Of a stretch of DNA of 64,000 bases, positions 1-64,000 are shown in pieces. Each line of letters begins with the position of its first letter. The first letter of the stretch is position 1. The notes under the pieces were generated by a model, which was not told where the DNA came from, did not search any database, and saw only the letters and a program-made list of their open reading frames with translations. The position numbers were made by a program, and so were the translations under genes. Source of the stretch: an uncultured Mucilaginibacter sp. Its GTDB lineage: Bacteria > Bacteroidota > Bacteroidia > Sphingobacteriales > Sphingobacteriaceae. The stretch lies in the NCBI RefSeq assembly GCF_903893715.1, contig NZ_CAITNG010000107.1:1-64000 (forward strand), in the 5' to 3' direction.

Positions 1-91
1 GTATCTTTTGTTCTGAAGTGAATATTCTTCTGGTCTTACTGCGAATCTCTTTGATATAGTTTTCTGCTGTTTGTTTCTTCTTGGTTTCCAT
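1..91 (-). CDS. IS3-type transposase OrfA, N-terminal fragment cut by window edge
   Basis: An ATG on the minus strand at 89-91 opens a frame that runs off the left end, giving about 30 residues. The lysine-rich start leads into RSKTRRIFTSEQKI, the usual opening of the helix-turn-helix OrfA proteins of IS3-family elements in Bacteroidota (family resemblance from memory). OrfA normally binds the terminal inverted repeats and is fused by frameshifting to the DDE OrfB. The rest of the element lies outside the window, so completeness cannot be judged. I could not define a terminal inverted repeat in the 90-150 region. Confidence 0.6.
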   Translation of the reverse strand, partial: METKKKQTAENYIKEIRSKTRRIFTSEQKI

Positions 92-112
92 TGTCTTAAA
101 GTTAATTAATCT

Positions 113-310
113 TTGGAAACACTCCACAAGCTTAGCACCCAATCGGTCCACTTTCAGCTGACGATTTACATTGCGGCTTCGTTATTTATCTGGTTTTACA
201 TGAAACGTCGCCAAAACTTAAGGGAGCTTCTTTTGAGCTTCGTCGTTGTTATTATTATATGGCAGTTCGATGTACAAGTTTTGCATTGGAGTTTACGCTA
301 CTACCTGTAA
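113..310 (+). CDS. Small hydrophobic protein, unrecognised
   Basis: A 65-residue frame with a TTG start. It has two strongly hydrophobic stretches (about residues 17-30 and 39-50) separated by a basic KRRQNLR segment, so it could be a small two-helix membrane protein. It matches no family I recognise. It lies directly beside the 5' end of an IS3-type transposase on the opposite strand and is followed by a hairpin. It may be a genuine small gene, the surviving tail of a gene cut by the insertion, or a chance frame. An in-frame stop sits immediately upstream, and an internal ATG lies at about residue 30. Confidence 0.3.
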   Translation: METLHKLSTQSVHFQLTIYIAASLFIWFYMKRRQNLRELLLSFVVVIIIWQFDVQVLHWSLRYYL

Positions 311-313
311 CTC

Positions 314-349
314 AAAAAAAATACCGGCCCGCTGGCGCAAACCGGTATT
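314..349 (-). terminator. Rho-independent terminator of the nfu gene
   Basis: A perfect 8-bp stem (320-327 with 342-349) is followed, reading on the minus strand, by a run of seven T residues. It lies about 70 nt beyond the stop codon of the Nfu gene. It may also act on the small plus-strand frame that ends at 310. Confidence 0.7.
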
Positions 350-420
350 TAATTCAACTATAGTAAAAAACAATTAACACTTTGTACTATCGTTATGATA
401 ACGAAAGCGTTATCAATATA

Positions 421-969
421 TTACATCGCTTCTGAAACAACTTCGGTAACTTCGGGCACCATACGTTTCAACAGATTTTCGATGCCCGATTTCAGCGTGA
501 TGGTGGATGATGGGCAGCCACTGCACGAGCCACGCAGTTCAACGGTTACCACACCCTCGTTAAAAGATTTATAGGTTATGGCGCCACCATCCTGTTCAAC
601 CGCCGGGCGAACATAGTCTTGCAGTATTTGTTGTATCTTGATTTCGGCATCAGTACCTTCAAAGGCAACTTCTTCCTGTTCTTTTAACTGTACTGCCAGC
701 TCGCTTTCAACCGCGCCTTTAACAAACTCTTTCAAAATGGGTTCAAGGTCGTTCCAGTCGCTGCCTTCCGTTTTAGTTACGGTTACAAAGTTGCTGGCAA
801 AAAATACGCCGTTAACAAACGAGAACTTGAACAATTCTTTTGCGAAAGGCGATTTCTCGGCGCTTTCTTTAGTGGCATAATCAACACTTCCGTTAATGAG
901 CAGTTTATTTACAATAAACTTCATAGTGGCCGGGTTCGGCGTCGATTCGGTATATACGTTGATATTCAT
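421..969 (-). CDS. NifU family / Nfu-type Fe-S cluster scaffold protein
   Basis: A 182-residue Fe-S carrier. The N-terminal 85 or so residues form the Nfu N-terminal domain (YTESTPNPATMKF motif). Residues about 105-180 form the NifU C-terminal domain with the cluster-ligating CxxC (Cys149 and Cys152 in RGSCSGCPSS). Two such monomers normally bridge one [4Fe-4S] cluster through this motif and pass it to apo-proteins in the cytoplasm. The two-domain length matches the usual bacterial/mitochondrial Nfu form. It is a single gene, convergent with the small frame at 113-310 and transcribed away from purB. A TAATTTTG promoter box lies 28 nt upstream of the ATG. Confidence 0.93.
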   Translation of the reverse strand: MNINVYTESTPNPATMKFIVNKLLINGSVDYATKESAEKSPFAKELFKFSFVNGVFFASNFVTVTKTEGSDWNDLEPILKEFVKGAVESELAVQLKEQEEVAFEGTDAEIKIQQILQDYVRPAVEQDGGAITYKSFNEGVVTVELRGSCSGCPSSTITLKSGIENLLKRMVPEVTEVVSEAM

Positions 970-996
970 GTTATCTTCCTTTCAAAAATTGTGCTA

Positions 997-1004
997 CAAA
1001 ATTA
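997..1004 (-). promoter_or_regulatory. Bacteroidota -7 box for nfu
   Basis: TAATTTTG on the minus strand matches the Bacteroidota -7 consensus TAnnTTTG exactly. No clear -33 TTTG is seen. Confidence 0.45.
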
Positions 1005-1053
1005 CTATGCTTTTTGGTGTTTGCGTGCAGGTTTACCAATTATGACCTGTAAA

Positions 1054-2397
1054 TTATATACCCGTGTAAGTAGCCGGGCTAATTGCCCTTATCTCGTTCT
1101 TTATCGTGTCGTCCACATCCAATGTGCCAACAAACGCGGCTATGGTTTCGGCATTTATTTCGGCATTGGTGCGGGTAAGGTCCTTTAAAGCCTCGTAAGG
1201 GTTGGGGTAGCCTTCGCGGCGAAGGATGGTTTGTATCGCTTCGGCAACCACGGCCCAGTTGGCTTCGAGGTGTGCTTTGAGGGCCGGTTCGTTCAGTAAT
1301 AATTTGCCAAGGCCCTTCATGGTCGATTTGAGCGCAATGAGCGTGTGCGCCATCGGAACGCCGATATTGCGCAGAACGGTCGAATCGGTCAGGTCGCGCT
1401 GGAGGCGGCTGATAGGCAGTTTGGCCGCCAGATGCTCAAACAAAGCATTGGCAATACCCAGATTACCTTCCGAGTTCTCAAAATCAATAGGGTTAACTTT
1501 ATGCGGCATGGCCGATGAACCTATTTCGCCTGCCTTTATTTTCTGTTTGAAGTAGTTCATGGATATGTAGGTCCACATATCACGGTCAAGGTCAATCAGG
1601 ATGTTGTTGATACGTTTAAGGTTATCGCAATGTGCGGCAAAGTTATCGTAATGCTCAATCTGTGTGGTGTATTGCGAACGTTTAAGTCCAAGCGTGGCAT
1701 TTACAAAAAGGTTACCGAAAGCTTTCCAGTCGATAGCTTTATAACCAGTGTTATGTGCGTTAAAGTTGCCCGTAGCACCACCAAACTTGGCCGAGTAGGG
1801 TATTGTGTAAAACAACTCCAGTTGAGCTTCCAGGCGTTCCACGTATACCATCAGCTCTTTGCCTAAACGGGTTGGCGAAGCTGGTTGGCCGTGGGTATGG
1901 GACAACATGGGTATTTCGGCCCAATCGGCAGCATAAGTTTTTAACAAGTCTATCACCTCTTGTAATGCCGGCAGGTAAACCTGATTGACAGCCAATTTAA
2001 ACGAGTAGGGTATGGCGGTATTATTGATATCCTGCGAGGTGAGGCCGAAGTGGATAAACTCTTTATAAGCATCCAGTTTTAGCGCGTCGAATTTTTGTTT
2101 GATGAAGTACTCAACCGCCTTCACATCGTGGTTGGTTATTTTTTCAATGTCTTTGATGGATTGGGCATCGGCTTCGGTAAAGTCAAAATATATCCGGCGC
2201 AGGCTATCGAACAATGTTTTATCAAAACTCTGCAGTTGCGGTAAAGGTATTTCGCAAAGGGCGATAAAGTATTCTATCTCTACAAAAACACGGTATTTTA
2301 TGAGCGCGGCTTCCGAAAAGTAGGCCGATAGTTGTTTGGTAGTATTATGATAACGGCCATCGACCGGTGATACTGCAGATAGTGGAGAAAGCGTCAT
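1054..2397 (-). CDS. purB: Adenylosuccinate lyase
   Basis: It catalyses fumarate elimination from SAICAR and from adenylosuccinate in de novo purine synthesis and AMP formation. The protein is about 447 residues. It carries the fumarase/aspartase superfamily motif TSQDINNTA near residue 120, the HTHGQPASPT histidine motif near 168 and the signature loop SSAMPHKVNP near 295, which contributes the catalytic serine. The whole reads as the longer E. coli-type PurB. A TTG at 2403 is an alternative start two codons upstream, but the ATG at 2397 is preferred. A TATCTTTG promoter box lies only about 14 nt upstream, so the leader would be very short. Confidence 0.96.
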   Translation of the reverse strand: MTLSPLSAVSPVDGRYHNTTKQLSAYFSEAALIKYRVFVEIEYFIALCEIPLPQLQSFDKTLFDSLRRIYFDFTEADAQSIKDIEKITNHDVKAVEYFIKQKFDALKLDAYKEFIHFGLTSQDINNTAIPYSFKLAVNQVYLPALQEVIDLLKTYAADWAEIPMLSHTHGQPASPTRLGKELMVYVERLEAQLELFYTIPYSAKFGGATGNFNAHNTGYKAIDWKAFGNLFVNATLGLKRSQYTTQIEHYDNFAAHCDNLKRINNILIDLDRDMWTYISMNYFKQKIKAGEIGSSAMPHKVNPIDFENSEGNLGIANALFEHLAAKLPISRLQRDLTDSTVLRNIGVPMAHTLIALKSTMKGLGKLLLNEPALKAHLEANWAVVAEAIQTILRREGYPNPYEALKDLTRTNAEINAETIAAFVGTLDVDDTIKNEIRAISPATYTGI

Positions 2398-2411
2398 TGT
2401 CAAATTTTTTG

Positions 2412-2419
2412 CAAAGATA
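2412..2419 (-). promoter_or_regulatory. Bacteroidota -7 box for purB
   Basis: TATCTTTG on the minus strand fits TAnnTTTG. It is so close to the start codon that the mRNA leader would be under about 10 nt. No convincing -33 element was found. Confidence 0.45.
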
Positions 2420-2463
2420 GTGATAAGATGGAAGATGGATGATGTAAAATGGAATATGGGTAA

Positions 2464-2571
2464 TTATGGGTGTTTGAATTTTTAATTTCGGATCCCGATA
2501 GCTATCGGGACGGATGTTCAATTTCGGATTTGGCCCATGGGCATTTATGGGTGTTTGAATTTTTAATTTCG
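2464..2571. repeat. 27-bp direct repeats in the purB-ORF6N spacer
   Basis: A 27-bp block containing ATGGGTGTTTGAATT occurs identically at 2464-2490 and 2545-2571. Between the copies lie the 18-bp palindrome (2493-2510) and TTTCGGAT-type words that recur elsewhere in the window (14300-14380, 17000-17095, 57170-57188). The region just before it has GGAAGATG words also found at 48740-48765. Together with flanking non-coding bases this fills the 255-bp spacer; no gene is seen. Confidence 0.8.
2493..2510. repeat. 18-bp palindrome TCCCGATAGCTATCGGGA, copy 1
   Basis: A perfect palindrome. The same 18 bp recur exactly at 48826-48843 and 62212-62229, and with one changed base at 60814-60831. Here it sits inside TTTCGGAT-type repeat words and has no T-run, so it is not an obvious terminator. 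Confidence 0.85.
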
Positions 2572-2658
2572 CTAATATTCTCTTTAGTCAACATTCCATA
2601 CAATATAAGAAAATTTGCAGGACTTTACAAAAAGTGTTGATGAAATGGCTCCTGGAGC

Positions 2659-3201
2659 TTACAGGTCGTCCGATTTATAACCTATTCTTTTGCGCGGTTT
2701 GGGTACCTCTTTTCTCTCTAACTCATCCAGGTATTGAAAAACCAGTTCAATGTTTTGCGTATTGTTATTCAGTTGCTTGTTCATCTCTTTTAGCTGCGCG
2801 CTAAATTCGTTATGGTCCAAAACATGTTTTCTAAAACGAGTAAATATGCGCATTACCTGGATATTTACCTGTATGGCCAGAGGACTATTTAAAACACTTG
2901 ACAGCATTAATACTCCGTGCTCGGTGAATGCGTAAGGTGGTTTTCTTCTACCGCCTCTTCCTATCTTTGATGTCGCAATTTGCGACATCAAACTTTCAAA
3001 TTCGTCACCGGTTAATCGGAACATGAAATCTTCTGGAAAACGATCTGAATTCCTTGCTACTTGTTCATTGAGCCTTCGTGTTTCAACACCATAAAGCTCT
3101 GCTAAGTCGCTGTCTAACATTACTTTTTGATCGCGAATATGATAAATTTTGTTTATCACTAATTCATCGGGTATAATTGACTGGTTTTGTAATTCCTTCA
3201 T
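2659..3201 (-). CDS. ORF6N domain DNA-binding protein
   Basis: A 180-residue protein. The N-terminal half (about residues 10-110) fits the ORF6N domain, a KilA-N-related DNA-binding fold first noted in phage and large DNA viruses. Visible family motifs are IRDQKVMLDSDLAELYGV, then NRFPEDFMF-like text and KPPYAFTEHGVLMLSSVL. The C-terminal 60 residues are a glutamine/asparagine-rich, probably helical tail ending in a basic PKPRKRIGYK segment. Its biological role is unknown; such genes are often scattered singly in Bacteroidota chromosomes. No phage genes flank it. A 39-bp perfect inverted repeat lies just upstream and shares its 15-bp core with a palindrome inside this coding region. Confidence 0.88.
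   Translation of the reverse strand: MKELQNQSIIPDELVINKIYHIRDQKVMLDSDLAELYGVETRRLNEQVARNSDRFPEDFMFRLTGDEFESLMSQIATSKIGRGGRRKPPYAFTEHGVLMLSSVLNSPLAIQVNIQVMRIFTRFRKHVLDHNEFSAQLKEMNKQLNNNTQNIELVFQYLDELERKEVPKPRKRIGYKSDDL
2966..2992. promoter_or_regulatory. Intragenic palindrome sharing the upstream operator-like core
   Basis: Two perfect 13-bp arms (2966-2978 and 2980-2992) flank a single central base. The core GTCGCAATTTGCGAC is identical to the core of the palindrome at 3229-3267. On the coding strand this segment encodes the MSQIATS region of the ORF6N protein. Confidence 0.8.
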
Positions 3202-3228
3202 ATTTCAATCGAAATTAATAATTAATTT

Positions 3229-3267
3229 CCAATGTTTGAGGTCGCAATTTGCGACCTCAAACATTGG
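3229..3267. promoter_or_regulatory. 39-bp perfect inverted repeat upstream of ORF6N gene (candidate operator)
   Basis: Perfect 19-bp arms (3229-3247 and 3249-3267) flank one central base. It ends 27 nt before the ORF6N start codon and overlaps the expected -33 region; a near-consensus -7 box (TAATTTCG on the minus strand) lies at 3210-3217. It has no T-run and is distinct from the terminator at 3279-3313, so an operator or a structured-DNA/RNA role is more likely than termination. Confidence 0.7.
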
Positions 3268-3278
3268 ATTTATCCCAA

Positions 3279-3313
3279 CAAAAAAGCCCCGCATGGTACA
3301 ATCATGCGGGGCT
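3279..3313 (-). terminator. Rho-independent terminator of the RND efflux operon
   Basis: An 11-bp perfect GC-rich stem (3285-3295 with 3303-3313, loop 7 nt) is followed on the minus strand by seven T residues. It starts 20 nt past the permease stop codon. Confidence 0.88.
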
Positions 3314-3333
3314 AACAAACAAATAAACTAATT

Positions 3334-6300
3334 TTAGGCGACTGTTTCTTCAAGCTTTACGATGCTCTCGTCATCGCTGATTTTTTTGCCTGAAAAAAAG
3401 TTCTTCATATGTACACGGATAATGTACATGCATGGCACCAATATCAACGTAATAATGGTGGCAAAACCAAGCCCGAATATCATCGTCCACGATAACGGAC
3501 CCCAGAAGGCTACGTTATCGCCACCGAAGAAGATATGCGGCTGGAAACTGGTAAACAAACCCGTAAAGTCAATATTAAAACCTACAGCCAATGGCACCAA
3601 TCCGAAAATGGCAGCTGTTGCTGTCAACAATACCGGCGTCATACGGGTACGGGCAGCTTCAACAACGGCGTCATGTAGGCTTCCGCCCTGTTCTATCAGC
3701 ATATCGGTAAATTCAACGAGCAATATACCGTTACGCACTACCACACCGGCTAAGGCAATGATACCAACCCCTGTCATTACAATCGAGATGGTCATCCCAA
3801 AGATGCTCACGCCCAGGAACACACCGATGATACTGAAGAATATCTCGCTGATGATGATAAAGGTTTTACCGATGGAATTGAACTGTGTCATCAATATTAC
3901 CAATATCAAACCAAAAGATACGCCCAGTGCTGTCAATAAGAAGGTCATGGCCTCCATTTGGTCTTCCTGGCCACCGCCCATCCTGATGGTTACATCATCG
4001 GGCTTGCTAAAGGTATTGATGGCCCTTAAAATGTTGGCGTTTACCTCGTTGGCGTTGTAGGGCTGCACCACGCTCGAGCCTAGGGTAAGTACACGCCTTT
4101 GTTGTTTACGCTTTATATTGCTGTAGGTGTTGGTAAACCTGATATCTGTAAAGGCAGATATGGGTACCTGACGGATAGCACCGCCGGTAGCAAAATCGCG
4201 GTAGGTGATTTTCATGTTCCGTATGGCATCCAAATCGTTGCGTTGCGACTCTTTACCACGAACGGTAATCTCGTAATTGTCCTCTTTGGTGTTTTTAAAA
4301 TCACCGGCTTTGGCACCATAAACCGTAGCACCTAAAGCCTGGGTAATCTGGCCCGTGTTAATGCCTTCGCGGTTGGCACGCTCACGGTCAACATCAAACA
4401 CAATTTCAGGTTTATCACTTTGCACGTCGGGTTGCAGGTCTTCAATACCGGCTATGCCTTGCGCGGCAATGTGTTTTTTCAACCTTTCGCCGGTTTTAAC
4501 CAGGCTATCCAAATTATCGCCAATAATTTCGATACTGATATCTTTTTGCGTTGGCGGGCCGCCATGCTCTTGTGCTACGGCTATTTGCACGCCCGGCAGA
4601 CCTTGTACTTCCTTTCGAATGTTAGCCAATATCTTTTTGGTATCCTTACCGTGGCGTTTGGCAAATTCAACAAAGGCTACGGTAATTTTGCCTTTATTAT
4701 AGTAGGTGCCCTGGTCTTCGTCTTGCGGGTCGGTAACGCCAACGCTTACGTTGGATATAATGGAAGATACCACATCCTTATCAGGTTCTACCACATCGGC
4801 AACACGTTTTTCCAACTGGCGGGTTATCTTATCGGTATATGATTGGTCGGTGCCTATCGGTAGCGTAATGTACACATAAGCAAAGTTAGGGTCGGCATTG
4901 GGGAAGAACTCCACTTTGGGGGCCCGCGCCGACATAAATACAAATGTTAGGATGAACAATACTACCGCGCCAAGCAAAATGGTACCCGGCCTGCGTACCG
5001 CACGTTCTAACCAGCGGGCATACCACGACTGGAACTTGGGCCATATATTGTTTTGAAATGCATCTATGGTACGCAGCAATACAAAATGATTGAACAGGTA
5101 TAATATAGCCGCGAATACAACAAAGTTGCCCAGGCCCTTATTGATCAAATACGCCAATACGGCAATAACCGCAAATATGAGCAACGAGCGCAGTACCTTT
5201 TTATCGAACTTAGGATTGTCGTGCTCGCCTTTATAATGCGGTTTCATAAAATCGACTGCGAAAACCGGGTTCATGATGTATGCAACCAGTAACGATGCCA
5301 ATAAGGTGATGATCAACGTTATAGGCAGGAAGAACATAAAATGCCCGATCAAACTGTTCCAAAACGCTAAGGGCACGAATGGCGCAAGGGTGGTCATGGT
5401 ACCCGAAAATACCGGTAAAAACACTTCGCCTGCGGCCATTTTTGCAGCTTGTTTAATAGGTACTTTACCGTTGGCAAAAATACGGTGCGTATTTTCAATT
5501 ACCACAATGGCATCATCTACCACAATACCCAGGGCCAGCAGGAATGAGAATAATACGATCATGTTCAGGGTAAAACCGATAGCCGGCATCACCAAAAAGG
5601 CCACAAAACACGACAGGGGCACCGATAGCGCCACAAATACAGCGTTGGTAGTACCCATAAAAAACATCAGGATAACGGTTACCAAAATAAAACCGATGAT
5701 GATGGTATTGATAAGGTCGTTCAAGGTTGAACGGGTTTTGTCCGACTGGTCGCCAGTAACGGTAATACTTAAACCTTTAGGGAAAACCGTTTTTTGTTTT
5801 TGAGCAATCAGCGCATTAATCTTATCCGATGCCTGAATCAGGTTTTCGCCGGCACGTTTGCTAATGTTTAGTGTAATTACATTTTTAAAGTTGGGGTTAT
5901 CATTGGTTTTTAAGCGCGCATAGCTCTCCTGATCTTTAAAGCCGTCTTTAATTTCGGCAATGTCTTTCAGGTAAACTGCTTTGCCTGCCGGATTACGGAT
6001 AATCATGGCGCCAACTTCATCGGCACTTTTAAAGTCTTCTTTAATGTCAATGGGGCGTTGTACACCATCCATAATCACGTTACCTGCCGTGCTGATGATG
6101 TTTTCGTTGCCAATGGCCTGGATAATATCGCCGTAGCCAACTTGCGCTGCAGACATCTTGTCCAAATCCACATTCACCTGTATGTTTGGCGTAAGCGCGC
6201 CAACTTCGTCAACTTTCGAGATTTCTTTAAAGCCTTCAATATCGTCTTTCAGGTTGTCGGCGTATTCCTTTAACTTTTTCAGATCATAATCGCCCGAGAT

Positions 6301-6756
6301 ATTGACGTACATGATAGGCAAATCGGCTACGTTGATATCACTTATGATAGGATCTTTTAGGTTATTGTCGTTTTGCGGCAGGTCTTGCTTGGCCTTGTCA
6401 ACAGCATCCTTAACATCCTGCTTGGCATCTTTAATGGCAATATTGGCATTAAACTCGGCGGTAATAATGGATACGTTTTGTACCGAGTTGGAAGTGACCT
6501 TTTTTAATCCTTTCAGCGATTTTAATTGCTTCTCGATTTGACGGGTAACCAACAACTCGATGTTTTGGGGCGATTGGCCAAGGTATTGCGTGGTAACAAA
6601 TACCTTCGATTGCGCGATATCGGGGAAGTTTTCCTTGGGCAAATTGTTATAACTGATCAAACCCAGTACCGTGATCAAAAATATGAGCACATATACCGCG
6701 GTTTTATTTTTGATGGCCCAGCTTGATGGCCCAAATTCTTTTTCAAGATCTTTCAT
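3334..6756 (-). CDS. RND-family efflux permease (AcrB/MexB-like inner-membrane pump)
   Basis: A 1140-residue proton-driven RND pump, the last gene of a complete tripartite efflux operon. The first membrane helix lies at about residues 18-36, followed by the porter domain. Helices 2-6 begin near 348, and the proton-relay motif GIVVDDAIVVIEN lies at 410-422 with the paired aspartates at 414-415. A second periplasmic loop and second helix bundle follow after about residue 590. The porter region has the usual TGDQSDKTR-type segment. It lies 25 nt downstream of the adaptor gene, and its order with adaptor, TolC and TetR genes says it exports small toxic compounds across both membranes. The substrate cannot be read from the sequence. 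Confidence 0.93.
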   Translation of the reverse strand: MKDLEKEFGPSSWAIKNKTAVYVLIFLITVLGLISYNNLPKENFPDIAQSKVFVTTQYLGQSPQNIELLVTRQIEKQLKSLKGLKKVTSNSVQNVSIITAEFNANIAIKDAKQDVKDAVDKAKQDLPQNDNNLKDPIISDINVADLPIMYVNISGDYDLKKLKEYADNLKDDIEGFKEISKVDEVGALTPNIQVNVDLDKMSAAQVGYGDIIQAIGNENIISTAGNVIMDGVQRPIDIKEDFKSADEVGAMIIRNPAGKAVYLKDIAEIKDGFKDQESYARLKTNDNPNFKNVITLNISKRAGENLIQASDKINALIAQKQKTVFPKGLSITVTGDQSDKTRSTLNDLINTIIIGFILVTVILMFFMGTTNAVFVALSVPLSCFVAFLVMPAIGFTLNMIVLFSFLLALGIVVDDAIVVIENTHRIFANGKVPIKQAAKMAAGEVFLPVFSGTMTTLAPFVPLAFWNSLIGHFMFFLPITLIITLLASLLVAYIMNPVFAVDFMKPHYKGEHDNPKFDKKVLRSLLIFAVIAVLAYLINKGLGNFVVFAAILYLFNHFVLLRTIDAFQNNIWPKFQSWYARWLERAVRRPGTILLGAVVLFILTFVFMSARAPKVEFFPNADPNFAYVYITLPIGTDQSYTDKITRQLEKRVADVVEPDKDVVSSIISNVSVGVTDPQDEDQGTYYNKGKITVAFVEFAKRHGKDTKKILANIRKEVQGLPGVQIAVAQEHGGPPTQKDISIEIIGDNLDSLVKTGERLKKHIAAQGIAGIEDLQPDVQSDKPEIVFDVDRERANREGINTGQITQALGATVYGAKAGDFKNTKEDNYEITVRGKESQRNDLDAIRNMKITYRDFATGGAIRQVPISAFTDIRFTNTYSNIKRKQQRRVLTLGSSVVQPYNANEVNANILRAINTFSKPDDVTIRMGGGQEDQMEAMTFLLTALGVSFGLILVILMTQFNSIGKTFIIISEIFFSIIGVFLGVSIFGMTISIVMTGVGIIALAGVVVRNGILLVEFTDMLIEQGGSLHDAVVEAARTRMTPVLLTATAAIFGLVPLAVGFNIDFTGLFTSFQPHIFFGGDNVAFWGPLSWTMIFGLGFATIITLILVPCMYIIRVHMKNFFSGKKISDDESIVKLEETVA

Positions 6757-6781
6757 TTCAGATCGGTTTTTAGTTTAAAAC

Positions 6782-7876
6782 TTATTGAGAAACTTTTACT
6801 TTATCGCCATCTTCCACATCGCTTGCGCCGCGGGTTATCAATTGGTCGCCTTCATTTAAGCCCGATAATATTTCGGTTTGGCTGTTATAGGTTGCGCCCA
6901 AGGTAACGGCTTTGCGTTTGGCTGTACCGCCATCGTTAACGAAAACAAAATCGCCTTGCTCCGATTTTTGTATGGCATTTAGCGGCACCACAATGCTATT
7001 GGTTTTGCTGTAATCGGCAATTTTTATCATCACGGTCATATTGGGGCGCAATGTTTTGCGGGTAGGCAGTTTTATTTCGATGGCGAAGCTGCGCGATGCC
7101 GGGTCGATTACTTTTGCGGCGAAGGTCAACTTAGTGGTTAGCGAATCATTGGCATCGGGTACCACAATTTTAACATCCTGCCCTTGGTTTACCTTGCTCG
7201 AGTACGACTCAGGAACATCGGCTTTCACTTTCAGGTTATCGGCATTTACAATACGGATGCCTGTTGCACCCGGCGATGCGGCCTGTCCTAATTTCAGGTC
7301 CATTTGGTCAATTGTACCATTGATAGGTGATGTAATGCGGTATAGATCGGCCTGTTGGCGTAATGCGGCAACTTGTTTTTGCGCGCTTTGCAAATTAGTT
7401 TGGGCTTGCAAAAATTGTATTTCGGTACCTATTTTTTGGTCCCACAGGTTTTTTTGGCGGGTAAATACCTCGTTAGCCAGCGTGGCTTGCGATTCGGCTT
7501 GCGCGATATTTTGTTTTAACACGCTGTTATCTAATTGCGCCAATACTTCACCTTTGGTAACATGGTCGCCGGTTTTAACATACAAGTTGGTAATCATACC
7601 GGGTGCTTGCGGGTAAGCTGTCACGTTGTCCTGCGCGTCAATTTTGCCTTGCAGTTCGACATAGGTGATAAAACTGCCTTTTTTTACCGGCATGGTGCTT
7701 ACGTCGGTCAACTTAACCGAATCTGTTTTACCGGTCTTTAATTCAAGCGCCGATATTTTCGACGCGAGGTCGGCCTGTTGTTTTTTAAGGTCGGCAAGCT
7801 CGGCCTTTGGATCTTTGGGTTTATTGTTGCAAGCGGCCAAAACTATCAGGGCGCTTAGTAAAAATATTCTTTTCAT
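6782..7876 (-). CDS. RND efflux periplasmic adaptor (membrane fusion protein), lipoprotein
   Basis: A 364-residue adaptor that bridges the RND pump and the outer-membrane channel. A lipoprotein signal peptide ends in the lipobox LAAC with Cys16 as the lipidation site. A short coiled coil (about 24-48) precedes the first half of the biotinyl/lipoyl-like barrel (about 75-110, TAYPQAPGMI...GDHVTKGEVLAQLDNS). A helical hairpin (about 113-175) follows, then the second half-barrel and the beta-barrel domain. Its position between tolC-like and permease genes, all on one strand with short gaps (25 and 36 nt), supports an operon. Confidence 0.93.
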   Translation of the reverse strand: MKRIFLLSALIVLAACNNKPKDPKAELADLKKQQADLASKISALELKTGKTDSVKLTDVSTMPVKKGSFITYVELQGKIDAQDNVTAYPQAPGMITNLYVKTGDHVTKGEVLAQLDNSVLKQNIAQAESQATLANEVFTRQKNLWDQKIGTEIQFLQAQTNLQSAQKQVAALRQQADLYRITSPINGTIDQMDLKLGQAASPGATGIRIVNADNLKVKADVPESYSSKVNQGQDVKIVVPDANDSLTTKLTFAAKVIDPASRSFAIEIKLPTRKTLRPNMTVMIKIADYSKTNSIVVPLNAIQKSEQGDFVFVNDGGTAKRKAVTLGATYNSQTEILSGLNEGDQLITRGASDVEDGDKVKVSQ

Positions 7877-7912
7877 GTTGTGATGGTGTTGTTACGTGTT
7901 TGGTTAAATATT

Positions 7913-9277
7913 TTAGTTGATCCTTCCGTAGGCTTTGTCCAGATCCACCTTGCTGATCAAAGCGTTGTACAATGCCTGTATATATTGGTTGTCGGCAGTT
8001 TCCAGGTCGGTTTGTGCCTGCGTTACCTCGATGCTCGAACCTACGCCCTGTTGGTATTTTATTTTTGATACCCGCAAAACCTCCTGTGCCAAATCCTGAC
8101 TGCGTTTTTGGTTGTTGAGCGATTGTATGCTGTTGAAAAACGTAACCTGCGCGGCAGTGGCCTGCAGCATAAAGCCGTTTTTGGCGTTATACAAATCGTT
8201 TTGGGCTTTTTGAACGTTGATTTGGCTCTGTTTTAATTGGTTAAGCCTTTGGCCCCCGCTAAAAATAGGGACATTGACAGACAGCCCGATAAAGTTGAAA
8301 GGATAGCTGTGGTCGTACAAATATCTCCAATGGTTTTCTTCAAAAGCTACTGTATAGCCCGCATTGGCGGCCACGGTTGGCAGATAGGCTGCTTTCTTGT
8401 CTTTAACGTCAAGCATATTCAACTTTACGTTGGTTTCCAGCAAACTGTATTCAATGCGGTTTTTATAAAAAGTTGTGTCAACACTCAGCTCGGCCAATTG
8501 GTGGTCTAATTTAATATCTTCCAACTTATCGGTGAGCGTAATTTGTTGCTCAATGGGCATCCCCATTTGAAATTTGAGCATTTGCACATATAATTGAAGT
8601 GCGCGTGCCACATTCTCACGATTGGTAATCAGGTTATTGTACGAAACAGTGAGGCGGTCAACATCTATCTTCTCCACAAAACCTTGTTTGTTCATGGAAG
8701 TAGTTTGATCCAGTTGTTGTTTTAATTGATTGATATTGGCATCCAACAACTTTATTTGCTCGTTGCTTACCAGTGCCTGATAGTATGCCTTGGTTACGTT
8801 TACATTGGTCTCAATTTTAGAACGAACAAGGCTTTTGTTGTATAACTCCTTAAAAGTTTTTACCGCCTGTAAGCCTACAATAAAGGTGCCGCTAAAAATA
8901 AGCTGACTGGCCTGTACCCCATAGTTATTGGTGTACGTTGTGGCGCCAAAAGGGAACTTGACCAATGCTGCTTCAGGGTCGTAAGGTTGGCCCGTAAAAA
9001 AGCTAGACGGCCCTACTGTTGCCGGCGCCTGAAAATACTTCTGGAAACTAATTGAACCATTAACTTGCGGCAGGCCCGTGCCGATAGTTTCCTTTATTTT
9101 ATAATCGGCGCTTTTAACATCCAGTTCAGCATTTTTTACTGAATCCTGATGTTCATAAGCATATTTGATACAATCGGCAAGGCTATAGTTGTTTTGCGCC
9201 GGTGCCGTTTGTTGTGCCATGCCGTTTTTCGCGTAAAACAGCAGGCAGATGATGAGTATGTATAAACTTTTTTTCAT
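7913..9277 (-). CDS. TolC-family outer-membrane efflux channel
   Basis: A 454-residue outer-membrane factor. A signal peptide (MKKSLYILIICLLFYAKNGMAQ) precedes NYSLADCIKYAYEHQDSVKNAELD, the usual first helix of Bacteroidota TolC proteins. Two internally similar halves of long amphipathic helices contain the TSMNKQGFVEKIDVDRLTVSYNN and KIKYQQGVGSSIEVTQAQTDLE repeats, which build the periplasmic tunnel. It is the second gene of the efflux operon, 24 nt after the TetR-type regulator. The order regulator-channel-adaptor-pump is common in this phylum. Confidence 0.92.
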   Translation of the reverse strand: MKKSLYILIICLLFYAKNGMAQQTAPAQNNYSLADCIKYAYEHQDSVKNAELDVKSADYKIKETIGTGLPQVNGSISFQKYFQAPATVGPSSFFTGQPYDPEAALVKFPFGATTYTNNYGVQASQLIFSGTFIVGLQAVKTFKELYNKSLVRSKIETNVNVTKAYYQALVSNEQIKLLDANINQLKQQLDQTTSMNKQGFVEKIDVDRLTVSYNNLITNRENVARALQLYVQMLKFQMGMPIEQQITLTDKLEDIKLDHQLAELSVDTTFYKNRIEYSLLETNVKLNMLDVKDKKAAYLPTVAANAGYTVAFEENHWRYLYDHSYPFNFIGLSVNVPIFSGGQRLNQLKQSQINVQKAQNDLYNAKNGFMLQATAAQVTFFNSIQSLNNQKRSQDLAQEVLRVSKIKYQQGVGSSIEVTQAQTDLETADNQYIQALYNALISKVDLDKAYGRIN

Positions 9278-9301
9278 TGTATATGGTGGTTGTTTGGTTT
9301 G

Positions 9302-9922
9302 TTATTCTTGTTCTATAATGTTTTTATAATGATCCAACAGCTTTCGCCCCTTTGCAGTACAAATGCCGTAGGCAAAATGTTCCATCAGCTGGATCTGTAC
9401 TTTCCAGGGGTTAAATGTTTGAGGGGGGAAAACCTCGGTATTAAAGCCCAATTCAATTTGCCATATCCGCATACGCGCAATAATACCTAAATCGATATCC
9501 GGCCTTATGTACCCCTGTTCAATACCTTTAGCCATCATCGTCCGCATGCTGTCCACAACAAACTGTGCCTTAAACTCCTGAAGTTGTTTCCATGCGCCCG
9601 GGTGGTATTTTTGCAGGTCATATATCACAACAGGGTTTATCCTCGAAAAAAATTCCTCCGAACATTTCATCATATTGATCAACTCCTCCAAAACGTTCGC
9701 CGAGTTTTCTATAACGTTCTGCATTTCGCATTTGTCCTGCTCAAGCTTGGTGTGCACCAGGGCCGTAACCAATTCGTCCTTGTCCTTATAATGAAGATAG
9801 ATCGTCTTTTTGGACATGCCCAAATGCTTCGCAATATCATCCATGGTGATACTGCGGATGCCTGCTTTAAAAAACAGCTCTTCTGCCCCTTCTAAAATCC
9901 GCTCTTTTTGTACGTCTGACAT
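9302..9922 (-). CDS. TetR/AcrR-family transcriptional regulator of the efflux operon
   Basis: A 206-residue repressor-type protein. The N-terminal helix-turn-helix is clear at about residues 24-52 (ITMDDIAKHLGMSKKTIYLHY...KDEL), and the remainder is the all-helical ligand-binding and dimerisation domain. It is the first gene of the regulator-tolC-adaptor-RND operon, so it probably represses its own operon until a pump substrate binds. An inverted repeat overlaps its promoter box immediately upstream (9930-9964). The inducer is unknown. Confidence 0.92.
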   Translation of the reverse strand: MSDVQKERILEGAEELFFKAGIRSITMDDIAKHLGMSKKTIYLHYKDKDELVTALVHTKLEQDKCEMQNVIENSANVLEELINMMKCSEEFFSRINPVVIYDLQKYHPGAWKQLQEFKAQFVVDSMRTMMAKGIEQGYIRPDIDLGIIARMRIWQIELGFNTEVFPPQTFNPWKVQIQLMEHFAYGICTAKGRKLLDHYKNIIEQE

Positions 9923-9929
9923 AACGAGA

Positions 9930-9964
9930 CAAAACTATGGAAACATTTTTTGATTTCATAGTTT
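9930..9964 (-). promoter_or_regulatory. Candidate TetR operator overlapping the efflux-operon promoter
   Basis: An 8-bp inverted repeat (9932-9939 with 9957-9964, spacer 17) sits just upstream of the regulator ATG. The minus-strand -7 box TAGTTTTG (9930-9937) overlaps its proximal arm, and only 7 nt separate the box from the start codon. The geometry fits autorepression; the binding itself is inferred. Confidence 0.45.
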
Positions 9965-10286
9965 CCTTGTGTTATCATTACGTTAAGCTGACAAAGCAAG
10001 CTGCCGAGCCACATTAGGGGATGTTTTAGATCGTTTTTTTATTGACATGTTACATTTCTATCCATTGTGCTATCGTTAAAAATGTAAATTAACAACCCGT
10101 GATTGACAACCCTATGTCAGCAGAAAGTTAAAAAAAGTTTGAATGACCGGTTATTTAAATTTTTTTTAGGAAGGTTTTTAAGGGTGTCCATTCTTTAAAT
10201 CAACTAAACCCACTATCTATACCAAAAACCGTTTTATTCTGTTATTTAGATAGTTTTTGAACCCGGGCAGGTGCTTTTTTATTTAC
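9965..10286. other. Divergent intergenic region between efflux operon and acyl-CoA dehydrogenase
   Basis: AT-rich non-coding spacer. It holds one weak inverted repeat (10050-10057 with 10080-10087) and long A/T runs. Otherwise I see no gene or known RNA. Confidence 0.5.
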
Positions 10287-10294
10287 TATGTTTG
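10287..10294 (+). promoter_or_regulatory. -7 box for the acyl-CoA dehydrogenase gene
   Basis: TATGTTTG matches TAnnTTTG. It lies 21 nt upstream of the ATG at 10316 and downstream of the in-frame GTG at 10271, which argues for the later start codon. Confidence 0.5.
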
Positions 10295-10315
10295 CATATA
10301 AACTTAAAAAAAGAG

Positions 10316-11488
10316 ATGGATTTTAGTGCCGAAGTATCCACCGGGTACGACTTTTCGATGAGCGAAAACCAGCGCATGGTGGCTCAAATGGTTAAAGATT
10401 TTGCCGAAAAAAATATACGACCCCATGTAATGGACTGGGACGAAGCACAGACCTTCCCGATAGAACTGTTTAAGCAATTGGGTGAGCTGGGTTTGATGGG
10501 TGTTTTGGTACCCGAGGCGTATGGCGGTTCGGGCTTTGGATACTTTGAGTATGTAAGTGTAATCGTGGAGATAGCAAAGGTTTGCGGTTCGATTGGTTTA
10601 TCTGTAGCAGCACATAACTCATTGTGTACAGGGCATATTTTAGCTTTCGCGAATGAAGAGCAAAAGCACCGCTGGCTGCCAAAATTGGCTACTGCCGAGT
10701 GGATTGGTGCCTGGGGGCTCACCGAAGCCAATACCGGATCGGACGCGATGGGCATGGCCACAACAGCTTTTTTGGATGGCGATTATTATGTGGTGAACGG
10801 ATCGAAGAACTGGATAACCCACGGAAAATCGGGCAATATCGCTGTGGTGATGGTGCGTACAGGGGAGAAGGGCGATTCGCATGGCATATCGGCATTGGTG
10901 ATAGAAAAAGGTACACCGGGCTTTACCCACGGTAAAAAGGAAAACAAACTGGGCATGCGCGCATCCGAAACTACGGAGCTGATATTTGACAATTGCCGTG
11001 TGCCGAAAGAAAACCTATTGGGTGCAGAGGGCGAAGGCTTTAAACAGGCCATGAAGGTGTTGGATGGCGGGCGTATCTCCATCGCGGCCCTATCATTAGG
11101 TATTGCTAAGGGGGCTTTTGAGGCGGCGGTTAAATATTCGAAGGAAAGACATCAATTTGGGCAGCCCATCAGCAGTTTCCAGGGCATATCCTTTAAGTTG
11201 GCCGATATGGCAACCGAAATAGAAGCCGCCGAGCTATTGATACTACAGGCAGCCGATTTGAAGAACCGTGGCCAACAGGTTACCAAGCAATCGGCCATGG
11301 CAAAATATTATGCATCCGAAGTTGCGGTGCGGTGCGCCAACGAAGCGGTACAGATATTTGGCGGCTATGGCTACACCAAAGATTTCCCGGTGGAGAAATT
11401 TTACCGCGATGCCAAACTGTGCACGATAGGCGAGGGGACGAGCGAGATACAGAAGATCGTGATCGCGAGAGAAGTGATAAAAGAATAG
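10316..11488 (+). CDS. Acyl-CoA dehydrogenase
   Basis: A 390-residue FAD enzyme that makes the alpha-beta double bond of acyl-CoA in fatty-acid or branched-chain amino-acid breakdown. The N-terminal helical domain is followed by the FAD-binding segment WGLTEANTGSDAMG. The C-terminal domain holds ERHQFGQPISSFQ and QIFGGYGYTKDFPVEKFYRDAK, and GEGTSE carries the predicted catalytic glutamate (about residue 373). Length and motifs fit the butyryl-CoA dehydrogenase-like group. The start at 10316 is preferred over the in-frame GTG at 10271 because the promoter box lies between them. The last 13 codons have a second, synonymously different copy 782 bp downstream at 12271-12309, beyond an inserted toxin-antitoxin pair. 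Confidence 0.94.
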   Translation: MDFSAEVSTGYDFSMSENQRMVAQMVKDFAEKNIRPHVMDWDEAQTFPIELFKQLGELGLMGVLVPEAYGGSGFGYFEYVSVIVEIAKVCGSIGLSVAAHNSLCTGHILAFANEEQKHRWLPKLATAEWIGAWGLTEANTGSDAMGMATTAFLDGDYYVVNGSKNWITHGKSGNIAVVMVRTGEKGDSHGISALVIEKGTPGFTHGKKENKLGMRASETTELIFDNCRVPKENLLGAEGEGFKQAMKVLDGGRISIAALSLGIAKGAFEAAVKYSKERHQFGQPISSFQGISFKLADMATEIEAAELLILQAADLKNRGQQVTKQSAMAKYYASEVAVRCANEAVQIFGGYGYTKDFPVEKFYRDAKLCTIGEGTSEIQKIVIAREVIKE

Positions 11489-11513
11489 GGTACTTGCATT
11501 ACTTAGAACGATT

Positions 11514-11543
11514 TTTGCGTTAATGTTATAATTATTATATTTA
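11514..11543 (+). promoter_or_regulatory. Promoter of the UPF0175/DUF3368 pair
   Basis: TTTG (11514-11517), an 18-bp spacer, then TATATTTA (11536-11543), one base off TAnnTTTG. Only 4 nt separate the box from the ATG at 11548, so a leaderless transcript is predicted. Confidence 0.5.
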
Positions 11544-11547
11544 CAAC

Positions 11548-11775
11548 ATGACTACCATAACATTACAGGTACCAGATAACCTTGCGGAGTATGAAAAGGA
11601 TACCGTGCGGTTCATTGCAGCAAAGTTGTATGAATCCGGTAAACTTTCCTTGGGCCATGCTGCTGAAATGGCCGGATTATCTAAACGCACCTTTGCGGAA
11701 ATTTTAGGCGATTATAATGTATCTCTTATCAACTATTCTATCGAAGATATTGTTGAAGACGCCTCCAAATTTTAA
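11548..11775 (+). CDS. UPF0175 family protein, probable antitoxin
   Basis: A 75-residue protein of the UPF0175 type. A short N-terminal strand (TITLQVPDNL) is followed by helices and a helix-turn-helix-like segment, LSLGHAAEMAGLSKRTFAEIL, at about residues 34-54. The C-terminus IEDIVEDASKF is acidic, as in many antitoxins that wrap a PIN-like partner. The next frame encodes a DUF3368 PIN-like protein, the usual partner of UPF0175. The pair sits exactly between the end of the acyl-CoA dehydrogenase gene and a displaced copy of that gene's 3' end, which suggests recent arrival. The antitoxin role is inferred from the pairing. Confidence 0.82.
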   Translation: MTTITLQVPDNLAEYEKDTVRFIAAKLYESGKLSLGHAAEMAGLSKRTFAEILGDYNVSLINYSIEDIVEDASKF

Positions 11776-12223
11776 TATAGTAATTGCTGATACAACCTGT
11801 TTTATCCTTCTTGAAAAGATAGGAGAAATGGAGTTGTTAAGATCTGTTTTTGACAATATAATCACTACAGATATAGTAGCGGCAGAATATGGTTTTCCAT
11901 TACCAAATTGGGTCGAAATAAGAAAAGTGGCCGATATTCATTTACAAGAAGTACTCCAAATTGAAGTAGATGCAGGAGAAGCGAGTGCAATAGCGTTAGC
12001 TACTGAATTATCACCCGCCCTATTGGTTTTAGATGATTTGGAAGCAAGGCGACTTGCAAGACAGTTAAATCTGAACTATACCGGTACATTAGGGGTTGTT
12101 TTGAGAGCAAAGTGGTCGGGCCAAATTGAAAGTGTTAAACCCATCATGGCTAGAATTCAAAACACCAACTTCCGGATAACAGATCAACTATATTTGGACG
12201 TGTTAAAACAAGCCGAAGAATAA
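11717..12223 (+). CDS. DUF3368 / PIN-like domain protein, probable toxin
   Basis: A PIN-like nuclease-family protein. The conserved core begins at NIVIADTTCFILLEKIG, whose aspartate is the first acidic residue of the PIN site. It continues with the DAGEASAIALA and LLVLDDLEARRLA motifs typical of DUF3368, and ends with TGTLGVVLRAKWSG. PIN toxins cleave RNA in a metal-dependent manner. The start is uncertain. The ATG at 11717 overlaps the antitoxin frame by 59 nt and adds about 19 residues not expected in the family. The only nearer alternatives are TTG codons at 11750 and 11753, within the overlap. Translation is probably coupled to the antitoxin. Confidence 0.75.
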   Translation: MYLLSTILSKILLKTPPNFNIVIADTTCFILLEKIGEMELLRSVFDNIITTDIVAAEYGFPLPNWVEIRKVADIHLQEVLQIEVDAGEASAIALATELSPALLVLDDLEARRLARQLNLNYTGTLGVVLRAKWSGQIESVKPIMARIQNTNFRITDQLYLDVLKQAEE

Positions 12224-12270
12224 TTGTGATCCAATTAAAATTATATTTTTTCTAATTACCTTTTAACTTA

Positions 12271-12309
12271 CAAAAGATCGTTATTGCGAGGGAAGTGTTG
12301 AGCAAGTAG
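12271..12309 (+). pseudogene. Displaced 3' end of an acyl-CoA dehydrogenase gene
   Basis: These 39 bases read QKIVIAREVLSK-stop, matching the last 13 codons of the dehydrogenase at 11450-11488 (QKIVIAREVIKE-stop). In the first 27 bases 23 are identical, and all four differences are third-position synonymous changes. It has no start codon or upstream coding sequence. It looks like the original gene end, pushed downstream when the UPF0175/DUF3368 segment entered with its own version of the end. Confidence 0.8.
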
Positions 12310-12341
12310 GTGTTGAATATAGAACGCTGAATTTTGAATGA

Positions 12342-12382
12342 CGAATATTGAAGTATTGGGTTTACCTTTACTTCAATATTCG
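12342..12382. repeat. Perfect 14-bp inverted repeat upstream of rpsU
   Basis: Arms 12342-12355 and 12369-12382 pair perfectly around a 13-nt loop. There is no strong T-run on either side, so it is a structured spacer rather than a clear terminator. Confidence 0.7.
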
Positions 12383-12409
12383 ATAATATAATTCTTTTCC
12401 AATTACCTT

Positions 12410-12440
12410 TTTGATTTTCAAAACATTGTCTGTACATTTG
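12410..12440 (+). promoter_or_regulatory. rpsU promoter
   Basis: A textbook Bacteroidota promoter: TTTG at 12410-12413, a 19-bp spacer and TACATTTG at 12433-12440. Confidence 0.75.
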
Positions 12441-12448
12441 CAGCCCTT

Positions 12449-12458
12449 GAAAGGAGGT
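12449..12458 (+). promoter_or_regulatory. Extended Shine-Dalgarno sequence of rpsU
   Basis: GAAAGGAGGT is complementary to ten bases of the 16S rRNA 3' end, yet sits 13 nt from the start codon. Bacteroidota mostly do without such sites because bS21, bS18 and bS6 hide the anti-Shine-Dalgarno. A strong site on the bS21 gene itself fits feedback control by bS21 supply. Confidence 0.7.
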
Positions 12459-12471
12459 ATTTTTTAGAACT

Positions 12472-12663
12472 ATGATCATTATCAACGTAAAAGACGGCGA
12501 ATCATTAGATAAAGCACTAAAACGCTTCAAAAAGAAATTTGAAAAAACAGGAGTGTTAAGAGAACTTCGCAGCCGTCAGGCCTTCGAAAAAAAATCTGTA
12601 GCACGCCGCACCGAAATTAAGCACGCCATCTACATTCAAAACATGAACTCTGAAGGAAACTAA
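12472..12663 (+). CDS. rpsU: 30S ribosomal protein bS21
   Basis: A 63-residue basic protein with the bS21 opening MIIINVKDGESLDKALKRFKKK and the LRSRQAFEKKSVARRTEI middle. In this phylum bS21 sits by the platform and helps sequester the 16S anti-Shine-Dalgarno. Its gene has its own promoter and the strongest Shine-Dalgarno sequence seen in this window, consistent with autoregulation. It is followed by xerC-like and hpf genes, a conserved Bacteroidota neighbourhood (from memory). The C-terminal MNSEGN tail is slightly longer than the core fold. Confidence 0.96.
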   Translation: MIIINVKDGESLDKALKRFKKKFEKTGVLRELRSRQAFEKKSVARRTEIKHAIYIQNMNSEGN

Positions 12664-12756
12664 TTTGCTTTTGTTGTTAACAGAAGTTTAATTTTTTTTC
12701 TACTTCATATTAAAACTATTTGTACATTCATGCTATTGAATGTATAAGTAGTTTTT

Positions 12757-13692
12757 ATGGTTTTAGAGCGGTTTGTAAAATATCTTCAATACGAAAAGCG
12801 GTTCTCGCCGCATACGGTTACCGCTTACCAAAACGACCTGAAACAATTCTTTTTGCATACGGCCACATCGGGCCAATATGCAAAACTCCCGGCAGATGAG
12901 ATAGATACCAAAGTAGCGCTCCTCATCGCCAATATATCGTCTATCACTTATAACGACATACGCGACTGGATAGTGGAGCTGATGAACCATCAGCAAACCG
13001 CAAAATCCGTCAATCGTAAAATTGCTGCGCTGCGTACTTTCTTCAAGTTTTTGGTGCGCGAGGGCTTAATTACGCAAAACCCGGCATCAAAAATACAGGC
13101 GCCCAAAATACCCAAGCGTTTGCCGGTGGTGGTAGAAGAAGACAAGATTATGTCGCTATTATCCAACAGCGATAACTTTGAAGACAGCTTTACCGGTGTA
13201 CGCGATAAGCTCATCATCGAAATGCTGTTTGGTACGGGTATACGCCTTGCCGAGCTGGTAGGGCTTAAAGATAGCGATGTAAACCTGTACGACAATACCA
13301 TTAAGGTATTGGGCAAGCGCAACAAGGAGCGCATCATCCCCATCAATAACGAACTGAAGGGTTTATTGATAATCTATCTAAACTTAAAAAAAAGTGAAGA
13401 TTTTTCTAACAATTCTTTAACATTGTTCGTTACAAGTAAAGGTGCCAAAGCCTACCCAAAGATGATATACCTTATTGTGCATAAATACCTCTCGTACATA
13501 TCCACCCAGGATAAAAAGAGCCCGCACGTATTAAGGCACTCATTTGCCACCAGCTTATTAAACAACGGAGCCGATTTAAACTCCATTAAAGAACTTTTGG
13601 GCCACGCCAACCTGAGCGCGACCCAAATTTATACCCACAATTCAGTTGAGCGATTAAAGTCTATTTACAAACAAGCCCATCCAAAGGCTTAA
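12757..13692 (+). CDS. Tyrosine recombinase, XerC/XerD type
   Basis: A 311-residue site-specific recombinase with an N-terminal SAM-like DNA-binding domain (about 1-100) and a C-terminal catalytic domain. The catalytic set is complete: Arg163 (GTGIRLAEL), Lys187, His257 and Arg260 (HVLRHSF), His283 (LGHANLSATQ) and nucleophile Tyr292 (IYTH). The length and the setting between rpsU and hpf fit a housekeeping chromosome-dimer recombinase rather than a phage integrase. XerC or XerD cannot be told apart without an alignment. No att-like site was recognised nearby. Confidence 0.9.
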   Translation: MVLERFVKYLQYEKRFSPHTVTAYQNDLKQFFLHTATSGQYAKLPADEIDTKVALLIANISSITYNDIRDWIVELMNHQQTAKSVNRKIAALRTFFKFLVREGLITQNPASKIQAPKIPKRLPVVVEEDKIMSLLSNSDNFEDSFTGVRDKLIIEMLFGTGIRLAELVGLKDSDVNLYDNTIKVLGKRNKERIIPINNELKGLLIIYLNLKKSEDFSNNSLTLFVTSKGAKAYPKMIYLIVHKYLSYISTQDKKSPHVLRHSFATSLLNNGADLNSIKELLGHANLSATQIYTHNSVERLKSIYKQAHPKA

Positions 13693-13706
13693 AAAAGGAG
13701 TACATC

Positions 13707-14054
13707 ATGAAAATCAGAGTCCAATCCATCCACTTCAATGCCGACAAAAAACTATTGGATTTTATCCAAAAAAAAGCAGACAAGCTTGATCTTTTTTTCG
13801 ACCAGATTATTAGCGGCGAAGTTTATTTAAAACTTGAGAATGTTGAAGATGAAGCCAATAAGGTTACCGAGATAAAGGTAACGTTGCCGGGCAACCAGTT
13901 ATTTGCCAAGCACCAGTGCAAAACGTTCGAAGAAGGGACAGATTTAGCCATCGAATCGCTGATAAAGCAGATAGATAAGCATAAACAAAAGAAAGTTAAG
14001 GGGGTTGAAGCTGTTAACAAAGCTGTTTTATCCATCCTGGCCGACGAAGTATAG
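13707..14054 (+). CDS. hpf: Ribosome hibernation-promoting factor, short form
   Basis: A 115-residue HPF/RaiA protein. It binds the 30S decoding region where mRNA and tRNAs sit and helps form inactive ribosomes in stationary phase. The beta-alpha fold begins MKIRVQSIHFNADKKLLDFI, with basic helices further on (LIKQIDKHKQKKVK). It lacks the C-terminal dimerisation domain of long HPF. An AAAGGAG sequence lies 6 nt before the ATG. It is 14 nt downstream of the recombinase gene and is followed by a strong terminator, so rpsU-xer-hpf likely form one unit. Confidence 0.9.
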   Translation: MKIRVQSIHFNADKKLLDFIQKKADKLDLFFDQIISGEVYLKLENVEDEANKVTEIKVTLPGNQLFAKHQCKTFEEGTDLAIESLIKQIDKHKQKKVKGVEAVNKAVLSILADEV

Positions 14055-14080
14055 GCGCAAAAACACCGTTTTTTGATGAA

Positions 14081-14114
14081 AATCGGCAGGTAAATAACCT
14101 GTCGATTTTTTTTA
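14081..14114 (+). terminator. Rho-independent terminator after hpf
   Basis: An 11-bp stem (14081-14091 with 14097-14107, one G-T pair, 5-nt loop) runs into eight or more T residues. Confidence 0.88.
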
Positions 14115-14123
14115 TAAAAAAAT

Positions 14124-14153
14124 TTTGTTCAGGGTTTAAAATGTGTAGATTTG
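14124..14153 (+). promoter_or_regulatory. Promoter of the tRNA-tuf operon
   Basis: TTTG at 14124-14127, an 18-bp spacer, then TAGATTTG at 14146-14153, which is consensus. It lies 69 nt upstream of the first tRNA. Confidence 0.75.
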
Positions 14154-14222
14154 CAATCCCTTTTGGAGAGGTAGTCAACACGCACCTCGTAATTCAAATG
14201 GATTGTTCTTAAAAATAGTTTT

Positions 14223-14295
14223 GCCTCCTTAGCTCAGCTGGTAGAGCGACTGACTTGTAATCAGTAGGTCATTGGTTCGATCCCGATAGGAGGCT
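14223..14295 (+). tRNA. tRNA-Thr (TGT)
   Basis: A 73-nt cloverleaf. The acceptor stem GCCTCCT pairs with AGGAGGC, the anticodon loop TTGTAAT holds TGT, and the T-loop is GGTTCGATCC. No encoded CCA. First of four tRNAs preceding tuf. Confidence 0.95.
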
Positions 14296-14380
14296 CTCTT
14301 GATTTCGAATATTCGATTTCGGATTTTTTCTCTTAAGGGTTTAAATTCGAAATTGTGAATCGGAAATCCGAAATTGAGAC
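14296..14380. repeat. Structured spacer between tRNA-Thr and tRNA-Tyr
   Basis: 85 bp of TTTCGAAT/TTTCGGAT words in one orientation and their complements in the other, able to form a long imperfect hairpin. Related words occur at 2485-2540, 16990-17095 and 57170-57188. Confidence 0.65.
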
Positions 14381-14461
14381 GGGGGGATACCAGAGCGGTC
14401 AAATGGGACGGACTGTAAATCCGTTGCTTCGGCTACGAAGGTTCGAATCCTTCTCCCCCCA
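14381..14461 (+). tRNA. tRNA-Tyr (GTA)
   Basis: An 81-nt class II tRNA with a long variable arm. The acceptor GGGGGGA pairs with TCCCCCC, the anticodon is GTA in CTGTAAA, and the T-loop is GGTTCGAATCC. No encoded CCA. Confidence 0.95.
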
Positions 14462-14545
14462 CGGGATAATTTTTGAGTGATTGAATGAGCGAGTTATTGA
14501 TTAATCAATCATTCATTAAATCAATCACTCAAACTTTAAACAAAA
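14462..14545. repeat. Structured spacer between tRNA-Tyr and tRNA-Gly
   Basis: 84 bp. Arms 14472-14502 and 14503-14533 form an imperfect hairpin of GATTGAATGA-type words. The same words build the spacer at 54241-54318. Confidence 0.75.
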
Positions 14546-14618
14546 GCGGAAGTAGCTCAGTTGGTAGAGCGATAGCCTTCCAAGCTATAGGTCGCGAGTT
14601 CGAACCTCGTCTTCCGCT
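14546..14618 (+). tRNA. tRNA-Gly (TCC)
   Basis: A 73-nt cloverleaf. The acceptor GCGGAAG pairs with CTTCCGC, the anticodon loop CTTCCAA holds TCC, and the T-loop is AGTTCGAACCT. Confidence 0.95.
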
Positions 14619-14706
14619 CGAGACTTGGTTCATTGGTTTAACTGTTCATGAGTTCATTGGTTTGAACAAATGAACCAATCAACAAATGAACTGCTGAACT
14701 TTAAAA
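14619..14706. repeat. Structured spacer between tRNA-Gly and second tRNA-Thr
   Basis: 88 bp of TTCATTGGTTT words followed by their complement (AATGAACCAATC), giving an imperfect hairpin. It is close in length to the other two tRNA spacers but made of different words. Confidence 0.65.
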
Positions 14707-14778
<72 letters not shown>

Positions 14779-14836
14779 CAAAATTGTGTATTATAATAAT
14801 TAGAAAATAAATTAACCTACAAACATTTTATAAATC

Positions 14837-16024
14837 ATGGCAAAAGAAAAGTTTGACCGCAGCAAGCCGCACTTAAACATCGGTACTATCGGTCACGTTG
14901 ACCACGGCAAAACAACCCTTACAGCAGCTATCACAAAAGTATTAGCTGATGCAGGTTTATCAGAAGCCCGTTCATTTGATTCAATTGACTCGGCTCCTGA
15001 AGAAAAAGAGCGTGGTATTACTATTAACACTGCGCACGTTGAGTACTCGACTGCAACCCGTCACTACGCACACGTTGACTGCCCGGGTCACGCTGACTAT
15101 GTGAAAAACATGGTTACAGGTGCTGCCCAAATGGACGGTGCTATCATCGTAGTTGCTGCAACTGACGGTCCGATGCCGCAAACACGCGAGCACATCCTGT
15201 TGGCACGCCAGGTAGGTGTACCTGCATTGGTTGTGTTTATGAATAAAGTGGATATGGTTGATGATCCGGAATTGTTAGAGCTTGTTGAGATGGAAATCCG
15301 CGAACTGTTATCGTTCTACGAATATCCAGGTGATGATATCCCTGTTATCCAAGGTTCGGCCTTAGGTGGTTTGAACGGTGATGCAAAATGGGTTGGTAAA
15401 ATTATGGAGTTGATGGATGCTGTAGATAACTACATCCCAATCCCTCCACGTTTAACTGAATTGCCTTTCTTGATGCCTGTTGAAGACGTATTCTCGATCA
15501 CTGGTCGTGGTACCGTTGCAACCGGTCGTATCGAGCGTGGTGTAATTAACTCTGGCGATCAGGTTGATATATTAGGTATGGGTGCTGAGAACTTGAAATC
15601 GACCGTAACAGGTGTTGAGATGTTCCGCAAAATCCTTGACCGTGGCGAAGCTGGTGATAACGTAGGTTTATTGTTACGTGGTATTGAAAAAGAAGCTATC
15701 CGTCGTGGTATGGTTATTTGCAAACCAGGTTCGGTAACCCCGCACACCGATTTCAAAGCAGAAGTTTACGTATTATCAAAAGCAGAAGGTGGTCGTCACA
15801 CACCATTCTTCAACAAATACCGTCCGCAATTCTATTTCCGTACAACTGACGTAACCGGCGAAATTTCGTTGGCCGAAGGTGTAGAAATGGTTATGCCTGG
15901 TGATAACGTTACCATCACTGTAAAGCTGATCAACGCTATCGCAATGGAAAAAGGCTTACGTTTCGCTATCCGTGAGGGTGGTCGTACAGTAGGTGCCGGT
16001 CAGGTAACTGAAATATTGAAATAA
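14837..16024 (+). CDS. tuf: Translation elongation factor EF-Tu
   Basis: A 395-residue GTPase that brings aminoacyl-tRNA to the ribosome. The G1 motif GHVDHGKT lies at 19-26, switch II DCPGH at 81-85 and NKVD at 136-139. Domains 2 and 3 follow, with the conserved [14 protein letters not shown] and [11 protein letters not shown] segments. It ends the tRNA-Thr-Tyr-Gly-Thr-tuf operon, the same order as E. coli tufB. Codon use favours highly expressed codons. A strong hairpin 46 nt after the stop probably reduces readthrough into tRNA-Trp-secE. Confidence 0.99.
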
Positions 16025-16070
16025 TTCGGATACCTCGAAAAAAAGGTACTGAACGGTTAATTTTATTACA

Positions 16071-16102
16071 AAAAGTACCGGGATTTACGTCCCGGTACTT
16101 TT
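16071..16102 (+). terminator. Terminator/attenuator after tuf
   Basis: A perfect 13-bp stem (16071-16083 with 16090-16102, 6-nt loop). The T-run is short (four T within the arm), so partial readthrough into tRNA-Trp-secE-nusG is plausible. Confidence 0.75.
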
Positions 16103-16151
16103 GTACTAATATATAAAAAACAATTAAACCCGATTTTTGGGTTTAGGGTAT

Positions 16152-16222
16152 ACGGGAATAGTTCAATGGTAGAATAGAGGTCTCCAAAACCTTTGATCAG
16201 GGTTCGAATCCTTGTTCCCGTG
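16152..16222 (+). tRNA. tRNA-Trp (CCA)
   Basis: A 71-nt cloverleaf. The acceptor ACGGGAA pairs with TTCCCGT, the anticodon loop CTCCAAA holds CCA, and the T-loop is GGTTCGAATCC. It lies 14 nt before secE. Confidence 0.95.
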
Positions 16223-16236
16223 CAGAATATAATGAA

Positions 16237-16431
16237 ATGGCTAAAGTAACAGAATATATAAAAGAATCGTACGAAGAACTGACCCAGAAAGTAACCTGGC
16301 CCACTTGGAGCGAACTGCAAAGCAGCGCGATGTTGGTATTGATAGCGGCTATTATTATAGCGTTCATCATATTGGCCATGGACCAGGCGTTTGGTAATTT
16401 GTTGCATTATTTTTATAAAACCTTAGCGTAA
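16237..16431 (+). CDS. secE: Preprotein translocase subunit SecE
   Basis: A 64-residue single-helix SecE. The amphipathic N-terminal helix (YIKESYEELTQKVTWPTWSEL) contains the conserved KVTWPT motif, followed by one membrane helix at about residues 30-50. It clamps SecY in the inner-membrane translocon. It starts 14 nt after tRNA-Trp and 12 nt before nusG, in the near-universal tRNA-Trp-secE-nusG arrangement. Confidence 0.96.
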   Translation: MAKVTEYIKESYEELTQKVTWPTWSELQSSAMLVLIAAIIIAFIILAMDQAFGNLLHYFYKTLA

Positions 16432-16443
16432 TATTTTAATAGG

Positions 16444-16986
16444 ATGAGCGATCAATTGAAATGGTACGTTGTTAGGGCCATTAGTGGTAAAGAAAAAAAA
16501 GTTAAACAATATATAGATGCCGAAATAAACCGTTTGGGCATATCGCATTTGGTTCCACAGGTTTTGATACCGATGGAAAAATATTATCAGATGCGCGACG
16601 GTAAAAAGATAGCCAAGGAGCGCAATTTTTTTCCGGGCTATGTATTGATGGAAGCCGCTTTAGACGGGGAGTTGGAGCACATTATCAAAAATATCAATAG
16701 TGTGATCGGCTTTTTGGGCGATAAACAAGGTAACGCCATCCCATTGCGCCAGGCCGAAGTTAACCGTATTTTAGGTAAGGTTGACGAGATGAGCGCGCAG
16801 GGCGAAGTAATGAACGTACCGTATTACGTTGGCGAAAACGTTAAAGTAATGGACGGACCATTCAATGGCTTTAGCGGCGTGATAGAAGAGGTGAACGAAG
16901 AGAAAAAGAAACTGAAAGTAATGGTAAAAATATTCGGAAGGCGTACACCTTTGGAATTGAATTACATGCAGGTAGAGAAAGAGTAA
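16444..16986 (+). CDS. nusG: Transcription antitermination factor NusG
   Basis: A 180-residue NusG. The NGN domain opens with [20 protein letters not shown] and binds the clamp helices of RNA polymerase. The C-terminal KOW domain ([27 protein letters not shown]) contacts S10 or Rho. Its length is normal. It lies between secE and the rplKAJL-rpoBC block; a repeat-containing spacer of 167 bp separates it from rplK. Confidence 0.97.
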
Positions 16987-17095
16987 TCTTATTCCGGATG
17001 TCGGATTTTCGACGTCGGAATTAAAAAATTAAAAATATAGATAGAGGGATAGGATAAATTCGAAATTGAACATCCGAAATCCGATATCAAAAAAT
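16987..17095. repeat. Structured spacer between nusG and rplK
   Basis: TCGGATTTTCG/ACGTCGG words near 16997-17022 face their complements CCGAAATCCGA near 17060-17090, giving an imperfect hairpin of the same word type as 14296-14380. No promoter consensus was found in the remainder before rplK. Confidence 0.6.
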
Positions 17096-17153
17096 CTTAA
17101 ATGTTACATAGCTTCCACTTACTAACATTGAGTATTAAATAAAGTAAATTAAA

Positions 17154-17597
17154 ATGGCAAAAGAAGTCGGTGCGTTAGTAAAACTACAGGTAAAGGGCGG
17201 CGCGGCAAACCCATCACCACCAATAGGCCCAGCATTGGGTGCTAAAGGTGTTAACATTATGGAGTTTTGCAAGCAGTTTAATGCCCGTACCCAAGACAAG
17301 CCAGGTAAAGTGTTGCCGGTAGTAATTACCGTTTATGTCGACAAGTCGTTCGATTTTATCATCAAAACTCCACCGGTTGCTATCCAGTTAATGGAAGTAT
17401 CAGGTTTAAAGAGTGGTTCGGCCGAGCCAAACCGTAAAAAGGTTGCCAGTGTAAACTGGGGTCAGGTTGAAACCATAGCGAAAGATAAAATGACCGATTT
17501 GAACGCGTTTACAGTAGAATCGGCCATGAAAATGGTTGCCGGCACAGCACGCAGTATGGGAATTACCGTTTCCGGTACAGCGCCCTGGAATAATTAA
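17154..17597 (+). CDS. rplK: 50S ribosomal protein uL11
   Basis: A 147-residue L11 protein of the GTPase-associated centre. The N-terminal domain has the conserved proline-rich stretch [22 protein letters not shown], and the C-terminal rRNA-binding domain ends with the [10 protein letters not shown] signature. It is the first gene of rplKAJL-rpoBC, with 24 nt to rplA. Confidence 0.98.
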
Positions 17598-17621
17598 TTA
17601 ATTAAAATCAGTTAAAAGACA

Positions 17622-18320
17622 GTGGCAAGATTAACAAAAAATCAGAAAGCGGCACTATCCAAAATTGAGGTTAATAAAGCGTATTCTTTACAGGATGCAG
17701 CAAGTTTGGTAAAAGATATTACTAATACCAAGTTTGACTCGTCTGTTGATATAGATGTTCGTTTAGGTGTAGACCCGCGCAAAGCCAATCAAATGGTGCG
17801 TGGTATTGCCACCTTACCTCATGGAACCGGTAAAACTGTACGTGTATTGGTGCTTTGTACTCCCGATAAGGAGCAAGAAGCAAAAGACGCAGGTGCAGAT
17901 TTTGTAGGTTTGGATGATTATATTGCCAAGATTGAAGGCGGATGGACTGATGTTGATATTATCATCACTATGCCAAGTGTGATGGCTAAGGTAGGTCGTT
18001 TGGGTAGGATACTCGGACCACGTAACCTGATGCCTAACCCTAAATCGGGTACAGTAACTACCGAAGTTGGTAAAGCTGTAACCGAGGTAAAAGCAGGTAA
18101 GATCGATTTCAAGGTTGACAAGACCGGTATCATCCATGCATCAATAGGAAAAGTATCTTTCCCTGCTGAGAAAATTTATGAGAATGCTTTGGAGATCCTC
18201 CAGATCATATCGAAATTAAAACCATCAGCAGCAAAAGGAACATATTTTAAGAGCATTCACGTTTCTTCAACTATGTCTCCGGGAATCGAAATTGAAACTA
18301 AAACAGTAGCGGGGATCTAA
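17622..18320 (+). CDS. rplA: 50S ribosomal protein uL1
   Basis: A 232-residue L1 stalk protein with a GTG start. It contains the two-domain L1 fold and the signature [30 protein letters not shown] in its middle. L1 often represses its own operon by binding the mRNA, but I did not identify a target site here. Only 4 nt separate it from rplJ, so there is no classical L10 leader between them. Confidence 0.98.
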
Positions 18321-18324
18321 AGTC

Positions 18325-18843
18325 ATGAATAAAGAAGAAAAACACGACGTAGTAATTGCCCTTACTGAGCAAATGAAAGAGTATGGTAATTTTTATATTA
18401 CCGATACTTCAAACTTAACGGTTGCGAAGATCAACGATATCCGCCGTAAATGCTTTGAAAGCGACATCAAAATGCAGGTAACTAAAAATACACTGATCAA
18501 GAAAGCCATGTTGGCTATTGACGGCGATTTTAGTGAAATGTACGATGTTTTGAAAGGTTCGTCATCTATTATGTTCTCAAAATCAGGCACTGCCCCGGCA
18601 AAACTGATCAAACAATTACGTAAGACAGGTGATAAGCCAATTTTAAAAGCAGCTTACATTGATACAGCGGTATTTGTTGGCGATAACCAGTTAGATGCAC
18701 TGATCAACCTGAAGTCGAAAGAACAGTTGATTGGCGAAATTATTGGCTTATTGCAATCGCCTGCTAAAAACGTTATCGGTGCCCTGCAATCGGGTGGTAA
18801 CAAATTGGCCGGCATAGTTAAAACATTACAAGAAAGAGGTTAA
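18325..18843 (+). CDS. rplJ: 50S ribosomal protein uL10
   Basis: A 172-residue L10 protein, the base of the L7/L12 stalk. It begins MNKEEKHDVVIALTEQMKEY and has the conserved VTKNTLIKKAM region. The C-terminal helix that binds L7/L12 dimers ends KLAGIVKTLQERG. Normal length; tightly coupled to rplA and 59 nt ahead of rplL. Confidence 0.97.
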   Translation: MNKEEKHDVVIALTEQMKEYGNFYITDTSNLTVAKINDIRRKCFESDIKMQVTKNTLIKKAMLAIDGDFSEMYDVLKGSSSIMFSKSGTAPAKLIKQLRKTGDKPILKAAYIDTAVFVGDNQLDALINLKSKEQLIGEIIGLLQSPAKNVIGALQSGGNKLAGIVKTLQERG

Positions 18844-18902
18844 ACAAACTACCTTAAAGTTTGAATTTAAAAATCACAAAGCATTAATTAAAAATTATAA
18901 TA

Positions 18903-19286
18903 ATGGCAGATTTAAAAGCGTTTGCTGAACAGTTGGTAAACTTGACAGTAAAAGAAGTTAACGAATTAGCTCAGATCTTGAAAGATGAGTACGGTATTGA
19001 ACCAGCTGCAGCAGCAGTTGCAGTAGCAGCAGCACCTGCAGGCGGTGGCGATGCACCAGCAGCAGAGGCAGTTCAAACAGCATTCGATGTTATATTGAAA
19101 GAAGCTGGTGGCGCTAAATTAGCGGTTGTTAAATTGGTAAAAGATTTAACCGGCTTAGGCTTGAAAGAAGCAAAAGACTTAGTAGATGCAGCACCTAAAG
19201 AAGTAAAAACAGGTGTTACTAAAGAAGAAGCTGAAAGCTTGAAAAAACAATTAGAAGAAGCAGGAGCTGTTGTTGAGGTTAAGTAA
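18903..19286 (+). CDS. rplL: 50S ribosomal protein bL12 (L7/L12)
   Basis: A 127-residue stalk protein. It has an N-terminal dimerisation domain, an alanine-rich hinge (about residues 37-55) and the C-terminal factor-binding domain with [20 protein letters not shown]. It recruits translational GTPases. A hairpin after the gene separates it from rpoB, as expected where L12 must be made in excess of RNA polymerase. Confidence 0.98.
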
Positions 19287-19312
19287 TTTAACCATACAGC
19301 TAATTTGACATG

Positions 19313-19340
19313 AGACTCCGACCCTTTTTGGTCGGGGTCT
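19313..19340 (+). terminator. rplL-rpoB attenuator hairpin
   Basis: An 11-bp stem (19313-19323 with 19330-19340, one G-T pair, 6-nt T-rich loop) with no T-run after it. It is more likely an attenuator or processing site lowering rpoBC expression than a full terminator. Confidence 0.65.
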
Positions 19341-19344
19341 ATTG

Positions 19345-19475
19345 TCGTTTATATTGCCTAATAGATTTGAGACCATAGATTTGATGTTTGAGTTTTTGCC
19401 ACGGTTACCAAGGCATTTAAATTGAACCCATCATCCCAACGCTCACATCTAAGTTCTCATAATCTATCTAAGTTT
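19345..19475. repeat. Word-repeat spacer between rplL and rpoB
   Basis: ATAGATTTGAGA/ATAGATTTGATG words at 19360-19390 face complementary ACATCTAAGTTCTCATAATC words at 19445-19470, giving another loose hairpin spacer. No gene or clear promoter is visible. Confidence 0.5.
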
Positions 19476-19500
19476 ATCAATAAACTAAAATTATCATCCC

Positions 19501-22500
19501 TTGGCAAACAAAAGTAATCAAAGAGTAAACTTTGCGACCAGCAGGAAAGTATTGGAATATCCTGATTTTCTGGACGTGCAGTTACAGTCGTTCCAGGAAT
19601 TTTTTCAATTGCAAACCACATCGGATAACCGCTATAAAGAGGGGTTGTTCAAGGTATTTGCCGAAAACTTTCCGATCTCAGATTCAAGAAATATTTTCGT
19701 ACTGGAGTTTCTTGACTATTTTATCGACCCGCCACGTTACGATATACAAGAGTGTATTGAGCGCGGGTTAACCCACAGTGTGCCATTAAAGGCCAAACTG
19801 CGCTTATCGTGCAACGATGAAGAGCATGAGGACTTTGAAACCATTGTTCAGGATGTGTATTTGGGAACTATCCCTTACATGACACCTAAAGGTACCTTTG
19901 TTATCAATGGCGCCGAGCGCGTGATTGTATCGCAATTGCACCGTTCGCCAGGTGTGTTTTTTGGACAAAGCCGCCACACTAACGGAACAAAATTATACTC
20001 GGCACGTGTTATCCCTTTTAAAGGATCGTGGATAGAATTCGCGACAGACGTTAACAACGTGATGTACGCCTATATTGACCGTAAGAAGAAATTCCCGGTT
20101 ACCACATTGCTGCGGGCCATTGGTTATGATTCGGATAAGGACATTTTGGAATTATTTGAATTGGCCGACGAGGTTAAGGTAAGCAAATCGGGCCTGAAGA
20201 AATTTATTGGACGTAAGCTTGCTGCAAGGGTGCTTAAAAAATGGGTTGAAGACTTTGTGGATGAAGATACCGGTGAGGTAGTTTCAATCGACAGGAACGA
20301 GATCATTTTGGAGCGCGAAACCGTTTTAGAAGATGACCATATCGATATGATCATTGACGCAGGTGTAAAAACCATCATCCTGAACAAGGAAGATGCTGCC
20401 ACCAGCGGTGATTATACCATTATATACAATACATTACAAAAAGATACATCGAACTCTGAAAAAGAGGCCGTTGAACATATCTATCGCCAGTTACGTAACG
20501 CTGAACCACCTGATGAGGAAACTGCTCGTGGTATCATCGACCGTTTGTTCTTTTCGGACAAGCGTTATGACCTGGGTGATGTGGGCAGGTACCGCATCAA
20601 CCGTAAATTGAAATTGACCACGCCTAACGAGGTGAAGGTTTTAACCAAGGACGATATCATCGCCATTGTTAAATACCTGATCAAACTGATCAACTCGAAG
20701 GCTGAGGTGGATGATATTGACCACTTGTCAAACCGTCGTGTACGTACCGTAGGTGAGCAATTGTTTGCACAGTTTGGTGTTGGTTTGGCCCGTATGGCCC
20801 GTACCATCCGCGAGCGTATGAACATCCGCGACAACGAGGTATTTACACCGACTGACTTAATTAACGCACGTACCCTATCATCTGTGATCAACTCGTTCTT
20901 TGGAACTAACCAGTTATCGCAGTTTATGGACCAAACCAACCCACTGGCAGAGATTACGCACAAGCGTCGTCTGTCGGCCTTAGGGCCCGGTGGTCTGTCG
21001 CGCGAGCGTGCCGGTTTTGAGGTGCGCGACGTTCACTATACCCACTACGGTAGGTTGTGTACCATTGAAACACCTGAAGGACCGAACATCGGTTTGATTT
21101 CTTCGTTGTGTATCCACGCCAAGATCAATAACCTGGGCTTCATCGAAACGCCTTATAAAAAGGTAGTTAACGGTGTAGTGCAAATGGCAGAGCCTGTTAT
21201 TTACTTATCTGCAGAGGATGAAGATGGCAAAACCATCGGACAAGCCAACGCGGTTTATGGTGATGACGGTGTGTTTAAAACTCCAAAAGTGAAAGCTCGT
21301 TTTGAAGGTGACTTCCCGATCATTGAGCCCGACCGTTTGGATTATATGGACATTGCGCCAAACCAGATCACGTCGATAGCAGCTTCGCTGATTCCTTTCC
21401 TGGAACATGATGATGCTAACCGTGCGCTGATGGGTTCGAACATGCAACGCCAGGCCGTACCGTTATTGCGCCCCGAAGCGCCGATAGTAGGTACAGGTTT
21501 AGAAGGCCGTGTGGCAAAAGATTCGCGTACGCTTATTAATGCCGAAGGTGATGGTGTTGTTGAATATGTTGACGCTAACGAGATACGTATAAAATACGAC
21601 CGTGATGAACTTGACCGTTTGGTTTCGTTTGAAGGCGATACCAAATCGTACAGGTTGATCAAGTTTAAGAAAACCAACCAAAGTACCACCATGAACCTGA
21701 AGCCTATCGTTAAGAAAGGCCAACGTGTTGAAAAAGGACAGGTACTTTGCGAAGGATATGCCACTCAAGATGGCGAATTAGCACTTGGACGTAACCTTAA
21801 AGTGGCTTTCATGCCTTGGCAAGGTTTCAACTTTGAGGATGCGATCGTGATTTCTGAGCGTGTGGTATCGCAGGATATCTTTACTTCTATCCACGTTGAA
21901 GAATTTGAATTGGAAGTACGTGATACCAAGCGTGGTGAAGAAGAATTGACACCGGATATACCTAACGTATCGGAAGAGGCCACTAAGGACCTTGACGAGA
22001 ACGGTATTATCCGTGTAGGTGCCGAAGTTAAAGAAGGCGATATTTTGATCGGTAAGATTACCCCTAAAGGTGAGTCGGACCCATCGCCGGAAGAAAAACT
22101 GCTACGTGCCATATTTGGTGATAAAGCAGGCGACGTTAAGGATGCATCGTTAAAAACCCCGCCATCAATCAATGGTGTGGTTATCGATACAAAATTGTTC
22201 AGCCGTGCCAAGAAAACTTCGAAAGCTGAAGAAAAAGCAGCGATCGAGAAGTTGGATACCAAACATGATAAAGCTATTAAAGACCTGAAAAACTTGTTAG
22301 TTGATAAGTTATTCGAGATCGTTAACGGCAAAACATCGCAAGGTGTGTACAACGTTTACAAAGAGCTGTTGGTAGCTAAAGGTGTTAAATTCACCCAAAA
22401 AATCCTTTTGGAACTTGAATTTAGTAACATCAACCCAACTAAATGGACCACTGATGATGACAAGAACGATCAGATCAAGTTGCTGATCCACAACTATGGC

Positions 22501-23304
22501 ATCAAGGTGAACGAAGAGCTGGGTGCTTACCGTCGTGATAAATTCGCGATCAGCGTAGGTGATGAGTTACCGTCAGGTATCGTACAAATGGCCAAAGTTT
22601 ACATCGCTAAAAAGCGTAAGCTTAAAGTAGGTGATAAGATGGCCGGCCGCCACGGTAATAAAGGTATTGTTGCACGTATTGTACGTGATGAAGACATGCC
22701 TTTCCTTGAAGACGGAACACCTGTTGATATTGTGTTGAACCCGCTGGGCGTACCTTCGCGTATGAACCTTGGCCAGATATACGAAACTGTATTGGGCTGG
22801 GCAGGTAAAGAGCTTGGTGTTAAATTTGCTACTCCGATTTTTGATGGTGCAAGCCATGAAGAAGTAGAAGAGTGGGTGAAAAAGGCCGGCATACCTGAAT
22901 CGGGCAGAACATACCTTTACAACGGTTTAACCGGTGATCGCTTTGATCAGCAAACTACTGTAGGTATTATCTACATGCTGAAATTAGGCCACATGGTTGA
23001 TGATAAGATGCACGCACGTTCAATCGGGCCATACTCGTTAATTACACAACAACCATTGGGCGGTAAAGCCCAGTTTGGTGGTCAGCGTTTTGGTGAGATG
23101 GAGGTTTGGGCACTGGAAGCATTCGGTGCAGCAAACATACTGCAAGAGATTTTGACTGTTAAGTCGGATGATGTTGTGGGCCGTGCCAAAACTTATGAGG
23201 CTATTGTAAAAGGCGAGAACCTGCCAACACCATCGGTTCCTGAATCATTCAACGTATTGGTTCATGAGTTAAGAGGTTTAGGTTTGGATATCACATTGGA
23301 ATAA
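19501..23304 (+). CDS. rpoB: DNA-directed RNA polymerase subunit beta
   Basis: A 1267-residue beta subunit with a TTG start ([23 protein letters not shown]). The rifampicin region [25 protein letters not shown] is present, with the usual sensitive-type residues as far as I can read, then [18 protein letters not shown] and the active-site-side [14 protein letters not shown] motif. The C-terminus [13 protein letters not shown] is conserved. A lineage insertion rich in lysine and acidic residues lies around residues 900-960. It is co-transcribed with rpoC, 84 bp downstream. Confidence 0.98.
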
Positions 23305-23388
23305 GTTGCGGGTTATGGGTTGTGAGTTACCGGTTAAATACCGATCACTCGCAACCCGCAACTCATAACTCAAAACACAAAAAGAGCT
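23305..23388. repeat. Structured 84-bp rpoB-rpoC spacer
   Basis: Words of the type GGGTTGTGAGTT are followed by complementary CTCGCAACCCGCAACTC words. The two sides match at about 18 of 24 positions, so an imperfect hairpin lies in the rpoBC mRNA. Confidence 0.65.
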
Positions 23389-26300
23389 ATGTCATACAAA
23401 AAGGATAATAAAATCAAAAGTAATTTCACCACGATCACGATCAGTCTGGCTTCTCCGGAGTCGATACTGGAGCGTTCAAGTGGCGAAGTTTTAAAACCAG
23501 AGACCATTAACTACAGGACCTACAAACCTGAGCGTGATGGTTTGTTCTGCGAGCGTATTTTCGGTCCGGTTAAAGATTACGAGTGCCATTGCGGTAAATA
23601 CAAACGTATCCGTTACAAGGGTATCGTATGCGACCGTTGCGGTGTTGAAGTAACCGAAAAGAAAGTTCGTCGCGAGCGTATGGGCCACATCAATTTGGTG
23701 GTGCCTGTTGCGCACATCTGGTATTTCCGTTCGTTGCCAAACAAGATCGGTTATTTATTGGGCTTGCCTACTAAAAAACTGGATCTGATCATCTACTACG
23801 AACGTTATGTAGTAATACAAGCCGGTATTAAAGAAGCTGACGGGATCAATAAAATGGATTTCCTGACAGAAGAAGAATACCTGGATATATTGGATACTTT
23901 ACCAAAGGAAAACCAGTACCTGGATGACAAGGACCCTCAGAAGTTTGTTGCCAAAATGGGTGCCGAAGCTTTGGAAGAGTTGCTAAAACGCCTGGATTTG
24001 GATCAGCAGTCGTACGACTTGCGCCACCAGGCAGCTAACGAAACATCGCAACAACGTAAAAACGAAGCTTTAAAACGTTTGCAGGTTGTTGAGGCTTTCC
24101 GCGACGCGAAAACACGTATTGAGAACAACCCTGAGTGGATGATCGTGAAGATTGTTCCGGTTATACCTCCTGAATTGCGCCCGTTGGTGCCATTGGAGGG
24201 CGGCCGTTTCGCTACTTCGGATTTGAACGACTTATACCGTCGTGTAATTATCCGTAACAACCGTTTAAAACGTTTGATCGAGATAAAAGCACCGGAAGTA
24301 ATCTTGCGTAACGAAAAACGTATGCTGCAGGAAGCTGTGGATTCGTTATTTGACAACTCACGTAAAGTTAACGCCGTTAAAACTGAAGGTAACCGTGCAT
24401 TGAAATCGCTTTCAGACATCCTGAAAGGTAAACAAGGCCGTTTCCGTCAAAACTTATTGGGTAAACGTGTGGATTACTCGGCACGTTCGGTAATTGTTGT
24501 AGGCCCAAGCCTTAAACTGCACGAATGCGGTTTACCAAAAGATATGGCTGCTGAGCTGTTCAAACCGTTTATCATCCGCAAGATGATAGAGCGCGGTGTG
24601 GTAAAAACAGTAAAATCGGCTAAAAAAATAGTTGACCGTAAAGACCCCTTAGTTTGGGATATTTTGGAAAACGTATTGAAGGGACACCCTGTATTATTAA
24701 ACCGTGCGCCTACATTGCACAGGTTAGGTATCCAGGCCTTTCAACCAAAACTGATTGAAGGTAAAGCTATCCAGTTGCACCCTTTAACCTGTACAGCATT
24801 TAACGCGGATTTTGACGGTGACCAGATGGCTGTTCACGTACCGCTGGGCAATGCTGCCATTTTAGAGGCGCAAATTTTGATGCTTGCGTCGCACAATATT
24901 TTGAACCCTGCCAACGGTACGCCAATTACAGTACCATCGCAAGATATGGTTTTGGGCTTATATTACATTACCAAAGGACGTAAGAGCGAGCCGGGCCACA
25001 CTGTTGTTGGTTCAGGCTTAAATTTCTACTCACCTGAGGAAGTAATTATTGCCTACAATGAGAAGAAAGTTGACCTGCACGCCTTTATCAAAGTAAAAGT
25101 AAACGTTAAGCAAAAAGACGGAAGTATAGTTAACCAGTTGACTGATACTACTGTTGGACGCGTATTGTTTAACTTGCATGTACCTGCCGAAGTTGGTTAC
25201 ATTAACGAATTGCTGACCAAGAAATCACTGCGTGATATCATTGGTACCGTTGTTAAGGTTACCGGTATGGCGCGTGCCGCACAGTTTTTGGATGACATTA
25301 AGGAATTAGGTTTCCAAATGGCATTCCGTGGTGGTTTGTCGTTTAACCTGAAGGATTTGAATATCCCTGCTGAAAAAGTTACCCTGATTGAGCAAGCTTC
25401 GAAAGAAGTGGAAGACGTAATGGCCAACTACAACATGGGTTTCATTACCAACAACGAGCGTTACAACCAAATTATTGACGTTTGGACACGTATCAACAAC
25501 CGTTTGACTGCAAACGTGATGGAAATACTGTCGACAGATAACCAGGGCTTCAACTCGGTTTACATGATGCTTGACTCGGGTGCCCGTGGTTCGAAAGAAC
25601 AGATCAGGCAGCTGGCAGGTATGCGTGGATTGATGGCGAAACCGCAAAAATCAGGCTCAGGTGGTGAGATCATCGAGAACCCGATCCTTTCGAACTTTAA
25701 AGAAGGTTTGTCGGTATTGGAGTACTTTATATCCACCCACGGTGCACGTAAAGGTTTGGCGGATACAGCGTTGAAAACAGCCGATGCGGGTTACCTGACC
25801 CGTCGTTTACATGATGTTGCACAAGACATGATTGTAGGTGATGTGGATTGCGGTACACTGCGTGGTATCTATACAACAGCGTTAAAAGACAACGAAGACA
25901 TTGTTGAACCATTATATGATCGTATTTTGGGCCGTACATCGTTACACGATGTTTATGACCCGATCACGAACGAATTGTTGGTTTCGGCAGGTGAAGATAT
26001 TGAAGAAGAAATAGCACGTAAGATCCAGAACTCTCCGTTAGAGGGTATCGAGATACGTTCGGTATTGACCTGCGAAAGCAAACGCGGTGTGTGTGCTTTA
26101 TGCTATGGCCGTAACCTTGCAAGCGGTAAACGTGTGCAAATGGGCGAGGCTGTCGGTGTAATTGCCGCGCAATCGATTGGTGAGCCGGGTACACAGTTAA
26201 CATTGCGTACCTTCCACGTGGGTGGTACCGCGTCGAACATTGCAGCTGAATCACAGATCAACGCTAAGTTTGAAGGTGTTATCGAGTTTGAAAACGTACG

Positions 26301-27672
26301 TACCGTACCTTTCACAACCGAAGAAGGGCCTGTTGAAGTGGTATTAGGTCGTTCGGGCGAGTTCCGGATTGTTGAAGCCGGTACAAACAAGGTTATTGTA
26401 AGTAACAACATCCCTTACGGTGCTTATTTATATGTAAAAGACGGCAGCAAGATCACTAAAGGCGACCGCATCTGTTCATGGGATCCGTACAATGCGGTTA
26501 TCATTTCGGAATTTGCAGGTAAAGCACAGTTTGAAGCGATACAGGAAGGTATTACTTTCCGCGAAGAATCGGACGAACAAACCGGTCACCGCGAGAAAGT
26601 AATTATCGATACACGTGATAAAACTAAAAACCCTGTTATCCAGATTGTGGAAAAAGGCAATGTGGTTAAAGGATATAACATCCCGGTAGGCGCGCACATC
26701 GCGGTTGACGAAGGTGAGAAGATCCAAACAGGCCAGGTTATCGCTAAAATACCACGTTCGACAGGTAAAACCCGCGATATTACAGGTGGTTTGCCGCGTG
26801 TAACCGAGTTGTTTGAAGCACGTAACCCATCGAACCCTGCGGTAGTAACCGAAATTGACGGTGTGGTAACCTTAGGTGGTGTTAAACGTGGTAATCGCGA
26901 AATCACCATCGAATCGAAAGACGGGCAGGTTAAGAAATATTTGGTTCCATTGTCGAAACACATCCTGGTACAGGATAACGACTTTGTGAAGGCAGGTATG
27001 CCTTTATCTGATGGTTCGATATCACCAGCTGACATCCTTGCAATTAAAGGCCCTGCAGCGGTACAAGAATACCTGGTTAACGGTATACAAGAAGTTTACC
27101 GTTTGCAAGGTGTGAAAATTAACGATAAGCACTTTGAGGTGATTGTTCACCAAATGATGCAGAAAGTTACCATTGAAGATGCCGGCGATACCCGTTTCTT
27201 AGAGAAAGAAGCAGTTAACGGTTGGGACTTTATGGTTGAGAACGACGAGATATTCGACAAGAAAGTTATCGTTGATCCCGGAGATTCGAACACACTGAAA
27301 GCAGGACAAATTGTTTCGTTGAGGAAACTGAGGGACGAAAACTCGGTTCTGAAACGTAAGGATTTGAAATTGGCCGAAGTAAGGGATGCTATCCCTGCAA
27401 CATCGAGCGCTATGCTGCAAGGTATAACCAGGGCGTCGTTAGGTACTAAGTCGTTTATGTCGGCCGCATCGTTCCAGGAAACTACCAAAGTACTGAACGA
27501 AGCCGCTATTGCCGGTAAGATTGACAAAATGCTTGGTTTGAAAGAAAACGTTATAGTTGGCCACTTAATTCCATCAGGAACAGGTTTACGTGTATACGAA
27601 AATATCCGCGTAGGCTCGAAAGAGGAATTTGACCGCTTAATGGCTTCGAAAACCGAAGAAGTTGAAGCTTAA
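23389..27672 (+). CDS. rpoC: DNA-directed RNA polymerase subunit beta'
   Basis: A 1427-residue beta' subunit. The N-terminal zinc site reads [20 protein letters not shown]. The catalytic magnesium loop [15 protein letters not shown] is intact, the bridge helix/trigger-loop region follows, and the second zinc site is [13 protein letters not shown]. The C-terminal [12 protein letters not shown] motif is present. It ends the operon at a strong terminator. Confidence 0.98.
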
Positions 27673-27699
27673 TTGAACAGCAATTAAATAAAGTTTATC

Positions 27700-27735
27700 A
27701 AGTCCTCTCTTTTAAGAGAGGACTTTTTTATTTTT
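27700..27735 (+). terminator. Terminator of the rpl-rpoBC operon
   Basis: A 10-bp stem (27700-27709 with 27716-27725) is followed by a T-rich tract, 27 nt after the rpoC stop. Confidence 0.88.
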
Positions 27736-27743
27736 ATCCCACG

Positions 27744-28055
27744 ATGGAAGAACAACACGACAACCAGCTGAACATTGAACTATCGGAAGAGATAGCCGAG
27801 GGTATATACTCAAACCTGGCCATCATCACACATTCCAACTCGGAGTTTGTGCTGGATTTTATCAGGATTATGCCGGGCGTACCGAAAGCAAGGGTAAAAT
27901 CGAGAATCATATTAACGCCCGAGCACGCCAAACGTTTGCTTACCGCTTTGAGCGATAATGTTGAAAAATTTGAGGCAGTAAATGGCCGCATCAAGATACA
28001 GGATGAGCATATTGGCTTCCCGATGAATTTTGGCGGGACTGTTGGCCAGGCGTAA
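27744..28055 (+). CDS. DUF3467 domain protein
   Basis: A 103-residue protein matching the DUF3467 pattern: IELSEEIAEGIYSNLAIITHSNSEFVLDFIRIMPG, then ARVKSRIILTPEHAKRLLTAL and DNVEKFE. The family is small, cytoplasmic and of unknown function. A position right after rpoC is common in Bacteroidota (from memory) and might suggest a link to transcription, but that is only contextual. It sits just past the rpoC terminator, so it depends on readthrough or a promoter within that short gap. Confidence 0.85.
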   Translation: MEEQHDNQLNIELSEEIAEGIYSNLAIITHSNSEFVLDFIRIMPGVPKARVKSRIILTPEHAKRLLTALSDNVEKFEAVNGRIKIQDEHIGFPMNFGGTVGQA

Positions 28056-28172
28056 TATGATGGCTTTTGGTAAAGCCGATTTTTGAAACCTTAACTTCAT
28101 TTTTTATATCTTCGTGCTCAATTATTGGGGTTTATAGCCCTGATTGTTTATTTATTTCTACAAATTTCTGCA

Positions 28173-28988
28173 ATGCAAAACCTGAAAAAACTGATTGAAG
28201 AGGCCTGGGAAGACAGGAACCTGATTACTTATAAAGAATACATCAACGCCATTGAAACCGTAATTGACCATTTGGACAAAGGCGAGTTGCGTTGCGCCGA
28301 AAAGATTGGCTCGCGCTGGCATGTGAACGACTGGATAAAAAAAGCGGTAATACTGTACTTCCCGACAAGGAGTATGGAGGTGATAGAAACCGGCCCTTTT
28401 GTGTTTCATGACAAAATGAAACTGAAAACCAATTACAAGGAACTTGGCGTGCGTGTGGTACCACATGGTATAGCCCGTTACGGCGCATTTTTGGCCCGTG
28501 GGGTTATCATGATGCCATCGTATGTAAATATTGGCGCATATGTTGACGAAGGTACCATGGTTGATACCTGGGCCACGGTAGGCTCGTGCGCGCAGATCGG
28601 TAAGCATGTGCATTTGAGCGGCGGCGTTGGTATTGGCGGTGTGTTGGAACCTGTGCAAGGTGCCCCCGTAATTATTGAAGATAATTGCTTTTTAGGCTCG
28701 CGCGCTATTGTAGTTGAAGGTGTGCATTTGGAAGAGGAGGTGGTGTTAGGCGCTAATGTGGTGCTGACCGCATCGACCAAAATTATTGATGTTACCGGCG
28801 ATGAACCTGTTGAATACAAAAGCTTTGTGCCGGCACGTTCGGTAGTGATACCGGGGTCGTATACCAAAAAATTCCCGGCGGGCGATTATCAGGTGCCTTG
28901 CGCATTGATCATCGGCAAACGCAAAGCATCTACAGATAAAAAAACCTCGTTGAACGACGCCTTGCGCGAGAATAACGTAGCCGTATAA
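28173..28988 (+). CDS. dapD: 2,3,4,5-tetrahydropyridine-2,6-dicarboxylate N-succinyltransferase
   Basis: A 271-residue lysine/diaminopimelate pathway enzyme that transfers succinyl from succinyl-CoA to tetrahydrodipicolinate. It has an N-terminal helical domain (MQNLKKLIEEAWEDRN...) and a left-handed beta-helix of hexapeptide repeats (about residues 95-220), including GVIMMPSYVNIGAYVDEGTMVDTWATVGS. The ATG at 28173 is chosen because an in-frame upstream start would add a hydrophobic 16-residue extension not seen in the family. Length agrees with E. coli DapD (274). Confidence 0.95.
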   Translation: MQNLKKLIEEAWEDRNLITYKEYINAIETVIDHLDKGELRCAEKIGSRWHVNDWIKKAVILYFPTRSMEVIETGPFVFHDKMKLKTNYKELGVRVVPHGIARYGAFLARGVIMMPSYVNIGAYVDEGTMVDTWATVGSCAQIGKHVHLSGGVGIGGVLEPVQGAPVIIEDNCFLGSRAIVVEGVHLEEEVVLGANVVLTASTKIIDVTGDEPVEYKSFVPARSVVIPGSYTKKFPAGDYQVPCALIIGKRKASTDKKTSLNDALRENNVAV

Positions 28989-29154
28989 ATTGTTGGAAAG
29001 TTGGAATGTTTTAAAGTTGTAATGTTACAATGTTGGAAGGTTGTAGTGTTGCAATGCTTTAATTTGGAACGTTGGGCATATCGTTATAGCTTAATTTATT
29101 AGATAGATAGACAAACAACATTACAATCTTCAAACTTTTCAACTTTCCAACAAT
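28989..29154. repeat. Long imperfect inverted repeat between dapD and the glycosyltransferase
   Basis: Two 38-bp arms (28989-29026 and 29117-29154) are complementary except for about five positions. They are built of TTGGAAAGTTG and GTAATGTT words that also recur tandemly at 29026-29075. The 172-bp spacer holds nothing else recognisable. Confidence 0.8.
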
Positions 29155-29160
29155 AAAAAA

Positions 29161-30282
29161 ATGAAAATAGGATACGAAGCCAAACGGGCATTTTTGAACA
29201 CTACCGGGCTGGGTAATTACAGCCGAGGGGTAATCAGGATGATGGCTTTGGACTATCCGGACAACGAATACCTGTTGTATACGCCGAAGAAGAGGCGGAA
29301 CGGCCTGAATTTTCTTGAAGGGTTGAACAATGTAAAGACCATTAGCCCTAAGAGTAAGTTTTTTACATCGTTATGGCGCAGTAAGGGTGTTATTGTGGAC
29401 CTGAAACGGGACGGGGTTGAAGTGTATCATGGATTGAGCCATGAGCTGCCGATGGGCATCCACACCACGGGCATCAAATCGGTTGTAACCGTGCACGATT
29501 TGATATTTGTGCGCTTTCCGCAGTATTTTGGTTTTGTTAGTCGTAAGATATATGGTGCCAAAGTAGGCTATGCCTGTAAGCATGCCGATGCCATTGTCGC
29601 GGTAAGCGGGAAAACAAAAGCCGACCTTGTTGAGCTTTTGGGTGTTGATGCCGGTAAAATACAAGTGATATACCAGGGCTGCGACGATAGTTTCAAAGCG
29701 AGACAATCGCTGAAAAGGAAAACTGAGGTAAAAGATAAATACCACCTGCCCGACAATTATATACTGAACGTGGGCACCATTGAGCCCCGCAAAAATTTAT
29801 TGGTACTGGTTAAAGCATTAAAGCAATTGCCCGATGTAAAACTGGTGGTGATAGGTAAACAAAGCCCATATATCAAGCAAATCAGGCGGTATATTATTGC
29901 TAATCAGTTTGAGAAGCGGGTTATTTTTTTGAGTAACGTGCGTTTTGACGAACTGCCCGCCATATATCAGTTGGCATCGGTATTTGTTTACCCGTCGCGC
30001 TACGAGGGTTTTGGCATTCCGGTTTTAGAGGCATTGGTATCGGGCACGCCGGTGGTAGCTGCTACAGGCTCATGCCTGGAAGAAGCGGGAGGACCTGATA
30101 GTTTATATGTTGACCCGGACGATGAAAAAGGGTTTGCCGATAAAATAGCGTTGGTTTTGAACGATACCGCCCTAAGTCAGCAGATGGTTGAAAAAGGGAT
30201 GCAGTATGCCGGAAAATTTGAAGAGAAAAAGTTAGCGGCCCAGATGATGGGCGTGTACAAAAATATATTGACGAATGCTTAA
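29161..30282 (+). CDS. Glycosyltransferase family 4 (group 1) protein
   Basis: A 373-residue retaining GT-B glycosyltransferase. The acceptor domain begins MKIGYEAKRAFLNTTGLGNYSR. The donor domain begins YILNVGTIEPRKNL and carries the E-x7-E motif region, SRYEGFGIPVLEALVSGTPVV, that binds the nucleotide sugar. It probably acts at the cytoplasmic face in surface polysaccharide or lipid glycan assembly; the sugar and acceptor are not evident. Its last 8 nt overlap the next gene (tsaC-type), so they share an mRNA despite unrelated roles. Confidence 0.9.
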   Translation: MKIGYEAKRAFLNTTGLGNYSRGVIRMMALDYPDNEYLLYTPKKRRNGLNFLEGLNNVKTISPKSKFFTSLWRSKGVIVDLKRDGVEVYHGLSHELPMGIHTTGIKSVVTVHDLIFVRFPQYFGFVSRKIYGAKVGYACKHADAIVAVSGKTKADLVELLGVDAGKIQVIYQGCDDSFKARQSLKRKTEVKDKYHLPDNYILNVGTIEPRKNLLVLVKALKQLPDVKLVVIGKQSPYIKQIRRYIIANQFEKRVIFLSNVRFDELPAIYQLASVFVYPSRYEGFGIPVLEALVSGTPVVAATGSCLEEAGGPDSLYVDPDDEKGFADKIALVLNDTALSQQMVEKGMQYAGKFEEKKLAAQMMGVYKNILTNA

Positions 30283-30841
30283 AGACGAAGTTGCCAAGGC
30301 ATTAAAAGTATTACAGGACGGCGGTATCATCTTATATCCCACCGATACCATTTGGGGTATAGGCTGCGATGCTACCAATGCCGAAGCCGTAAAGAAAGTA
30401 TATGCGCTAAAACAGCGCGATGAGGCCAAAAGTTTGATTGTTTTGGTGGATACCGACAATAAATTGCCCAGCTATATAACAGAAGTGCCCGATATAGCTT
30501 ACGACCTGATTGAGTATGCCGAAAGTCCGTTGACGTTGGTGATGCCGGGCGCTAAAAATTTGGCCCCCAACCTGATAGCGGAAGACGGGAGTGTGGGACT
30601 GCGGGTAACCAGCCATGAGTTTTGCAAACAGTTGATACAGCGTTTCCGGAAACCTATTGTATCAACTTCGGCAAATATTAGCGGACAACCATCGCCGAAA
30701 AACTTTAGCGGTGTTGCCGATGAGATAATAGAAGGTGTTGATTATGTGGTTGATGTAGATCAACATGATATGACAGAGAAGAAACCGTCGACCATTATGC
30801 GGTTGGAACCCGATGGCAGGTTCGAATTTATACGCAGGTAA
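30275..30841 (+). CDS. L-threonylcarbamoyladenylate synthase (TsaC/Sua5/YrdC family)
   Basis: A 188-residue enzyme that makes threonylcarbamoyl-AMP from threonine, bicarbonate and ATP for the t6A37 modification of ANN-decoding tRNAs. Family motifs are GGIILYPTDTIWGIGCDATN, then KRDEAKSLIVL-like text and SPLTLVMPGA. Later come GSVGLRVTSHEFCKQLI and PIVSTSANISGQPSP. It is the single-domain form without the Sua5 C-terminal extension. It overlaps the glycosyltransferase gene and leads a run of tRNA-maturation genes. Confidence 0.92.
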   Translation: MLKDEVAKALKVLQDGGIILYPTDTIWGIGCDATNAEAVKKVYALKQRDEAKSLIVLVDTDNKLPSYITEVPDIAYDLIEYAESPLTLVMPGAKNLAPNLIAEDGSVGLRVTSHEFCKQLIQRFRKPIVSTSANISGQPSPKNFSGVADEIIEGVDYVVDVDQHDMTEKKPSTIMRLEPDGRFEFIRR

Positions 30842-30902
30842 TATTTTAGCCCCAAATTTGAATTAATTACCTTTGGCGCTTTAAACGCCGACCGTACCGT
30901 CA

Positions 30903-32321
30903 ATGAAACAGCATTTACAGCATCCTATATTTAACGTGGTTTCGGCTATTGCCGGTGAGCTGGGTGTGGATGCTTATGTGATAGGCGGCTTTGTGCGCGA
31001 CCTGTATTTGAACCGGCCGTCGAAGGACATCGACGTAGTGGTGATAGGCAATGGTATTGCTTTCGCGGAAAAGGTGGCGGCAAAGCTGAAAGTAAAGGTT
31101 TCTGTATTCAAAAGCTTTGGTACGGCCATGCTGAACTACCGCGATTTTGAAATAGAGTTTGTTGGAGCGAGGAAAGAATCATACCGATCAGATTCGCGCA
31201 AGCCAATCGTGGAGAATGGTACGTTGGAGGATGACCAGAGACGCCGGGATTTTACCATCAACGCGTTGGCGATAGCCTTGCACCCAAAACAGTTTGGCGA
31301 GTTGATAGACCCATTTGGCGGTATTGCCGATATGGAAAGCAAGCTCATCCGGACGCCGTTAGAACCTGTAGAGACTTTTAGCGATGACCCTTTGCGCATT
31401 ATGCGGGCCATACGATTTGCCACGCAGCTGGATTTTACGATAGACCCGATAGCTATTGAAGCCATCAAGACCAATACCGAACGCATCAAAATCGTATCGC
31501 AGGAGCGGATAACGGATGAGTTGAACAAAATCATCTTATCGCCAAAGCCATCTATCGGTTTTAAGCTGTTGTTTGATACAGGTTTGCTGCATATCATCTT
31601 CCCGCAGATGGTGGCTTTGCAGGGCGTGGAAATCATCAACGGGAAAGGGCATAAGGATAATTTTTATCACACGCTGGAAGTATTGGACAATATTTGTCAG
31701 ACTACAGATGACCTGTGGCTGCGTTGGGCGGCAATTTTACATGATATTGCCAAACCGCCCACCAAACGTTTTGAGCCGGGCCATGGCTGGACGTTTCATG
31801 GGCATGAAGATAAGGGAGCCAGGATGGTGCCCGGGATATTTGCGCAATTGAAGTTGCCTTTGAATGAGAAGATGAAGTTTGTGCAGAAAATGGTGCAGTT
31901 GCATTTGCGGCCCATTGTTTTAGCACAGGAAACTATAACAGATTCGGCGTTGCGACGTTTGTTGTTTGACGCGGGCGAGGATATTGAGGCTTTGATGTTG
32001 TTGTGCAAAGCAGACATCACCACCAAAAACGAATACAAAATAAAAAAATACCGGAGCAACTTTGAGCTGGTACAAAAAAAACTAAAAGAAGTTGAGGAGC
32101 GCGACCGCATACGCAACTGGCAGCCACCCGTTACCGGGATTGATATTATGGCGCTTTTTGATATAAAGGAGGGCCGTGAGGTAGGTATTATCAAAAACCA
32201 GATACGCGAAGCGATACTGGAAGGGGATATACCGAACTCGCGCGAGGCGGCAATAGATTTCACGATTAAAAAAGGTGAAGAAATTGGCTTGAAAGTTGTG
32301 GCGAGCAGAAAACCAGAATAA
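30903..32321 (+). CDS. CCA tRNA nucleotidyltransferase with HD domain
   Basis: A 472-residue class II nucleotidyltransferase that builds or repairs the tRNA 3' CCA end. The head domain has GGFVRD (28-33) with the metal-binding DID at 42-44, then RRDFTINALA (114-123) and the nucleotide-selecting DDPLRIMRAIRFA (161-173). An HD domain follows, with H280-D281 in LHDIAKPP and GHEDKGARM, giving possible phosphohydrolase activity on 2',3'-cyclic ends. None of the tRNAs in this window encodes CCA, so the enzyme is needed for synthesis as well as repair. Confidence 0.93.
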   Translation: MKQHLQHPIFNVVSAIAGELGVDAYVIGGFVRDLYLNRPSKDIDVVVIGNGIAFAEKVAAKLKVKVSVFKSFGTAMLNYRDFEIEFVGARKESYRSDSRKPIVENGTLEDDQRRRDFTINALAIALHPKQFGELIDPFGGIADMESKLIRTPLEPVETFSDDPLRIMRAIRFATQLDFTIDPIAIEAIKTNTERIKIVSQERITDELNKIILSPKPSIGFKLLFDTGLLHIIFPQMVALQGVEIINGKGHKDNFYHTLEVLDNICQTTDDLWLRWAAILHDIAKPPTKRFEPGHGWTFHGHEDKGARMVPGIFAQLKLPLNEKMKFVQKMVQLHLRPIVLAQETITDSALRRLLFDAGEDIEALMLLCKADITTKNEYKIKKYRSNFELVQKKLKEVEERDRIRNWQPPVTGIDIMALFDIKEGREVGIIKNQIREAILEGDIPNSREAAIDFTIKKGEEIGLKVVASRKPE

Positions 32322-32357
32322 AATATTATTTTTGACTATTAAAATTTAAGTATACCA

Positions 32358-33005
32358 ATGGCAGTTTACCGGTTCAGGGTTTCGTTTGAAGATTATGATG
32401 ATGTAACGAGGGAAGTTGATATTAAATCGACGCACACCTTTGAGGATTTGCATCGCGCTATACACCTTTCCACAGGGTATCAGCCGGAGTATTCCTCGTC
32501 GTTCTACATCAGTAACGACCAATGGATAAAAGGGCAGGAGATAGCTTATATGCCCAGTCAGCGTAAAATAGACCGTGGGGTGGCATTGATGGAGAAATCG
32601 AAACTGAGCGCGTTTATTGACGACCCGCACCAAAAGTTTTACTATACCTTTAATTTTGACCGCCCTTTTGACTTTCATATCGAACTCATTAAGATATTGG
32701 ACGAAACACCGGGCATTACTTACCCGCATGTGGCCAAAAGCAATGGCGAAGCGCCCAAACAGTTTGGCAATGTATTTACGCCGGCCGCCACAACCGAAGT
32801 TGCGGAAGATGAATTTGACTTTTTGAACGAGATGGAATATGTGGCCGAAGAAACTGCCGACTTTGAAGAAGTGAGCGACCCTGATGAAGTAAGGGCCAGT
32901 CCGCATATGGAGGAGCACGAAGAAGAAGAGGGCGAAGAAGACGAATTTGGCAGTGAGTTTTCGGACAACGAGCATTTTGATGCAGGCGAGGGCGATGAAT
33001 ACTAA
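32358..33005 (+). CDS. IS1096-passenger TnpR / pRiA4b ORF-3-like protein with acidic tail
   Basis: A 215-residue protein. The first 140 or so residues (VYRFRVSFEDYDDVTREVDIKSTHTFEDLHRAIH...) fit the pRiA4b ORF-3-like fold, often annotated as an IS1096 passenger TnpR protein. The last 65 residues are extremely acidic (runs of E and D), suggesting a flexible tail that binds basic partners. No transposase is nearby, so the mobile-element name is probably historical. It lies 36 nt after the CCA enzyme and 14 nt before miaA, which hints at a tRNA- or nucleic-acid-related role. The function is unknown. Confidence 0.8.
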   Translation: MAVYRFRVSFEDYDDVTREVDIKSTHTFEDLHRAIHLSTGYQPEYSSSFYISNDQWIKGQEIAYMPSQRKIDRGVALMEKSKLSAFIDDPHQKFYYTFNFDRPFDFHIELIKILDETPGITYPHVAKSNGEAPKQFGNVFTPAATTEVAEDEFDFLNEMEYVAEETADFEEVSDPDEVRASPHMEEHEEEEGEEDEFGSEFSDNEHFDAGEGDEY

Positions 33006-33019
33006 CACGGATTATTCTG

Positions 33020-33931
33020 ATGAATAATTCATCCCACCCAAAAATATTGATTGTTATTGCAGGCCCAACAGCTGTTGGCAAAACCACGTTAGCTATTGAC
33101 CTGGCAAGACATTATCAAACCGAGATCGTTTCGGCTGATTCGAGGCAGTATTACCGCGAGATGGCCATTGGTACCGCCAAGCCAACTCCGGAAGAACTGG
33201 CGCAGGCCAAACATCATTTTGTTAACTCGCATTCGGTTACGGACAGTTACAATGTGGGCGATTTTGAACAGGATGGGCTTAAAGTAATTGACGAGCTTTT
33301 TAAATCGCACGATAAGGTGATACTGGCGGGCGGATCGGGCCTGTATATCAAAGCGATATGTGAAGGTTTTGACGAACTTCCCCCCGTTGACGAAGCTGTA
33401 AGGAACGAGCTGAACAAACTGTACGCGCAAAAAGGTATCGAATATTTGCAGGACAGGTTAAAGACGGCCGACCCGGTTTACCATGAGCAGGTTGACCTGA
33501 ATAACCCGCAGCGCATTATCAGGGCATTGGAGGTGATGCAAAGTTCGGGGAAGGCGTTCTCATCCTACCATACATCAAGCGTTAAGCAGCGGCCCTTTAA
33601 AACCGTTAAAATTGGCTTAAATTTACCCCGTGAACTGCTTTACCAGCGCATTAACCTGCGGGTTGACGAGATGATAAAGCAAGGTTTGATAGACGAAGTA
33701 CGAGGGCTGCTGCCTTACAAGGATTATAATGCCCTGAACACAGTAGGATACAGCGAAATATTTGATTATTTAGATGGGCTGACCGATTTGGAGACGGCCA
33801 TCGCGCTCATCAAGCAAAATACACGGCGATTTGCCAAAAGGCAACTCACCTGGTTTAATAAAGATAAGGACATGACATGGTTTGCGCCTAACCAAATAAA
33901 GGCGATGATTGAATTGATAGACAAAGCATAG
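33020..33931 (+). CDS. miaA: tRNA dimethylallyltransferase
   Basis: A 303-residue enzyme that adds the dimethylallyl group to N6 of A37 in tRNAs reading UNN codons. The P-loop GPTAVGKT lies at 15-22, the catalytic-base segment SADSRQYYREM at 39-49, and LAGGSGLYIKAICEG and LNNPQRIIRALEV follow. The C-terminal FAKRQLTWF motif is intact. It sits between the IS1096-passenger-like gene and rfaE2 (4-nt gap). Confidence 0.96.
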   Translation: MNNSSHPKILIVIAGPTAVGKTTLAIDLARHYQTEIVSADSRQYYREMAIGTAKPTPEELAQAKHHFVNSHSVTDSYNVGDFEQDGLKVIDELFKSHDKVILAGGSGLYIKAICEGFDELPPVDEAVRNELNKLYAQKGIEYLQDRLKTADPVYHEQVDLNNPQRIIRALEVMQSSGKAFSSYHTSSVKQRPFKTVKIGLNLPRELLYQRINLRVDEMIKQGLIDEVRGLLPYKDYNALNTVGYSEIFDYLDGLTDLETAIALIKQNTRRFAKRQLTWFNKDKDMTWFAPNQIKAMIELIDKA

Positions 33932-33935
33932 ATAT

Positions 33936-34430
33936 ATGAGCACAGCCGACCAAATACTGAAAAGCAAGTTATACACCCTTGACGCCCTAAAAGCAGAAAG
34001 GGAAAAATGGAAAGCCGCTGGGCAAAAAGTGGTGTTTACCAACGGCGTATTCGATTTGCTGCACATCGGGCATATATCGTATTTGGCCGCTGCGGCGGGG
34101 TTGGGGCAAAAGCTGATCATCGGGCTGAACTCGGATGCTTCGACACGAAGGTTAAAAGGGCCTACAAGGCCGGTGAACGATGAATACAGCCGTTCGATTA
34201 TGCTGGCGGCTATATTTTTTATCGATGCGGTGGTGTTGTTTGAGGAAGATACGCCGATTATACCCATTACCACTTTATTGCCGGATATTTTGGTTAAAGG
34301 CGGCGATTACAGCATAGACCAGATAGTTGGCGCGCCGGAGGTGATGGCCAATGGCGGCGAAGTGAAAGCTATTGAATTTGTGGAGGGGTATTCGTCGAGT
34401 AAGATTATTGATAAGATTAAGAACCGGTAA
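33936..34430 (+). CDS. rfaE2: D-glycero-beta-D-manno-heptose 1-phosphate adenylyltransferase
   Basis: A 164-residue nucleotidyltransferase, the stand-alone counterpart of the HldE C-terminal domain. It activates heptose-1-phosphate with ATP to ADP-heptose for lipopolysaccharide inner core. The cytidylyltransferase motif TNGVFDLLHIGHISYL contains HIGH at 43-46, and NSDASTRRLKGPTRPVNDEYSR and VKGGDY follow, with the ISSSKI-like C-terminal YSSSKII. The kinase half (RfaE1) must be encoded elsewhere. Confidence 0.92.
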   Translation: MSTADQILKSKLYTLDALKAEREKWKAAGQKVVFTNGVFDLLHIGHISYLAAAAGLGQKLIIGLNSDASTRRLKGPTRPVNDEYSRSIMLAAIFFIDAVVLFEEDTPIIPITTLLPDILVKGGDYSIDQIVGAPEVMANGGEVKAIEFVEGYSSSKIIDKIKNR

Positions 34431-34435
34431 ATTGC

Positions 34436-34495
34436 TCACGCAAAGGCGCGAAGATGCCAAGTTTTTTTTCTTTGCGACTTAGCGTCTTTGCGTGA
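34436..34495. repeat. Convergent-spacer hairpin of GCAAAG words
   Basis: Arms 34436-34461 and 34470-34495 are complementary at 21 of 26 positions, with a T-run loop. It lies between convergent rfaE2 and rfbD and may double as a bidirectional terminator, but the word composition groups it with the other word-repeat spacers. Confidence 0.7.
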
Positions 34496-34502
34496 AATAT
34501 TG

Positions 34503-35363
34503 TTAATCCTTCAATTTCGCGATACATTTTACCAGGCTTTCGCGCCAGTAGGGTATCTCTATGTTTAATTCCCGTTTAATTTTTGATTTGTCCATTACCG
34601 AGAATGCGGGGCGGATGGCGCGGGTTACGTATTCGGCTGTGCGGACGGGGTATGCTTTGACGCTGATGCCGGCTATATCGAAAATGGCTTTGGCAAAATC
34701 GTACCATGAGGTTACACCTTCGTTGCTATAGTGGTAGGTGCCGTATTTTTGTTCGTCGTTTTGGATGATGTGGAGGATGCAGCCTGCCAAATCGATGGCG
34801 TAGGTAGGTGTGCCAATCTGGTCGGCAATAATTTTCAGTTCGTCTTTTTCGGTGCCGAGGCGCATCATGGTTTTTACGAAGTTGTTGCCATACTCGGAGT
34901 ATAGCCAGCTTGTGCGCAGGGTATAGTAGCGTTTGGTTTGTTCCGCTACAGCGATCTCGCCTTCCAGCTTGGTGAGGCCGTATATGTTGATAGGTTCGGC
35001 AATATCGTCTTCGGCCAGGGGCAAATTCCCGCTACCGGCAAATATAAAATCGGTAGAGATGTGGATCAGCGTGGCATTGTGCTTTTCGCAAAGTTTGGCC
35101 AGGTTTTCGGCACCGGTTTTATTGATCTTGCGGGCAAGGTCAACATCATCTTCAGCCTTGTCCACGGCAGTATAGGCCGCGCAGTTGATGGCATAGGCTG
35201 GTTTGTATTCGGTAAAAAGCTGATCTAAGGCAGCTAAATCCAATACATTGGCTTTGTCTTCGGGCGGGAAAACGATACCCGAAAAGCCTTGTTGTGCGGC
35301 AACCGCATTGAGGCAATTGCCCAATTGCCCTGAACCGCCAAATACAATCGTAGTTTTATCCAT
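34503..35363 (-). CDS. rfbD: dTDP-4-dehydrorhamnose reductase family protein
   Basis: A 286-residue extended SDR enzyme. The dinucleotide-binding motif GGSGQLG lies at 9-15, HISTDFIFAG follows near 101, and the catalytic Tyr128-x3-Lys132 occurs in YGLTK. RTSWLYSEYGNNFV and DQIGTPTYAIDLA are typical RfbD segments. It reduces dTDP-4-keto-rhamnose to dTDP-rhamnose for surface polysaccharide. The start at 35363 is chosen; a longer frame upstream would read into the deaminase gene. No other rhamnose genes are nearby, so specificity for another sugar is possible. It is 16 nt after guanine deaminase. Confidence 0.9.
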   Translation of the reverse strand: MDKTTIVFGGSGQLGNCLNAVAAQQGFSGIVFPPEDKANVLDLAALDQLFTEYKPAYAINCAAYTAVDKAEDDVDLARKINKTGAENLAKLCEKHNATLIHISTDFIFAGSGNLPLAEDDIAEPINIYGLTKLEGEIAVAEQTKRYYTLRTSWLYSEYGNNFVKTMMRLGTEKDELKIIADQIGTPTYAIDLAGCILHIIQNDEQKYGTYHYSNEGVTSWYDFAKAIFDIAGISVKAYPVRTAEYVTRAIRPAFSVMDKSKIKRELNIEIPYWRESLVKCIAKLKD

Positions 35364-35379
35364 GCCGGCAAATTTATGA

Positions 35380-35859
35380 CTAATATTCAGTTTTGTTTTC
35401 GAGGGTTTGCCATAATTTAAAAGCTCCCTGTGCCTCATCGCGCAACAACTGGGCAAAAGGTAATTTCCGGTCGTCCATTTTTTTGTCGAGTTCGTCGTAA
35501 ATAAACTGGTCGTCAAAACCTACGGCAGCGGCATCAGCTTTGTTGTTGGCATAATATATTTTATCGATACGGGCCCAGTATATAGCACCGAGGCACATGG
35601 GGCAGGGTTCGCAGCTGGTGTATATCACACAACCTTCCAGACTAAAAGTTTCGAGCTCCTGGCAGGCGGTGCGTATGGCCAGCACTTCGGCATGCGCGGT
35701 TGGGTCGTTGTTTGGTACTACTTTGTTTGCGCTGCGGGCGATGATCATGCCATCCTTTACGATGACAGCGCCAAAGGGACCGCCTTGCCCTTGTTTCACA
35801 TTGTATTCGGCCAGCTCAATGGCTATCCGCATAAATTTTTCGTGCTGTGCATCGCTCAT
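35380..35859 (-). CDS. Guanine deaminase (cytidine deaminase-fold nucleoside deaminase)
   Basis: A 159-residue zinc hydrolase converting guanine to xanthine. The zinc site is His56 with the proton shuttle Glu58 (HAE) and Cys86/Cys89 in SCEPCPMCLGAIYWA. Resemblance to B. subtilis GuaD extends through GGPFGAVIVKDG, NDPTAHAEV and the C-terminal AFDDQFIY-like and NKTEY ending, which favours guanine deaminase over TadA. A strong AAGGAGG Shine-Dalgarno lies about 6 nt before the ATG, unusual for this phylum. It follows the OmpH-like gene across a terminator. Confidence 0.9.
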   Translation of the reverse strand: MSDAQHEKFMRIAIELAEYNVKQGQGGPFGAVIVKDGMIIARSANKVVPNNDPTAHAEVLAIRTACQELETFSLEGCVIYTSCEPCPMCLGAIYWARIDKIYYANNKADAAAVGFDDQFIYDELDKKMDDRKLPFAQLLRDEAQGAFKLWQTLENKTEY

Positions 35860-35878
35860 ATATCCTCCTTGTCAATAA

Positions 35879-35905
35879 AAAACCCCAACTTTTGGGTTGA
35901 GGTTT
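35879..35905 (-). terminator. Terminator of the OmpH-like gene
   Basis: On the minus strand a 9-bp stem with a G-T pair (AACCTCAAC with GTTGGGGTT) runs into six T residues. It lies about 24 nt after the lipoprotein stop and before the deaminase start. Confidence 0.75.
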
Positions 35906-35928
35906 CATGTTTCGGGCTTTTAGGCCTG

Positions 35929-36516
35929 TTATTTTTTGTCTTTAGTGTATTGGTCGTTCAACCTTTTTACCACATCGGCGGTAACATCCAAACTCGGGTC
36001 GCCATATAAAACCACCGGGTTTGTTTTTGAAAAGGTAAGTACCATTTTATAACCTTTTTCTTTGGCGTAAGCTTTTGTGAAATCGGAAATCTTATCAAAT
36101 AATTTGCCTTGCTCGGTAGCCTGATCGTTTTGAATTTGGGCCTGCGCATTTTGCTGGTAAGCTTGCAACTCCTGTTGTTTGCGTTGCAGCAGTTGTTCTT
36201 TATCAGAGCGCTGATCGGCGCTGATAGAATTCATTACTTTTTTGTAATCGTCAACCTCGCGCTGAAAAGCCGCGCCTTTTGATTGCAAATCTTCTTTAGC
36301 GGCATCGCCTTTAGCTTGCAGGCGTTTTACCATATCCTTTGAATACTCGTATTTGTTTAACAGCGTATCGGTATTTACATAAACAATTTCCGCTTTTTCG
36401 GGTGTAGGGGCAACTGCTGTTTTTGAGTCGGTAGTGCCGTGGTTGCAGGCTACAAAGGCGCCTAAAACTATAATCGCTAAACCTGATTTAGCTAAATTAA
36501 GAACTGATGATTTCAT
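35929..36516 (-). CDS. OmpH/Skp-like periplasmic chaperone lipoprotein
   Basis: A 195-residue protein with a lipoprotein signal (lipobox FVAC, Cys24). A short strand (EIVYVNTDTLLNKYEYSKDM) is followed by a long glutamine/lysine-rich coiled coil (about 65-140) and a C-terminal strand segment. This is the layout of Skp (OmpH), the jellyfish-shaped chaperone for unfolded outer-membrane proteins. Lipidation would anchor it to a membrane, unlike soluble E. coli Skp. It is a single-gene unit with its own promoter box (36539-36546) and terminator, divergent from gyrB. Confidence 0.88.
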   Translation of the reverse strand: MKSSVLNLAKSGLAIIVLGAFVACNHGTTDSKTAVAPTPEKAEIVYVNTDTLLNKYEYSKDMVKRLQAKGDAAKEDLQSKGAAFQREVDDYKKVMNSISADQRSDKEQLLQRKQQELQAYQQNAQAQIQNDQATEQGKLFDKISDFTKAYAKEKGYKMVLTFSKTNPVVLYGDPSLDVTADVVKRLNDQYTKDKK

Positions 36517-36538
36517 TTATTTTAATGTGATTTTTCGA

Positions 36539-36546
36539 CAAAGATA
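36539..36546 (-). promoter_or_regulatory. -7 box for the OmpH-like gene
   Basis: TATCTTTG on the minus strand, exact TAnnTTTG, 22 nt upstream of the ATG. Confidence 0.5.
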
Positions 36547-36638
36547 AAGTTTCGGTGCAAGTATCCTAATGTTTTGCTTTTAGTGTTAATAACTGGTCGC
36601 AATTTATCAACAATGACCCGTATGTCGGGCATATTTAG

Positions 36639-36646
36639 TATCTTTG
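36639..36646 (+). promoter_or_regulatory. -7 box for gyrB
   Basis: TATCTTTG, exact TAnnTTTG, 24 nt upstream of the gyrB ATG. No clear -33 TTTG at the usual spacing. Confidence 0.5.
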
Positions 36647-36664
36647 GTTTTAGTGTTTTTATAG

Positions 36665-38671
<2,007 letters not shown>

Positions 38672-38727
38672 GAGATAGAATCAAGAGACAAGAATCAAGA
38701 GTTTTTGGTTTTTAGGATGAATAAATT

Positions 38728-38753
38728 AAACCCGCTGATGGCGGGTTTTTTTG
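38728..38753 (+). terminator. Terminator of gyrB
   Basis: An 8-bp stem (38728-38735 with 38741-38748) is followed by T7, 57 nt after the stop. Confidence 0.85.
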
Positions 38754-38755
38754 TG

Positions 38756-38805
38756 ATAAAATTTATATACATAATTTTGTTATGTATATAAATTTTATAC
38801 CTTTG
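38756..38805 (+). promoter_or_regulatory. padR promoter embedded in a 43-bp perfect inverted repeat
   Basis: Perfect 19-bp arms (38756-38774 and 38780-38798) flank TTTTG. The spacer itself supplies the -33 TTTG (38776-38779); 18 bp later comes the consensus -7 box TACCTTTG (38798-38805). A dimeric regulator bound here would cover the promoter. The start codon is only 5 nt past the box, so a leaderless mRNA is predicted. Confidence 0.8.
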
Positions 38806-38810
38806 TTATC

Positions 38811-39149
38811 ATGAGCACAAATCCATTGTTAAAGGGGACCCTGCAAACCATTATTTTGAAGCTGCTGGAAGATAACGAGCAGATGTATGGGTATGAAATT
38901 ACGCAAAAGGTAAAGGAGATAACCGCCGGCGAAATTAAGCTGACCGAGGGCGCTTTGTACCCGGCCCTGCATAAACTGGAGGCGGACGGGTTATTGGAAA
39001 CGAGTACCGAGATAGTTGATAACCGTGTGCGCAAGTATTACCGGCTGACGGAAGAAGGCGGTAACGAGGTAACCAGCAAATTGAGCGAGGCACAGGCTTT
39101 TATCGAACAGTTGCAGTTATTGTTAAACCTTAAACCGGCTGTGCAATGA
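38811..39149 (+). CDS. PadR-family transcriptional regulator
   Basis: A 112-residue winged-helix regulator of the short PadR type. The conserved opening LLKGTLQTIILKLLEDNEQMYGYEIT is followed by KLTEGALYPALHKLEADGLL and the wing region YYRLTEEG, with a C-terminal dimerisation helix. It is probably autoregulated through the inverted repeat that overlaps its promoter. Its stop overlaps the start of the next gene by 4 nt (ATGA), so the two proteins are translationally coupled, the common arrangement of PadR with a membrane partner. Confidence 0.93.
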   Translation: MSTNPLLKGTLQTIILKLLEDNEQMYGYEITQKVKEITAGEIKLTEGALYPALHKLEADGLLETSTEIVDNRVRKYYRLTEEGGNEVTSKLSEAQAFIEQLQLLLNLKPAVQ

Positions 39150-39799
39150 AATTGAACGAAGAACAATTACAGGACCTGAAACAGGAATTGCGGTACGCTA
39201 CCCGATACCAGGAAACTTACGATGAACTGCTTGACCATGTGGTAACGGCCATTGATAACATGGACACCAAAGAGGAACTGTATGCCACTACGCTTACCAA
39301 AAATATTATTGATAACGAGTTTGGCGGCTATGAGGCGCTGAAGGATATGGAAAAGAATCATGCCAGGCTGGTCATGTCGGCAATGTCGAAAAAGCATTGG
39401 GAAAACATCAAATGGTTTTTTAACTGGCCTACGGTGATGCTTACGGCGGCATTGGTTGTTGTGGGCTTTATGATTGACAGCCATGCATCATCGCACAAAG
39501 TATTGCTATTGGTTACCTTTGGGGCTTCGGTATGCCCATTTTTGTTTATCGCTTTTAAAAAGCTGATGACTAAATATAGCGGTTATTATTCCGGGGTTTA
39601 TACCAAACCCTCCATAAAGGACGGTTATATTTTTAACGCTGCGATGCTATCGTGCAATACCATTAACGTGGTGAGTTTTACTTTGAGGAACTTTAACCTG
39701 TACGGCACGCTCAACTTGTTTGTTTTCGTGGTTTACTCGGTATTTGTGCTCAGCTTTTTTAAACTGTACCGTGAAGAATACCGCTTAATTACCGCCTGA
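39146..39799 (+). CDS. PadR-coupled membrane protein with HAAS-like N-terminus
   Basis: A 217-residue protein. The first 80 or so residues are helical and charged (EEQLQDLKQELRYATRYQETYDELLDHVVTAIDNM), resembling the HAAS-type domain that accompanies PadR regulators in other bacteria. After that come about four membrane helices (near 90-110, 118-136, 160-180 and 187-207). Overlap with padR implies a joint role, perhaps membrane sequestration or sensing. The HAAS assignment is tentative; no catalytic motif is seen. Confidence 0.7.
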   Translation: MKLNEEQLQDLKQELRYATRYQETYDELLDHVVTAIDNMDTKEELYATTLTKNIIDNEFGGYEALKDMEKNHARLVMSAMSKKHWENIKWFFNWPTVMLTAALVVVGFMIDSHASSHKVLLLVTFGASVCPFLFIAFKKLMTKYSGYYSGVYTKPSIKDGYIFNAAMLSCNTINVVSFTLRNFNLYGTLNLFVFVVYSVFVLSFFKLYREEYRLITA

Positions 39800-39830
39800 C
39801 GGATTTGAGCTGTGCTATGCCTCTCTCAAT

Positions 39831-40301
39831 TTATAGGTCGCCGCGTAATAGCATTATACTTTTGCCGTAGTCGATAACGGCCTGGTATCGCATCAAAATA
39901 TCGCCACCTAAAACACCGAGGATGGGGGGCAGGTTGAGTTGGCTGTAAGCAAGCCTGATGTGGGAAAGGTCGATTACCGCGATTTCCTGTTCGGGGATAT
40001 GGAATTGGCCGACGTAGAGGTTATGCAGGATCAATTTGGCGGATGACATGGAATTGGTGCCCAAGCCGGTGGATAGTTCGTCTGTTTCGTGGAAGGCGGC
40101 TTGGCTGTTGGCTTCGTAGATGGTGGCTTTGTCGAACGTGGTGCGCGAGGCGCCGGTATCCAAAACAACGGTAAAGGGTTTACCAAAAACAACAACTTCC
40201 ACCAGAGGGTGGAAGCCGTTGCCTTCAAGATTGATAATTTGGATGGGTATTTCTACAGCCCCTCCCGGCCTCCCCGGAAGGGAGGAGGTAATGTTCGTCA
40301 C
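39831..40301 (-). CDS. Retropepsin-like aspartic protease
   Basis: A 156-residue single-domain aspartyl protease of the retropepsin type. The active-site DTGAS lies at 48-52 in KPFTVVLDTGASRTTFD, and the second psi-motif LPPILGVLGGDIL near the C-terminus completes the half-barrel. Such proteins act as homodimers. No signal peptide is seen. The only available start is a GTG that overlaps the mdh stop by one base. The first 15 or so residues (SSLPGRPGGA) are encoded by a GC-rich palindromic repeat, so the true N-terminus is doubtful. It is downstream of mdh and probably co-transcribed. Confidence 0.8.
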   Translation of the reverse strand: MTNITSSLPGRPGGAVEIPIQIINLEGNGFHPLVEVVVFGKPFTVVLDTGASRTTFDKATIYEANSQAAFHETDELSTGLGTNSMSSAKLILHNLYVGQFHIPEQEIAVIDLSHIRLAYSQLNLPPILGVLGGDILMRYQAVIDYGKSIMLLRGDL

Positions 40302-41239
40302 TATATAAATTTCGAGTCGGCTAAAACCTGGTTCATGTTGCGTACCGCATCGGCGCTTTTGTTGAACTCAGCTTGTTCGGCGTCGCTCAGTTTAAAGCTC
40401 ACGATTTTTTCCCAGCCGCCTTTACCTAAAACTACAGGCACCACCAGCGAGATATCTTTCTGGCCGTATTCGCCATCTAAAGCTACACCGCAGGAGATGA
40501 GTTTTTTCTCATCGCGAACAATGCTCTCAACCATGGCAGCAGTACCCGCGCCCGGTGCATACCATGCAGAGGTGCCGATCAGTTTAGTTAATGTTGCACC
40601 GCCAACCATGGTTGCGGCAACAATTTTATCCTGTTGTTCCTGACTTAAGAATTGGGTAACCGGCACGCTGTTCCATGTTGCGTGTTTGATCAATGGGATC
40701 ATGGTGGTATCGCCGTGGCCGCCGATTACAACAGCGTTCAGGTCGGCAGGAGAGCAGCCCAGTTCCTGACTCAGGTAATATTTAAAACGGGCCGAATCCA
40801 ATGCGCCACCCATACCGATGATCTTGTTTTTTGGCAAGCCTGATGTTTTGAAAGTCAGGTAGTTCATGGTATCCATCGGGTTTGATACCACGATGATGAT
40901 GGTGTTTGGCGAGTATTTAACAATGTTTTCGGTAACGCTTTTTACGATACCGGCATTGGTGCCGATCAGTTCTTCGCGGGTCATGCCGGGTTTGCGCGGC
41001 AAGCCTGAAGTGATTACCACCACTTCCGAATCCGCTGTGGCGGCGTAATCGTTGGTAACACCGGTAACCTTGGTATCAAAACCCAGGTATGAGGCGGTTT
41101 GCATCATATCGATGGCTTTACCTTCGGCAAAACCTTCGCGGATGTCTAATAAAATCAGTTCTTCGGCTAATTCCCTGCGGGCGATATTGTCGGCACAGGT
41201 TGCACCTACCGCTCCGGCGCCAATTACGGTTATTTTCAT
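40301..41239 (-). CDS. mdh: Malate dehydrogenase
   Basis: A 312-residue NAD-dependent TCA-cycle enzyme of the LDH-like group. The NAD-binding GAGAVGA lies at 7-13. Substrate arginines lie in LPRKPGMTREEL (Arg82, Arg88) and DSAR (Asp148, Arg151), and the catalytic His175 is in IGGHGDTTM. Arg82 in the specificity loop favours malate over lactate. The length is normal for the bacterial tetrameric enzyme. It is followed with a one-base overlap by the retropepsin-like gene. Confidence 0.96.
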   Translation of the reverse strand: MKITVIGAGAVGATCADNIARRELAEELILLDIREGFAEGKAIDMMQTASYLGFDTKVTGVTNDYAATADSEVVVITSGLPRKPGMTREELIGTNAGIVKSVTENIVKYSPNTIIIVVSNPMDTMNYLTFKTSGLPKNKIIGMGGALDSARFKYYLSQELGCSPADLNAVVIGGHGDTTMIPLIKHATWNSVPVTQFLSQEQQDKIVAATMVGGATLTKLIGTSAWYAPGAGTAAMVESIVRDEKKLISCGVALDGEYGQKDISLVVPVVLGKGGWEKIVSFKLSDAEQAEFNKSADAVRNMNQVLADSKFI

Positions 41240-41357
41240 TTTTATTTGATTTTTTTGATGGTATTGATTTAGCGCCCGAAGTTAGTAAAAGAGTATTTAT
41301 TTTGGAATTAATTTAGTTGTTATTAGTTATTGGGTTACTGCGTTATTGTTGTGGGGG

Positions 41358-41404
41358 GCGTTGCAAACGCGAGCCCAGGTTAAGCGCTCGTTGCAAACGA
41401 GTGC
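41358..41404. repeat. Paired GTTGCAAACG hairpins
   Basis: Two small hairpins share the core CGTTGCAAACG: 41358-41370 (5-bp stem) and 41384-41404 (9-bp stem with one G-T). They lie in the mdh-lipoprotein spacer with no T-run. Possibly copies of one short intergenic repeat. Confidence 0.6.
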
Positions 41405-41415
41405 AGGAGGGGTGT

Positions 41416-42102
41416 TTAGTTGTTATCCGATTTTATCTTATTTCTATCAATTTCAAACATCTTAGGGTCAACGGGCTCTTCGCTTGCTGATATGATGTCA
41501 TAAGATATTATTCCCAATACATTTTTATGCGAACTGCCAAAAAGAATACTTTTGAAATTTAAATAAAAGCAACCGGATTCATCGATGAATTTGTTAAAAA
41601 AGCCTAAATTCCATTTAGCAAAATGTATTCTATCTACAGGCAAGTACCCTCTTGAAATCACATAATTAACATTTGTGAATGTTGTCGAATCTTTTTCCTC
41701 AAATCGGACACAGAGATCAATAGCCTCACACTTACGGGGAAATATTTTGCTCATTACATCACTTACTTTAAAACTTTGAAGACTTTGCATTGAAGAGTTT
41801 AGATTAAGTCGGTACAGACTATCTGAATGATTCAAAAGAAACAATCGCAAAGGCTCCTTCTCAAAATAATAATCCTTAATGCAATTACCCGAAGAATGAA
41901 TTTTAACCCAATTTCCGTGAGAATAAAAAAGAGTCACCGTGTCATCAATGTTAATAATCCCGTCACTTGTTTTATTGATCTCGTGATAGGTTATTTTCCC
42001 CTCAAACTCTTTGACTTGATGACTGCTGATTATTGATGAGCCACAACTCAACAAACAAACAAAAAATAAGGCTGCAAAAGAAAGGAAAATGGTTTTAGTC
42101 AT
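41416..42102 (-). CDS. Hypothetical lipoprotein
   Basis: A 228-residue protein of no family I recognise. The ATG at 42102 gives a clean lipoprotein signal peptide, MTKTIFLSFAALFFVCLLSC with Cys20 in the lipobox; the longer frame adds an unlikely 22 residues. The mature part is rich in beta-type sequence with four further cysteines (NCIKDYYF, KCEAIDLCVRF, GCFYLNF), perhaps two disulfides in the periplasm or at the surface. It has a stand-alone setting between mdh and dnaE. Its base composition is more AT-rich than its neighbours, which may mean recent acquisition. Confidence 0.7.
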   Translation of the reverse strand: MTKTIFLSFAALFFVCLLSCGSSIISSHQVKEFEGKITYHEINKTSDGIINIDDTVTLFYSHGNWVKIHSSGNCIKDYYFEKEPLRLFLLNHSDSLYRLNLNSSMQSLQSFKVSDVMSKIFPRKCEAIDLCVRFEEKDSTTFTNVNYVISRGYLPVDRIHFAKWNLGFFNKFIDESGCFYLNFKSILFGSSHKNVLGIISYDIISASEEPVDPKMFEIDRNKIKSDNN

Positions 42103-42193
42103 GGTCTGTAAATAGGTTTGAATAAAGCTACCAATAATAAAATAAACATAAATCCTATTTTTCAACATCTGTGTACGGGCAGCCGATTTTTGA

Positions 42194-42201
42194 TAAATTT
42201 G
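42194..42201 (+). promoter_or_regulatory. -7 box for dnaE
   Basis: TAAATTTG, exact TAnnTTTG, 41 nt upstream of the ATG. Confidence 0.45.
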
Positions 42202-42242
42202 TTATTCCCATAAAGATACTAGTGTAACAGATTTTTACCACC

Positions 42243-45200
42243 ATGCCCGATTTTTCGCACCTGCACGTACATACCCAGTTCTCGTTATTAGACGGAGCCG
42301 CCGACATTGGCAAGCTTTACAAAAAAGCCGCCGCCGATGGCATGAAAGCCCTGGCCATTACCGACCACGGGAATATGTTCGGGGTGTTTAAGTTTGTGGC
42401 CGAGGCGGGCAAGCACAATGTAAAGCCCATAGTGGGCTGCGAATTTTATGTAGTGGACGACCGGCATAAAAAGCAGTTTACCAAAGAGAAAAAGGATGTA
42501 CGACGCCACCAGTTGTTTTTGGCGAAGAATGCCGAAGGGTACCGCAATTTGGTGAAGCTGTGCTCGTTAGGTTATATCGAAGGCTTGTACAGTAAATGGC
42601 CGCGTATTGATAAGGAACTTATCCTAAAATACCATAAAGGGCTTATCGCGACGACCTGTTGTATCGGTGCATCCGTGCCGCAAACCATACTAAAGGGCAC
42701 CGAAGATGAGGCTGAGACCGAGTTTAAATGGTGGCTGGATTTGTTTGGCGAGGATTATTATATCGAGCTGCAGCGGCATGAGATTCCGGAGCAACAGATC
42801 ATCAACGATACTTTGGTAAAATATGCCAAAAAGTATAACGTGAAGATGATTTGCTCTAACGATTCGCACTATGTGGACCAGCAGGACAGCAACGCGCACG
42901 ATATTTTGCTTTGCGTGAACACCGGGGACATGCAAAGCACGCCTATAGCAACGGACGAGGAAGGCGGCAAGGGCTATCGCTTTGGTTTCCCTAACGACCA
43001 GTTCTATTTTAAGACGCAGGCCGAGATGGGCAAGTTGTTCCATGACCTGCCCGAATCGCTCGACAATACGAACGAGATAGTAGACAAGGTGGACGTGTTG
43101 AAGCTAAAACGCGATATTATGCTGCCCAACTTCCCTATACCGCCGGAGTTCCAGATACATACCGGTGCCGACAGCGATACCATGAACCAGTGGGAATACC
43201 TGAAGCACCTCACGTTTACCGGTGCCAAGGCCAGGTATGTCGATATATCGCCGGAAACGGAAGAACGCATCAACTTTGAGTTGTTCACCATCCGCACCAT
43301 GGGTTTCGCGGGTTACTTTTTAATTGTGGCCGACTTTATCAAGCACGGGCGCGAGATAGGCGTGTTTATTGGTCCTGGACGTGGTTCGGCAGCGGGTAGC
43401 GTGGTGGCGTACTGTACGGGTATCACCAATATCGACCCGATGAAGTACAATTTACTGTTCGAGAGGTTTTTGAACCCCGACCGTAAGAGCATGCCCGATA
43501 TTGATACGGATTTTGACGATGAAGGCAGGCAAAAGGTAATTGACTATGTTGTTGATAAATATGGTAAGAACCAGGTAGCGCAAATTATCACCTATGGTTC
43601 CATGGCCGCACGTACCAGTATACAGGACGTGGGGCGCGTGCTGGATATGCCTTTGTCGGACGTAACGGCGCTGAAGAAACTGGTACCCGAAACCTTGGGC
43701 ATCACTTTAAAGGATGCGATTGAGCAGGTACCCGAACTAAAAGAAATATTAAAAGGCAACGACCTGCGCGCGCAGGTGTTGCGCGAGGCCGAAAAGCTGG
43801 AAGGCTCGGTGCGCAATACGGGTGTACACGCGGCGGGTATCATTATATCGCCGGAAGATTTGACCAATTTGGTTCCGGTGGCCACTTCGAAGGAGTCGAC
43901 CTTGCTGGTTACGCAGTACGACGGGCGTGTGATAGAAGACGCGGGCGTTATCAAGATGGACTTTTTGGGTTTGAAGACCCTGACCATCATTAAGGGCGCT
44001 TTGCAGATGATAAAACGTAACCACGGGGTTGACATTGACATTGACTATATTACCCTTGAAGATGAAAAAACCTACGAGCTTTACCAGCGCGGCGATACCA
44101 ACGGTACTTTCCAGTTTGAAAGTGATGGTATGCAAATGTACCTGCGCGACCTGAAGCCCGATAAGTTTGAAGACTTGATCGCCATGAACGCGCTTTATAG
44201 GCCGGGTCCGATAGAGTATATCCCGGCTTTCATCAAGCGTAAGCATGGTTTGGAGCCGGTTATTTACGATTTGCCCGACATGGAAGAATACCTGGCCGAA
44301 ACCTATGGTATTACTGTGTACCAGGAACAGGTGATGCTTTTATCGCAAAAACTGGCGGGCTTTAGCAAGGGCGATGCCGATGTGTTGCGGAAAGCGATGG
44401 GTAAAAAGCAAATTGAGGTGCTCAACAAAATGGAAGCCCAGTTTGTGGAGGGCGCCACGGCCAAAGGCCATCCGAAAGACAAACTAACCAAGGTATGGAA
44501 CGATTGGAAGGCTTTCGCGCAATACGCGTTCAATAAATCGCACTCCACTTGTTATGCATTGGTGGCCTATCAAACTGCTTACCTCAAGGCGCATTACCCT
44601 TCGGAGTATATGGCGTCGGTATTGAACAACCAGAACAACATGGAGAAGATTTCCTTCTTTATGGAGGAATGCCGCCGCATGGGCACCTTGGTTTTGGGGC
44701 CCGATGTAAACGAAAGTTCGGTATTGTTTACCGCTACCGGCGACGGCAATATCCGTTTTGGCCTTTCTGGGATAAAAGGTGTGGGCAATAACGCGGTGGA
44801 AAGCATTATTGAAGAGCGTGAGGCTAACGGTCCGTATAAATCGGTTTATGATTTTGCCCAACGCTCCAATACGCGCGCGGTGAACAAAAAATCGTTGGAG
44901 AATATGGTGTATAGCGGGGCGTTCGATAGTTTTGGCCTAAAGCGCGCCCAATTCTTTGCCAAAACAGAAAATGGCATGCTCAACGGCATAGAGCGTTTGA
45001 CCAAGTACGCCAATGATTACCAGAATACGCAAAGCAGTTCGCAGTCTTCGTTGTTTGGTGGCACGGTGTCCGCTTATATCCCTGAACCTACTATGCCCGA
45101 GGCGGAGGAGTTTGCGCTGATAGAAAAACTGAAATACGAGAAGGAAGTGATCGGTATTTATTTGACCGGCCACCCCCTGGATAATTACCGGGTAGAGCTG

Positions 45201-45830
45201 GAGCGCTTTTGCAAGCATACCGTTGCCGACCTGAAACTGGTGCAGCGCATGAAGAACAAAGAAGGCGGCGAAGAAACCGTGATGGCTTTTAACAACCTGC
45301 GCAAAAGCTCAACCGAATTGAACATCGGCGGTATTATGACTAAAGTGCAGCATAAAACTACCAAAACCGGCAAACCTTTTGGCACTTTTGTGTTGGAAGA
45401 TTACCTGGACAATTACGAGTTTGCCCTTTTTGGGGATGAGTATGTGAAGTTCAGGAATTTGCTGATGGAGGATTGCTTTATCCACATTAAAGGCAATATC
45501 GAAGAGAAATTCCGCCAGGAGGGTAATTGGGATTTACGCATCACGAGCATGGGGTTATTATCGGAAATGCGGGATAAGATGACGAAATCGTTGACGGTGG
45601 TGTTGAATTTGGCCGACTTAAACAGTGAATTGCTGAATGGATTGCAACAAGTTATCACTGCAAATAACGAAAGGTACCCTGTGAAGAATTGCATGTTACG
45701 TTTCAAAATTCAAGATAGGGAAGAGTCAATCCTGATGGATATGCCATCTAAGTCATTTAAAGTAAATCCCAGTGATGATTTAATGGATGAGATAAGGGCG
45801 TTGACGAATTCGGCACCGGTGCTGGCGTAG
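42243..45830 (+). CDS. dnaE: DNA polymerase III subunit alpha
   Basis: A 1195-residue replicative polymerase of the DnaE1 type. The N-terminal PHP domain reads FSHLHVHTQFSLLDGAADI with ITDHGNMFG and keeps metal-binding histidines. The palm has FIGPGRGSAAGS and the catalytic PDIDTDF loop. The fingers, helix-hairpin-helix (FGLSGIKGVGNNAVESI) and OB-fold (FGTFVLEDY) follow. It lacks an exonuclease insertion, so proofreading would come from a separate epsilon subunit. It is a single gene; a CCCC/GGGG hairpin follows it. Confidence 0.96.
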   Translation: MPDFSHLHVHTQFSLLDGAADIGKLYKKAAADGMKALAITDHGNMFGVFKFVAEAGKHNVKPIVGCEFYVVDDRHKKQFTKEKKDVRRHQLFLAKNAEGYRNLVKLCSLGYIEGLYSKWPRIDKELILKYHKGLIATTCCIGASVPQTILKGTEDEAETEFKWWLDLFGEDYYIELQRHEIPEQQIINDTLVKYAKKYNVKMICSNDSHYVDQQDSNAHDILLCVNTGDMQSTPIATDEEGGKGYRFGFPNDQFYFKTQAEMGKLFHDLPESLDNTNEIVDKVDVLKLKRDIMLPNFPIPPEFQIHTGADSDTMNQWEYLKHLTFTGAKARYVDISPETEERINFELFTIRTMGFAGYFLIVADFIKHGREIGVFIGPGRGSAAGSVVAYCTGITNIDPMKYNLLFERFLNPDRKSMPDIDTDFDDEGRQKVIDYVVDKYGKNQVAQIITYGSMAARTSIQDVGRVLDMPLSDVTALKKLVPETLGITLKDAIEQVPELKEILKGNDLRAQVLREAEKLEGSVRNTGVHAAGIIISPEDLTNLVPVATSKESTLLVTQYDGRVIEDAGVIKMDFLGLKTLTIIKGALQMIKRNHGVDIDIDYITLEDEKTYELYQRGDTNGTFQFESDGMQMYLRDLKPDKFEDLIAMNALYRPGPIEYIPAFIKRKHGLEPVIYDLPDMEEYLAETYGITVYQEQVMLLSQKLAGFSKGDADVLRKAMGKKQIEVLNKMEAQFVEGATAKGHPKDKLTKVWNDWKAFAQYAFNKSHSTCYALVAYQTAYLKAHYPSEYMASVLNNQNNMEKISFFMEECRRMGTLVLGPDVNESSVLFTATGDGNIRFGLSGIKGVGNNAVESIIEEREANGPYKSVYDFAQRSNTRAVNKKSLENMVYSGAFDSFGLKRAQFFAKTENGMLNGIERLTKYANDYQNTQSSSQSSLFGGTVSAYIPEPTMPEAEEFALIEKLKYEKEVIGIYLTGHPLDNYRVELERFCKHTVADLKLVQRMKNKEGGEETVMAFNNLRKSSTELNIGGIMTKVQHKTTKTGKPFGTFVLEDYLDNYEFALFGDEYVKFRNLLMEDCFIHIKGNIEEKFRQEGNWDLRITSMGLLSEMRDKMTKSLTVVLNLADLNSELLNGLQQVITANNERYPVKNCMLRFKIQDREESILMDMPSKSFKVNPSDDLMDEIRALTNSAPVLA

Positions 45831-45845
45831 CCAGCCCCCTCTAAA

Positions 45846-45864
45846 TCTCCCCCGGTAGGGGAGA
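45846..45864. repeat. CTCCCC-GGGGAG hairpin repeat
   Basis: A 7-bp stem (45846-45852 with 45858-45864) in a CCCTCTAAATCTCCCC context. Similar C-run/G-run hairpins lie at 40262-40289 and 46299-46313. The text resembles a repeat I recall as frequent in Bacteroidota spacers. It could slow transcription after dnaE but has no T-run. Confidence 0.6.
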
Positions 45865-45913
45865 CTTCAAATGGCGTTTTTATAATTACAAGAATTGACT
45901 GATTGGGTATAGC

Positions 45914-46249
45914 CTACTGTTGGATTGTGCGAAACTTTTTTCGATAAATCAGATAACTTATGGTAGCAATAATGGGATTTACTATTATTGAATACAATAA
46001 ACCTATAACAGGTAATCCAAGAGCTGCCTCTACGCATCTGTCGCCTTGGTCGGCCATCCAGTACATGAAAATAGGAGTTGCTGCTATTGATAGTATGATG
46101 CTTGAAAGGGCTGCAATAAAAGCAGTTTCGCCAAGGGTGAGTTTTGTTTGCCCTTTTATTCGCCGTACCGAAAATACAATCTGAAAAATTGGCGATGCAA
46201 TTAGCATTATCATGCAAATAAAATTCATCGGGCGAAAGGTTTTGTACAT
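45914..46249 (-). CDS. Hypothetical small membrane protein
   Basis: A 111-residue protein with three probable membrane helices (about 8-25, 39-62 and 76-100) separated by charged turns (RRIKGQTK, DQGDRC). It ends in the basic YRKKFRTIQQ. It matches no family I can name. It is convergent with dnaE and stands alone. An internal ATG at codon 8 is an alternative start. A real gene is plausible from the membrane-like periodicity, but evidence is limited. Confidence 0.5.
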   Translation of the reverse strand: MYKTFRPMNFICMIMLIASPIFQIVFSVRRIKGQTKLTLGETAFIAALSSIILSIAATPIFMYWMADQGDRCVEAALGLPVIGLLYSIIVNPIIATISYLIYRKKFRTIQQ

Positions 46250-46284
46250 TTAATACATATTTTAAATAAAGGTAACCTTCACCG

Positions 46285-46600
46285 TGAGCTGGCGTAGACG
46301 GAACCCCCTGAGGGGGAAGAAAAGTTTGATAATATTGGAATAGAATTGATTGCTTTATTATTTATTTCCGCAGGGTTATGTCGCTCATAGCCGCGACGGG
46401 CTTAGTTACTTTCCCTTGATGGAAAGTAACCAAAGATCAAGTCGCAACACTGCTGCCCAGCCCGCCCTGCCGGTTCTTAACGCTGCACCGTTACGCTACG
46501 CTCCACTCAGTACAGCTAAACCGCCATTCCCGCCATACGCCCGGCCCGCTCCGTTGCGACAAGGCCGACGCTTTTTTTATTAAGGCACCGATCCCTTGGC
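46285..46600. repeat. GC-rich structured repeat region
   Basis: This non-coding stretch has a C/G-run hairpin (46299-46313), then an inverted repeat GTTACTTTCC/GGAAAGTAAC (46405-46414 with 46421-46430). A GC-rich segment follows, bounded by GTCGCAAC (46441-46448) and its complement GTTGCGAC (46553-46560). It is far more GC-rich than its surroundings. The encoded ESNQRS-like text belongs to a repeat I recall from many genomes, not to a protein. Confidence 0.65.
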
Positions 46601-46633
46601 TAACGCGAACTCTCAAAGTATTATATTTATAGC

Positions 46634-47332
46634 ATGAAAATTTCGTTGACCATGTTTTTGACTATTATACTGGTAAATACGGTTTTCAGTCGGGCAAAAA
46701 TTGATTCTACGATACGAGACATAAAAACTGCATCAATCGGCGGAGTGAAATTTACTGCGGTTTTGAAGGTTATGCCAAGCGAACAGGCTATTTTTATTAA
46801 AAATGAAAGTAATCATAAAACTATAAAAATTGGCGACAGATCGTTGGAGAGCGCCGGAATAAGTGGTATCGATTTTATCGACTTTAATCAAGATGGGTAT
46901 AAGGATATCTTAATTGACTATTATACTAACGTCCCGGGTATTCAGGACCTACTGTTGTACGATAAAAATCATAAAACCTTTGTTAAGGTGAAAAACTTTG
47001 CCCAGTACCCTGATGCTATCCATATACATTACTCAAAATACTTTTATTCTTACCATAGGAGTGGTTGTGCCGATTGGGATTGGGACAGCGATTTGTTTAA
47101 AATAGTAAACTTTAAAGTCGTTAAAATAGCCACCATTTCGGGTAGAGGGTGTGACCGAGATGACCCGGATGACAAAGAGGAGACGGGTGTTTTTATCTAT
47201 AAAGTAAAAGACGCTAAAGGAAAGTTAATAAAAAAACTGCCTATTACTGTTATTGAAAAATATAAAGATTGGAAATGGGGCTTTATTAGGGATTATTGGA
47301 AACGCCACTATTTATTTTTTGCCCAACCTTAA
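46634..47332 (+). CDS. Secreted hypothetical protein, XAC2610-like
   Basis: A 232-residue protein with an N-terminal signal peptide (MKISLTMFLTIILVNTVFS). The centre has an FG-GAP/EF-hand-like calcium pattern, DFIDFNQDGYKDILIDYY (about residues 76-93), and a downstream pair of cysteines in SGCADWDWDSD and RGCDRDD. This layout resembles proteins annotated as XAC2610-related (from memory). The function is unknown; a periplasmic or secreted calcium-binding role is plausible. It is single and AT-rich, preceded by the GC-rich repeat region and followed by a toxin-antitoxin pair. Confidence 0.7.
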   Translation: MKISLTMFLTIILVNTVFSRAKIDSTIRDIKTASIGGVKFTAVLKVMPSEQAIFIKNESNHKTIKIGDRSLESAGISGIDFIDFNQDGYKDILIDYYTNVPGIQDLLLYDKNHKTFVKVKNFAQYPDAIHIHYSKYFYSYHRSGCADWDWDSDLFKIVNFKVVKIATISGRGCDRDDPDDKEETGVFIYKVKDAKGKLIKKLPITVIEKYKDWKWGFIRDYWKRHYLFFAQP

Positions 47333-47397
47333 TCATCTTCTATCATGCCAAAACAATATTTAGCTATCCATATTAAATGTATTAAAATGTTTTTTCG

Positions 47398-47405
47398 TAA
47401 ATTTG
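47398..47405 (+). promoter_or_regulatory. -7 box of the PIN toxin-antitoxin pair
   Basis: TAAATTTG, exact TAnnTTTG, ending 3 nt before the ATG at 47409. A leaderless transcript is predicted. Confidence 0.5.
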
Positions 47406-47408
47406 AAT

Positions 47409-47621
47409 ATGGATACTTTAAGCGTAGAAATATTAAATCCGAAAGCTAAAAAGCTATTGCAAGATTTGGCTGATATGGACCTTATAGCAATTAAGGAATC
47501 ATCAAGATTTAGCATTGAAAAAACATTGGCAAAATTAAGATCTCATGAAAACCCCCCTTCTTTAGAAGATATTACTGCCGAAGTAGAAATAGTTCGCGCT
47601 GAGCGCTATGCCAAAAAGTGA
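47409..47621 (+). CDS. Probable antitoxin of a PIN toxin pair
   Basis: A 70-residue protein. The N-terminus (TLSVEILNPKAKKLLQDLADMDLIAIKE) has the strand-helix pattern of small antitoxins in which a short beta strand precedes a helix. The C-terminal half is a charged helix, likely to contact the toxin. The ATG at 47409 is chosen over a TTG two codons upstream that lies inside the promoter box. Its stop lies 14 nt inside the PIN gene. The antitoxin role is inferred from the pairing and size. Confidence 0.75.
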   Translation: MDTLSVEILNPKAKKLLQDLADMDLIAIKESSRFSIEKTLAKLRSHENPPSLEDITAEVEIVRAERYAKK

Positions 47622-48015
47622 TATTCGTATTATAATTGATACCAATTTATGGGTCAGTTTTTTATTAAGAAAGGATCTATCGCAAATTGATAGCTTGCTT
47701 GTACAAAAAAGAGCAACCATAATTTTTAGTGATGAATTGCTGGCGGAACTTCTTGACGTAGTTTATCGACCGAAATTCAAGAAGTTTTTTTCAAATGACA
47801 ATATAGATCTTGTACTTTCTTTGATAAATGAAGTAGCAAAATTTATAGAGGTTAAAAGTAGTGTATCCATTTGTCGCGACATTAAAGATAATTTTCTATT
47901 AGCCTTAGCTATCGATGGCCATGTAGATTATCTTTTAACCGGGGACAAAGATCTGCTGGAACTTAAAACTATTGAAAAAACACAAATCCTTTCTATTTCG
48001 GATTATTTGAAATAA
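47608..48015 (+). CDS. PIN-domain toxin, putative (TIGR00305-type)
   Basis: A 135-residue PIN nuclease. The first catalytic aspartate lies in RIIIDTNLWVSFLL (Asp11), with an acidic residue in FSDELLAELLDV. A third acidic set lies in CRDIKDNFLLALAI, and the closing GHVDYLLTGDKDLLEL is typical of the COG1569/TIGR00305 group. Such toxins cut RNA in a metal-dependent manner. It overlaps its antitoxin by 14 nt, giving translational coupling. This is the second toxin-antitoxin pair in the window and belongs to a different PIN subgroup from the DUF3368 one. Confidence 0.88.
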   Translation: MPKSDIRIIIDTNLWVSFLLRKDLSQIDSLLVQKRATIIFSDELLAELLDVVYRPKFKKFFSNDNIDLVLSLINEVAKFIEVKSSVSICRDIKDNFLLALAIDGHVDYLLTGDKDLLELKTIEKTQILSISDYLK

Positions 48016-48083
48016 GTAAACGATCATCCCAAAACAATAATCTACCATTACGGTCTAACAAATGTCAAGTTGTCATAAAACAA

Positions 48084-48116
48084 TTTGTGGCAAGTGTTTT
48101 GAATACTCTATATTTG
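48084..48116 (+). promoter_or_regulatory. trxA promoter
   Basis: TTTG (48084-48087), a 21-bp spacer, then TATATTTG (48109-48116), consensus. It lies 31 nt upstream of the ATG. Confidence 0.65.
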
Positions 48117-48147
48117 TTGACTTAAAAAATTAAAAGAAGGAAATATC

Positions 48148-48468
48148 ATGGCTTTAGAAATCACCGATGCCAACTTTGAGGAGCTGGTATTAAAATCAAA
48201 TAAACCTGTACTTGTTGACTTTTGGGCAGAATGGTGTGGCCCTTGCCGCATGGTTGGCCCTGTGGTTGAAGAAATTTCGAAAGAGTACGCGGATACAGCT
48301 GTTGTAGGTAAAGTAAACGTGGATAACAACCCGGGTATATCGATGAAATACGGTATCCGTAACATCCCCGCGTTACTGTACTTTAAAAACGGCGAAATTG
48401 TAGACAAACAAATAGGCGCAGTGCCAAAATCTGTTTTGGCAGGTAAGCTGGATAAGCAATTGGCTTAA
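48148..48468 (+). CDS. trxA: Thioredoxin
   Basis: A 106-residue cytoplasmic thioredoxin with the redox motif WCGPC at 29-33 (VDFWAEWCGPCRMVGP). The cis-proline lies in IRNIPALLYFKNG. There is no signal peptide. It reduces disulfides in ribonucleotide reductase, peroxiredoxins and others; the Bcp-type peroxidase at 54320-54781 is a likely client. It is a single-gene unit with its own promoter and terminator. Confidence 0.97.
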   Translation: MALEITDANFEELVLKSNKPVLVDFWAEWCGPCRMVGPVVEEISKEYADTAVVGKVNVDNNPGISMKYGIRNIPALLYFKNGEIVDKQIGAVPKSVLAGKLDKQLA

Positions 48469-48513
48469 GCCGCATAGCGCTTGGCGCAGGGCGCATAGCG
48501 TTGATATATTTAG

Positions 48514-48545
48514 AGCGTTCCGGGGTTACCGGGGCGCTTTTTTTT
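48514..48545 (+). terminator. Terminator of trxA
   Basis: A 10-bp stem with two G-T pairs (48514-48523 with 48529-48538, loop 5) runs into eight T residues. Confidence 0.85.
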
Positions 48546-48569
48546 GTATATTTGTATTAGTGATTTCAC

Positions 48570-48905
48570 CGATTTTTTAAGATGATTTCAGCGATTTTAT
48601 TTTTGGATAACACCCATAAATACCCATATTGGTTGGTTTTTGGATAACACAAAAAAGAGATTCAATTTTTAACCACAGAGAAGCACAGAGATTTTACACA
48701 GAGGAACACAGAGAATTTTTAGGATACCCATATTTTGATGGAAGACGGAAGATGTAAAATGGAAGATGTGTTTTTGAGAATACCCATAAATACCCATGTC
48801 CTTTTTGTCATTGAGTCATTGGTCATCCCGATAGCTATCGGGAAGTCATTTTTTAATTTGCACATAGGCACATTTGCAAATTCGCACATTAAAAACACGA
48901 ACTTC
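48570..48905. repeat. Cluster of short-word repeats between trxA and the DUF58 gene
   Basis: Several word sets follow each other. ACCCATAAATACCCAT lies at 48606-48625 and 48780-48797, and CACAGAG-type words at 48664-48712. GGAAGATG-type words lie at 48738-48765, an exact copy of the 18-bp palindrome at 48826-48843, and TTGCACATAGGCACATTTGC words at 48858-48892. Most sets have partners elsewhere in the window (2430-2571, 57129-57163). No gene is seen in this stretch. Confidence 0.75.
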
Positions 48906-48910
48906 GTTTT

Positions 48911-49831
48911 ATGCCGCAATTGAGTAATAACCGCGAGGTACAACATTTAGCCGATCTGGAACTGTTGGCCAGGCAGGTGGTGGAAGGTTTTATTACCGGA
49001 CTGCACCAGAGCCCTTTTCATGGGTTTTCGGTGGAGTTTGCGGAGCATAGGTTGTATAACAATGGCGAGTCGGTAAAGAATGTAGACTGGAAGCTGATGG
49101 CCCGCACCGAAAAGCTGTTTGTAAAACAGTTTGAAGAGGAAACCAACCTGCGCTGTTATTTGATGCTGGACACTTCGTCGTCGATGAACTTCCCCGACAA
49201 GGGGCTGAGCAAAATGCAGTTTTCGGTATACGCCATAGCTTCGTTGATGTACTTGTTTAAAAAGCAGCGCGACGCGTTTGGCCTGTGCTTGTTTTCGGAC
49301 AAGATAGACTGGCTGAGCAGGGCGCGGTCGACGAGTACGCATTTGTTTTACCTTTTTGCCGAACTGGAGAAAATGTATAACCAGCCTAAAGCGCAAAGTC
49401 AGACTGATATTGCCGGCGTGCTGCACCATATTGCCGAGGATATACACCAACGCAGCATGATCATTTTGTTTAGCGACATGCTGGAAAACGGGATGGATGA
49501 CGAAAAGGCCGATGCTTTATTCGCGGCGTTACAGCATTTGAAGCACAATAAGCACGAGATCATCATTTTTAACGTAACCGATAAAAAGAAGGAGCTGGAT
49601 TTTGATTTTGATAACCGCCCGTACCATTTTGTGGACCTAGAGAGCGGCGAAGAGATGCGCGTGCACCCTAACGAAATAAAGGCGGATTACCTGACGGCGT
49701 TGAATACCTGGCGGCACAAGTTGCAGCTAAAATGCGCGCAATACCATATTGACTTGATTGATGCCAATATACATTCCGGCTTTGAAAAGGTACTGAAATC
49801 GTACCTGATCAAGCGGAACAAAATGATGTGA
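48911..49831 (+). CDS. DUF58 / vWA-like domain protein
   Basis: A 306-residue protein of the DUF58 family. The family block GFSVEFAEHRLYNNGESVKNVDWKLMART is followed by a vWA-like fold with MIDAS residues DTSSS at 87-91 and a later RSMIILFSDMLENG strand. DUF58 proteins usually partner a MoxR-type AAA ATPase and von Willebrand proteins in a complex of unclear role; no MoxR gene is in view, so the operon may be split. It is cytoplasmic by sequence. Confidence 0.9.
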   Translation: MPQLSNNREVQHLADLELLARQVVEGFITGLHQSPFHGFSVEFAEHRLYNNGESVKNVDWKLMARTEKLFVKQFEEETNLRCYLMLDTSSSMNFPDKGLSKMQFSVYAIASLMYLFKKQRDAFGLCLFSDKIDWLSRARSTSTHLFYLFAELEKMYNQPKAQSQTDIAGVLHHIAEDIHQRSMIILFSDMLENGMDDEKADALFAALQHLKHNKHEIIIFNVTDKKKELDFDFDNRPYHFVDLESGEEMRVHPNEIKADYLTALNTWRHKLQLKCAQYHIDLIDANIHSGFEKVLKSYLIKRNKMM

Positions 49832-49836
49832 GGGTT

Positions 49837-49935
49837 TTAGTATTTTTCTTTCTCTTTGGGGAGTAACTGAACAGCTACTAAGGTGATAATGATACTTAGT
49901 GCAACGATGGGGAAAATTAAATAAATCAGGAACAT
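49837..49935 (-). CDS. Candidate 32-residue single-helix membrane protein
   Basis: An ATG frame on the minus strand reads MFLIYLIFPIVALSIIITLV followed by AVQLLPKEKEKY and a stop. It has one long hydrophobic helix and a basic/acidic cytoplasmic-type tail, a layout typical of genuine small membrane proteins. It is convergent with the DUF58 gene, whose stop is 6 nt away. A TAGATTTG box lies on the same strand at 50032-50039, about 97 nt upstream. No Shine-Dalgarno is seen, which is normal here. It could be a chance AT-rich frame. Confidence 0.4.
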   Translation of the reverse strand: MFLIYLIFPIVALSIIITLVAVQLLPKEKEKY

Positions 49936-50268
49936 TGGTGGTTTGGTTTGGCTAATAAAACATTCTCTCAATTATATCATTTGCAGCGATTTGTAACATA
50001 ACAGATACAAAAGCGTGTTGCAACTGATAACCAAATCTATACCTTAATTTAATATATTTTTAACATACCAAAAGATTTAGTATACTAATAAATCAATGTG
50101 TTATTTTTTGTGAATTTTAAAACAAAATGTTAAACGCGTTGTTAAGGTAAACGAAAAATGCAAAAAAATAATGTTGATTAAAACAGTAGTTTAAAGCGTT
50201 TTAAGCCATGAAATTTGTAAATTCTGCTTATAACTGTTGGTTTGAACTTTAATTTATAATCAAAACTA
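49936..50268. other. AT-rich intergenic stretch
   Basis: It contains the possible minus-strand -7 box TAGATTTG (50032-50039), a short palindrome TTAGTATACTAA (50077-50088) and weak inverted repeats around 50180-50200. No further gene, tRNA or known RNA is recognised. Confidence 0.4.
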
Positions 50269-51456
50269 TCAGGAAAAGTACGCAATGGCTTCGATGATGA
50301 CATTGCAGGCATGCCTTATTTGCTCTTTGGTGATGATGAGGGGGGGGGCCAGACGCATGGCATCGCTGCAATGCAGGAACCAATCGGTGATGATGCCGTT
50401 TTCGATACAGCGGTCGATCACTTTTTTGTTGAGGTCGAAACTTTCGAGTTGGATGGCGAGCCAGAGGCCTTTGCCACGCACTTCGCTGATGGCCGGGTGG
50501 AGCAATAGTTGACGGAACAAGGCTTCCTTTTCGGCAACGCTTTCGATCAGGTTTTCATCCAATAATACACCAAGCGCGGCCATGCCGGCGGCGCAACATA
50601 CCGGGTGCCCGCCGAATGTGGTGATATGGCCAAGTATCGGGTTTTCAGTAAAGGCGGACATGATGGTGTTGGAAGAAATAAAGGCACCGAGCGGCATTCC
50701 GCCACCAAGGGCTTTGGCTAAAACCAACATATCGGGCACGATGCCGAAATGCTCAAAAGCGAAAAGTTTACCCGTGCGGCCAAAGGCTACCTGTATCTCG
50801 TCTAATATCAATAAAGTACCTGTTTCGGTGCAGCGCCGGCGGAGGGCCTGCATATAAGCTACATCAGGTACGCGTATGCCGGCTTCGCCTTGCATGGTTT
50901 CGACCAGTACACAGGCGGTTTCGGCGGTGATGAGGTCGAGGTCTGCTACCTCGTTAAACCTGATGAACGAAATGCCGGGTAATAAGGGGCGATAGGCTTG
51001 TTTATATTCCTCGTTGCCCATTACGCTGAGCGCGCCGTGGGTGCTACCGTGGTAGGAGTTTTTAAAGGCGATGATTTGGCTGCGGCCGTTATAGCGTTTG
51101 GCCAGTTTTAAGGCCCCTTCAATGGCTTCGGCGCCGGAGTTGGTAAAGTATACCGACTGTAGTTGTTGCGGTAGGAGTGCCGCCAGCTTTTGCGCGAAAA
51201 GCACCTGCGGGGCTTGCACGTATTCGCCGTAAACCATGAGGTGCATATATTTTTCGGCCTGTTGCTTTACGGCATCCACCACTTTGGGATGCGAATGGCC
51301 AATATTGCTTACGCCGATGCCCGAAATAAGGTCGAGGCTTGGTTTTCCTTCGGCGGTGTACAGGTAACAGCCTTCGGCCCGCTCGAACGCCAACAGGAGC
51401 GGAAAACGGGTAGTTTGGGCGTTATGGGTAAGGAACAGCTGCCGAAGGTTGGTCAT
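50269..51456 (-). CDS. Class III aminotransferase (acetylornithine/ornithine-type)
   Basis: A 395-residue PLP enzyme. PLP-binding features are TNSGAEAIEGALKLA (about 105-119), the YHGSTHGALS loop (about 135-144), the LDE of ILDEIQ (Asp219-Glu220) and Lys248 in VLAKALGGGMPLGA as the Schiff-base lysine. Length and motifs fit the acetylornithine/succinyldiaminopimelate/ornithine aminotransferase group. No arginine genes are adjacent, so the substrate is open. DapD in this window would feed a succinyl-DAP aminotransferase, but that link is speculative. Its promoter box overlaps the preceding gene's terminator. Confidence 0.88.
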   Translation of the reverse strand: MTNLRQLFLTHNAQTTRFPLLLAFERAEGCYLYTAEGKPSLDLISGIGVSNIGHSHPKVVDAVKQQAEKYMHLMVYGEYVQAPQVLFAQKLAALLPQQLQSVYFTNSGAEAIEGALKLAKRYNGRSQIIAFKNSYHGSTHGALSVMGNEEYKQAYRPLLPGISFIRFNEVADLDLITAETACVLVETMQGEAGIRVPDVAYMQALRRRCTETGTLLILDEIQVAFGRTGKLFAFEHFGIVPDMLVLAKALGGGMPLGAFISSNTIMSAFTENPILGHITTFGGHPVCCAAGMAALGVLLDENLIESVAEKEALFRQLLLHPAISEVRGKGLWLAIQLESFDLNKKVIDRCIENGIITDWFLHCSDAMRLAPPLIITKEQIRHACNVIIEAIAYFS

Positions 51457-51463
51457 GATGCTA

Positions 51464-51509
51464 CAAAAATAACAAAGGCTTTCAGTTTTAGTTGAAAGCC
51501 TTTGTTATT
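51464..51509 (-). terminator. Terminator of the sigma/anti-sigma/Spy operon, overlapping the next promoter
   Basis: A perfect 17-bp stem (51468-51484 with 51493-51509, 8-nt loop) is followed on the minus strand by five T residues. The T-run is also part of a consensus -7 box, TATTTTTG (51464-51471, minus strand), 8 nt upstream of the aminotransferase ATG. Confidence 0.85.
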
Positions 51510-51527
51510 TATAAATATGCTTTATGA

Positions 51528-52046
51528 TCAATTTGGAGAATCGTTTCTTTTCTCTTTTAACTGTTGAACTACTTCATCCCTAAACTCTGCTTCGCTTCTA
51601 TGAATTTGGAGCACTTTTTCAGGAGGCATAATCTTTAGGAACTCTTGGTTATAACGCCTCCTTATCATCGATAATTTCATATCAAGATCCTCTTCCTGTT
51701 GAATTTGATCCGCGCTATTAGCTTGTGGATTTAACTGTAGTTGATGAATTTGAGCCTGGGTTTGAGCTATTTCTGTTGCATACTGCCTATAAAGTGGCAT
51801 GAACTTTTCATTTTGCTCAGGAGTTAAATTAAGTTTTGCTTTGATATAAGCTTCTTTTATCTCCTGTGCTCTTTGTATCTTTTCTGCTTTGAGCACACGT
51901 TTGGCGGCAGAATTGTTGTTATTAAAACGCTGTTGCTGTACCCGAGGATTACGCTGCTGCCTTGGGCCACCCTCAAAGCGCGGCCTGGCCTGCCCTAAAC
52001 TTGGGTACATGCCTATTAGCAGTAGTATTGTAAATATATATTTCAT
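51528..52046 (-). CDS. Spy/CpxP-like periplasmic protein
   Basis: A 172-residue protein from the ATG at 52046, which starts a clean signal peptide (MKYIFTILLLIGMYPSLGQA). A basic Q/N/R-rich linker (about 22-55) precedes an all-helical part with the LTxxQ-like motif LNLTPEQNEKFMPLYRQY and a second helix set (DLDMKLSMIRRRYNQEFLKIMPPEKVLQIHR). This is the pattern of CpxP/Spy or RsE-type stress sensors and chaperones. It is the last gene of an operon with an ECF sigma factor and a predicted anti-sigma factor, so it may tune that envelope response. Confidence 0.75.
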   Translation of the reverse strand: MKYIFTILLLIGMYPSLGQARPRFEGGPRQQRNPRVQQQRFNNNNSAAKRVLKAEKIQRAQEIKEAYIKAKLNLTPEQNEKFMPLYRQYATEIAQTQAQIHQLQLNPQANSADQIQQEEDLDMKLSMIRRRYNQEFLKIMPPEKVLQIHRSEAEFRDEVVQQLKEKRNDSPN

Positions 52047-52082
52047 ATCAACCTTGGGGTACAAACCATTGTTACCAATAGC

Positions 52083-53090
52083 CTAATTATTTTTTACCTG
52101 TTTGTTTGTATCCGCTTGCTGAGCGTTAAAATTATCAGGGTCAACGTTTTCTAATATAGTGGCGCTATCGCTGTTCAATTCCAAATAGTTTTCCAATTCA
52201 TCAGCCGGAACCTTTGATAAAGCTTTATGCAAATAACTGCGGTTATGTGTAGCAACCGGGTTGTTAAACTCGCTGATAAATATCGCAGTGCCCACAACCA
52301 GGGCAAAACATGCTGCCGACGCATATTTAAACGCGCTGGAAACAAACATTTTTACAATAATGCCCTGACGCTCCTGCCTGCTTGCCTGTTTAACCGGCAA
52401 TACATGCGATGTTTGCAACAGGATTTTGTTTTCCAGTTCGGCAAAGTAGCCATCGGGTACGGTAAATGCCTGTTCGGTATTCAACGCTTCTTCGATGGCG
52501 ATGCGGGCCTGTATATTTTGTTCCAGTTCGTTAAAGTAGCCTTCAGGTACAGTAAATGCCTGTTCGGTATTCAATGCTTGTTCGATGGCGATGCGGGCCT
52601 GTATGTTTTGTTCCAGTTCGTTAAAGTAGCCTTCAGGTACAGTAAATGCCTGCTCGGTATTCAATGCTTCTTCGATGGCGATGCGGGCATGTATATTTTG
52701 CTCCAGTTCGTTAAAGTAGCCTTCAGGTACGGTAAATTCCTGTTCGGTATTCAATGCTTCTTCTATGGCTATCCTCGATTGGATGTTTTGCGTCAAATCT
52801 TCAAAATAGTTTTCGGGTACTTTGAATGTATTTTCGACACTTAATCCGGCTTCTATAGCAACCCTCGCCTGTATGTTTTGCTCCAGTTCGTTAAAATAAT
52901 TAACCGGCACGATAAAGCCTTTATCGGCGGCATTTTGCGTTGCCTCCAATAGCTTAATATGCCCCATTAGCTGTGCTTCCATCTCACCGAAATAGTTTTG
53001 GGGCACGGCAAACGGGCTAACAGGGTTCACCTGTTTTAGCGTTGGGTACCCTTCAATCCATTTCATATCGTCTTCTTCCTTTTTCATCAC
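52083..53090 (-). CDS. Predicted membrane anti-sigma factor with tandem VPxxYFxxL repeats
   Basis: A 335-residue protein with one membrane helix at about 253-273. The N-terminal 250 residues, predicted cytoplasmic, contain seven copies of the motif VPxxYFxxLxxxI (valines at 29, 61, 91, 121, 151, 181 and 211). From residue 59 the spacing is exactly 30, and copies 4-6 are nearly identical. The C-terminal 60 residues would be periplasmic. It lies 41 nt after the ECF sigma gene, the place of an anti-sigma factor in Bacteroidota. A single F-x-VPxxYF motif is usual near the start of such proteins (from memory); the tandem expansion is unusual. Confidence 0.7.
   Translation of the reverse strand: MMKKEEDDMKWIEGYPTLKQVNPVSPFAVPQNYFGEMEAQLMGHIKLLEATQNAADKGFIVPVNYFNELEQNIQARVAIEAGLSVENTFKVPENYFEDLTQNIQSRIAIEEALNTEQEFTVPEGYFNELEQNIHARIAIEEALNTEQAFTVPEGYFNELEQNIQARIAIEQALNTEQAFTVPEGYFNELEQNIQARIAIEEALNTEQAFTVPDGYFAELENKILLQTSHVLPVKQASRQERQGIIVKMFVSSAFKYASAACFALVVGTAIFISEFNNPVATHNRSYLHKALSKVPADELENYLELNSDSATILENVDPDNFNAQQADTNKQVKNN
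52437..52916. repeat. 90-bp tandem repeats inside the anti-sigma-like gene
   Basis: In-frame 90-bp units encode the 30-residue repeats. The units between about 52467 and 52736 are nearly identical at the DNA level, including synonymous sites, pointing to recent unequal duplication. A coding repeat, not a CRISPR. Confidence 0.85.
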
Positions 53091-53131
53091 CTTATATAGA
53101 TGCTTTTTTTTACAAAAGGTTTAATCGTATT

Positions 53132-53689
53132 TTAATCTTCGGCCAATAAAAAAGCCTCTATCTTTTTAACTGCCAGGTGGAACGACGATTTAAGCGCGCC
53201 AACACTGGTTCCGAGCACTTCCGACATTTCTTCGTACTTCATGTCGTCGTAATATTTCATGTTAAACACCAACTTTTGCTTTTCGGGCAAGGTTAGCAAA
53301 GCTTTTTGAAGCTTCATTTGGGCCTTGTCGCCATCAAAGTAAGTGGAGTCGGCCAATGTTTCCGATAGTTCGTGCGATACATCATCAAACGATACATTAT
53401 TTTTTAACTTTTTACGATTTAAAAAGGTAATGCACTCGTTGGTGGCTATGCGGTACATCCAGGTGTACAATTGGGCGTCGCTGCGAAAGCCGGGCAGGTT
53501 TTTCCAAACTTTGATAAAAACATCCTGCACCAGGTCATCGGCATCGTCATGGTCTATTACCATGCGGCGTACGTGCCAATAAATTTTTTGCTGGTATTTT
53601 TTGAGCAACATGTTGAACGCCAAGTTCCTTGTTTTCTCGTCCTGGAATTTTTCCAGTATTTCTGCGTCTTCAACAACCGGGTTAGACAT
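53132..53689 (-). CDS. ECF-type RNA polymerase sigma factor
   Basis: A 185-residue sigma-70 family protein with only regions 2 and 4. Region 2 includes DDADDLVQDVFIKVWKNLPGFRSDAQLYTWMYRIATNECI. Region 4 includes ALLTLPEKQKLVFNMKYYDDMKYEEMSEVLGTSVGALKSSFHLAVKKI with its helix-turn-helix. It heads an operon with the VPxxYF-repeat membrane protein and a Spy-like protein, so it probably responds to an envelope signal and is held by that membrane protein. A near-consensus -7 box (TACTTTTA) lies upstream on the minus strand. Confidence 0.93.
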   Translation of the reverse strand: MSNPVVEDAEILEKFQDEKTRNLAFNMLLKKYQQKIYWHVRRMVIDHDDADDLVQDVFIKVWKNLPGFRSDAQLYTWMYRIATNECITFLNRKKLKNNVSFDDVSHELSETLADSTYFDGDKAQMKLQKALLTLPEKQKLVFNMKYYDDMKYEEMSEVLGTSVGALKSSFHLAVKKIEAFLLAED

Positions 53690-53826
53690 GTATGGTATTT
53701 AGATTACTAATTAACAGTTATAAAAGTAATTATTTTCGGTCATAAATATAGCATAAGTTTAAAACATCAACATTCCACCATATTTGATTGCTAAATTTAC
53801 GATTAGTTTAATCAAACAAAAATACT

Positions 53827-54240
53827 ATGTGGTGGATATACGCTTTACTATCAGCTTTTTTCGCGGCCTTGACGGCGATATTTGCCAAAATGGGCATCAG
53901 GAATATGGATTCGAACCTGGCGACGGCCATCCGTACGGTGGTTATTTTGATGCTGGCCTGGGGTATTGTGCTGTTTAAGGGCAGCGCGTCGGGCATCGGC
54001 AACCTATCGAAACAGAACTGGATATTCCTGTTGCTGTCGGGATGCGCGACGGGCCTGTCGTGGATATTTTATTTTAAGGCGTTGCAACTAGGCGAGGTAT
54101 CGCAGGTGGCACCGGTGGATAAGCTGAGCGTGGCCATAGCCATTGTGCTGGCCGTGATATTTTTAGGCGAGCCCATTACCTGGAAATCGGCCGTTGGGGC
54201 ATTGATGATTATGGGCGGGACGTTTGTGTTGATACTATAG
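53827..54240 (+). CDS. EamA-family small transporter
   Basis: A 137-residue membrane protein with about five helices, corresponding to one EamA repeat (COG2510-like). Visible motifs are WWIYALLSAFFAALTAIFAKMG at the start, SWIFYFKALQLGEVSQVAPVDKLS in the middle and FLGEPITWKSAVGALMIMGGTFVL at the end. Half-length members work as dimers. The substrate is unknown. It is divergent from the sigma-factor operon and stands alone. Confidence 0.88.
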   Translation: MWWIYALLSAFFAALTAIFAKMGIRNMDSNLATAIRTVVILMLAWGIVLFKGSASGIGNLSKQNWIFLLLSGCATGLSWIFYFKALQLGEVSQVAPVDKLSVAIAIVLAVIFLGEPITWKSAVGALMIMGGTFVLIL

Positions 54241-54318
54241 ATATTGATTGAATGATTGATTGACTGAATGATTGAATAATTTTGCTCAATCAATAAATCA
54301 ATCATTCAATAAATCAAA
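54241..54318. repeat. Word-repeat hairpin spacer after the EamA gene
   Basis: GATTGAATGATTGA-type words at 54245-54278 face complementary CAATAAATCAATCATTC words at 54286-54317. The vocabulary is the same as in the tRNA spacer at 14462-14545. It lies between convergent EamA and bcp. Confidence 0.75.
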
Positions 54319-54319
54319 A

Positions 54320-54781
54320 CTATCCCAACAGATCCAACACCTGTTGCGTGGCGTTTGCATTATCGACCTTGGTAATGATATTGCTGATGGTGCCTGTTGC
54401 GTTAATGATAAAAGTGGTGCGAACCGTGCCCATATAGGTTTTGCCATACATGCTTTTTTCGCCCCAAACGCCATAGGCTTCGTTTATCACTTTATCTTCA
54501 TCGGCAATTAAAGTGAAGGGCAAGTTGTATTTGGTTTCGAATTTTTTGTGCGACTTTTCACTATCGGTACTTACACCGATAACGGCAAAACCATGTGATA
54601 CCAACGATTGGTAATTATCCCTGAAACTACAGGCTTCGGCGGTGCAGCCGGGAGTATCGTCCTTTGGGTAAAAATAAAGGATTACGTTTTTTCCTTTAAA
54701 ATCCGACAGGGAAACCATGTTTCCGTTTTGGTCCTTCGCTGTAAAACCGGGGGCTTTTTCGCCTTCTTTTAGTGTTGCCAT
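54320..54781 (-). CDS. bcp: Thioredoxin-dependent thiol peroxidase (Bcp/PrxQ)
   Basis: A 153-residue peroxiredoxin that reduces hydroperoxides at the expense of thioredoxin. The peroxidatic Cys46 and resolving Cys51 lie in YPKDDTPGCTAEACSFRD, the 5-residue spacing of the atypical PrxQ subgroup. GVSTDSEKSHKKFETKYNLPFTLIAD follows. It has no signal peptide. Its ATG overlaps the stop of the M23 gene by one base, so it is the last gene of an FAH-M23-Bcp operon. Confidence 0.95.
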   Translation of the reverse strand: MATLKEGEKAPGFTAKDQNGNMVSLSDFKGKNVILYFYPKDDTPGCTAEACSFRDNYQSLVSHGFAVIGVSTDSEKSHKKFETKYNLPFTLIADEDKVINEAYGVWGEKSMYGKTYMGTVRTTFIINATGTISNIITKVDNANATQQVLDLLG

Positions 54782-56502
54782 TATTTGTAAAAATTAGCGG
54801 TATAAGTGGTCAGGTTGTTTTTGTTATCTCCAACAGTTAATTCCAAATCATGTTTGCCCGGAATCAAATTTTCATCGACAGTGCAATTTAGCAACCTTGT
54901 TTTATAATCCCACTCGGTTAAAACCCAATGGCCATCAATTTTACAGTTGTATGTTTTTATTCCCGAAAGGTTATCGCTTATTTTAAAATGAACGAGCTTT
55001 ACCCCGGCTAAATTAGCGCCATCGTGGATGTTGAGCGGTAATACTTTGGGCGGCACGGTATCCACCCTAATCTCAAAATCGCCAAAGTTACGGGCATTGG
55101 TTTTGATGTAGCCATCCTGATAGTCGCCGCCTTCGGATGCGCCTCCAATACTCACAATTACCGCTTTATTGGCATAGTTACCGAGCGGTACATCGGGTTT
55201 TATGGATAATTCATAGCTATCGTGTATGGGCGTATAGCGGTTGTGTACATGGTGCACTATAGAATACGCACCCGGCCTTTTTGGCGATGTTGAATAGATG
55301 AAATTCAGGTCATCATACAAGTTACCCGGCTGTACCACTACTTTAATGCCGGGGGCAGTAAACTCGTCGCGTTTATCGTATTTAAACAAGGTACCATCGG
55401 GTTTTGGCTGACTTGCCGGTGGTTTTGATGATGAGTTGACCTTGAATTTTAATGTAGAAGTATTACCCGCTACATCTTTTACCACATAGCTGATGGTATG
55501 CGTGTCATCGTCGTTAAAGTTGACCAAACCCCGGTTTATGGATTGCGGGAACACGGTTATTTTATTGCCGGGCAGGATGAAGTTCTTTTGTATTTCGCGC
55601 CCGGTTTTGAGGAAATCGGGATAATCGATGATGGCGTTGATGGCGTGGGTTTGGTTGAAAGCGAAACGCTCGACGCAGAAGGTGTATACGGGATTATCAT
55701 CCACACTCAGTTGGATGGAATATACACCGTTATGATTCATCGAGGTGCTGTTCATGTCGTAGGCACTGATGCCGAAGCCTATCTGGCCGCTCAGTACAGG
55801 TATTGCAGCAGGCAGCAGGTGGTAATTGCCGTTGGCACCGGCTACTTTATGAAAGTCTTTAGCGGTATGTTCGCTAAAAGGTTCGCCGTTAAGGTGGTAA
55901 ATGTACAGGGCGCTGATAACGGGCGGCACTTTATCGCGAATGGTGAGACCGAACAGTTGGGCGTTCACGGTTTCCTCGGTTTTGGTATCGCGCAGCTCGA
56001 AATGCAAATGCGGACCTGCCGAGGCTCCGGCATTGCCCGACCAGGCGAAGACCTCATCCTTACAAACAGGCATTTGTGAGGGCAGTAAATTGATATCCAC
56101 TTCGAAGTTTTGGTATTTGTACTGCGTATCGCGTATCATTTTGGCTAAACCGGGCGCAAATTTTGACAAATGCCCGTAAACGCTGGTATAACCATTGGGA
56201 TGGGTGATGTACACCGCATTGCCAAAACCACCAAATTGTACCTTTAACCGCGACACGTAGCCATCGGCAACGGCGTGGACGGGGTAGCCAATGCTTTGGT
56301 TGGTTTTGAAGTCGAGCCCGGCATGGAAGTGGTTGGAACGCAACTCGCCAAAGGAGCCGGCCGTGGTAGGCACCAGATCGAGCGGGTACCTGAAAAAGTT
56401 TTGCGGGTAGGGGCGACTTTGGATGATATCCTGCGCAAGCACAACAAAACAAACCGCAGTAAAAACGAACAGGCAGGTAATGAACTTCAATACTATCCTC
56501 AC
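54781..56502 (-). CDS. M23-family (LytM) metallopeptidase, secreted
   Basis: A 573-residue protein with a GTG start and an N-terminal signal segment (about 1-23). The LytM domain lies near the N-terminus (about 45-190), with zinc ligands His60 and Asp64 in HAGLD and His165/His167 in HLHFE. The remaining 380 residues are beta-rich, immunoglobulin-like modules (DNPVYTFCVERF, VKDVAGNTSTLKFKV, DNLSGIKTYNCKI). It probably trims peptidoglycan cross-bridges in the periplasm. It overlaps its upstream neighbour by 4 nt and bcp by 1 nt, so the three genes are translationally linked though functionally unrelated at first sight. Confidence 0.9.
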   Translation of the reverse strand: MRIVLKFITCLFVFTAVCFVVLAQDIIQSRPYPQNFFRYPLDLVPTTAGSFGELRSNHFHAGLDFKTNQSIGYPVHAVADGYVSRLKVQFGGFGNAVYITHPNGYTSVYGHLSKFAPGLAKMIRDTQYKYQNFEVDINLLPSQMPVCKDEVFAWSGNAGASAGPHLHFELRDTKTEETVNAQLFGLTIRDKVPPVISALYIYHLNGEPFSEHTAKDFHKVAGANGNYHLLPAAIPVLSGQIGFGISAYDMNSTSMNHNGVYSIQLSVDDNPVYTFCVERFAFNQTHAINAIIDYPDFLKTGREIQKNFILPGNKITVFPQSINRGLVNFNDDDTHTISYVVKDVAGNTSTLKFKVNSSSKPPASQPKPDGTLFKYDKRDEFTAPGIKVVVQPGNLYDDLNFIYSTSPKRPGAYSIVHHVHNRYTPIHDSYELSIKPDVPLGNYANKAVIVSIGGASEGGDYQDGYIKTNARNFGDFEIRVDTVPPKVLPLNIHDGANLAGVKLVHFKISDNLSGIKTYNCKIDGHWVLTEWDYKTRLLNCTVDENLIPGKHDLELTVGDNKNNLTTYTANFYK

Positions 56503-57110
56503 TTTATATAAAAATCAAGCAGTTTTTCATTTTCAAGATAGCCTTCGAGGTGGTCGCCGATGCTTACTTTAGATACGCCCGGCGGCGTGCCGGTAAATAT
56601 CAGGTCACCCTTTTTTAGAGTGATGTAGCCGGATACAAAAGCGATGATTTTTTCGAAAGAGAAAAGCAGGTCGGTGGTGCTGCCCTGCTGTCTTGTTTCG
56701 CCGTTGATATCGAGGTGAAAGTTGAGTTTGTATAGATCGGCAAACTTATCTTTCGGTATAAAGTTGCTTACCGGAGCCGAATTATCAAACGCTTTGGCGA
56801 GCTCCCAGGGCAGGCCTTTTTCTTTATGGCGGCTTTGAATATCGCGGGCGGTAAAATCGATACCGAGGGCCAGTTCATCATAATAGTTGGCAGCAAACTT
56901 TTCGCTGATGTTTTTTCCTTCTTTGCACACTTTGAGCACGATTTCGATTTCGTGGTGCACATCCTGCGAAAAATCGGGATGATAAAAGGGTTTGTTGTCT
57001 TTGAGTAAAGCCGTATCGGGCTTCATAAAAATTACCGGTACGGTGGGTACGGGGTTGTTCAGTTCTTTGGCGTGTTCGGCGTAATTACGGCCAATGGCGA
57101 TGATCTTCAT
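56499..57110 (-). CDS. Fumarylacetoacetate hydrolase family protein
   Basis: A 203-residue single-domain FAH fold enzyme. Metal ligands are visible as EIEIVL (Glu54, Glu56) and an aspartate in GIDFTARDIQ (about residue 88). The usual GDLIFTGTPPGVSKVSIGD motif is near the C-terminus. Small FAH members act as acylpyruvate hydrolases or oxaloacetate decarboxylases; the substrate cannot be fixed from sequence alone. It is the first gene of the overlapping FAH-M23-Bcp operon. Confidence 0.9.
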   Translation of the reverse strand: MKIIAIGRNYAEHAKELNNPVPTVPVIFMKPDTALLKDNKPFYHPDFSQDVHHEIEIVLKVCKEGKNISEKFAANYYDELALGIDFTARDIQSRHKEKGLPWELAKAFDNSAPVSNFIPKDKFADLYKLNFHLDINGETRQQGSTTDLLFSFEKIIAFVSGYITLKKGDLIFTGTPPGVSKVSIGDHLEGYLENEKLLDFYIK

Positions 57111-57128
57111 GGATAGCGAATTTAGGAA

Positions 57129-57188
57129 AAATGTGCGAATGTGCAGATGTGCAAATGTGCAAATGATTTTTTATTTCGGAAGTCGGAT
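57129..57188. repeat. GTGCAAATGTGC and TTTCGGAAG word repeats
   Basis: Four quasi-copies of ATGTGC(A/G)AATG follow each other at 57129-57163, then a TTTCGGAAGTCGGATTT block. Complementary forms of the first words occur at 48858-48892, and of the second at 14296-14380 and 16990-17095. Confidence 0.7.
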
Positions 57189-57221
57189 TTAGCGCGGTAG
57201 GAAGATAAGCGACTTTAAAAA

Positions 57222-57743
57222 CTAAAGTATCGCAATCCTTTTGTAAACCGATTCGCTGCCGATGACGAGGCGGACAAAGTAAAAGCCGCTGGGCAGTTTG
57301 CTGTTGATGTTGAAGGTAAACTTCTGTTCGCCGGAATCAACGCGTTGTGAGAACAGGGTCATGATATCGTTACCCAGAATGTCCATAATTTTGATGGTAA
57401 CGTTGCTGTTTTTGGCCACGTTGTAACGCAGGTTTATCTGATCGGAAATGGGGTTGGGGTAAACCTGTACGTTGGTGATCACTTTGGCCGGTTCGTACTT
57501 TGGAAACGCGGGTTTGGTGATGCTGCTGCCACCATAAATGGTAATGGCGGGTTTTAAAGGGGGCAATTCGTGGAGGCCGTTTTTGAGGTACGATTTGTCG
57601 TTTTTATTCGGGAAAACTTTGTTCAATTTATTTGTATCCCTCTTCATCGGTTTGGTGCCGTCTGCATGGACATAGTTTATGCAGGACGCCATCGCGACAA
57701 ACAAGAGAAATAAATAAACTAAAGGATAGTAAGTTTTCTTCAT
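57222..57743 (-). CDS. Small protein with type IX secretion C-terminal sorting domain
   Basis: A 173-residue protein with a signal/lipoprotein-like N-terminus (MKKTYYPLVYLFLLFVAMASC) and a charged linker. The type A sorting domain covers about residues 90-173, with VQVYPNPISDQINLRYN, VTIKIMDILGNDIMTLF and LPSGFYFVRLVIGSESVYKRIAIL. That domain directs export through the type IX system, which is specific to Bacteroidota. No catalytic domain remains between signal and tag, so the cargo itself is only about 65 residues. A strong promoter lies upstream (57755-57787). Confidence 0.88.
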   Translation of the reverse strand: MKKTYYPLVYLFLLFVAMASCINYVHADGTKPMKRDTNKLNKVFPNKNDKSYLKNGLHELPPLKPAITIYGGSSITKPAFPKYEPAKVITNVQVYPNPISDQINLRYNVAKNSNVTIKIMDILGNDIMTLFSQRVDSGEQKFTFNINSKLPSGFYFVRLVIGSESVYKRIAIL

Positions 57744-57754
57744 AGAAATATTTA

Positions 57755-57787
57755 CAAAAGTATAAATAAAAACGCGTTCATTTCAAA
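57755..57787 (-). promoter_or_regulatory. Promoter of the T9SS-tagged gene
   Basis: On the minus strand, TTTG (57784-57787), a 21-bp spacer, then TACTTTTG (57755-57762), consensus. It lies 11 nt upstream of the ATG. Confidence 0.65.
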
Positions 57788-57987
57788 TAGTGCTTGGTTA
57801 AATAATATTTTTAACAAAATTTAACAAAAAAATGAAGCGCTTTTTCTATACCCTCATATTAGATTTATATACGTAAAAAACGTTTAATATGTTTTAAAAA
57901 TAGTGCCGTTTTTTGTGACTGTTTTGCATAGCAAGATAACCCCGGGATTGCACCGGGATTTTATTTGGGGAAGGTGTAGCCGGGAAA

Positions 57988-58242
57988 CTATTTATACTTT
58001 ATTTTATAAACCATGATGGTTGAGGCGAACACAAAAGTAATGGCATTGGCCACCGCTACCGGCCACTGGGTGCTTAAAACGCCATAAATGAGCCATAGCA
58101 ATGTGCCAATGGTAAAAAAGGTGTACATGGTTAACGATATGCCCGAAGTATCCCTGGTGCGGATGGTTTTAACGGCCTGCGGCAAAAAGGATATGGTGGT
58201 GCCAAAAGCAGCCATATAGCCAATGATGGTAGTCAAATTCAT
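57988..58242 (-). CDS. SemiSWEET sugar transporter family protein
   Basis: An 84-residue protein with three membrane helices, one half of a SWEET transporter. The PQ motif lies in the first helix (SFLPQAVKTIRTRDTSGIS), and the third helix has the conserved asparagine of VANAITFVFAS. SemiSWEETs work as homodimers carrying sugars such as sucrose down their gradient. The ATG at 58242 is preferred to a TTG three codons earlier. It is 29 nt after the amino-acid permease gene on the same strand. Confidence 0.9.
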   Translation of the reverse strand: MNLTTIIGYMAAFGTTISFLPQAVKTIRTRDTSGISLTMYTFFTIGTLLWLIYGVLSTQWPVAVANAITFVFASTIMVYKIKYK

Positions 58243-58271
58243 ATCCCGCAAAGGTACGCTTTTAAGGGCGT

Positions 58272-60005
58272 TTAACCTGCCGGTTGGGTTGCTAATTTAC
58301 TCTTTTTGATGCTATAGCTAAAATAAATGACCAAGCCAATAATTAACCAAATAATAAAGCGCAACCAGTTGGTGGTTCCCAGCTCCGTCATCAAATAAAA
58401 GCAGGACACGAGGCCGAGTACCGGGATGAGCGAGAAGTTTTTGATAAAGCCTACGATGGTGATGGCCAATACCAGTATGGTGAAAGCAAAGTAGGGGATT
58501 TTAGTCATGAAAACCTGAGTGGCGGTGTGTGTGGCATCGCCATCGGTGTATTTAAAGAAGAAATCGCTGAAAAAATGCGGCAGTTGCCATTGGGTAATGG
58601 CCACGGAAACAATGAGTAGGGCCGGAACGATAAATTTACCGTTAACGTAGGGCAATTTGAATTTGCCTTCGGCTTTTTCGCTTTGGGGTAAAATCAGGAT
58701 GCCGCCGCAAACCAATACAAAGGCAAACAGCGTGCCTATGCTGCACAGGGCTGTAGCAATCTCCGAATCCAAAAACAGCGCCGGAATACCTACCACCAAA
58801 CCGGTGATGATGGTTGAAAATGAGGGCGTATGGAATTTGGGGTGCAGTTTTGAAAACTTAGGGGGCAACAGGCCATCGCGGCTCATGCTCATCCATATAC
58901 GGGGCTGGCCTATCTGGAAAACCAGCAACACGGAAGTGGTGGCCACTATGGCACTCAGAGCGATGATGCCGCCCAAAAAGTTGAGGCCGCGCTCGTTAAA
59001 GGCATTGGCTAAAAAGTCGGCGGTGTTTAGTTTGGAGTATTTAACCATGCCGGTTAATACCAGGGCGATGAGCACATATAAAACTGTACAAATGGCCAGT
59101 GAGTAAAACATGCCGCGGGGCAAATCGCGCTGGGGGTTTTTACATTCTTCGGCGGTGGTGGATATGGCATCGAAACCGATATAGGCGAAGAATACAGCCG
59201 AAACGCCCTTCATTACACCGGCAAACTTGTTAGGTAAAAAGGGCACCCAGTTGGCAGGGTTTACATAATAAAAGCCGATGATAATAACCGCAGCAACTAC
59301 GAGTAGTTTAAACAGCACCATCATGTTGCTTGCTTTACGCGATTCGCTGATGCCGATGTATACCAGGTAGGTAATAAACGCAGTAATAGCCAAAGCGGGG
59401 ATATTTAAGATAACGGGCAACGAACCGATATGCGGTGCGTTTACCCACATGTTGTGCAGGGGCAGAAAGTCGGCGGCGGTAGGGTAGTGGGCGGCTAATT
59501 TTTCGAGGTATTGGGTATTGCCGCTTTTTACGTCGAAAAAGCTGTTGCTTAAAAAATCGGGGATATGCAGGCCTATGTTGTGCAAAAAGCTGGTGAGGTT
59601 GCCCGACCATGAAATAGCCACGGTGATGTTACCAACGGCATATTCCATTACCAAATCCCAACCGATTATCCAGGCGATGATTTCGCCGAAGGCAGCATAA
59701 GAATAGGTGTACGCACTGCCCGACATGGGTATGCGCGAAGCGAACTCGGCATAGCAAAGGGCCGAAAAACCGCAGGCAACGGCGCAAATCAAAAACAAAA
59801 AGATAACGCCGGGGCCACCATCAAAACAAGCCTGGCCAACGGTACTGAAAATACCGGCGCCTATTACGGCGGCTATGCCGAGGGCGGTCAAATCGCGGAC
59901 GGTGAGCACTTTGTTGAGGGATATGCCATGCCCGTCGTCTACACCGGCTTTGGCATCGGCTACTATCTTTTCTATCGACTTTTTGCGGAATATATTTGTT
60001 GCCAT
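58272..60005 (-). CDS. APC-superfamily amino acid permease
   Basis: A 577-residue secondary transporter with about 12-14 membrane helices. Motifs include the unwound first helix GIAAVIGAGIFSTVG and CYAEFASRIPMSGSAYTYSYAAFGEIIAWIIGWDL. GVSAVFFAYIGFDAISTTAEECKNPQRDLPRG follows, diagnostic of the cationic amino-acid transporter-like group. An insertion of about 60 residues between early helices (FFDVKSGNTQYLEKLAAHY...) may be an extracellular loop. It takes up or exchanges amino acids; the substrate is unknown. Confidence 0.92.
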   Translation of the reverse strand: MATNIFRKKSIEKIVADAKAGVDDGHGISLNKVLTVRDLTALGIAAVIGAGIFSTVGQACFDGGPGVIFLFLICAVACGFSALCYAEFASRIPMSGSAYTYSYAAFGEIIAWIIGWDLVMEYAVGNITVAISWSGNLTSFLHNIGLHIPDFLSNSFFDVKSGNTQYLEKLAAHYPTAADFLPLHNMWVNAPHIGSLPVILNIPALAITAFITYLVYIGISESRKASNMMVLFKLLVVAAVIIIGFYYVNPANWVPFLPNKFAGVMKGVSAVFFAYIGFDAISTTAEECKNPQRDLPRGMFYSLAICTVLYVLIALVLTGMVKYSKLNTADFLANAFNERGLNFLGGIIALSAIVATTSVLLVFQIGQPRIWMSMSRDGLLPPKFSKLHPKFHTPSFSTIITGLVVGIPALFLDSEIATALCSIGTLFAFVLVCGGILILPQSEKAEGKFKLPYVNGKFIVPALLIVSVAITQWQLPHFFSDFFFKYTDGDATHTATQVFMTKIPYFAFTILVLAITIVGFIKNFSLIPVLGLVSCFYLMTELGTTNWLRFIIWLIIGLVIYFSYSIKKSKLATQPAG

Positions 60006-60084
60006 TTACGTGTTTAAAGCTTAAAACCAAACATAACCATTTTTTTGCATTGAATAAATACGCTATTGTAACTAACTTGCGCGG

Positions 60085-60756
60085 ATGAAGGGCAATATTG
60101 TCGATATCCTAAAAAAACTTAGGTTTTTACTCGTTCCGTACCTGGTTATTTTGTGTTTTTGTTTTGTAATAAAGGCTTTGTACAGCAAAGAGGTAATATA
60201 CTATACCGTTAACAGCTGGCATTTTGCCTTTGGCGATGTGATATTCCCGCTGTTTACCGATATGGGCGATGGGCTGTTTGTGGTGGCCATTGCGCTTGTT
60301 GCATTGGCATATAATTACCGGGTAGGTTTCCTGCTGGCTACGAGCTATTCGATTACATCGCTGGTGGCGCAGGCTTTAAAGCGGATCATTCGCACGCCAA
60401 GGCCTATGGCTTATTTTCATGGCACCGGCCACATGTATTTGGTAAAAGGCATACCGATGCTCAATTCACTTAGTTTCCCTTCGGGGCATACTATTTCGGC
60501 GTTTTCGGCGGCGGTGGTATTGACCTATATCACACCAAAAAAGCAATGGGGCTTGTTTTATTTGCTGATTGCGATACTGATAGGTTACTCGCGCATGTAC
60601 TTAAGCGAGCATTTTTTTGAGGATGTGGTGGGCGGGTCGGCCATTGGCCTGTTTGTAACCGTGTTTTGGGTAAGCTGGATAGACAAGAAAGCATTCATCC
60701 AATCGCCGGCATGGGATAAGGGGCTGATCGATACTATTCGCGGAAAAAAGGTTTAG
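60085..60756 (+). CDS. PAP2-family phosphatase
   Basis: A 223-residue integral membrane phosphatase with about six helices. All three catalytic signatures are intact: KRIIRTPRP (99-107), PSGH (132-135) and SRMYLSEHFFEDV (from Ser169, with Arg170, His176 and Asp180). Likely substrates are undecaprenyl pyrophosphate, phosphatidylglycerophosphate or lipid A phosphate. It is a single gene divergent from the permease. Confidence 0.92.
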   Translation: MKGNIVDILKKLRFLLVPYLVILCFCFVIKALYSKEVIYYTVNSWHFAFGDVIFPLFTDMGDGLFVVAIALVALAYNYRVGFLLATSYSITSLVAQALKRIIRTPRPMAYFHGTGHMYLVKGIPMLNSLSFPSGHTISAFSAAVVLTYITPKKQWGLFYLLIAILIGYSRMYLSEHFFEDVVGGSAIGLFVTVFWVSWIDKKAFIQSPAWDKGLIDTIRGKKV

Positions 60757-60813
60757 CGCATGATCTTTCTGAATGTTAAACTGCTTTAATAACACACCCC
60801 TGCACCCCTCTCA

Positions 60814-60831
60814 TCCCGATAGTTATCGGGA
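60814..60831. repeat. 18-bp palindrome, variant copy (TCCCGATAGTTATCGGGA)
   Basis: One base differs from the other three copies. It is flanked by CCCCTC and GAGGGG-type runs, giving an extended hairpin in the convergent PAP2-DUF1634 spacer. Confidence 0.8.
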
Positions 60832-60917
60832 GGGGAATCGCCCAGCCCACAATTTTTTGTTTGTGTAAAGCCCCGCTTTTGCCAAAAACTATTCAAAAAA
60901 GAAATGAAATACCGGAA

Positions 60918-61313
60918 CTATCCTCCGAAGCCGCCCAGCATGCTAAACATAATGATGGCGAGGACGACGAGCGTGATGGTTACATACAAGTAATCCTTTT
61001 CAGCGATAAAGCCGATGGCCGAGGTTAACACACGGGCGATAGGGGTAGCAATCAGTAAAATGATACCCAACTGGATAATGGCCCTGCCCTTAAACGCGAA
61101 TACGCCTTCAATGATATCAACAAATTTAGTGGTGAGACTGGGTTCGCCTTTAAATTGAGAGTAATCTATTGTGGTTTGGCCGTGCCTGTAGAGGTAAACT
61201 ATCCCACCAAATATGACCACTGCCATAGACAAAAGTACCCCCCAACGCAGCAGCGAGCCGATAAACAGTTGGATATCCCTGTCGCCTTTGATTTGTTTGG
61301 TATTTTTTTTCAT
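60918..61313 (-). CDS. DUF1634 domain membrane protein
   Basis: A 131-residue protein with three membrane helices (about 25-46, 74-96 and 103-128) and the family pattern LLRWGVLLSMAVVIFGGIVYLYRHG, then IIQLGIILLIATPIARVLTSAIGF. Its function is unknown, but DUF1634 is typically encoded beside TauE/SafE transporters. Here the two genes overlap by 4 nt (ATGA), implying a partner or accessory subunit. Confidence 0.88.
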   Translation of the reverse strand: MKKNTKQIKGDRDIQLFIGSLLRWGVLLSMAVVIFGGIVYLYRHGQTTIDYSQFKGEPSLTTKFVDIIEGVFAFKGRAIIQLGIILLIATPIARVLTSAIGFIAEKDYLYVTITLVVLAIIMFSMLGGFGG

Positions 61314-62143
61314 AAGGTGCCCGAAATGCCTTTGTAAATCATTTGTATAGCCAGCACGGTAACTACAATGGCAAAAAAGTATTTTAGTTTTTTTGACTGT
61401 GAGTGTACCAATATTTTTGAACCGGTAAAGGCGCCAAGCAATACACCAATTACCACAGGCATGGCCAGGCCGGGGTCGATATAGCCGCGCTGCAGGTAAA
61501 CCACAGCGCTGGCGGCGGCGGTAACTCCGATCATAAAATTACTGGTGGTGGTGGATACTTTGAAAGGTACGCGCATAATGCCATCCATGGCTACAACCTT
61601 TAACGCGCCCGAGCCGATACCCAACAGGCCCGACATGGCGCCGGCCAAAATCATCATCAAAAAACTACCGCCTACGTTGGTAACGTTATAGGCAATAGGT
61701 TCGCCGTTGGAAGGGTAGGTGCCGTTAAGTTTTAATATTTCGGCCGGTTTGCTTTTTTTGCGTTCGATGTATTCGGCCCGTTTGATGAGTGAAGTAACTG
61801 CGGAAAAAATCAATACTACACCAAAAAGTATAGCGATGTATTGTACGGGCAGGTATTTGGCCATCACCGCGCCGGTTATGGCACCGCTTGTGGTGGCTAT
61901 CTCCAAAAACATGCCGAGGCGCATATTGGTGATGCCTTCTTTAACATAAGCCGCTGCCGAGCCCGAAGAAGTGGCGATAACCGAAACCAATGAAGCCCCG
62001 ATGGCGTAATGGATATTTACGTGCAATAGTATACTAAGCAAGGGGATGATAACCACGCCGCCGCCCAGGCCGGTAAGCGAACCGACAAGCCCTGCGACAT
62101 AAGCACCGACCAAGATAATCAGGGTTAATACAAGTACAGTCAT
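61310..62143 (-). CDS. TauE/SafE-family sulfite/organosulfur exporter
   Basis: A 277-residue membrane protein with two internally similar halves. Each begins with a GxGG-type motif: GSLTGLGGGVVIIPLL in the first and AGAMSGLLGIGSGALKVVAM in the second. There are about eight helices. Family members export sulfite, sulfoacetate or related anions. It is the first gene of a two-gene operon with DUF1634. Confidence 0.92.
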   Translation of the reverse strand: MTVLVLTLIILVGAYVAGLVGSLTGLGGGVVIIPLLSILLHVNIHYAIGASLVSVIATSSGSAAAYVKEGITNMRLGMFLEIATTSGAITGAVMAKYLPVQYIAILFGVVLIFSAVTSLIKRAEYIERKKSKPAEILKLNGTYPSNGEPIAYNVTNVGGSFLMMILAGAMSGLLGIGSGALKVVAMDGIMRVPFKVSTTTSNFMIGVTAAASAVVYLQRGYIDPGLAMPVVIGVLLGAFTGSKILVHSQSKKLKYFFAIVVTVLAIQMIYKGISGTL

Positions 62144-62197
62144 GTTTTTGTATCGGCTAAAGTACTAATATCTTGTTAAGCGCAAGTGTAATAAAAC

Positions 62198-62239
62198 AAA
62201 AAAAGCCCCCGTCCCGATAGCTATCGGGACGGGGGCTTT
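62198..62239 (-). terminator. Terminator of the TonB-dependent receptor, containing the 18-bp palindrome
   Basis: A perfect 19-bp palindromic stem (62202-62220 with 62221-62239) is followed on the minus strand by seven T residues, 20 nt after the receptor stop. Its centre is the TCCCGATAGCTATCGGGA repeat. Confidence 0.9.
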
Positions 62240-62259
62240 GAATATTACGGTTAGTTATA

Positions 62260-64000
62260 TTAGTTGAAGATATAACGTAAACCCAATTGTGCTTGCCAGC
62301 GTGAGAATTGGCTGGTATCGTATTGGTAAGAATTATTGATAGTAGTTTGGTTTGCAGTATTTAAGTAAGGTACTGTAAACTCTTGTTTGCCTGTTACAGG
62401 GTCGATAACACCGGTATATTTCAATAAAGAAACGTTACCTGTACCGCCGGTAATAGCAGACACCTGCGCTAAGCCCCAATATTTATTTAAGAAGTTACCC
62501 AGGTTGATGATATCAAATGTAACACGGATGGTGTTTTTGTATTTACCCGATTTTACATAGAAATCTTGAGTTAAGTTCAGGTTGTACATTTGGTACAATG
62601 GTAAAGTAGCACCGTTTCTTTCGGCATACTGACCTCTGTGTTTGCTCAAATAAGGATCCTGGTTGATAAAGTTGTTCAACTGGTTCCACTCTTGAGTAGC
62701 AGTACGAGGATCGGTACCACCAGCGGCAACAATTTCCAGATCGTTTTGAGCGGCAGGAATATACATCAGGTCATTACTTGTTTGACCGTCGCCATTAACG
62801 TCGCCATTGTAAACGTAAGATATTGTACCGTTGTTAGCGCTCTCCATGGTTAAGCCTATTGAAGATGCAAAGTTTTTAGCATACTCTTTTTTGTAGGCTA
62901 CAGTAGCGATAACGCGGTTTGGTTGATAATAAGAGCTATTCGACAAATTATCAGCATTCGGGTTACCAGCCACAGGGCGGCCACTCCAGATACTGCTGGC
63001 TGTTGAACCACCGTCGTTAACATCTTTAGATGCATTGTAGGTATAAGCTATCGAAGCCTGGAAACCATTCAGGAAGCTACGTTGTAATTGACCGGTAACG
63101 AAGTAAGAATAACCTTGGTTGGTATTGGTCATGTAATACAAACCTGTAATGGTTGGGTTAGCTGCGGTTGCACCACTTTGAGGGGTAATGTTTGAGCTGT
63201 TGTAGTGCAATTGATAATCCGGACCCGGTAAGGTTGTTGTAGCATCAGACAATACCAGGTTTTGGTGATAGATCGCGTTGATATCTTTTGTATAAGCAGC
63301 TTCAATTGTACCTATGAAACCTAAAGGTAATTTTTGATCGATCGCGATGTTAGTCCTCCAGATTTTTGGCAATTTCAGGTTCGGGTCGGTAATATCCAAC
63401 TCGTATGAAGTGTTAGCCGCACCGGCACCGGTGTGATAAGCATCGGGATTAGGATTGAAGGTTAAGCGTGAATCTTGACCAGCATTGGTAGTACCGGCAC
63501 GGTTAATGATTTGTGAACCGAACAATACACCATTATTTGATGCCTGGTTTGATATCCAAACAAATGGAGTTTGACCGGCAAACAGACCAGTACCACCACG
63601 TACCTGAGTTTTTTGATTGCCAAACACATCCCAGTTAAAGCCAAAGCGAGGAGACACCTCAACGCGTGAAGCAGGCAATACAGATGGATCAACGTGGATG
63701 CCTTGTTGGAAAGTTAAAGGTGGCACGTTAGGATTTGCCTGCAAAGCAGTAGGGAAGCTTTCGTAATCGGCCCTCACACCATAAGTTATTTTCAAGTTGT
63801 CGTTAGCTTGCCATTTATCTTCGGCATATAAACTGAATACCTGACCCTTGATGTGTGCGTAAGGGAAAGAACCGTCAGGCAATGCAGAGTAACGGTAAGA
63901 AAAACGTGCAGCAGGCAAGTTGTTCTCGAAATCGCTAAACGAGTTGTATGAATAAACACCATCATATTGTGTAGCGAAACCGTTGGTATAGCTTTGGATC
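62260..64000 (-). CDS. TonB-dependent receptor, Oar-like, 5' end beyond window
   Basis: The visible part covers about 580 C-terminal residues; the frame stays open to the window edge. It is outer-membrane beta-barrel sequence with alternating strands, including YAEDKWQANDNLKITYGVRADYE, SPRFGFNWDVFGNQKTQVRGGTGLF and DFYVKSGKYKNTIRVTFDIINLGNFLNKYWG. It ends in an aromatic-rich strand, LGLRYIFN, as expected for BAM insertion. The sequence resembles the large OmpA/Oar-related receptors of this phylum, which carry an N-terminal carboxypeptidase-like domain (not visible here). The substrate is unknown. No SusD gene lies downstream, so it is not a classical glycan-uptake pair on this side. Confidence 0.88.
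   Translation of the reverse strand, partial: IQSYTNGFATQYDGVYSYNSFSDFENNLPAARFSYRYSALPDGSFPYAHIKGQVFSLYAEDKWQANDNLKITYGVRADYESFPTALQANPNVPPLTFQQGIHVDPSVLPASRVEVSPRFGFNWDVFGNQKTQVRGGTGLFAGQTPFVWISNQASNNGVLFGSQIINRAGTTNAGQDSRLTFNPNPDAYHTGAGAANTSYELDITDPNLKLPKIWRTNIAIDQKLPLGFIGTIEAAYTKDINAIYHQNLVLSDATTTLPGPDYQLHYNSSNITPQSGATAANPTITGLYYMTNTNQGYSYFVTGQLQRSFLNGFQASIAYTYNASKDVNDGGSTASSIWSGRPVAGNPNADNLSNSSYYQPNRVIATVAYKKEYAKNFASSIGLTMESANNGTISYVYNGDVNGDGQTSNDLMYIPAAQNDLEIVAAGGTDPRTATQEWNQLNNFINQDPYLSKHRGQYAERNGATLPLYQMYNLNLTQDFYVKSGKYKNTIRVTFDIINLGNFLNKYWGLAQVSAITGGTGNVSLLKYTGVIDPVTGKQEFTVPYLNTANQTTINNSYQYDTSQFSRWQAQLGLRYIFN

Follow-up and report, generated by a model that had tools for sequence, protein, structure and literature searches.

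A gene in the window (the whole stretch of 64,000 nucleotides analysed here, from an uncultured Mucilaginibacter sp.) encodes a protein in which seven units of a VPxxYF motif precede a single membrane helix. Gene context, together with an analogous operon of Phocaeicola vulgatus (CirY, CirZ and Spy), makes it very probable that this protein is the anti-sigma factor of the ECF sigma factor encoded next to it. The motif itself is a plausible sigma-binding element and the best candidate for one, because those members of the family that carry a single motif have almost nothing else recognisable in the cytosol. Tandem copying of this holding piece, to a number between one and eight according to species, suggests an evolvable ‘sponge’ for sigma. 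The account as a whole, a membrane anti-sigma built from a repeated sigma-gripping element and working in a self-damping envelope-stress circuit, is in our judgement on balance a probable one.

The features of the locus are collected in Table 1. The first-pass annotation had described seven VPxxYFxxLxxxI copies ahead of one membrane helix; the seven units and the single helix stand, but only six of the units match the motif strictly, unit 1 being degenerate (VPQNYFGEMEAQL). Counted from the F of FxVP, the units start at residues 27, 59, 89, 119, 149, 179 and 209, with a first spacing of 32 residues followed by five of exactly 30 (units 2–7), in agreement with the 30-residue recurrence from residue 59 that had been noted. 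The near-identity in DNA that had been reported for the central copies applies to units 4–6, which are 94–96% identical when compared as 81-nt units. On the same comparison unit 3 is 70–73% identical to units 4–6, unit 2 is 67–69% identical to units 3–6, and units 1 and 7 are 44–59% identical to the remaining units. Tandem Repeats Finder reports a 90-base array of 3.8 copies with a 93% match. A minor correction concerns the start codon: relatives conserve the ATG at 53087 and do not share the GTG at 53090.

Table 1. Features of the sigma, motif protein and Spy-like operon, in positions of the window
Feature	Position	Strand	Basis or remark
Secreted Spy/CpxP-like protein gene, 172 aa	51528..52046	minus	homologues downstream across loci
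Putative anti-sigma factor gene	52083..53090	minus	335 aa from GTG; array of seven VPxxYF units, then a single membrane helix
Single membrane helix	52266..52322	minus	sole hydrophobic stretch after the array, approximately residues 257–275
Unit 7	52386..52466	minus	membrane-proximal, diverged type; last-unit consensus F.VP..YF..Ln..IL.kT
Unit 6	52467..52556	minus	
Unit 5	52557..52646	minus	
Unit 4	52647..52736	minus	DNA identity to units 5 and 6, 94–95%
Unit 3	52737..52826	minus	
Unit 2	52827..52916	minus	
Unit 1	52917..53012	minus	degenerate; conserved leader in front
ECF-type promoter-like element TTAAACCtT-N14-ATCTA, between sigma and motif genes	53097..53124	minus	alignment and pattern counts
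ECF sigma factor gene, 185 aa	53132..53689	minus	Pfam Sigma70_r2 3.4e-18, Sigma70_r4_2 1.1e-14; NCBIfam sigma70-ECF 4.3e-30

Around the membrane helix of the window protein, four lysines or arginines lie in the 20 residues before it and three lie after it, and such residues are likewise more numerous before the helix than after it in 131 of 137 relatives; the repeats are therefore predicted to be cytoplasmic. About 60 residues follow the helix. Family and sequence searches gave no match between the window protein and any known anti-sigma domain. Matches to TPR_MalT, LarA_C, SbmC and a lamprey receptor were far below their cut-offs and lay on the array, and were rejected as artefacts of composition.

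The motif gene does, as had been annotated, follow an ECF sigma gene, which lies directly upstream. The sigma has Sigma70 regions 2 and 4 only, the make-up by which an ECF factor is recognised, and those of its orthologues that were modelled match the region 2 and region 4 structures of sigmaE. Neighbours were counted with sigma and Spy-like HMMs built from 60 of the 136 genus loci. A co-directional sigma gene directly upstream of the motif gene was found in 136/137 genus, 20/20 family, 37/40 class and 80/80 named loci, and a Spy-like homologue downstream of it in 137/137, 20/20, 38/40 and 80/80 loci, respectively. The operon order of sigma, motif protein and Spy-like protein thus recurs across the Bacteroidia. 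The Spy-like protein of the window has no clear Pfam match; 4 of 10 Spy-like relatives that were scanned matched Pfam LTXXQ or Metal_resist, below the gathering cut-off. At one locus (L193), which encodes a two-motif protein, the upstream ORF looks by eye like a membrane acyltransferase and not like a sigma factor, though the Spy-like gene is still downstream. In the window, the Spy-like gene is itself followed by a gene of about 400 codons that is aminotransferase-like by eye (50269–51456, minus strand). In many other loci the next ORF has a similar size, and at a distant single-motif locus (L201) it is again aminotransferase-like by eye.

An operon of the same order has been described in Phocaeicola vulgatus, where the ECF sigma CirY, the anti-sigma CirZ and Spy are encoded together and the sigma activates its own operon, including spy (PMC13114119). 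Deletion of cirZ derepresses cirY, spy and two neighbours, which supports the reading of the gene order here as that of an anti-sigma operon (PMC13114119). The two systems are likened by gene order, with the Spy-like gene directly downstream in each, and not by the sequence of CirZ; the accessible description of CirZ mentions no repeats (PMC13114119). Another likeness is to CnrY, the class II anti-sigma that works with CnrH, in its short cytosolic part, one membrane helix and small helical elements. The periplasmic partner of CnrY, CnrX, is of the Spy family, so that in both systems the partner gene is of the Spy/CpxP type. CnrY gave no sequence match to the motif protein in searches to E 1 and to E 10. 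It also differs in placing two different helices on one sigma, as described (PMC7406223), whereas the motif proteins carry as many as eight copies of one element.

The likeness to anti-sigma factors with the class I domain (ASDI; RseA, RsiW, ChrR) is that of a membrane anti-sigma adjoining an ECF sigma gene. The ASDI often carries Hx3Cx2C, whereas the window protein has no class I domain (ASDI, zf-HC2 or RseA_N) among its Pfam matches up to E 1 and no cysteine in its cytosolic part. With the Dma/Reo family the system shares a Bacteroidota ECF sigma and anti-sigma and a connection to envelope stress; Dma, however, is described as having a long periplasmic tether and a C-terminal outer-membrane barrel, in contrast to the short tail past the helix in the window protein. 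Judged by its sequence, then, the motif protein is neither a class I anti-sigma nor a member of the Dma/Reo type. One survey assigns an ASDI partner to 6% of Bacteroidetes ECFs, compared with 32% of all ECFs, and suggests that other anti-sigma classes may dominate in this phylum (PMC7406223). With a class I partner for only 6% of these ECFs, a family like the motif proteins is to be expected (PMC7406223). By marking a partner protein across the Bacteroidia in one to eight copies, the VPxxYF motif provides a concrete candidate for a non-class-I anti-sigma class, one accompanied by a natural series of copy numbers, a conserved putative promoter and a small predicted regulon. A search of the open-access literature turned up neither a repeat-built ECF anti-sigma nor the VPxxYF motif.

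Orthologues of the motif protein are present in 137 of 149 congeneric genomes (115 of the 117 good ones), in 292 of 301 genomes of the family, covering 20 of 22 genera, and in 248 of 250 genomes drawn at the order level. At the class level, a profile built from short members found matches in 119 of 197 genomes, a count that includes weak, uninspected matches. None of the four genomes (0/4) of one genus of this family, g9 (G156, G177, G191 and G200; 1.8–2.0 Mb), gave a match, and the system may have been lost there with genome reduction. In a second small-genome genus, g20, a match at G167:C1:127226-127768 is interrupted by one TAA stop within an open frame of 411 residues and is possibly a broken copy.

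The motif was matched 1343 times in 276 loci, against about one match expected in shuffled sequences. All counts quoted are from a matrix retrained on all sets, since a first, genus-trained matrix undercounted distant loci; the two agree on all 137 genus loci. Copies per protein range from one to eight. In the genus, 4, 5, 6, 7 and 8 copies occur in 25, 27, 57, 26 and 2 of the 137 loci, respectively, and every one of the 136 intact loci has at least four. The remaining locus, L059, lies at a contig end with no sigma gene, so its five units are a lower bound and it was excluded from the tree and rate tests. The 20 family loci have three to seven copies, the 39 class loci one to seven, and the 80 named loci also one to seven, 79 of these having at least three and the exception (L289) having one. 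For these counts L205, with no motif ORF, was excluded, and at L187 the 267-aa neighbour of the sigma ORF was taken as the motif protein. Relatives with one motif, which the first-pass annotation had mentioned, do exist: eight class loci and L289 score a single motif, although in one of the eight (L203) a degenerate second is visible by eye. Copy number also differs between species, and the opposite pattern that had been named in advance, the same number in every relative with units that have diverged, is not observed.

In the single-motif members the motif starts 13–36 residues after the farthest possible start, and 32–63 residues separate its start from the membrane helix. A conserved leader is also present before unit 1, yet in the single-motif protein of L212, with 15 residues before the motif, hardly any leader is left. 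In a distant locus, L199, the repeated stretch seems to take in the leader (APTL...K..F.VP..YF), with spacings of 36–48 residues, and the ancestral unit may thus have been leader plus motif.

A quick tree of the 136 genus loci, made from the sigma, the post-array tail and the Spy-like protein with the array excluded, requires at least 32 changes in copy number; a 74-row class-wide sigma tree, in which several long branches are weakly placed, requires a minimum of 38. The proportion of locus pairs that differ in copy number rises with distance, from 0/44 below 0.05 to 2/42 at 0.05–0.1, 9/69 at 0.1–0.2 and 189/346 at 0.2–0.4. Of two sister loci, L021 has seven units and L042 eight, the difference being a single unit in the middle block. 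For the two most similar units of each locus, DNA identity has a median of 0.72 and reaches at least 0.90 in 7 of 137 loci. From these comparisons, whole units are gained and lost over the course of species divergence and are not flipped quickly, so that the number is evolvable but is no fast switch. The rapid tuning by slippage that had been proposed is not sustained by the closest pairs, and fast slippage or phase variation is rejected at the time scale sampled, that between species. Polymerase slippage is in any case unlikely for units of 84–99 nt, and because of this unit length unequal recombination is the likelier source of change.

That a single anchored chain holds several sigma molecules, one per repeat, and that species set capacity or threshold by gain or loss of whole units between one and eight, is a reading we put forward tentatively. 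If several sigmas do bind one chain, then the stress response would be tuned by repeat number, and the series from single- to multi-motif proteins would form a separate, widespread class of anti-sigma and a part-answer to how Bacteroidota ECFs without a class I partner are controlled. To our knowledge, such a stoichiometry is not known for ECF anti-sigma factors. Counting against it, strong induction of the anti-sigma by sigma would make extra capacity per chain less obviously needed.

A somewhat stronger possibility, though still short of an even chance, is that each chain holds one sigma, which is wrapped in the manner of CnrY by at least two motifs (the first together with its leader, and the last, for instance), while the copies in between contribute avidity, rebinding or reach rather than stoichiometric capacity. 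The end units do differ from the rest: the first and the last each have their own conserved consensus, distinct from that of the middle units, and are closer to their orthologues (0.54 and 0.60, respectively) than to their neighbours (0.47 and 0.44), the middle units having a similarity of 0.70 to each other. Also in its favour are the minimum of four copies in the intact genus loci and of three in all named loci but L289, and the binding of sigma by two helices in class II CnrY (PMC7406223). Counting against it are the single-motif loci and the conservation of the middle copies, with all seven core positions kept in 92.5% of 362 middle units (137/137 last units and 70.6% of 136 first units).

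Direct indications of contact between sigma and the repeats were sought by modelling and by coevolution. AlphaFold2 models of read-through chains, joining the sigma of L218 to three units (46 rows, pLDDT 67.3) and that of L258 to its first two units (87 rows, pLDDT 69.9), were of low pTM (0.39 and 0.33, respectively). Both of these low-pTM models give every unit an extended segment and then a helix, and no repeat helix stands out; sigma regions 2 and 4 are recognisable but are not placed as in known complexes, with a two-domain rmsd of mostly 10–22 Å. Foldseek/VIA listed no anti-sigma chain for the repeats, its rows reaching to about model residue 190 and barely covering them. In mean-field DCA of 231 sigma/anti-sigma pairs (Neff 61–65), the top inter-protein z was 5.7 for the first unit against sigma (5.3–6.8 in four shuffles) and 4.9 for the last (4.4–5.5 in four shuffles); coupling was thus not above that of shuffled pairings, a result judged uninformative at an Neff of about 65. 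An arrangement in which the repeats bind another partner, such as core RNA polymerase, a protease adaptor or each other, and sigma is held elsewhere, for instance by the N-terminal leader, would agree with the failure of the low-pTM models and the coupling analysis to show a sigma contact, and with the conservation of the leader before unit 1. We consider it unlikely, because some single-motif relatives such as L212 possess so little leader and because no cytosolic element other than the motif is shared by all the proteins.

Selection on the individual copies was estimated from 34 disjoint close pairs with identical spacing. At the seven core positions pN/pS is 0.06 in first units, 0.04 in middle units and 0.02 in last units; at the other motif positions it is 0.42, 0.17 and 0.17, respectively. 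Because the core value is low in first, middle and last units alike, every copy is, on this sequence evidence, under purifying selection and kept as a working motif, which argues against the copies being neutral spacers. It is correspondingly improbable that copy number is neutral drift of tandem duplication, with one or few copies at work and the rest tolerated: the number does vary widely between species with no correlate among those tested, and the 7/137 loci with a unit pair of at least 90% identity indicate recent gain in some lineages, but the middle core is as constrained as that of the end units and the number is stable between close species.

The preferred account, a repeated sigma-gripping element on a membrane anchor, has a regulatory counterpart in the promoter-like element at the junction of the sigma and motif genes. 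This element is ungapped and near-invariant in 36 aligned loci. It is exact in 127 of the 136 genus loci, with one mismatch in eight and two in one, whereas shuffled junctions have at least three. When the pattern is relaxed, it is matched in 135/136 genus, 20/20 family, 23/37 class and 77/80 named loci, compared with about 1% of shuffled junctions. The sigma stop codon forms part of it in 18 of 20 family loci. The gap between the element and the conserved ATG is 9 nt, which would leave the transcript with almost no leader. It is unlike the Flavobacterium ECF-type promoter motif SM6, which as described has a CGT box (PMC9723704). The 300 nt or so upstream of the sigma gene has no consistent site, the best match having one mismatch in 8/136 loci and two in 15/136.

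The strict form of the site occurs 105 times in 60 genomes, against eight occurrences of the reversed pattern, and among 30 matches listed 22 precede the motif gene. Twenty-one sites away from the junction were inspected, 20 of them picked by hand and the other being that of L296, and so they are not a random sample. None of the 21 lies inside an ORF of over 150 aa, and 16 lie 21–98 nt upstream of genes whose products start like secreted or lipid-anchored proteins, with signal-peptide-like sequences. These genes encode outer-membrane barrels, SIMPL proteins (PF04402) and secreted HMA-domain proteins (PF00403), as well as a Spy-like protein and a small lipoprotein, both named by eye. The other five sites (L344–L347 and L349) are followed by genes for membrane proteins, by a long gap, by a 61-aa ORF or by no gene at all. 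In the genome of the window itself the only other strict site (L296:1501-1527, contig C73) lies 29 nt before a 226-aa outer-membrane beta-barrel gene (PF13568, 1.9e-15); only the strict form is informative in that genome, where the relaxed pattern has six sites against eight for the reversed control.

The constant place of the element in the operon points to the adjacent sigma as its reader, and the simplest reading is probably that of an envelope-stress regulon in which sigma drives its own antagonist and a chaperone. The predicted cytoplasmic part of the motif protein consists of repeats of one element of about 20 residues, an extended FxVP followed by a helix, YFxxLxxxIxxRI, that probably grips the sigma factor. 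Single-copy relatives would manage with one such element, and in the lineage of the window it would have been amplified to seven by gain of whole units, the extra copies most likely giving more sigma-binding capacity or avidity per membrane anchor. Envelope stress would release sigma from the motif protein, and the released sigma would transcribe the motif protein and the Spy-like chaperone from the junction promoter, together with outer-membrane and periplasmic genes elsewhere. Since the antagonist is itself sigma-driven, the response would damp itself.

The 5' end of the motif gene shows a further peculiarity. Synonymous change is low there and rises along the gene, from 0.11 in the leader to 0.18 in unit 1, 0.26 in unit 2, 0.40 in the middle units and 0.44 in the last, the low end corresponding to 52827–53090 in the window and its equivalent in relatives. 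Thirds of the sigma gene give 0.27, 0.38 and 0.37. In 32 of 34 pairs, synonymous change in unit 1 is below the mean of the other units, and this suggests a constraint on DNA or RNA at the start of the motif gene that extends beyond the junction promoter.
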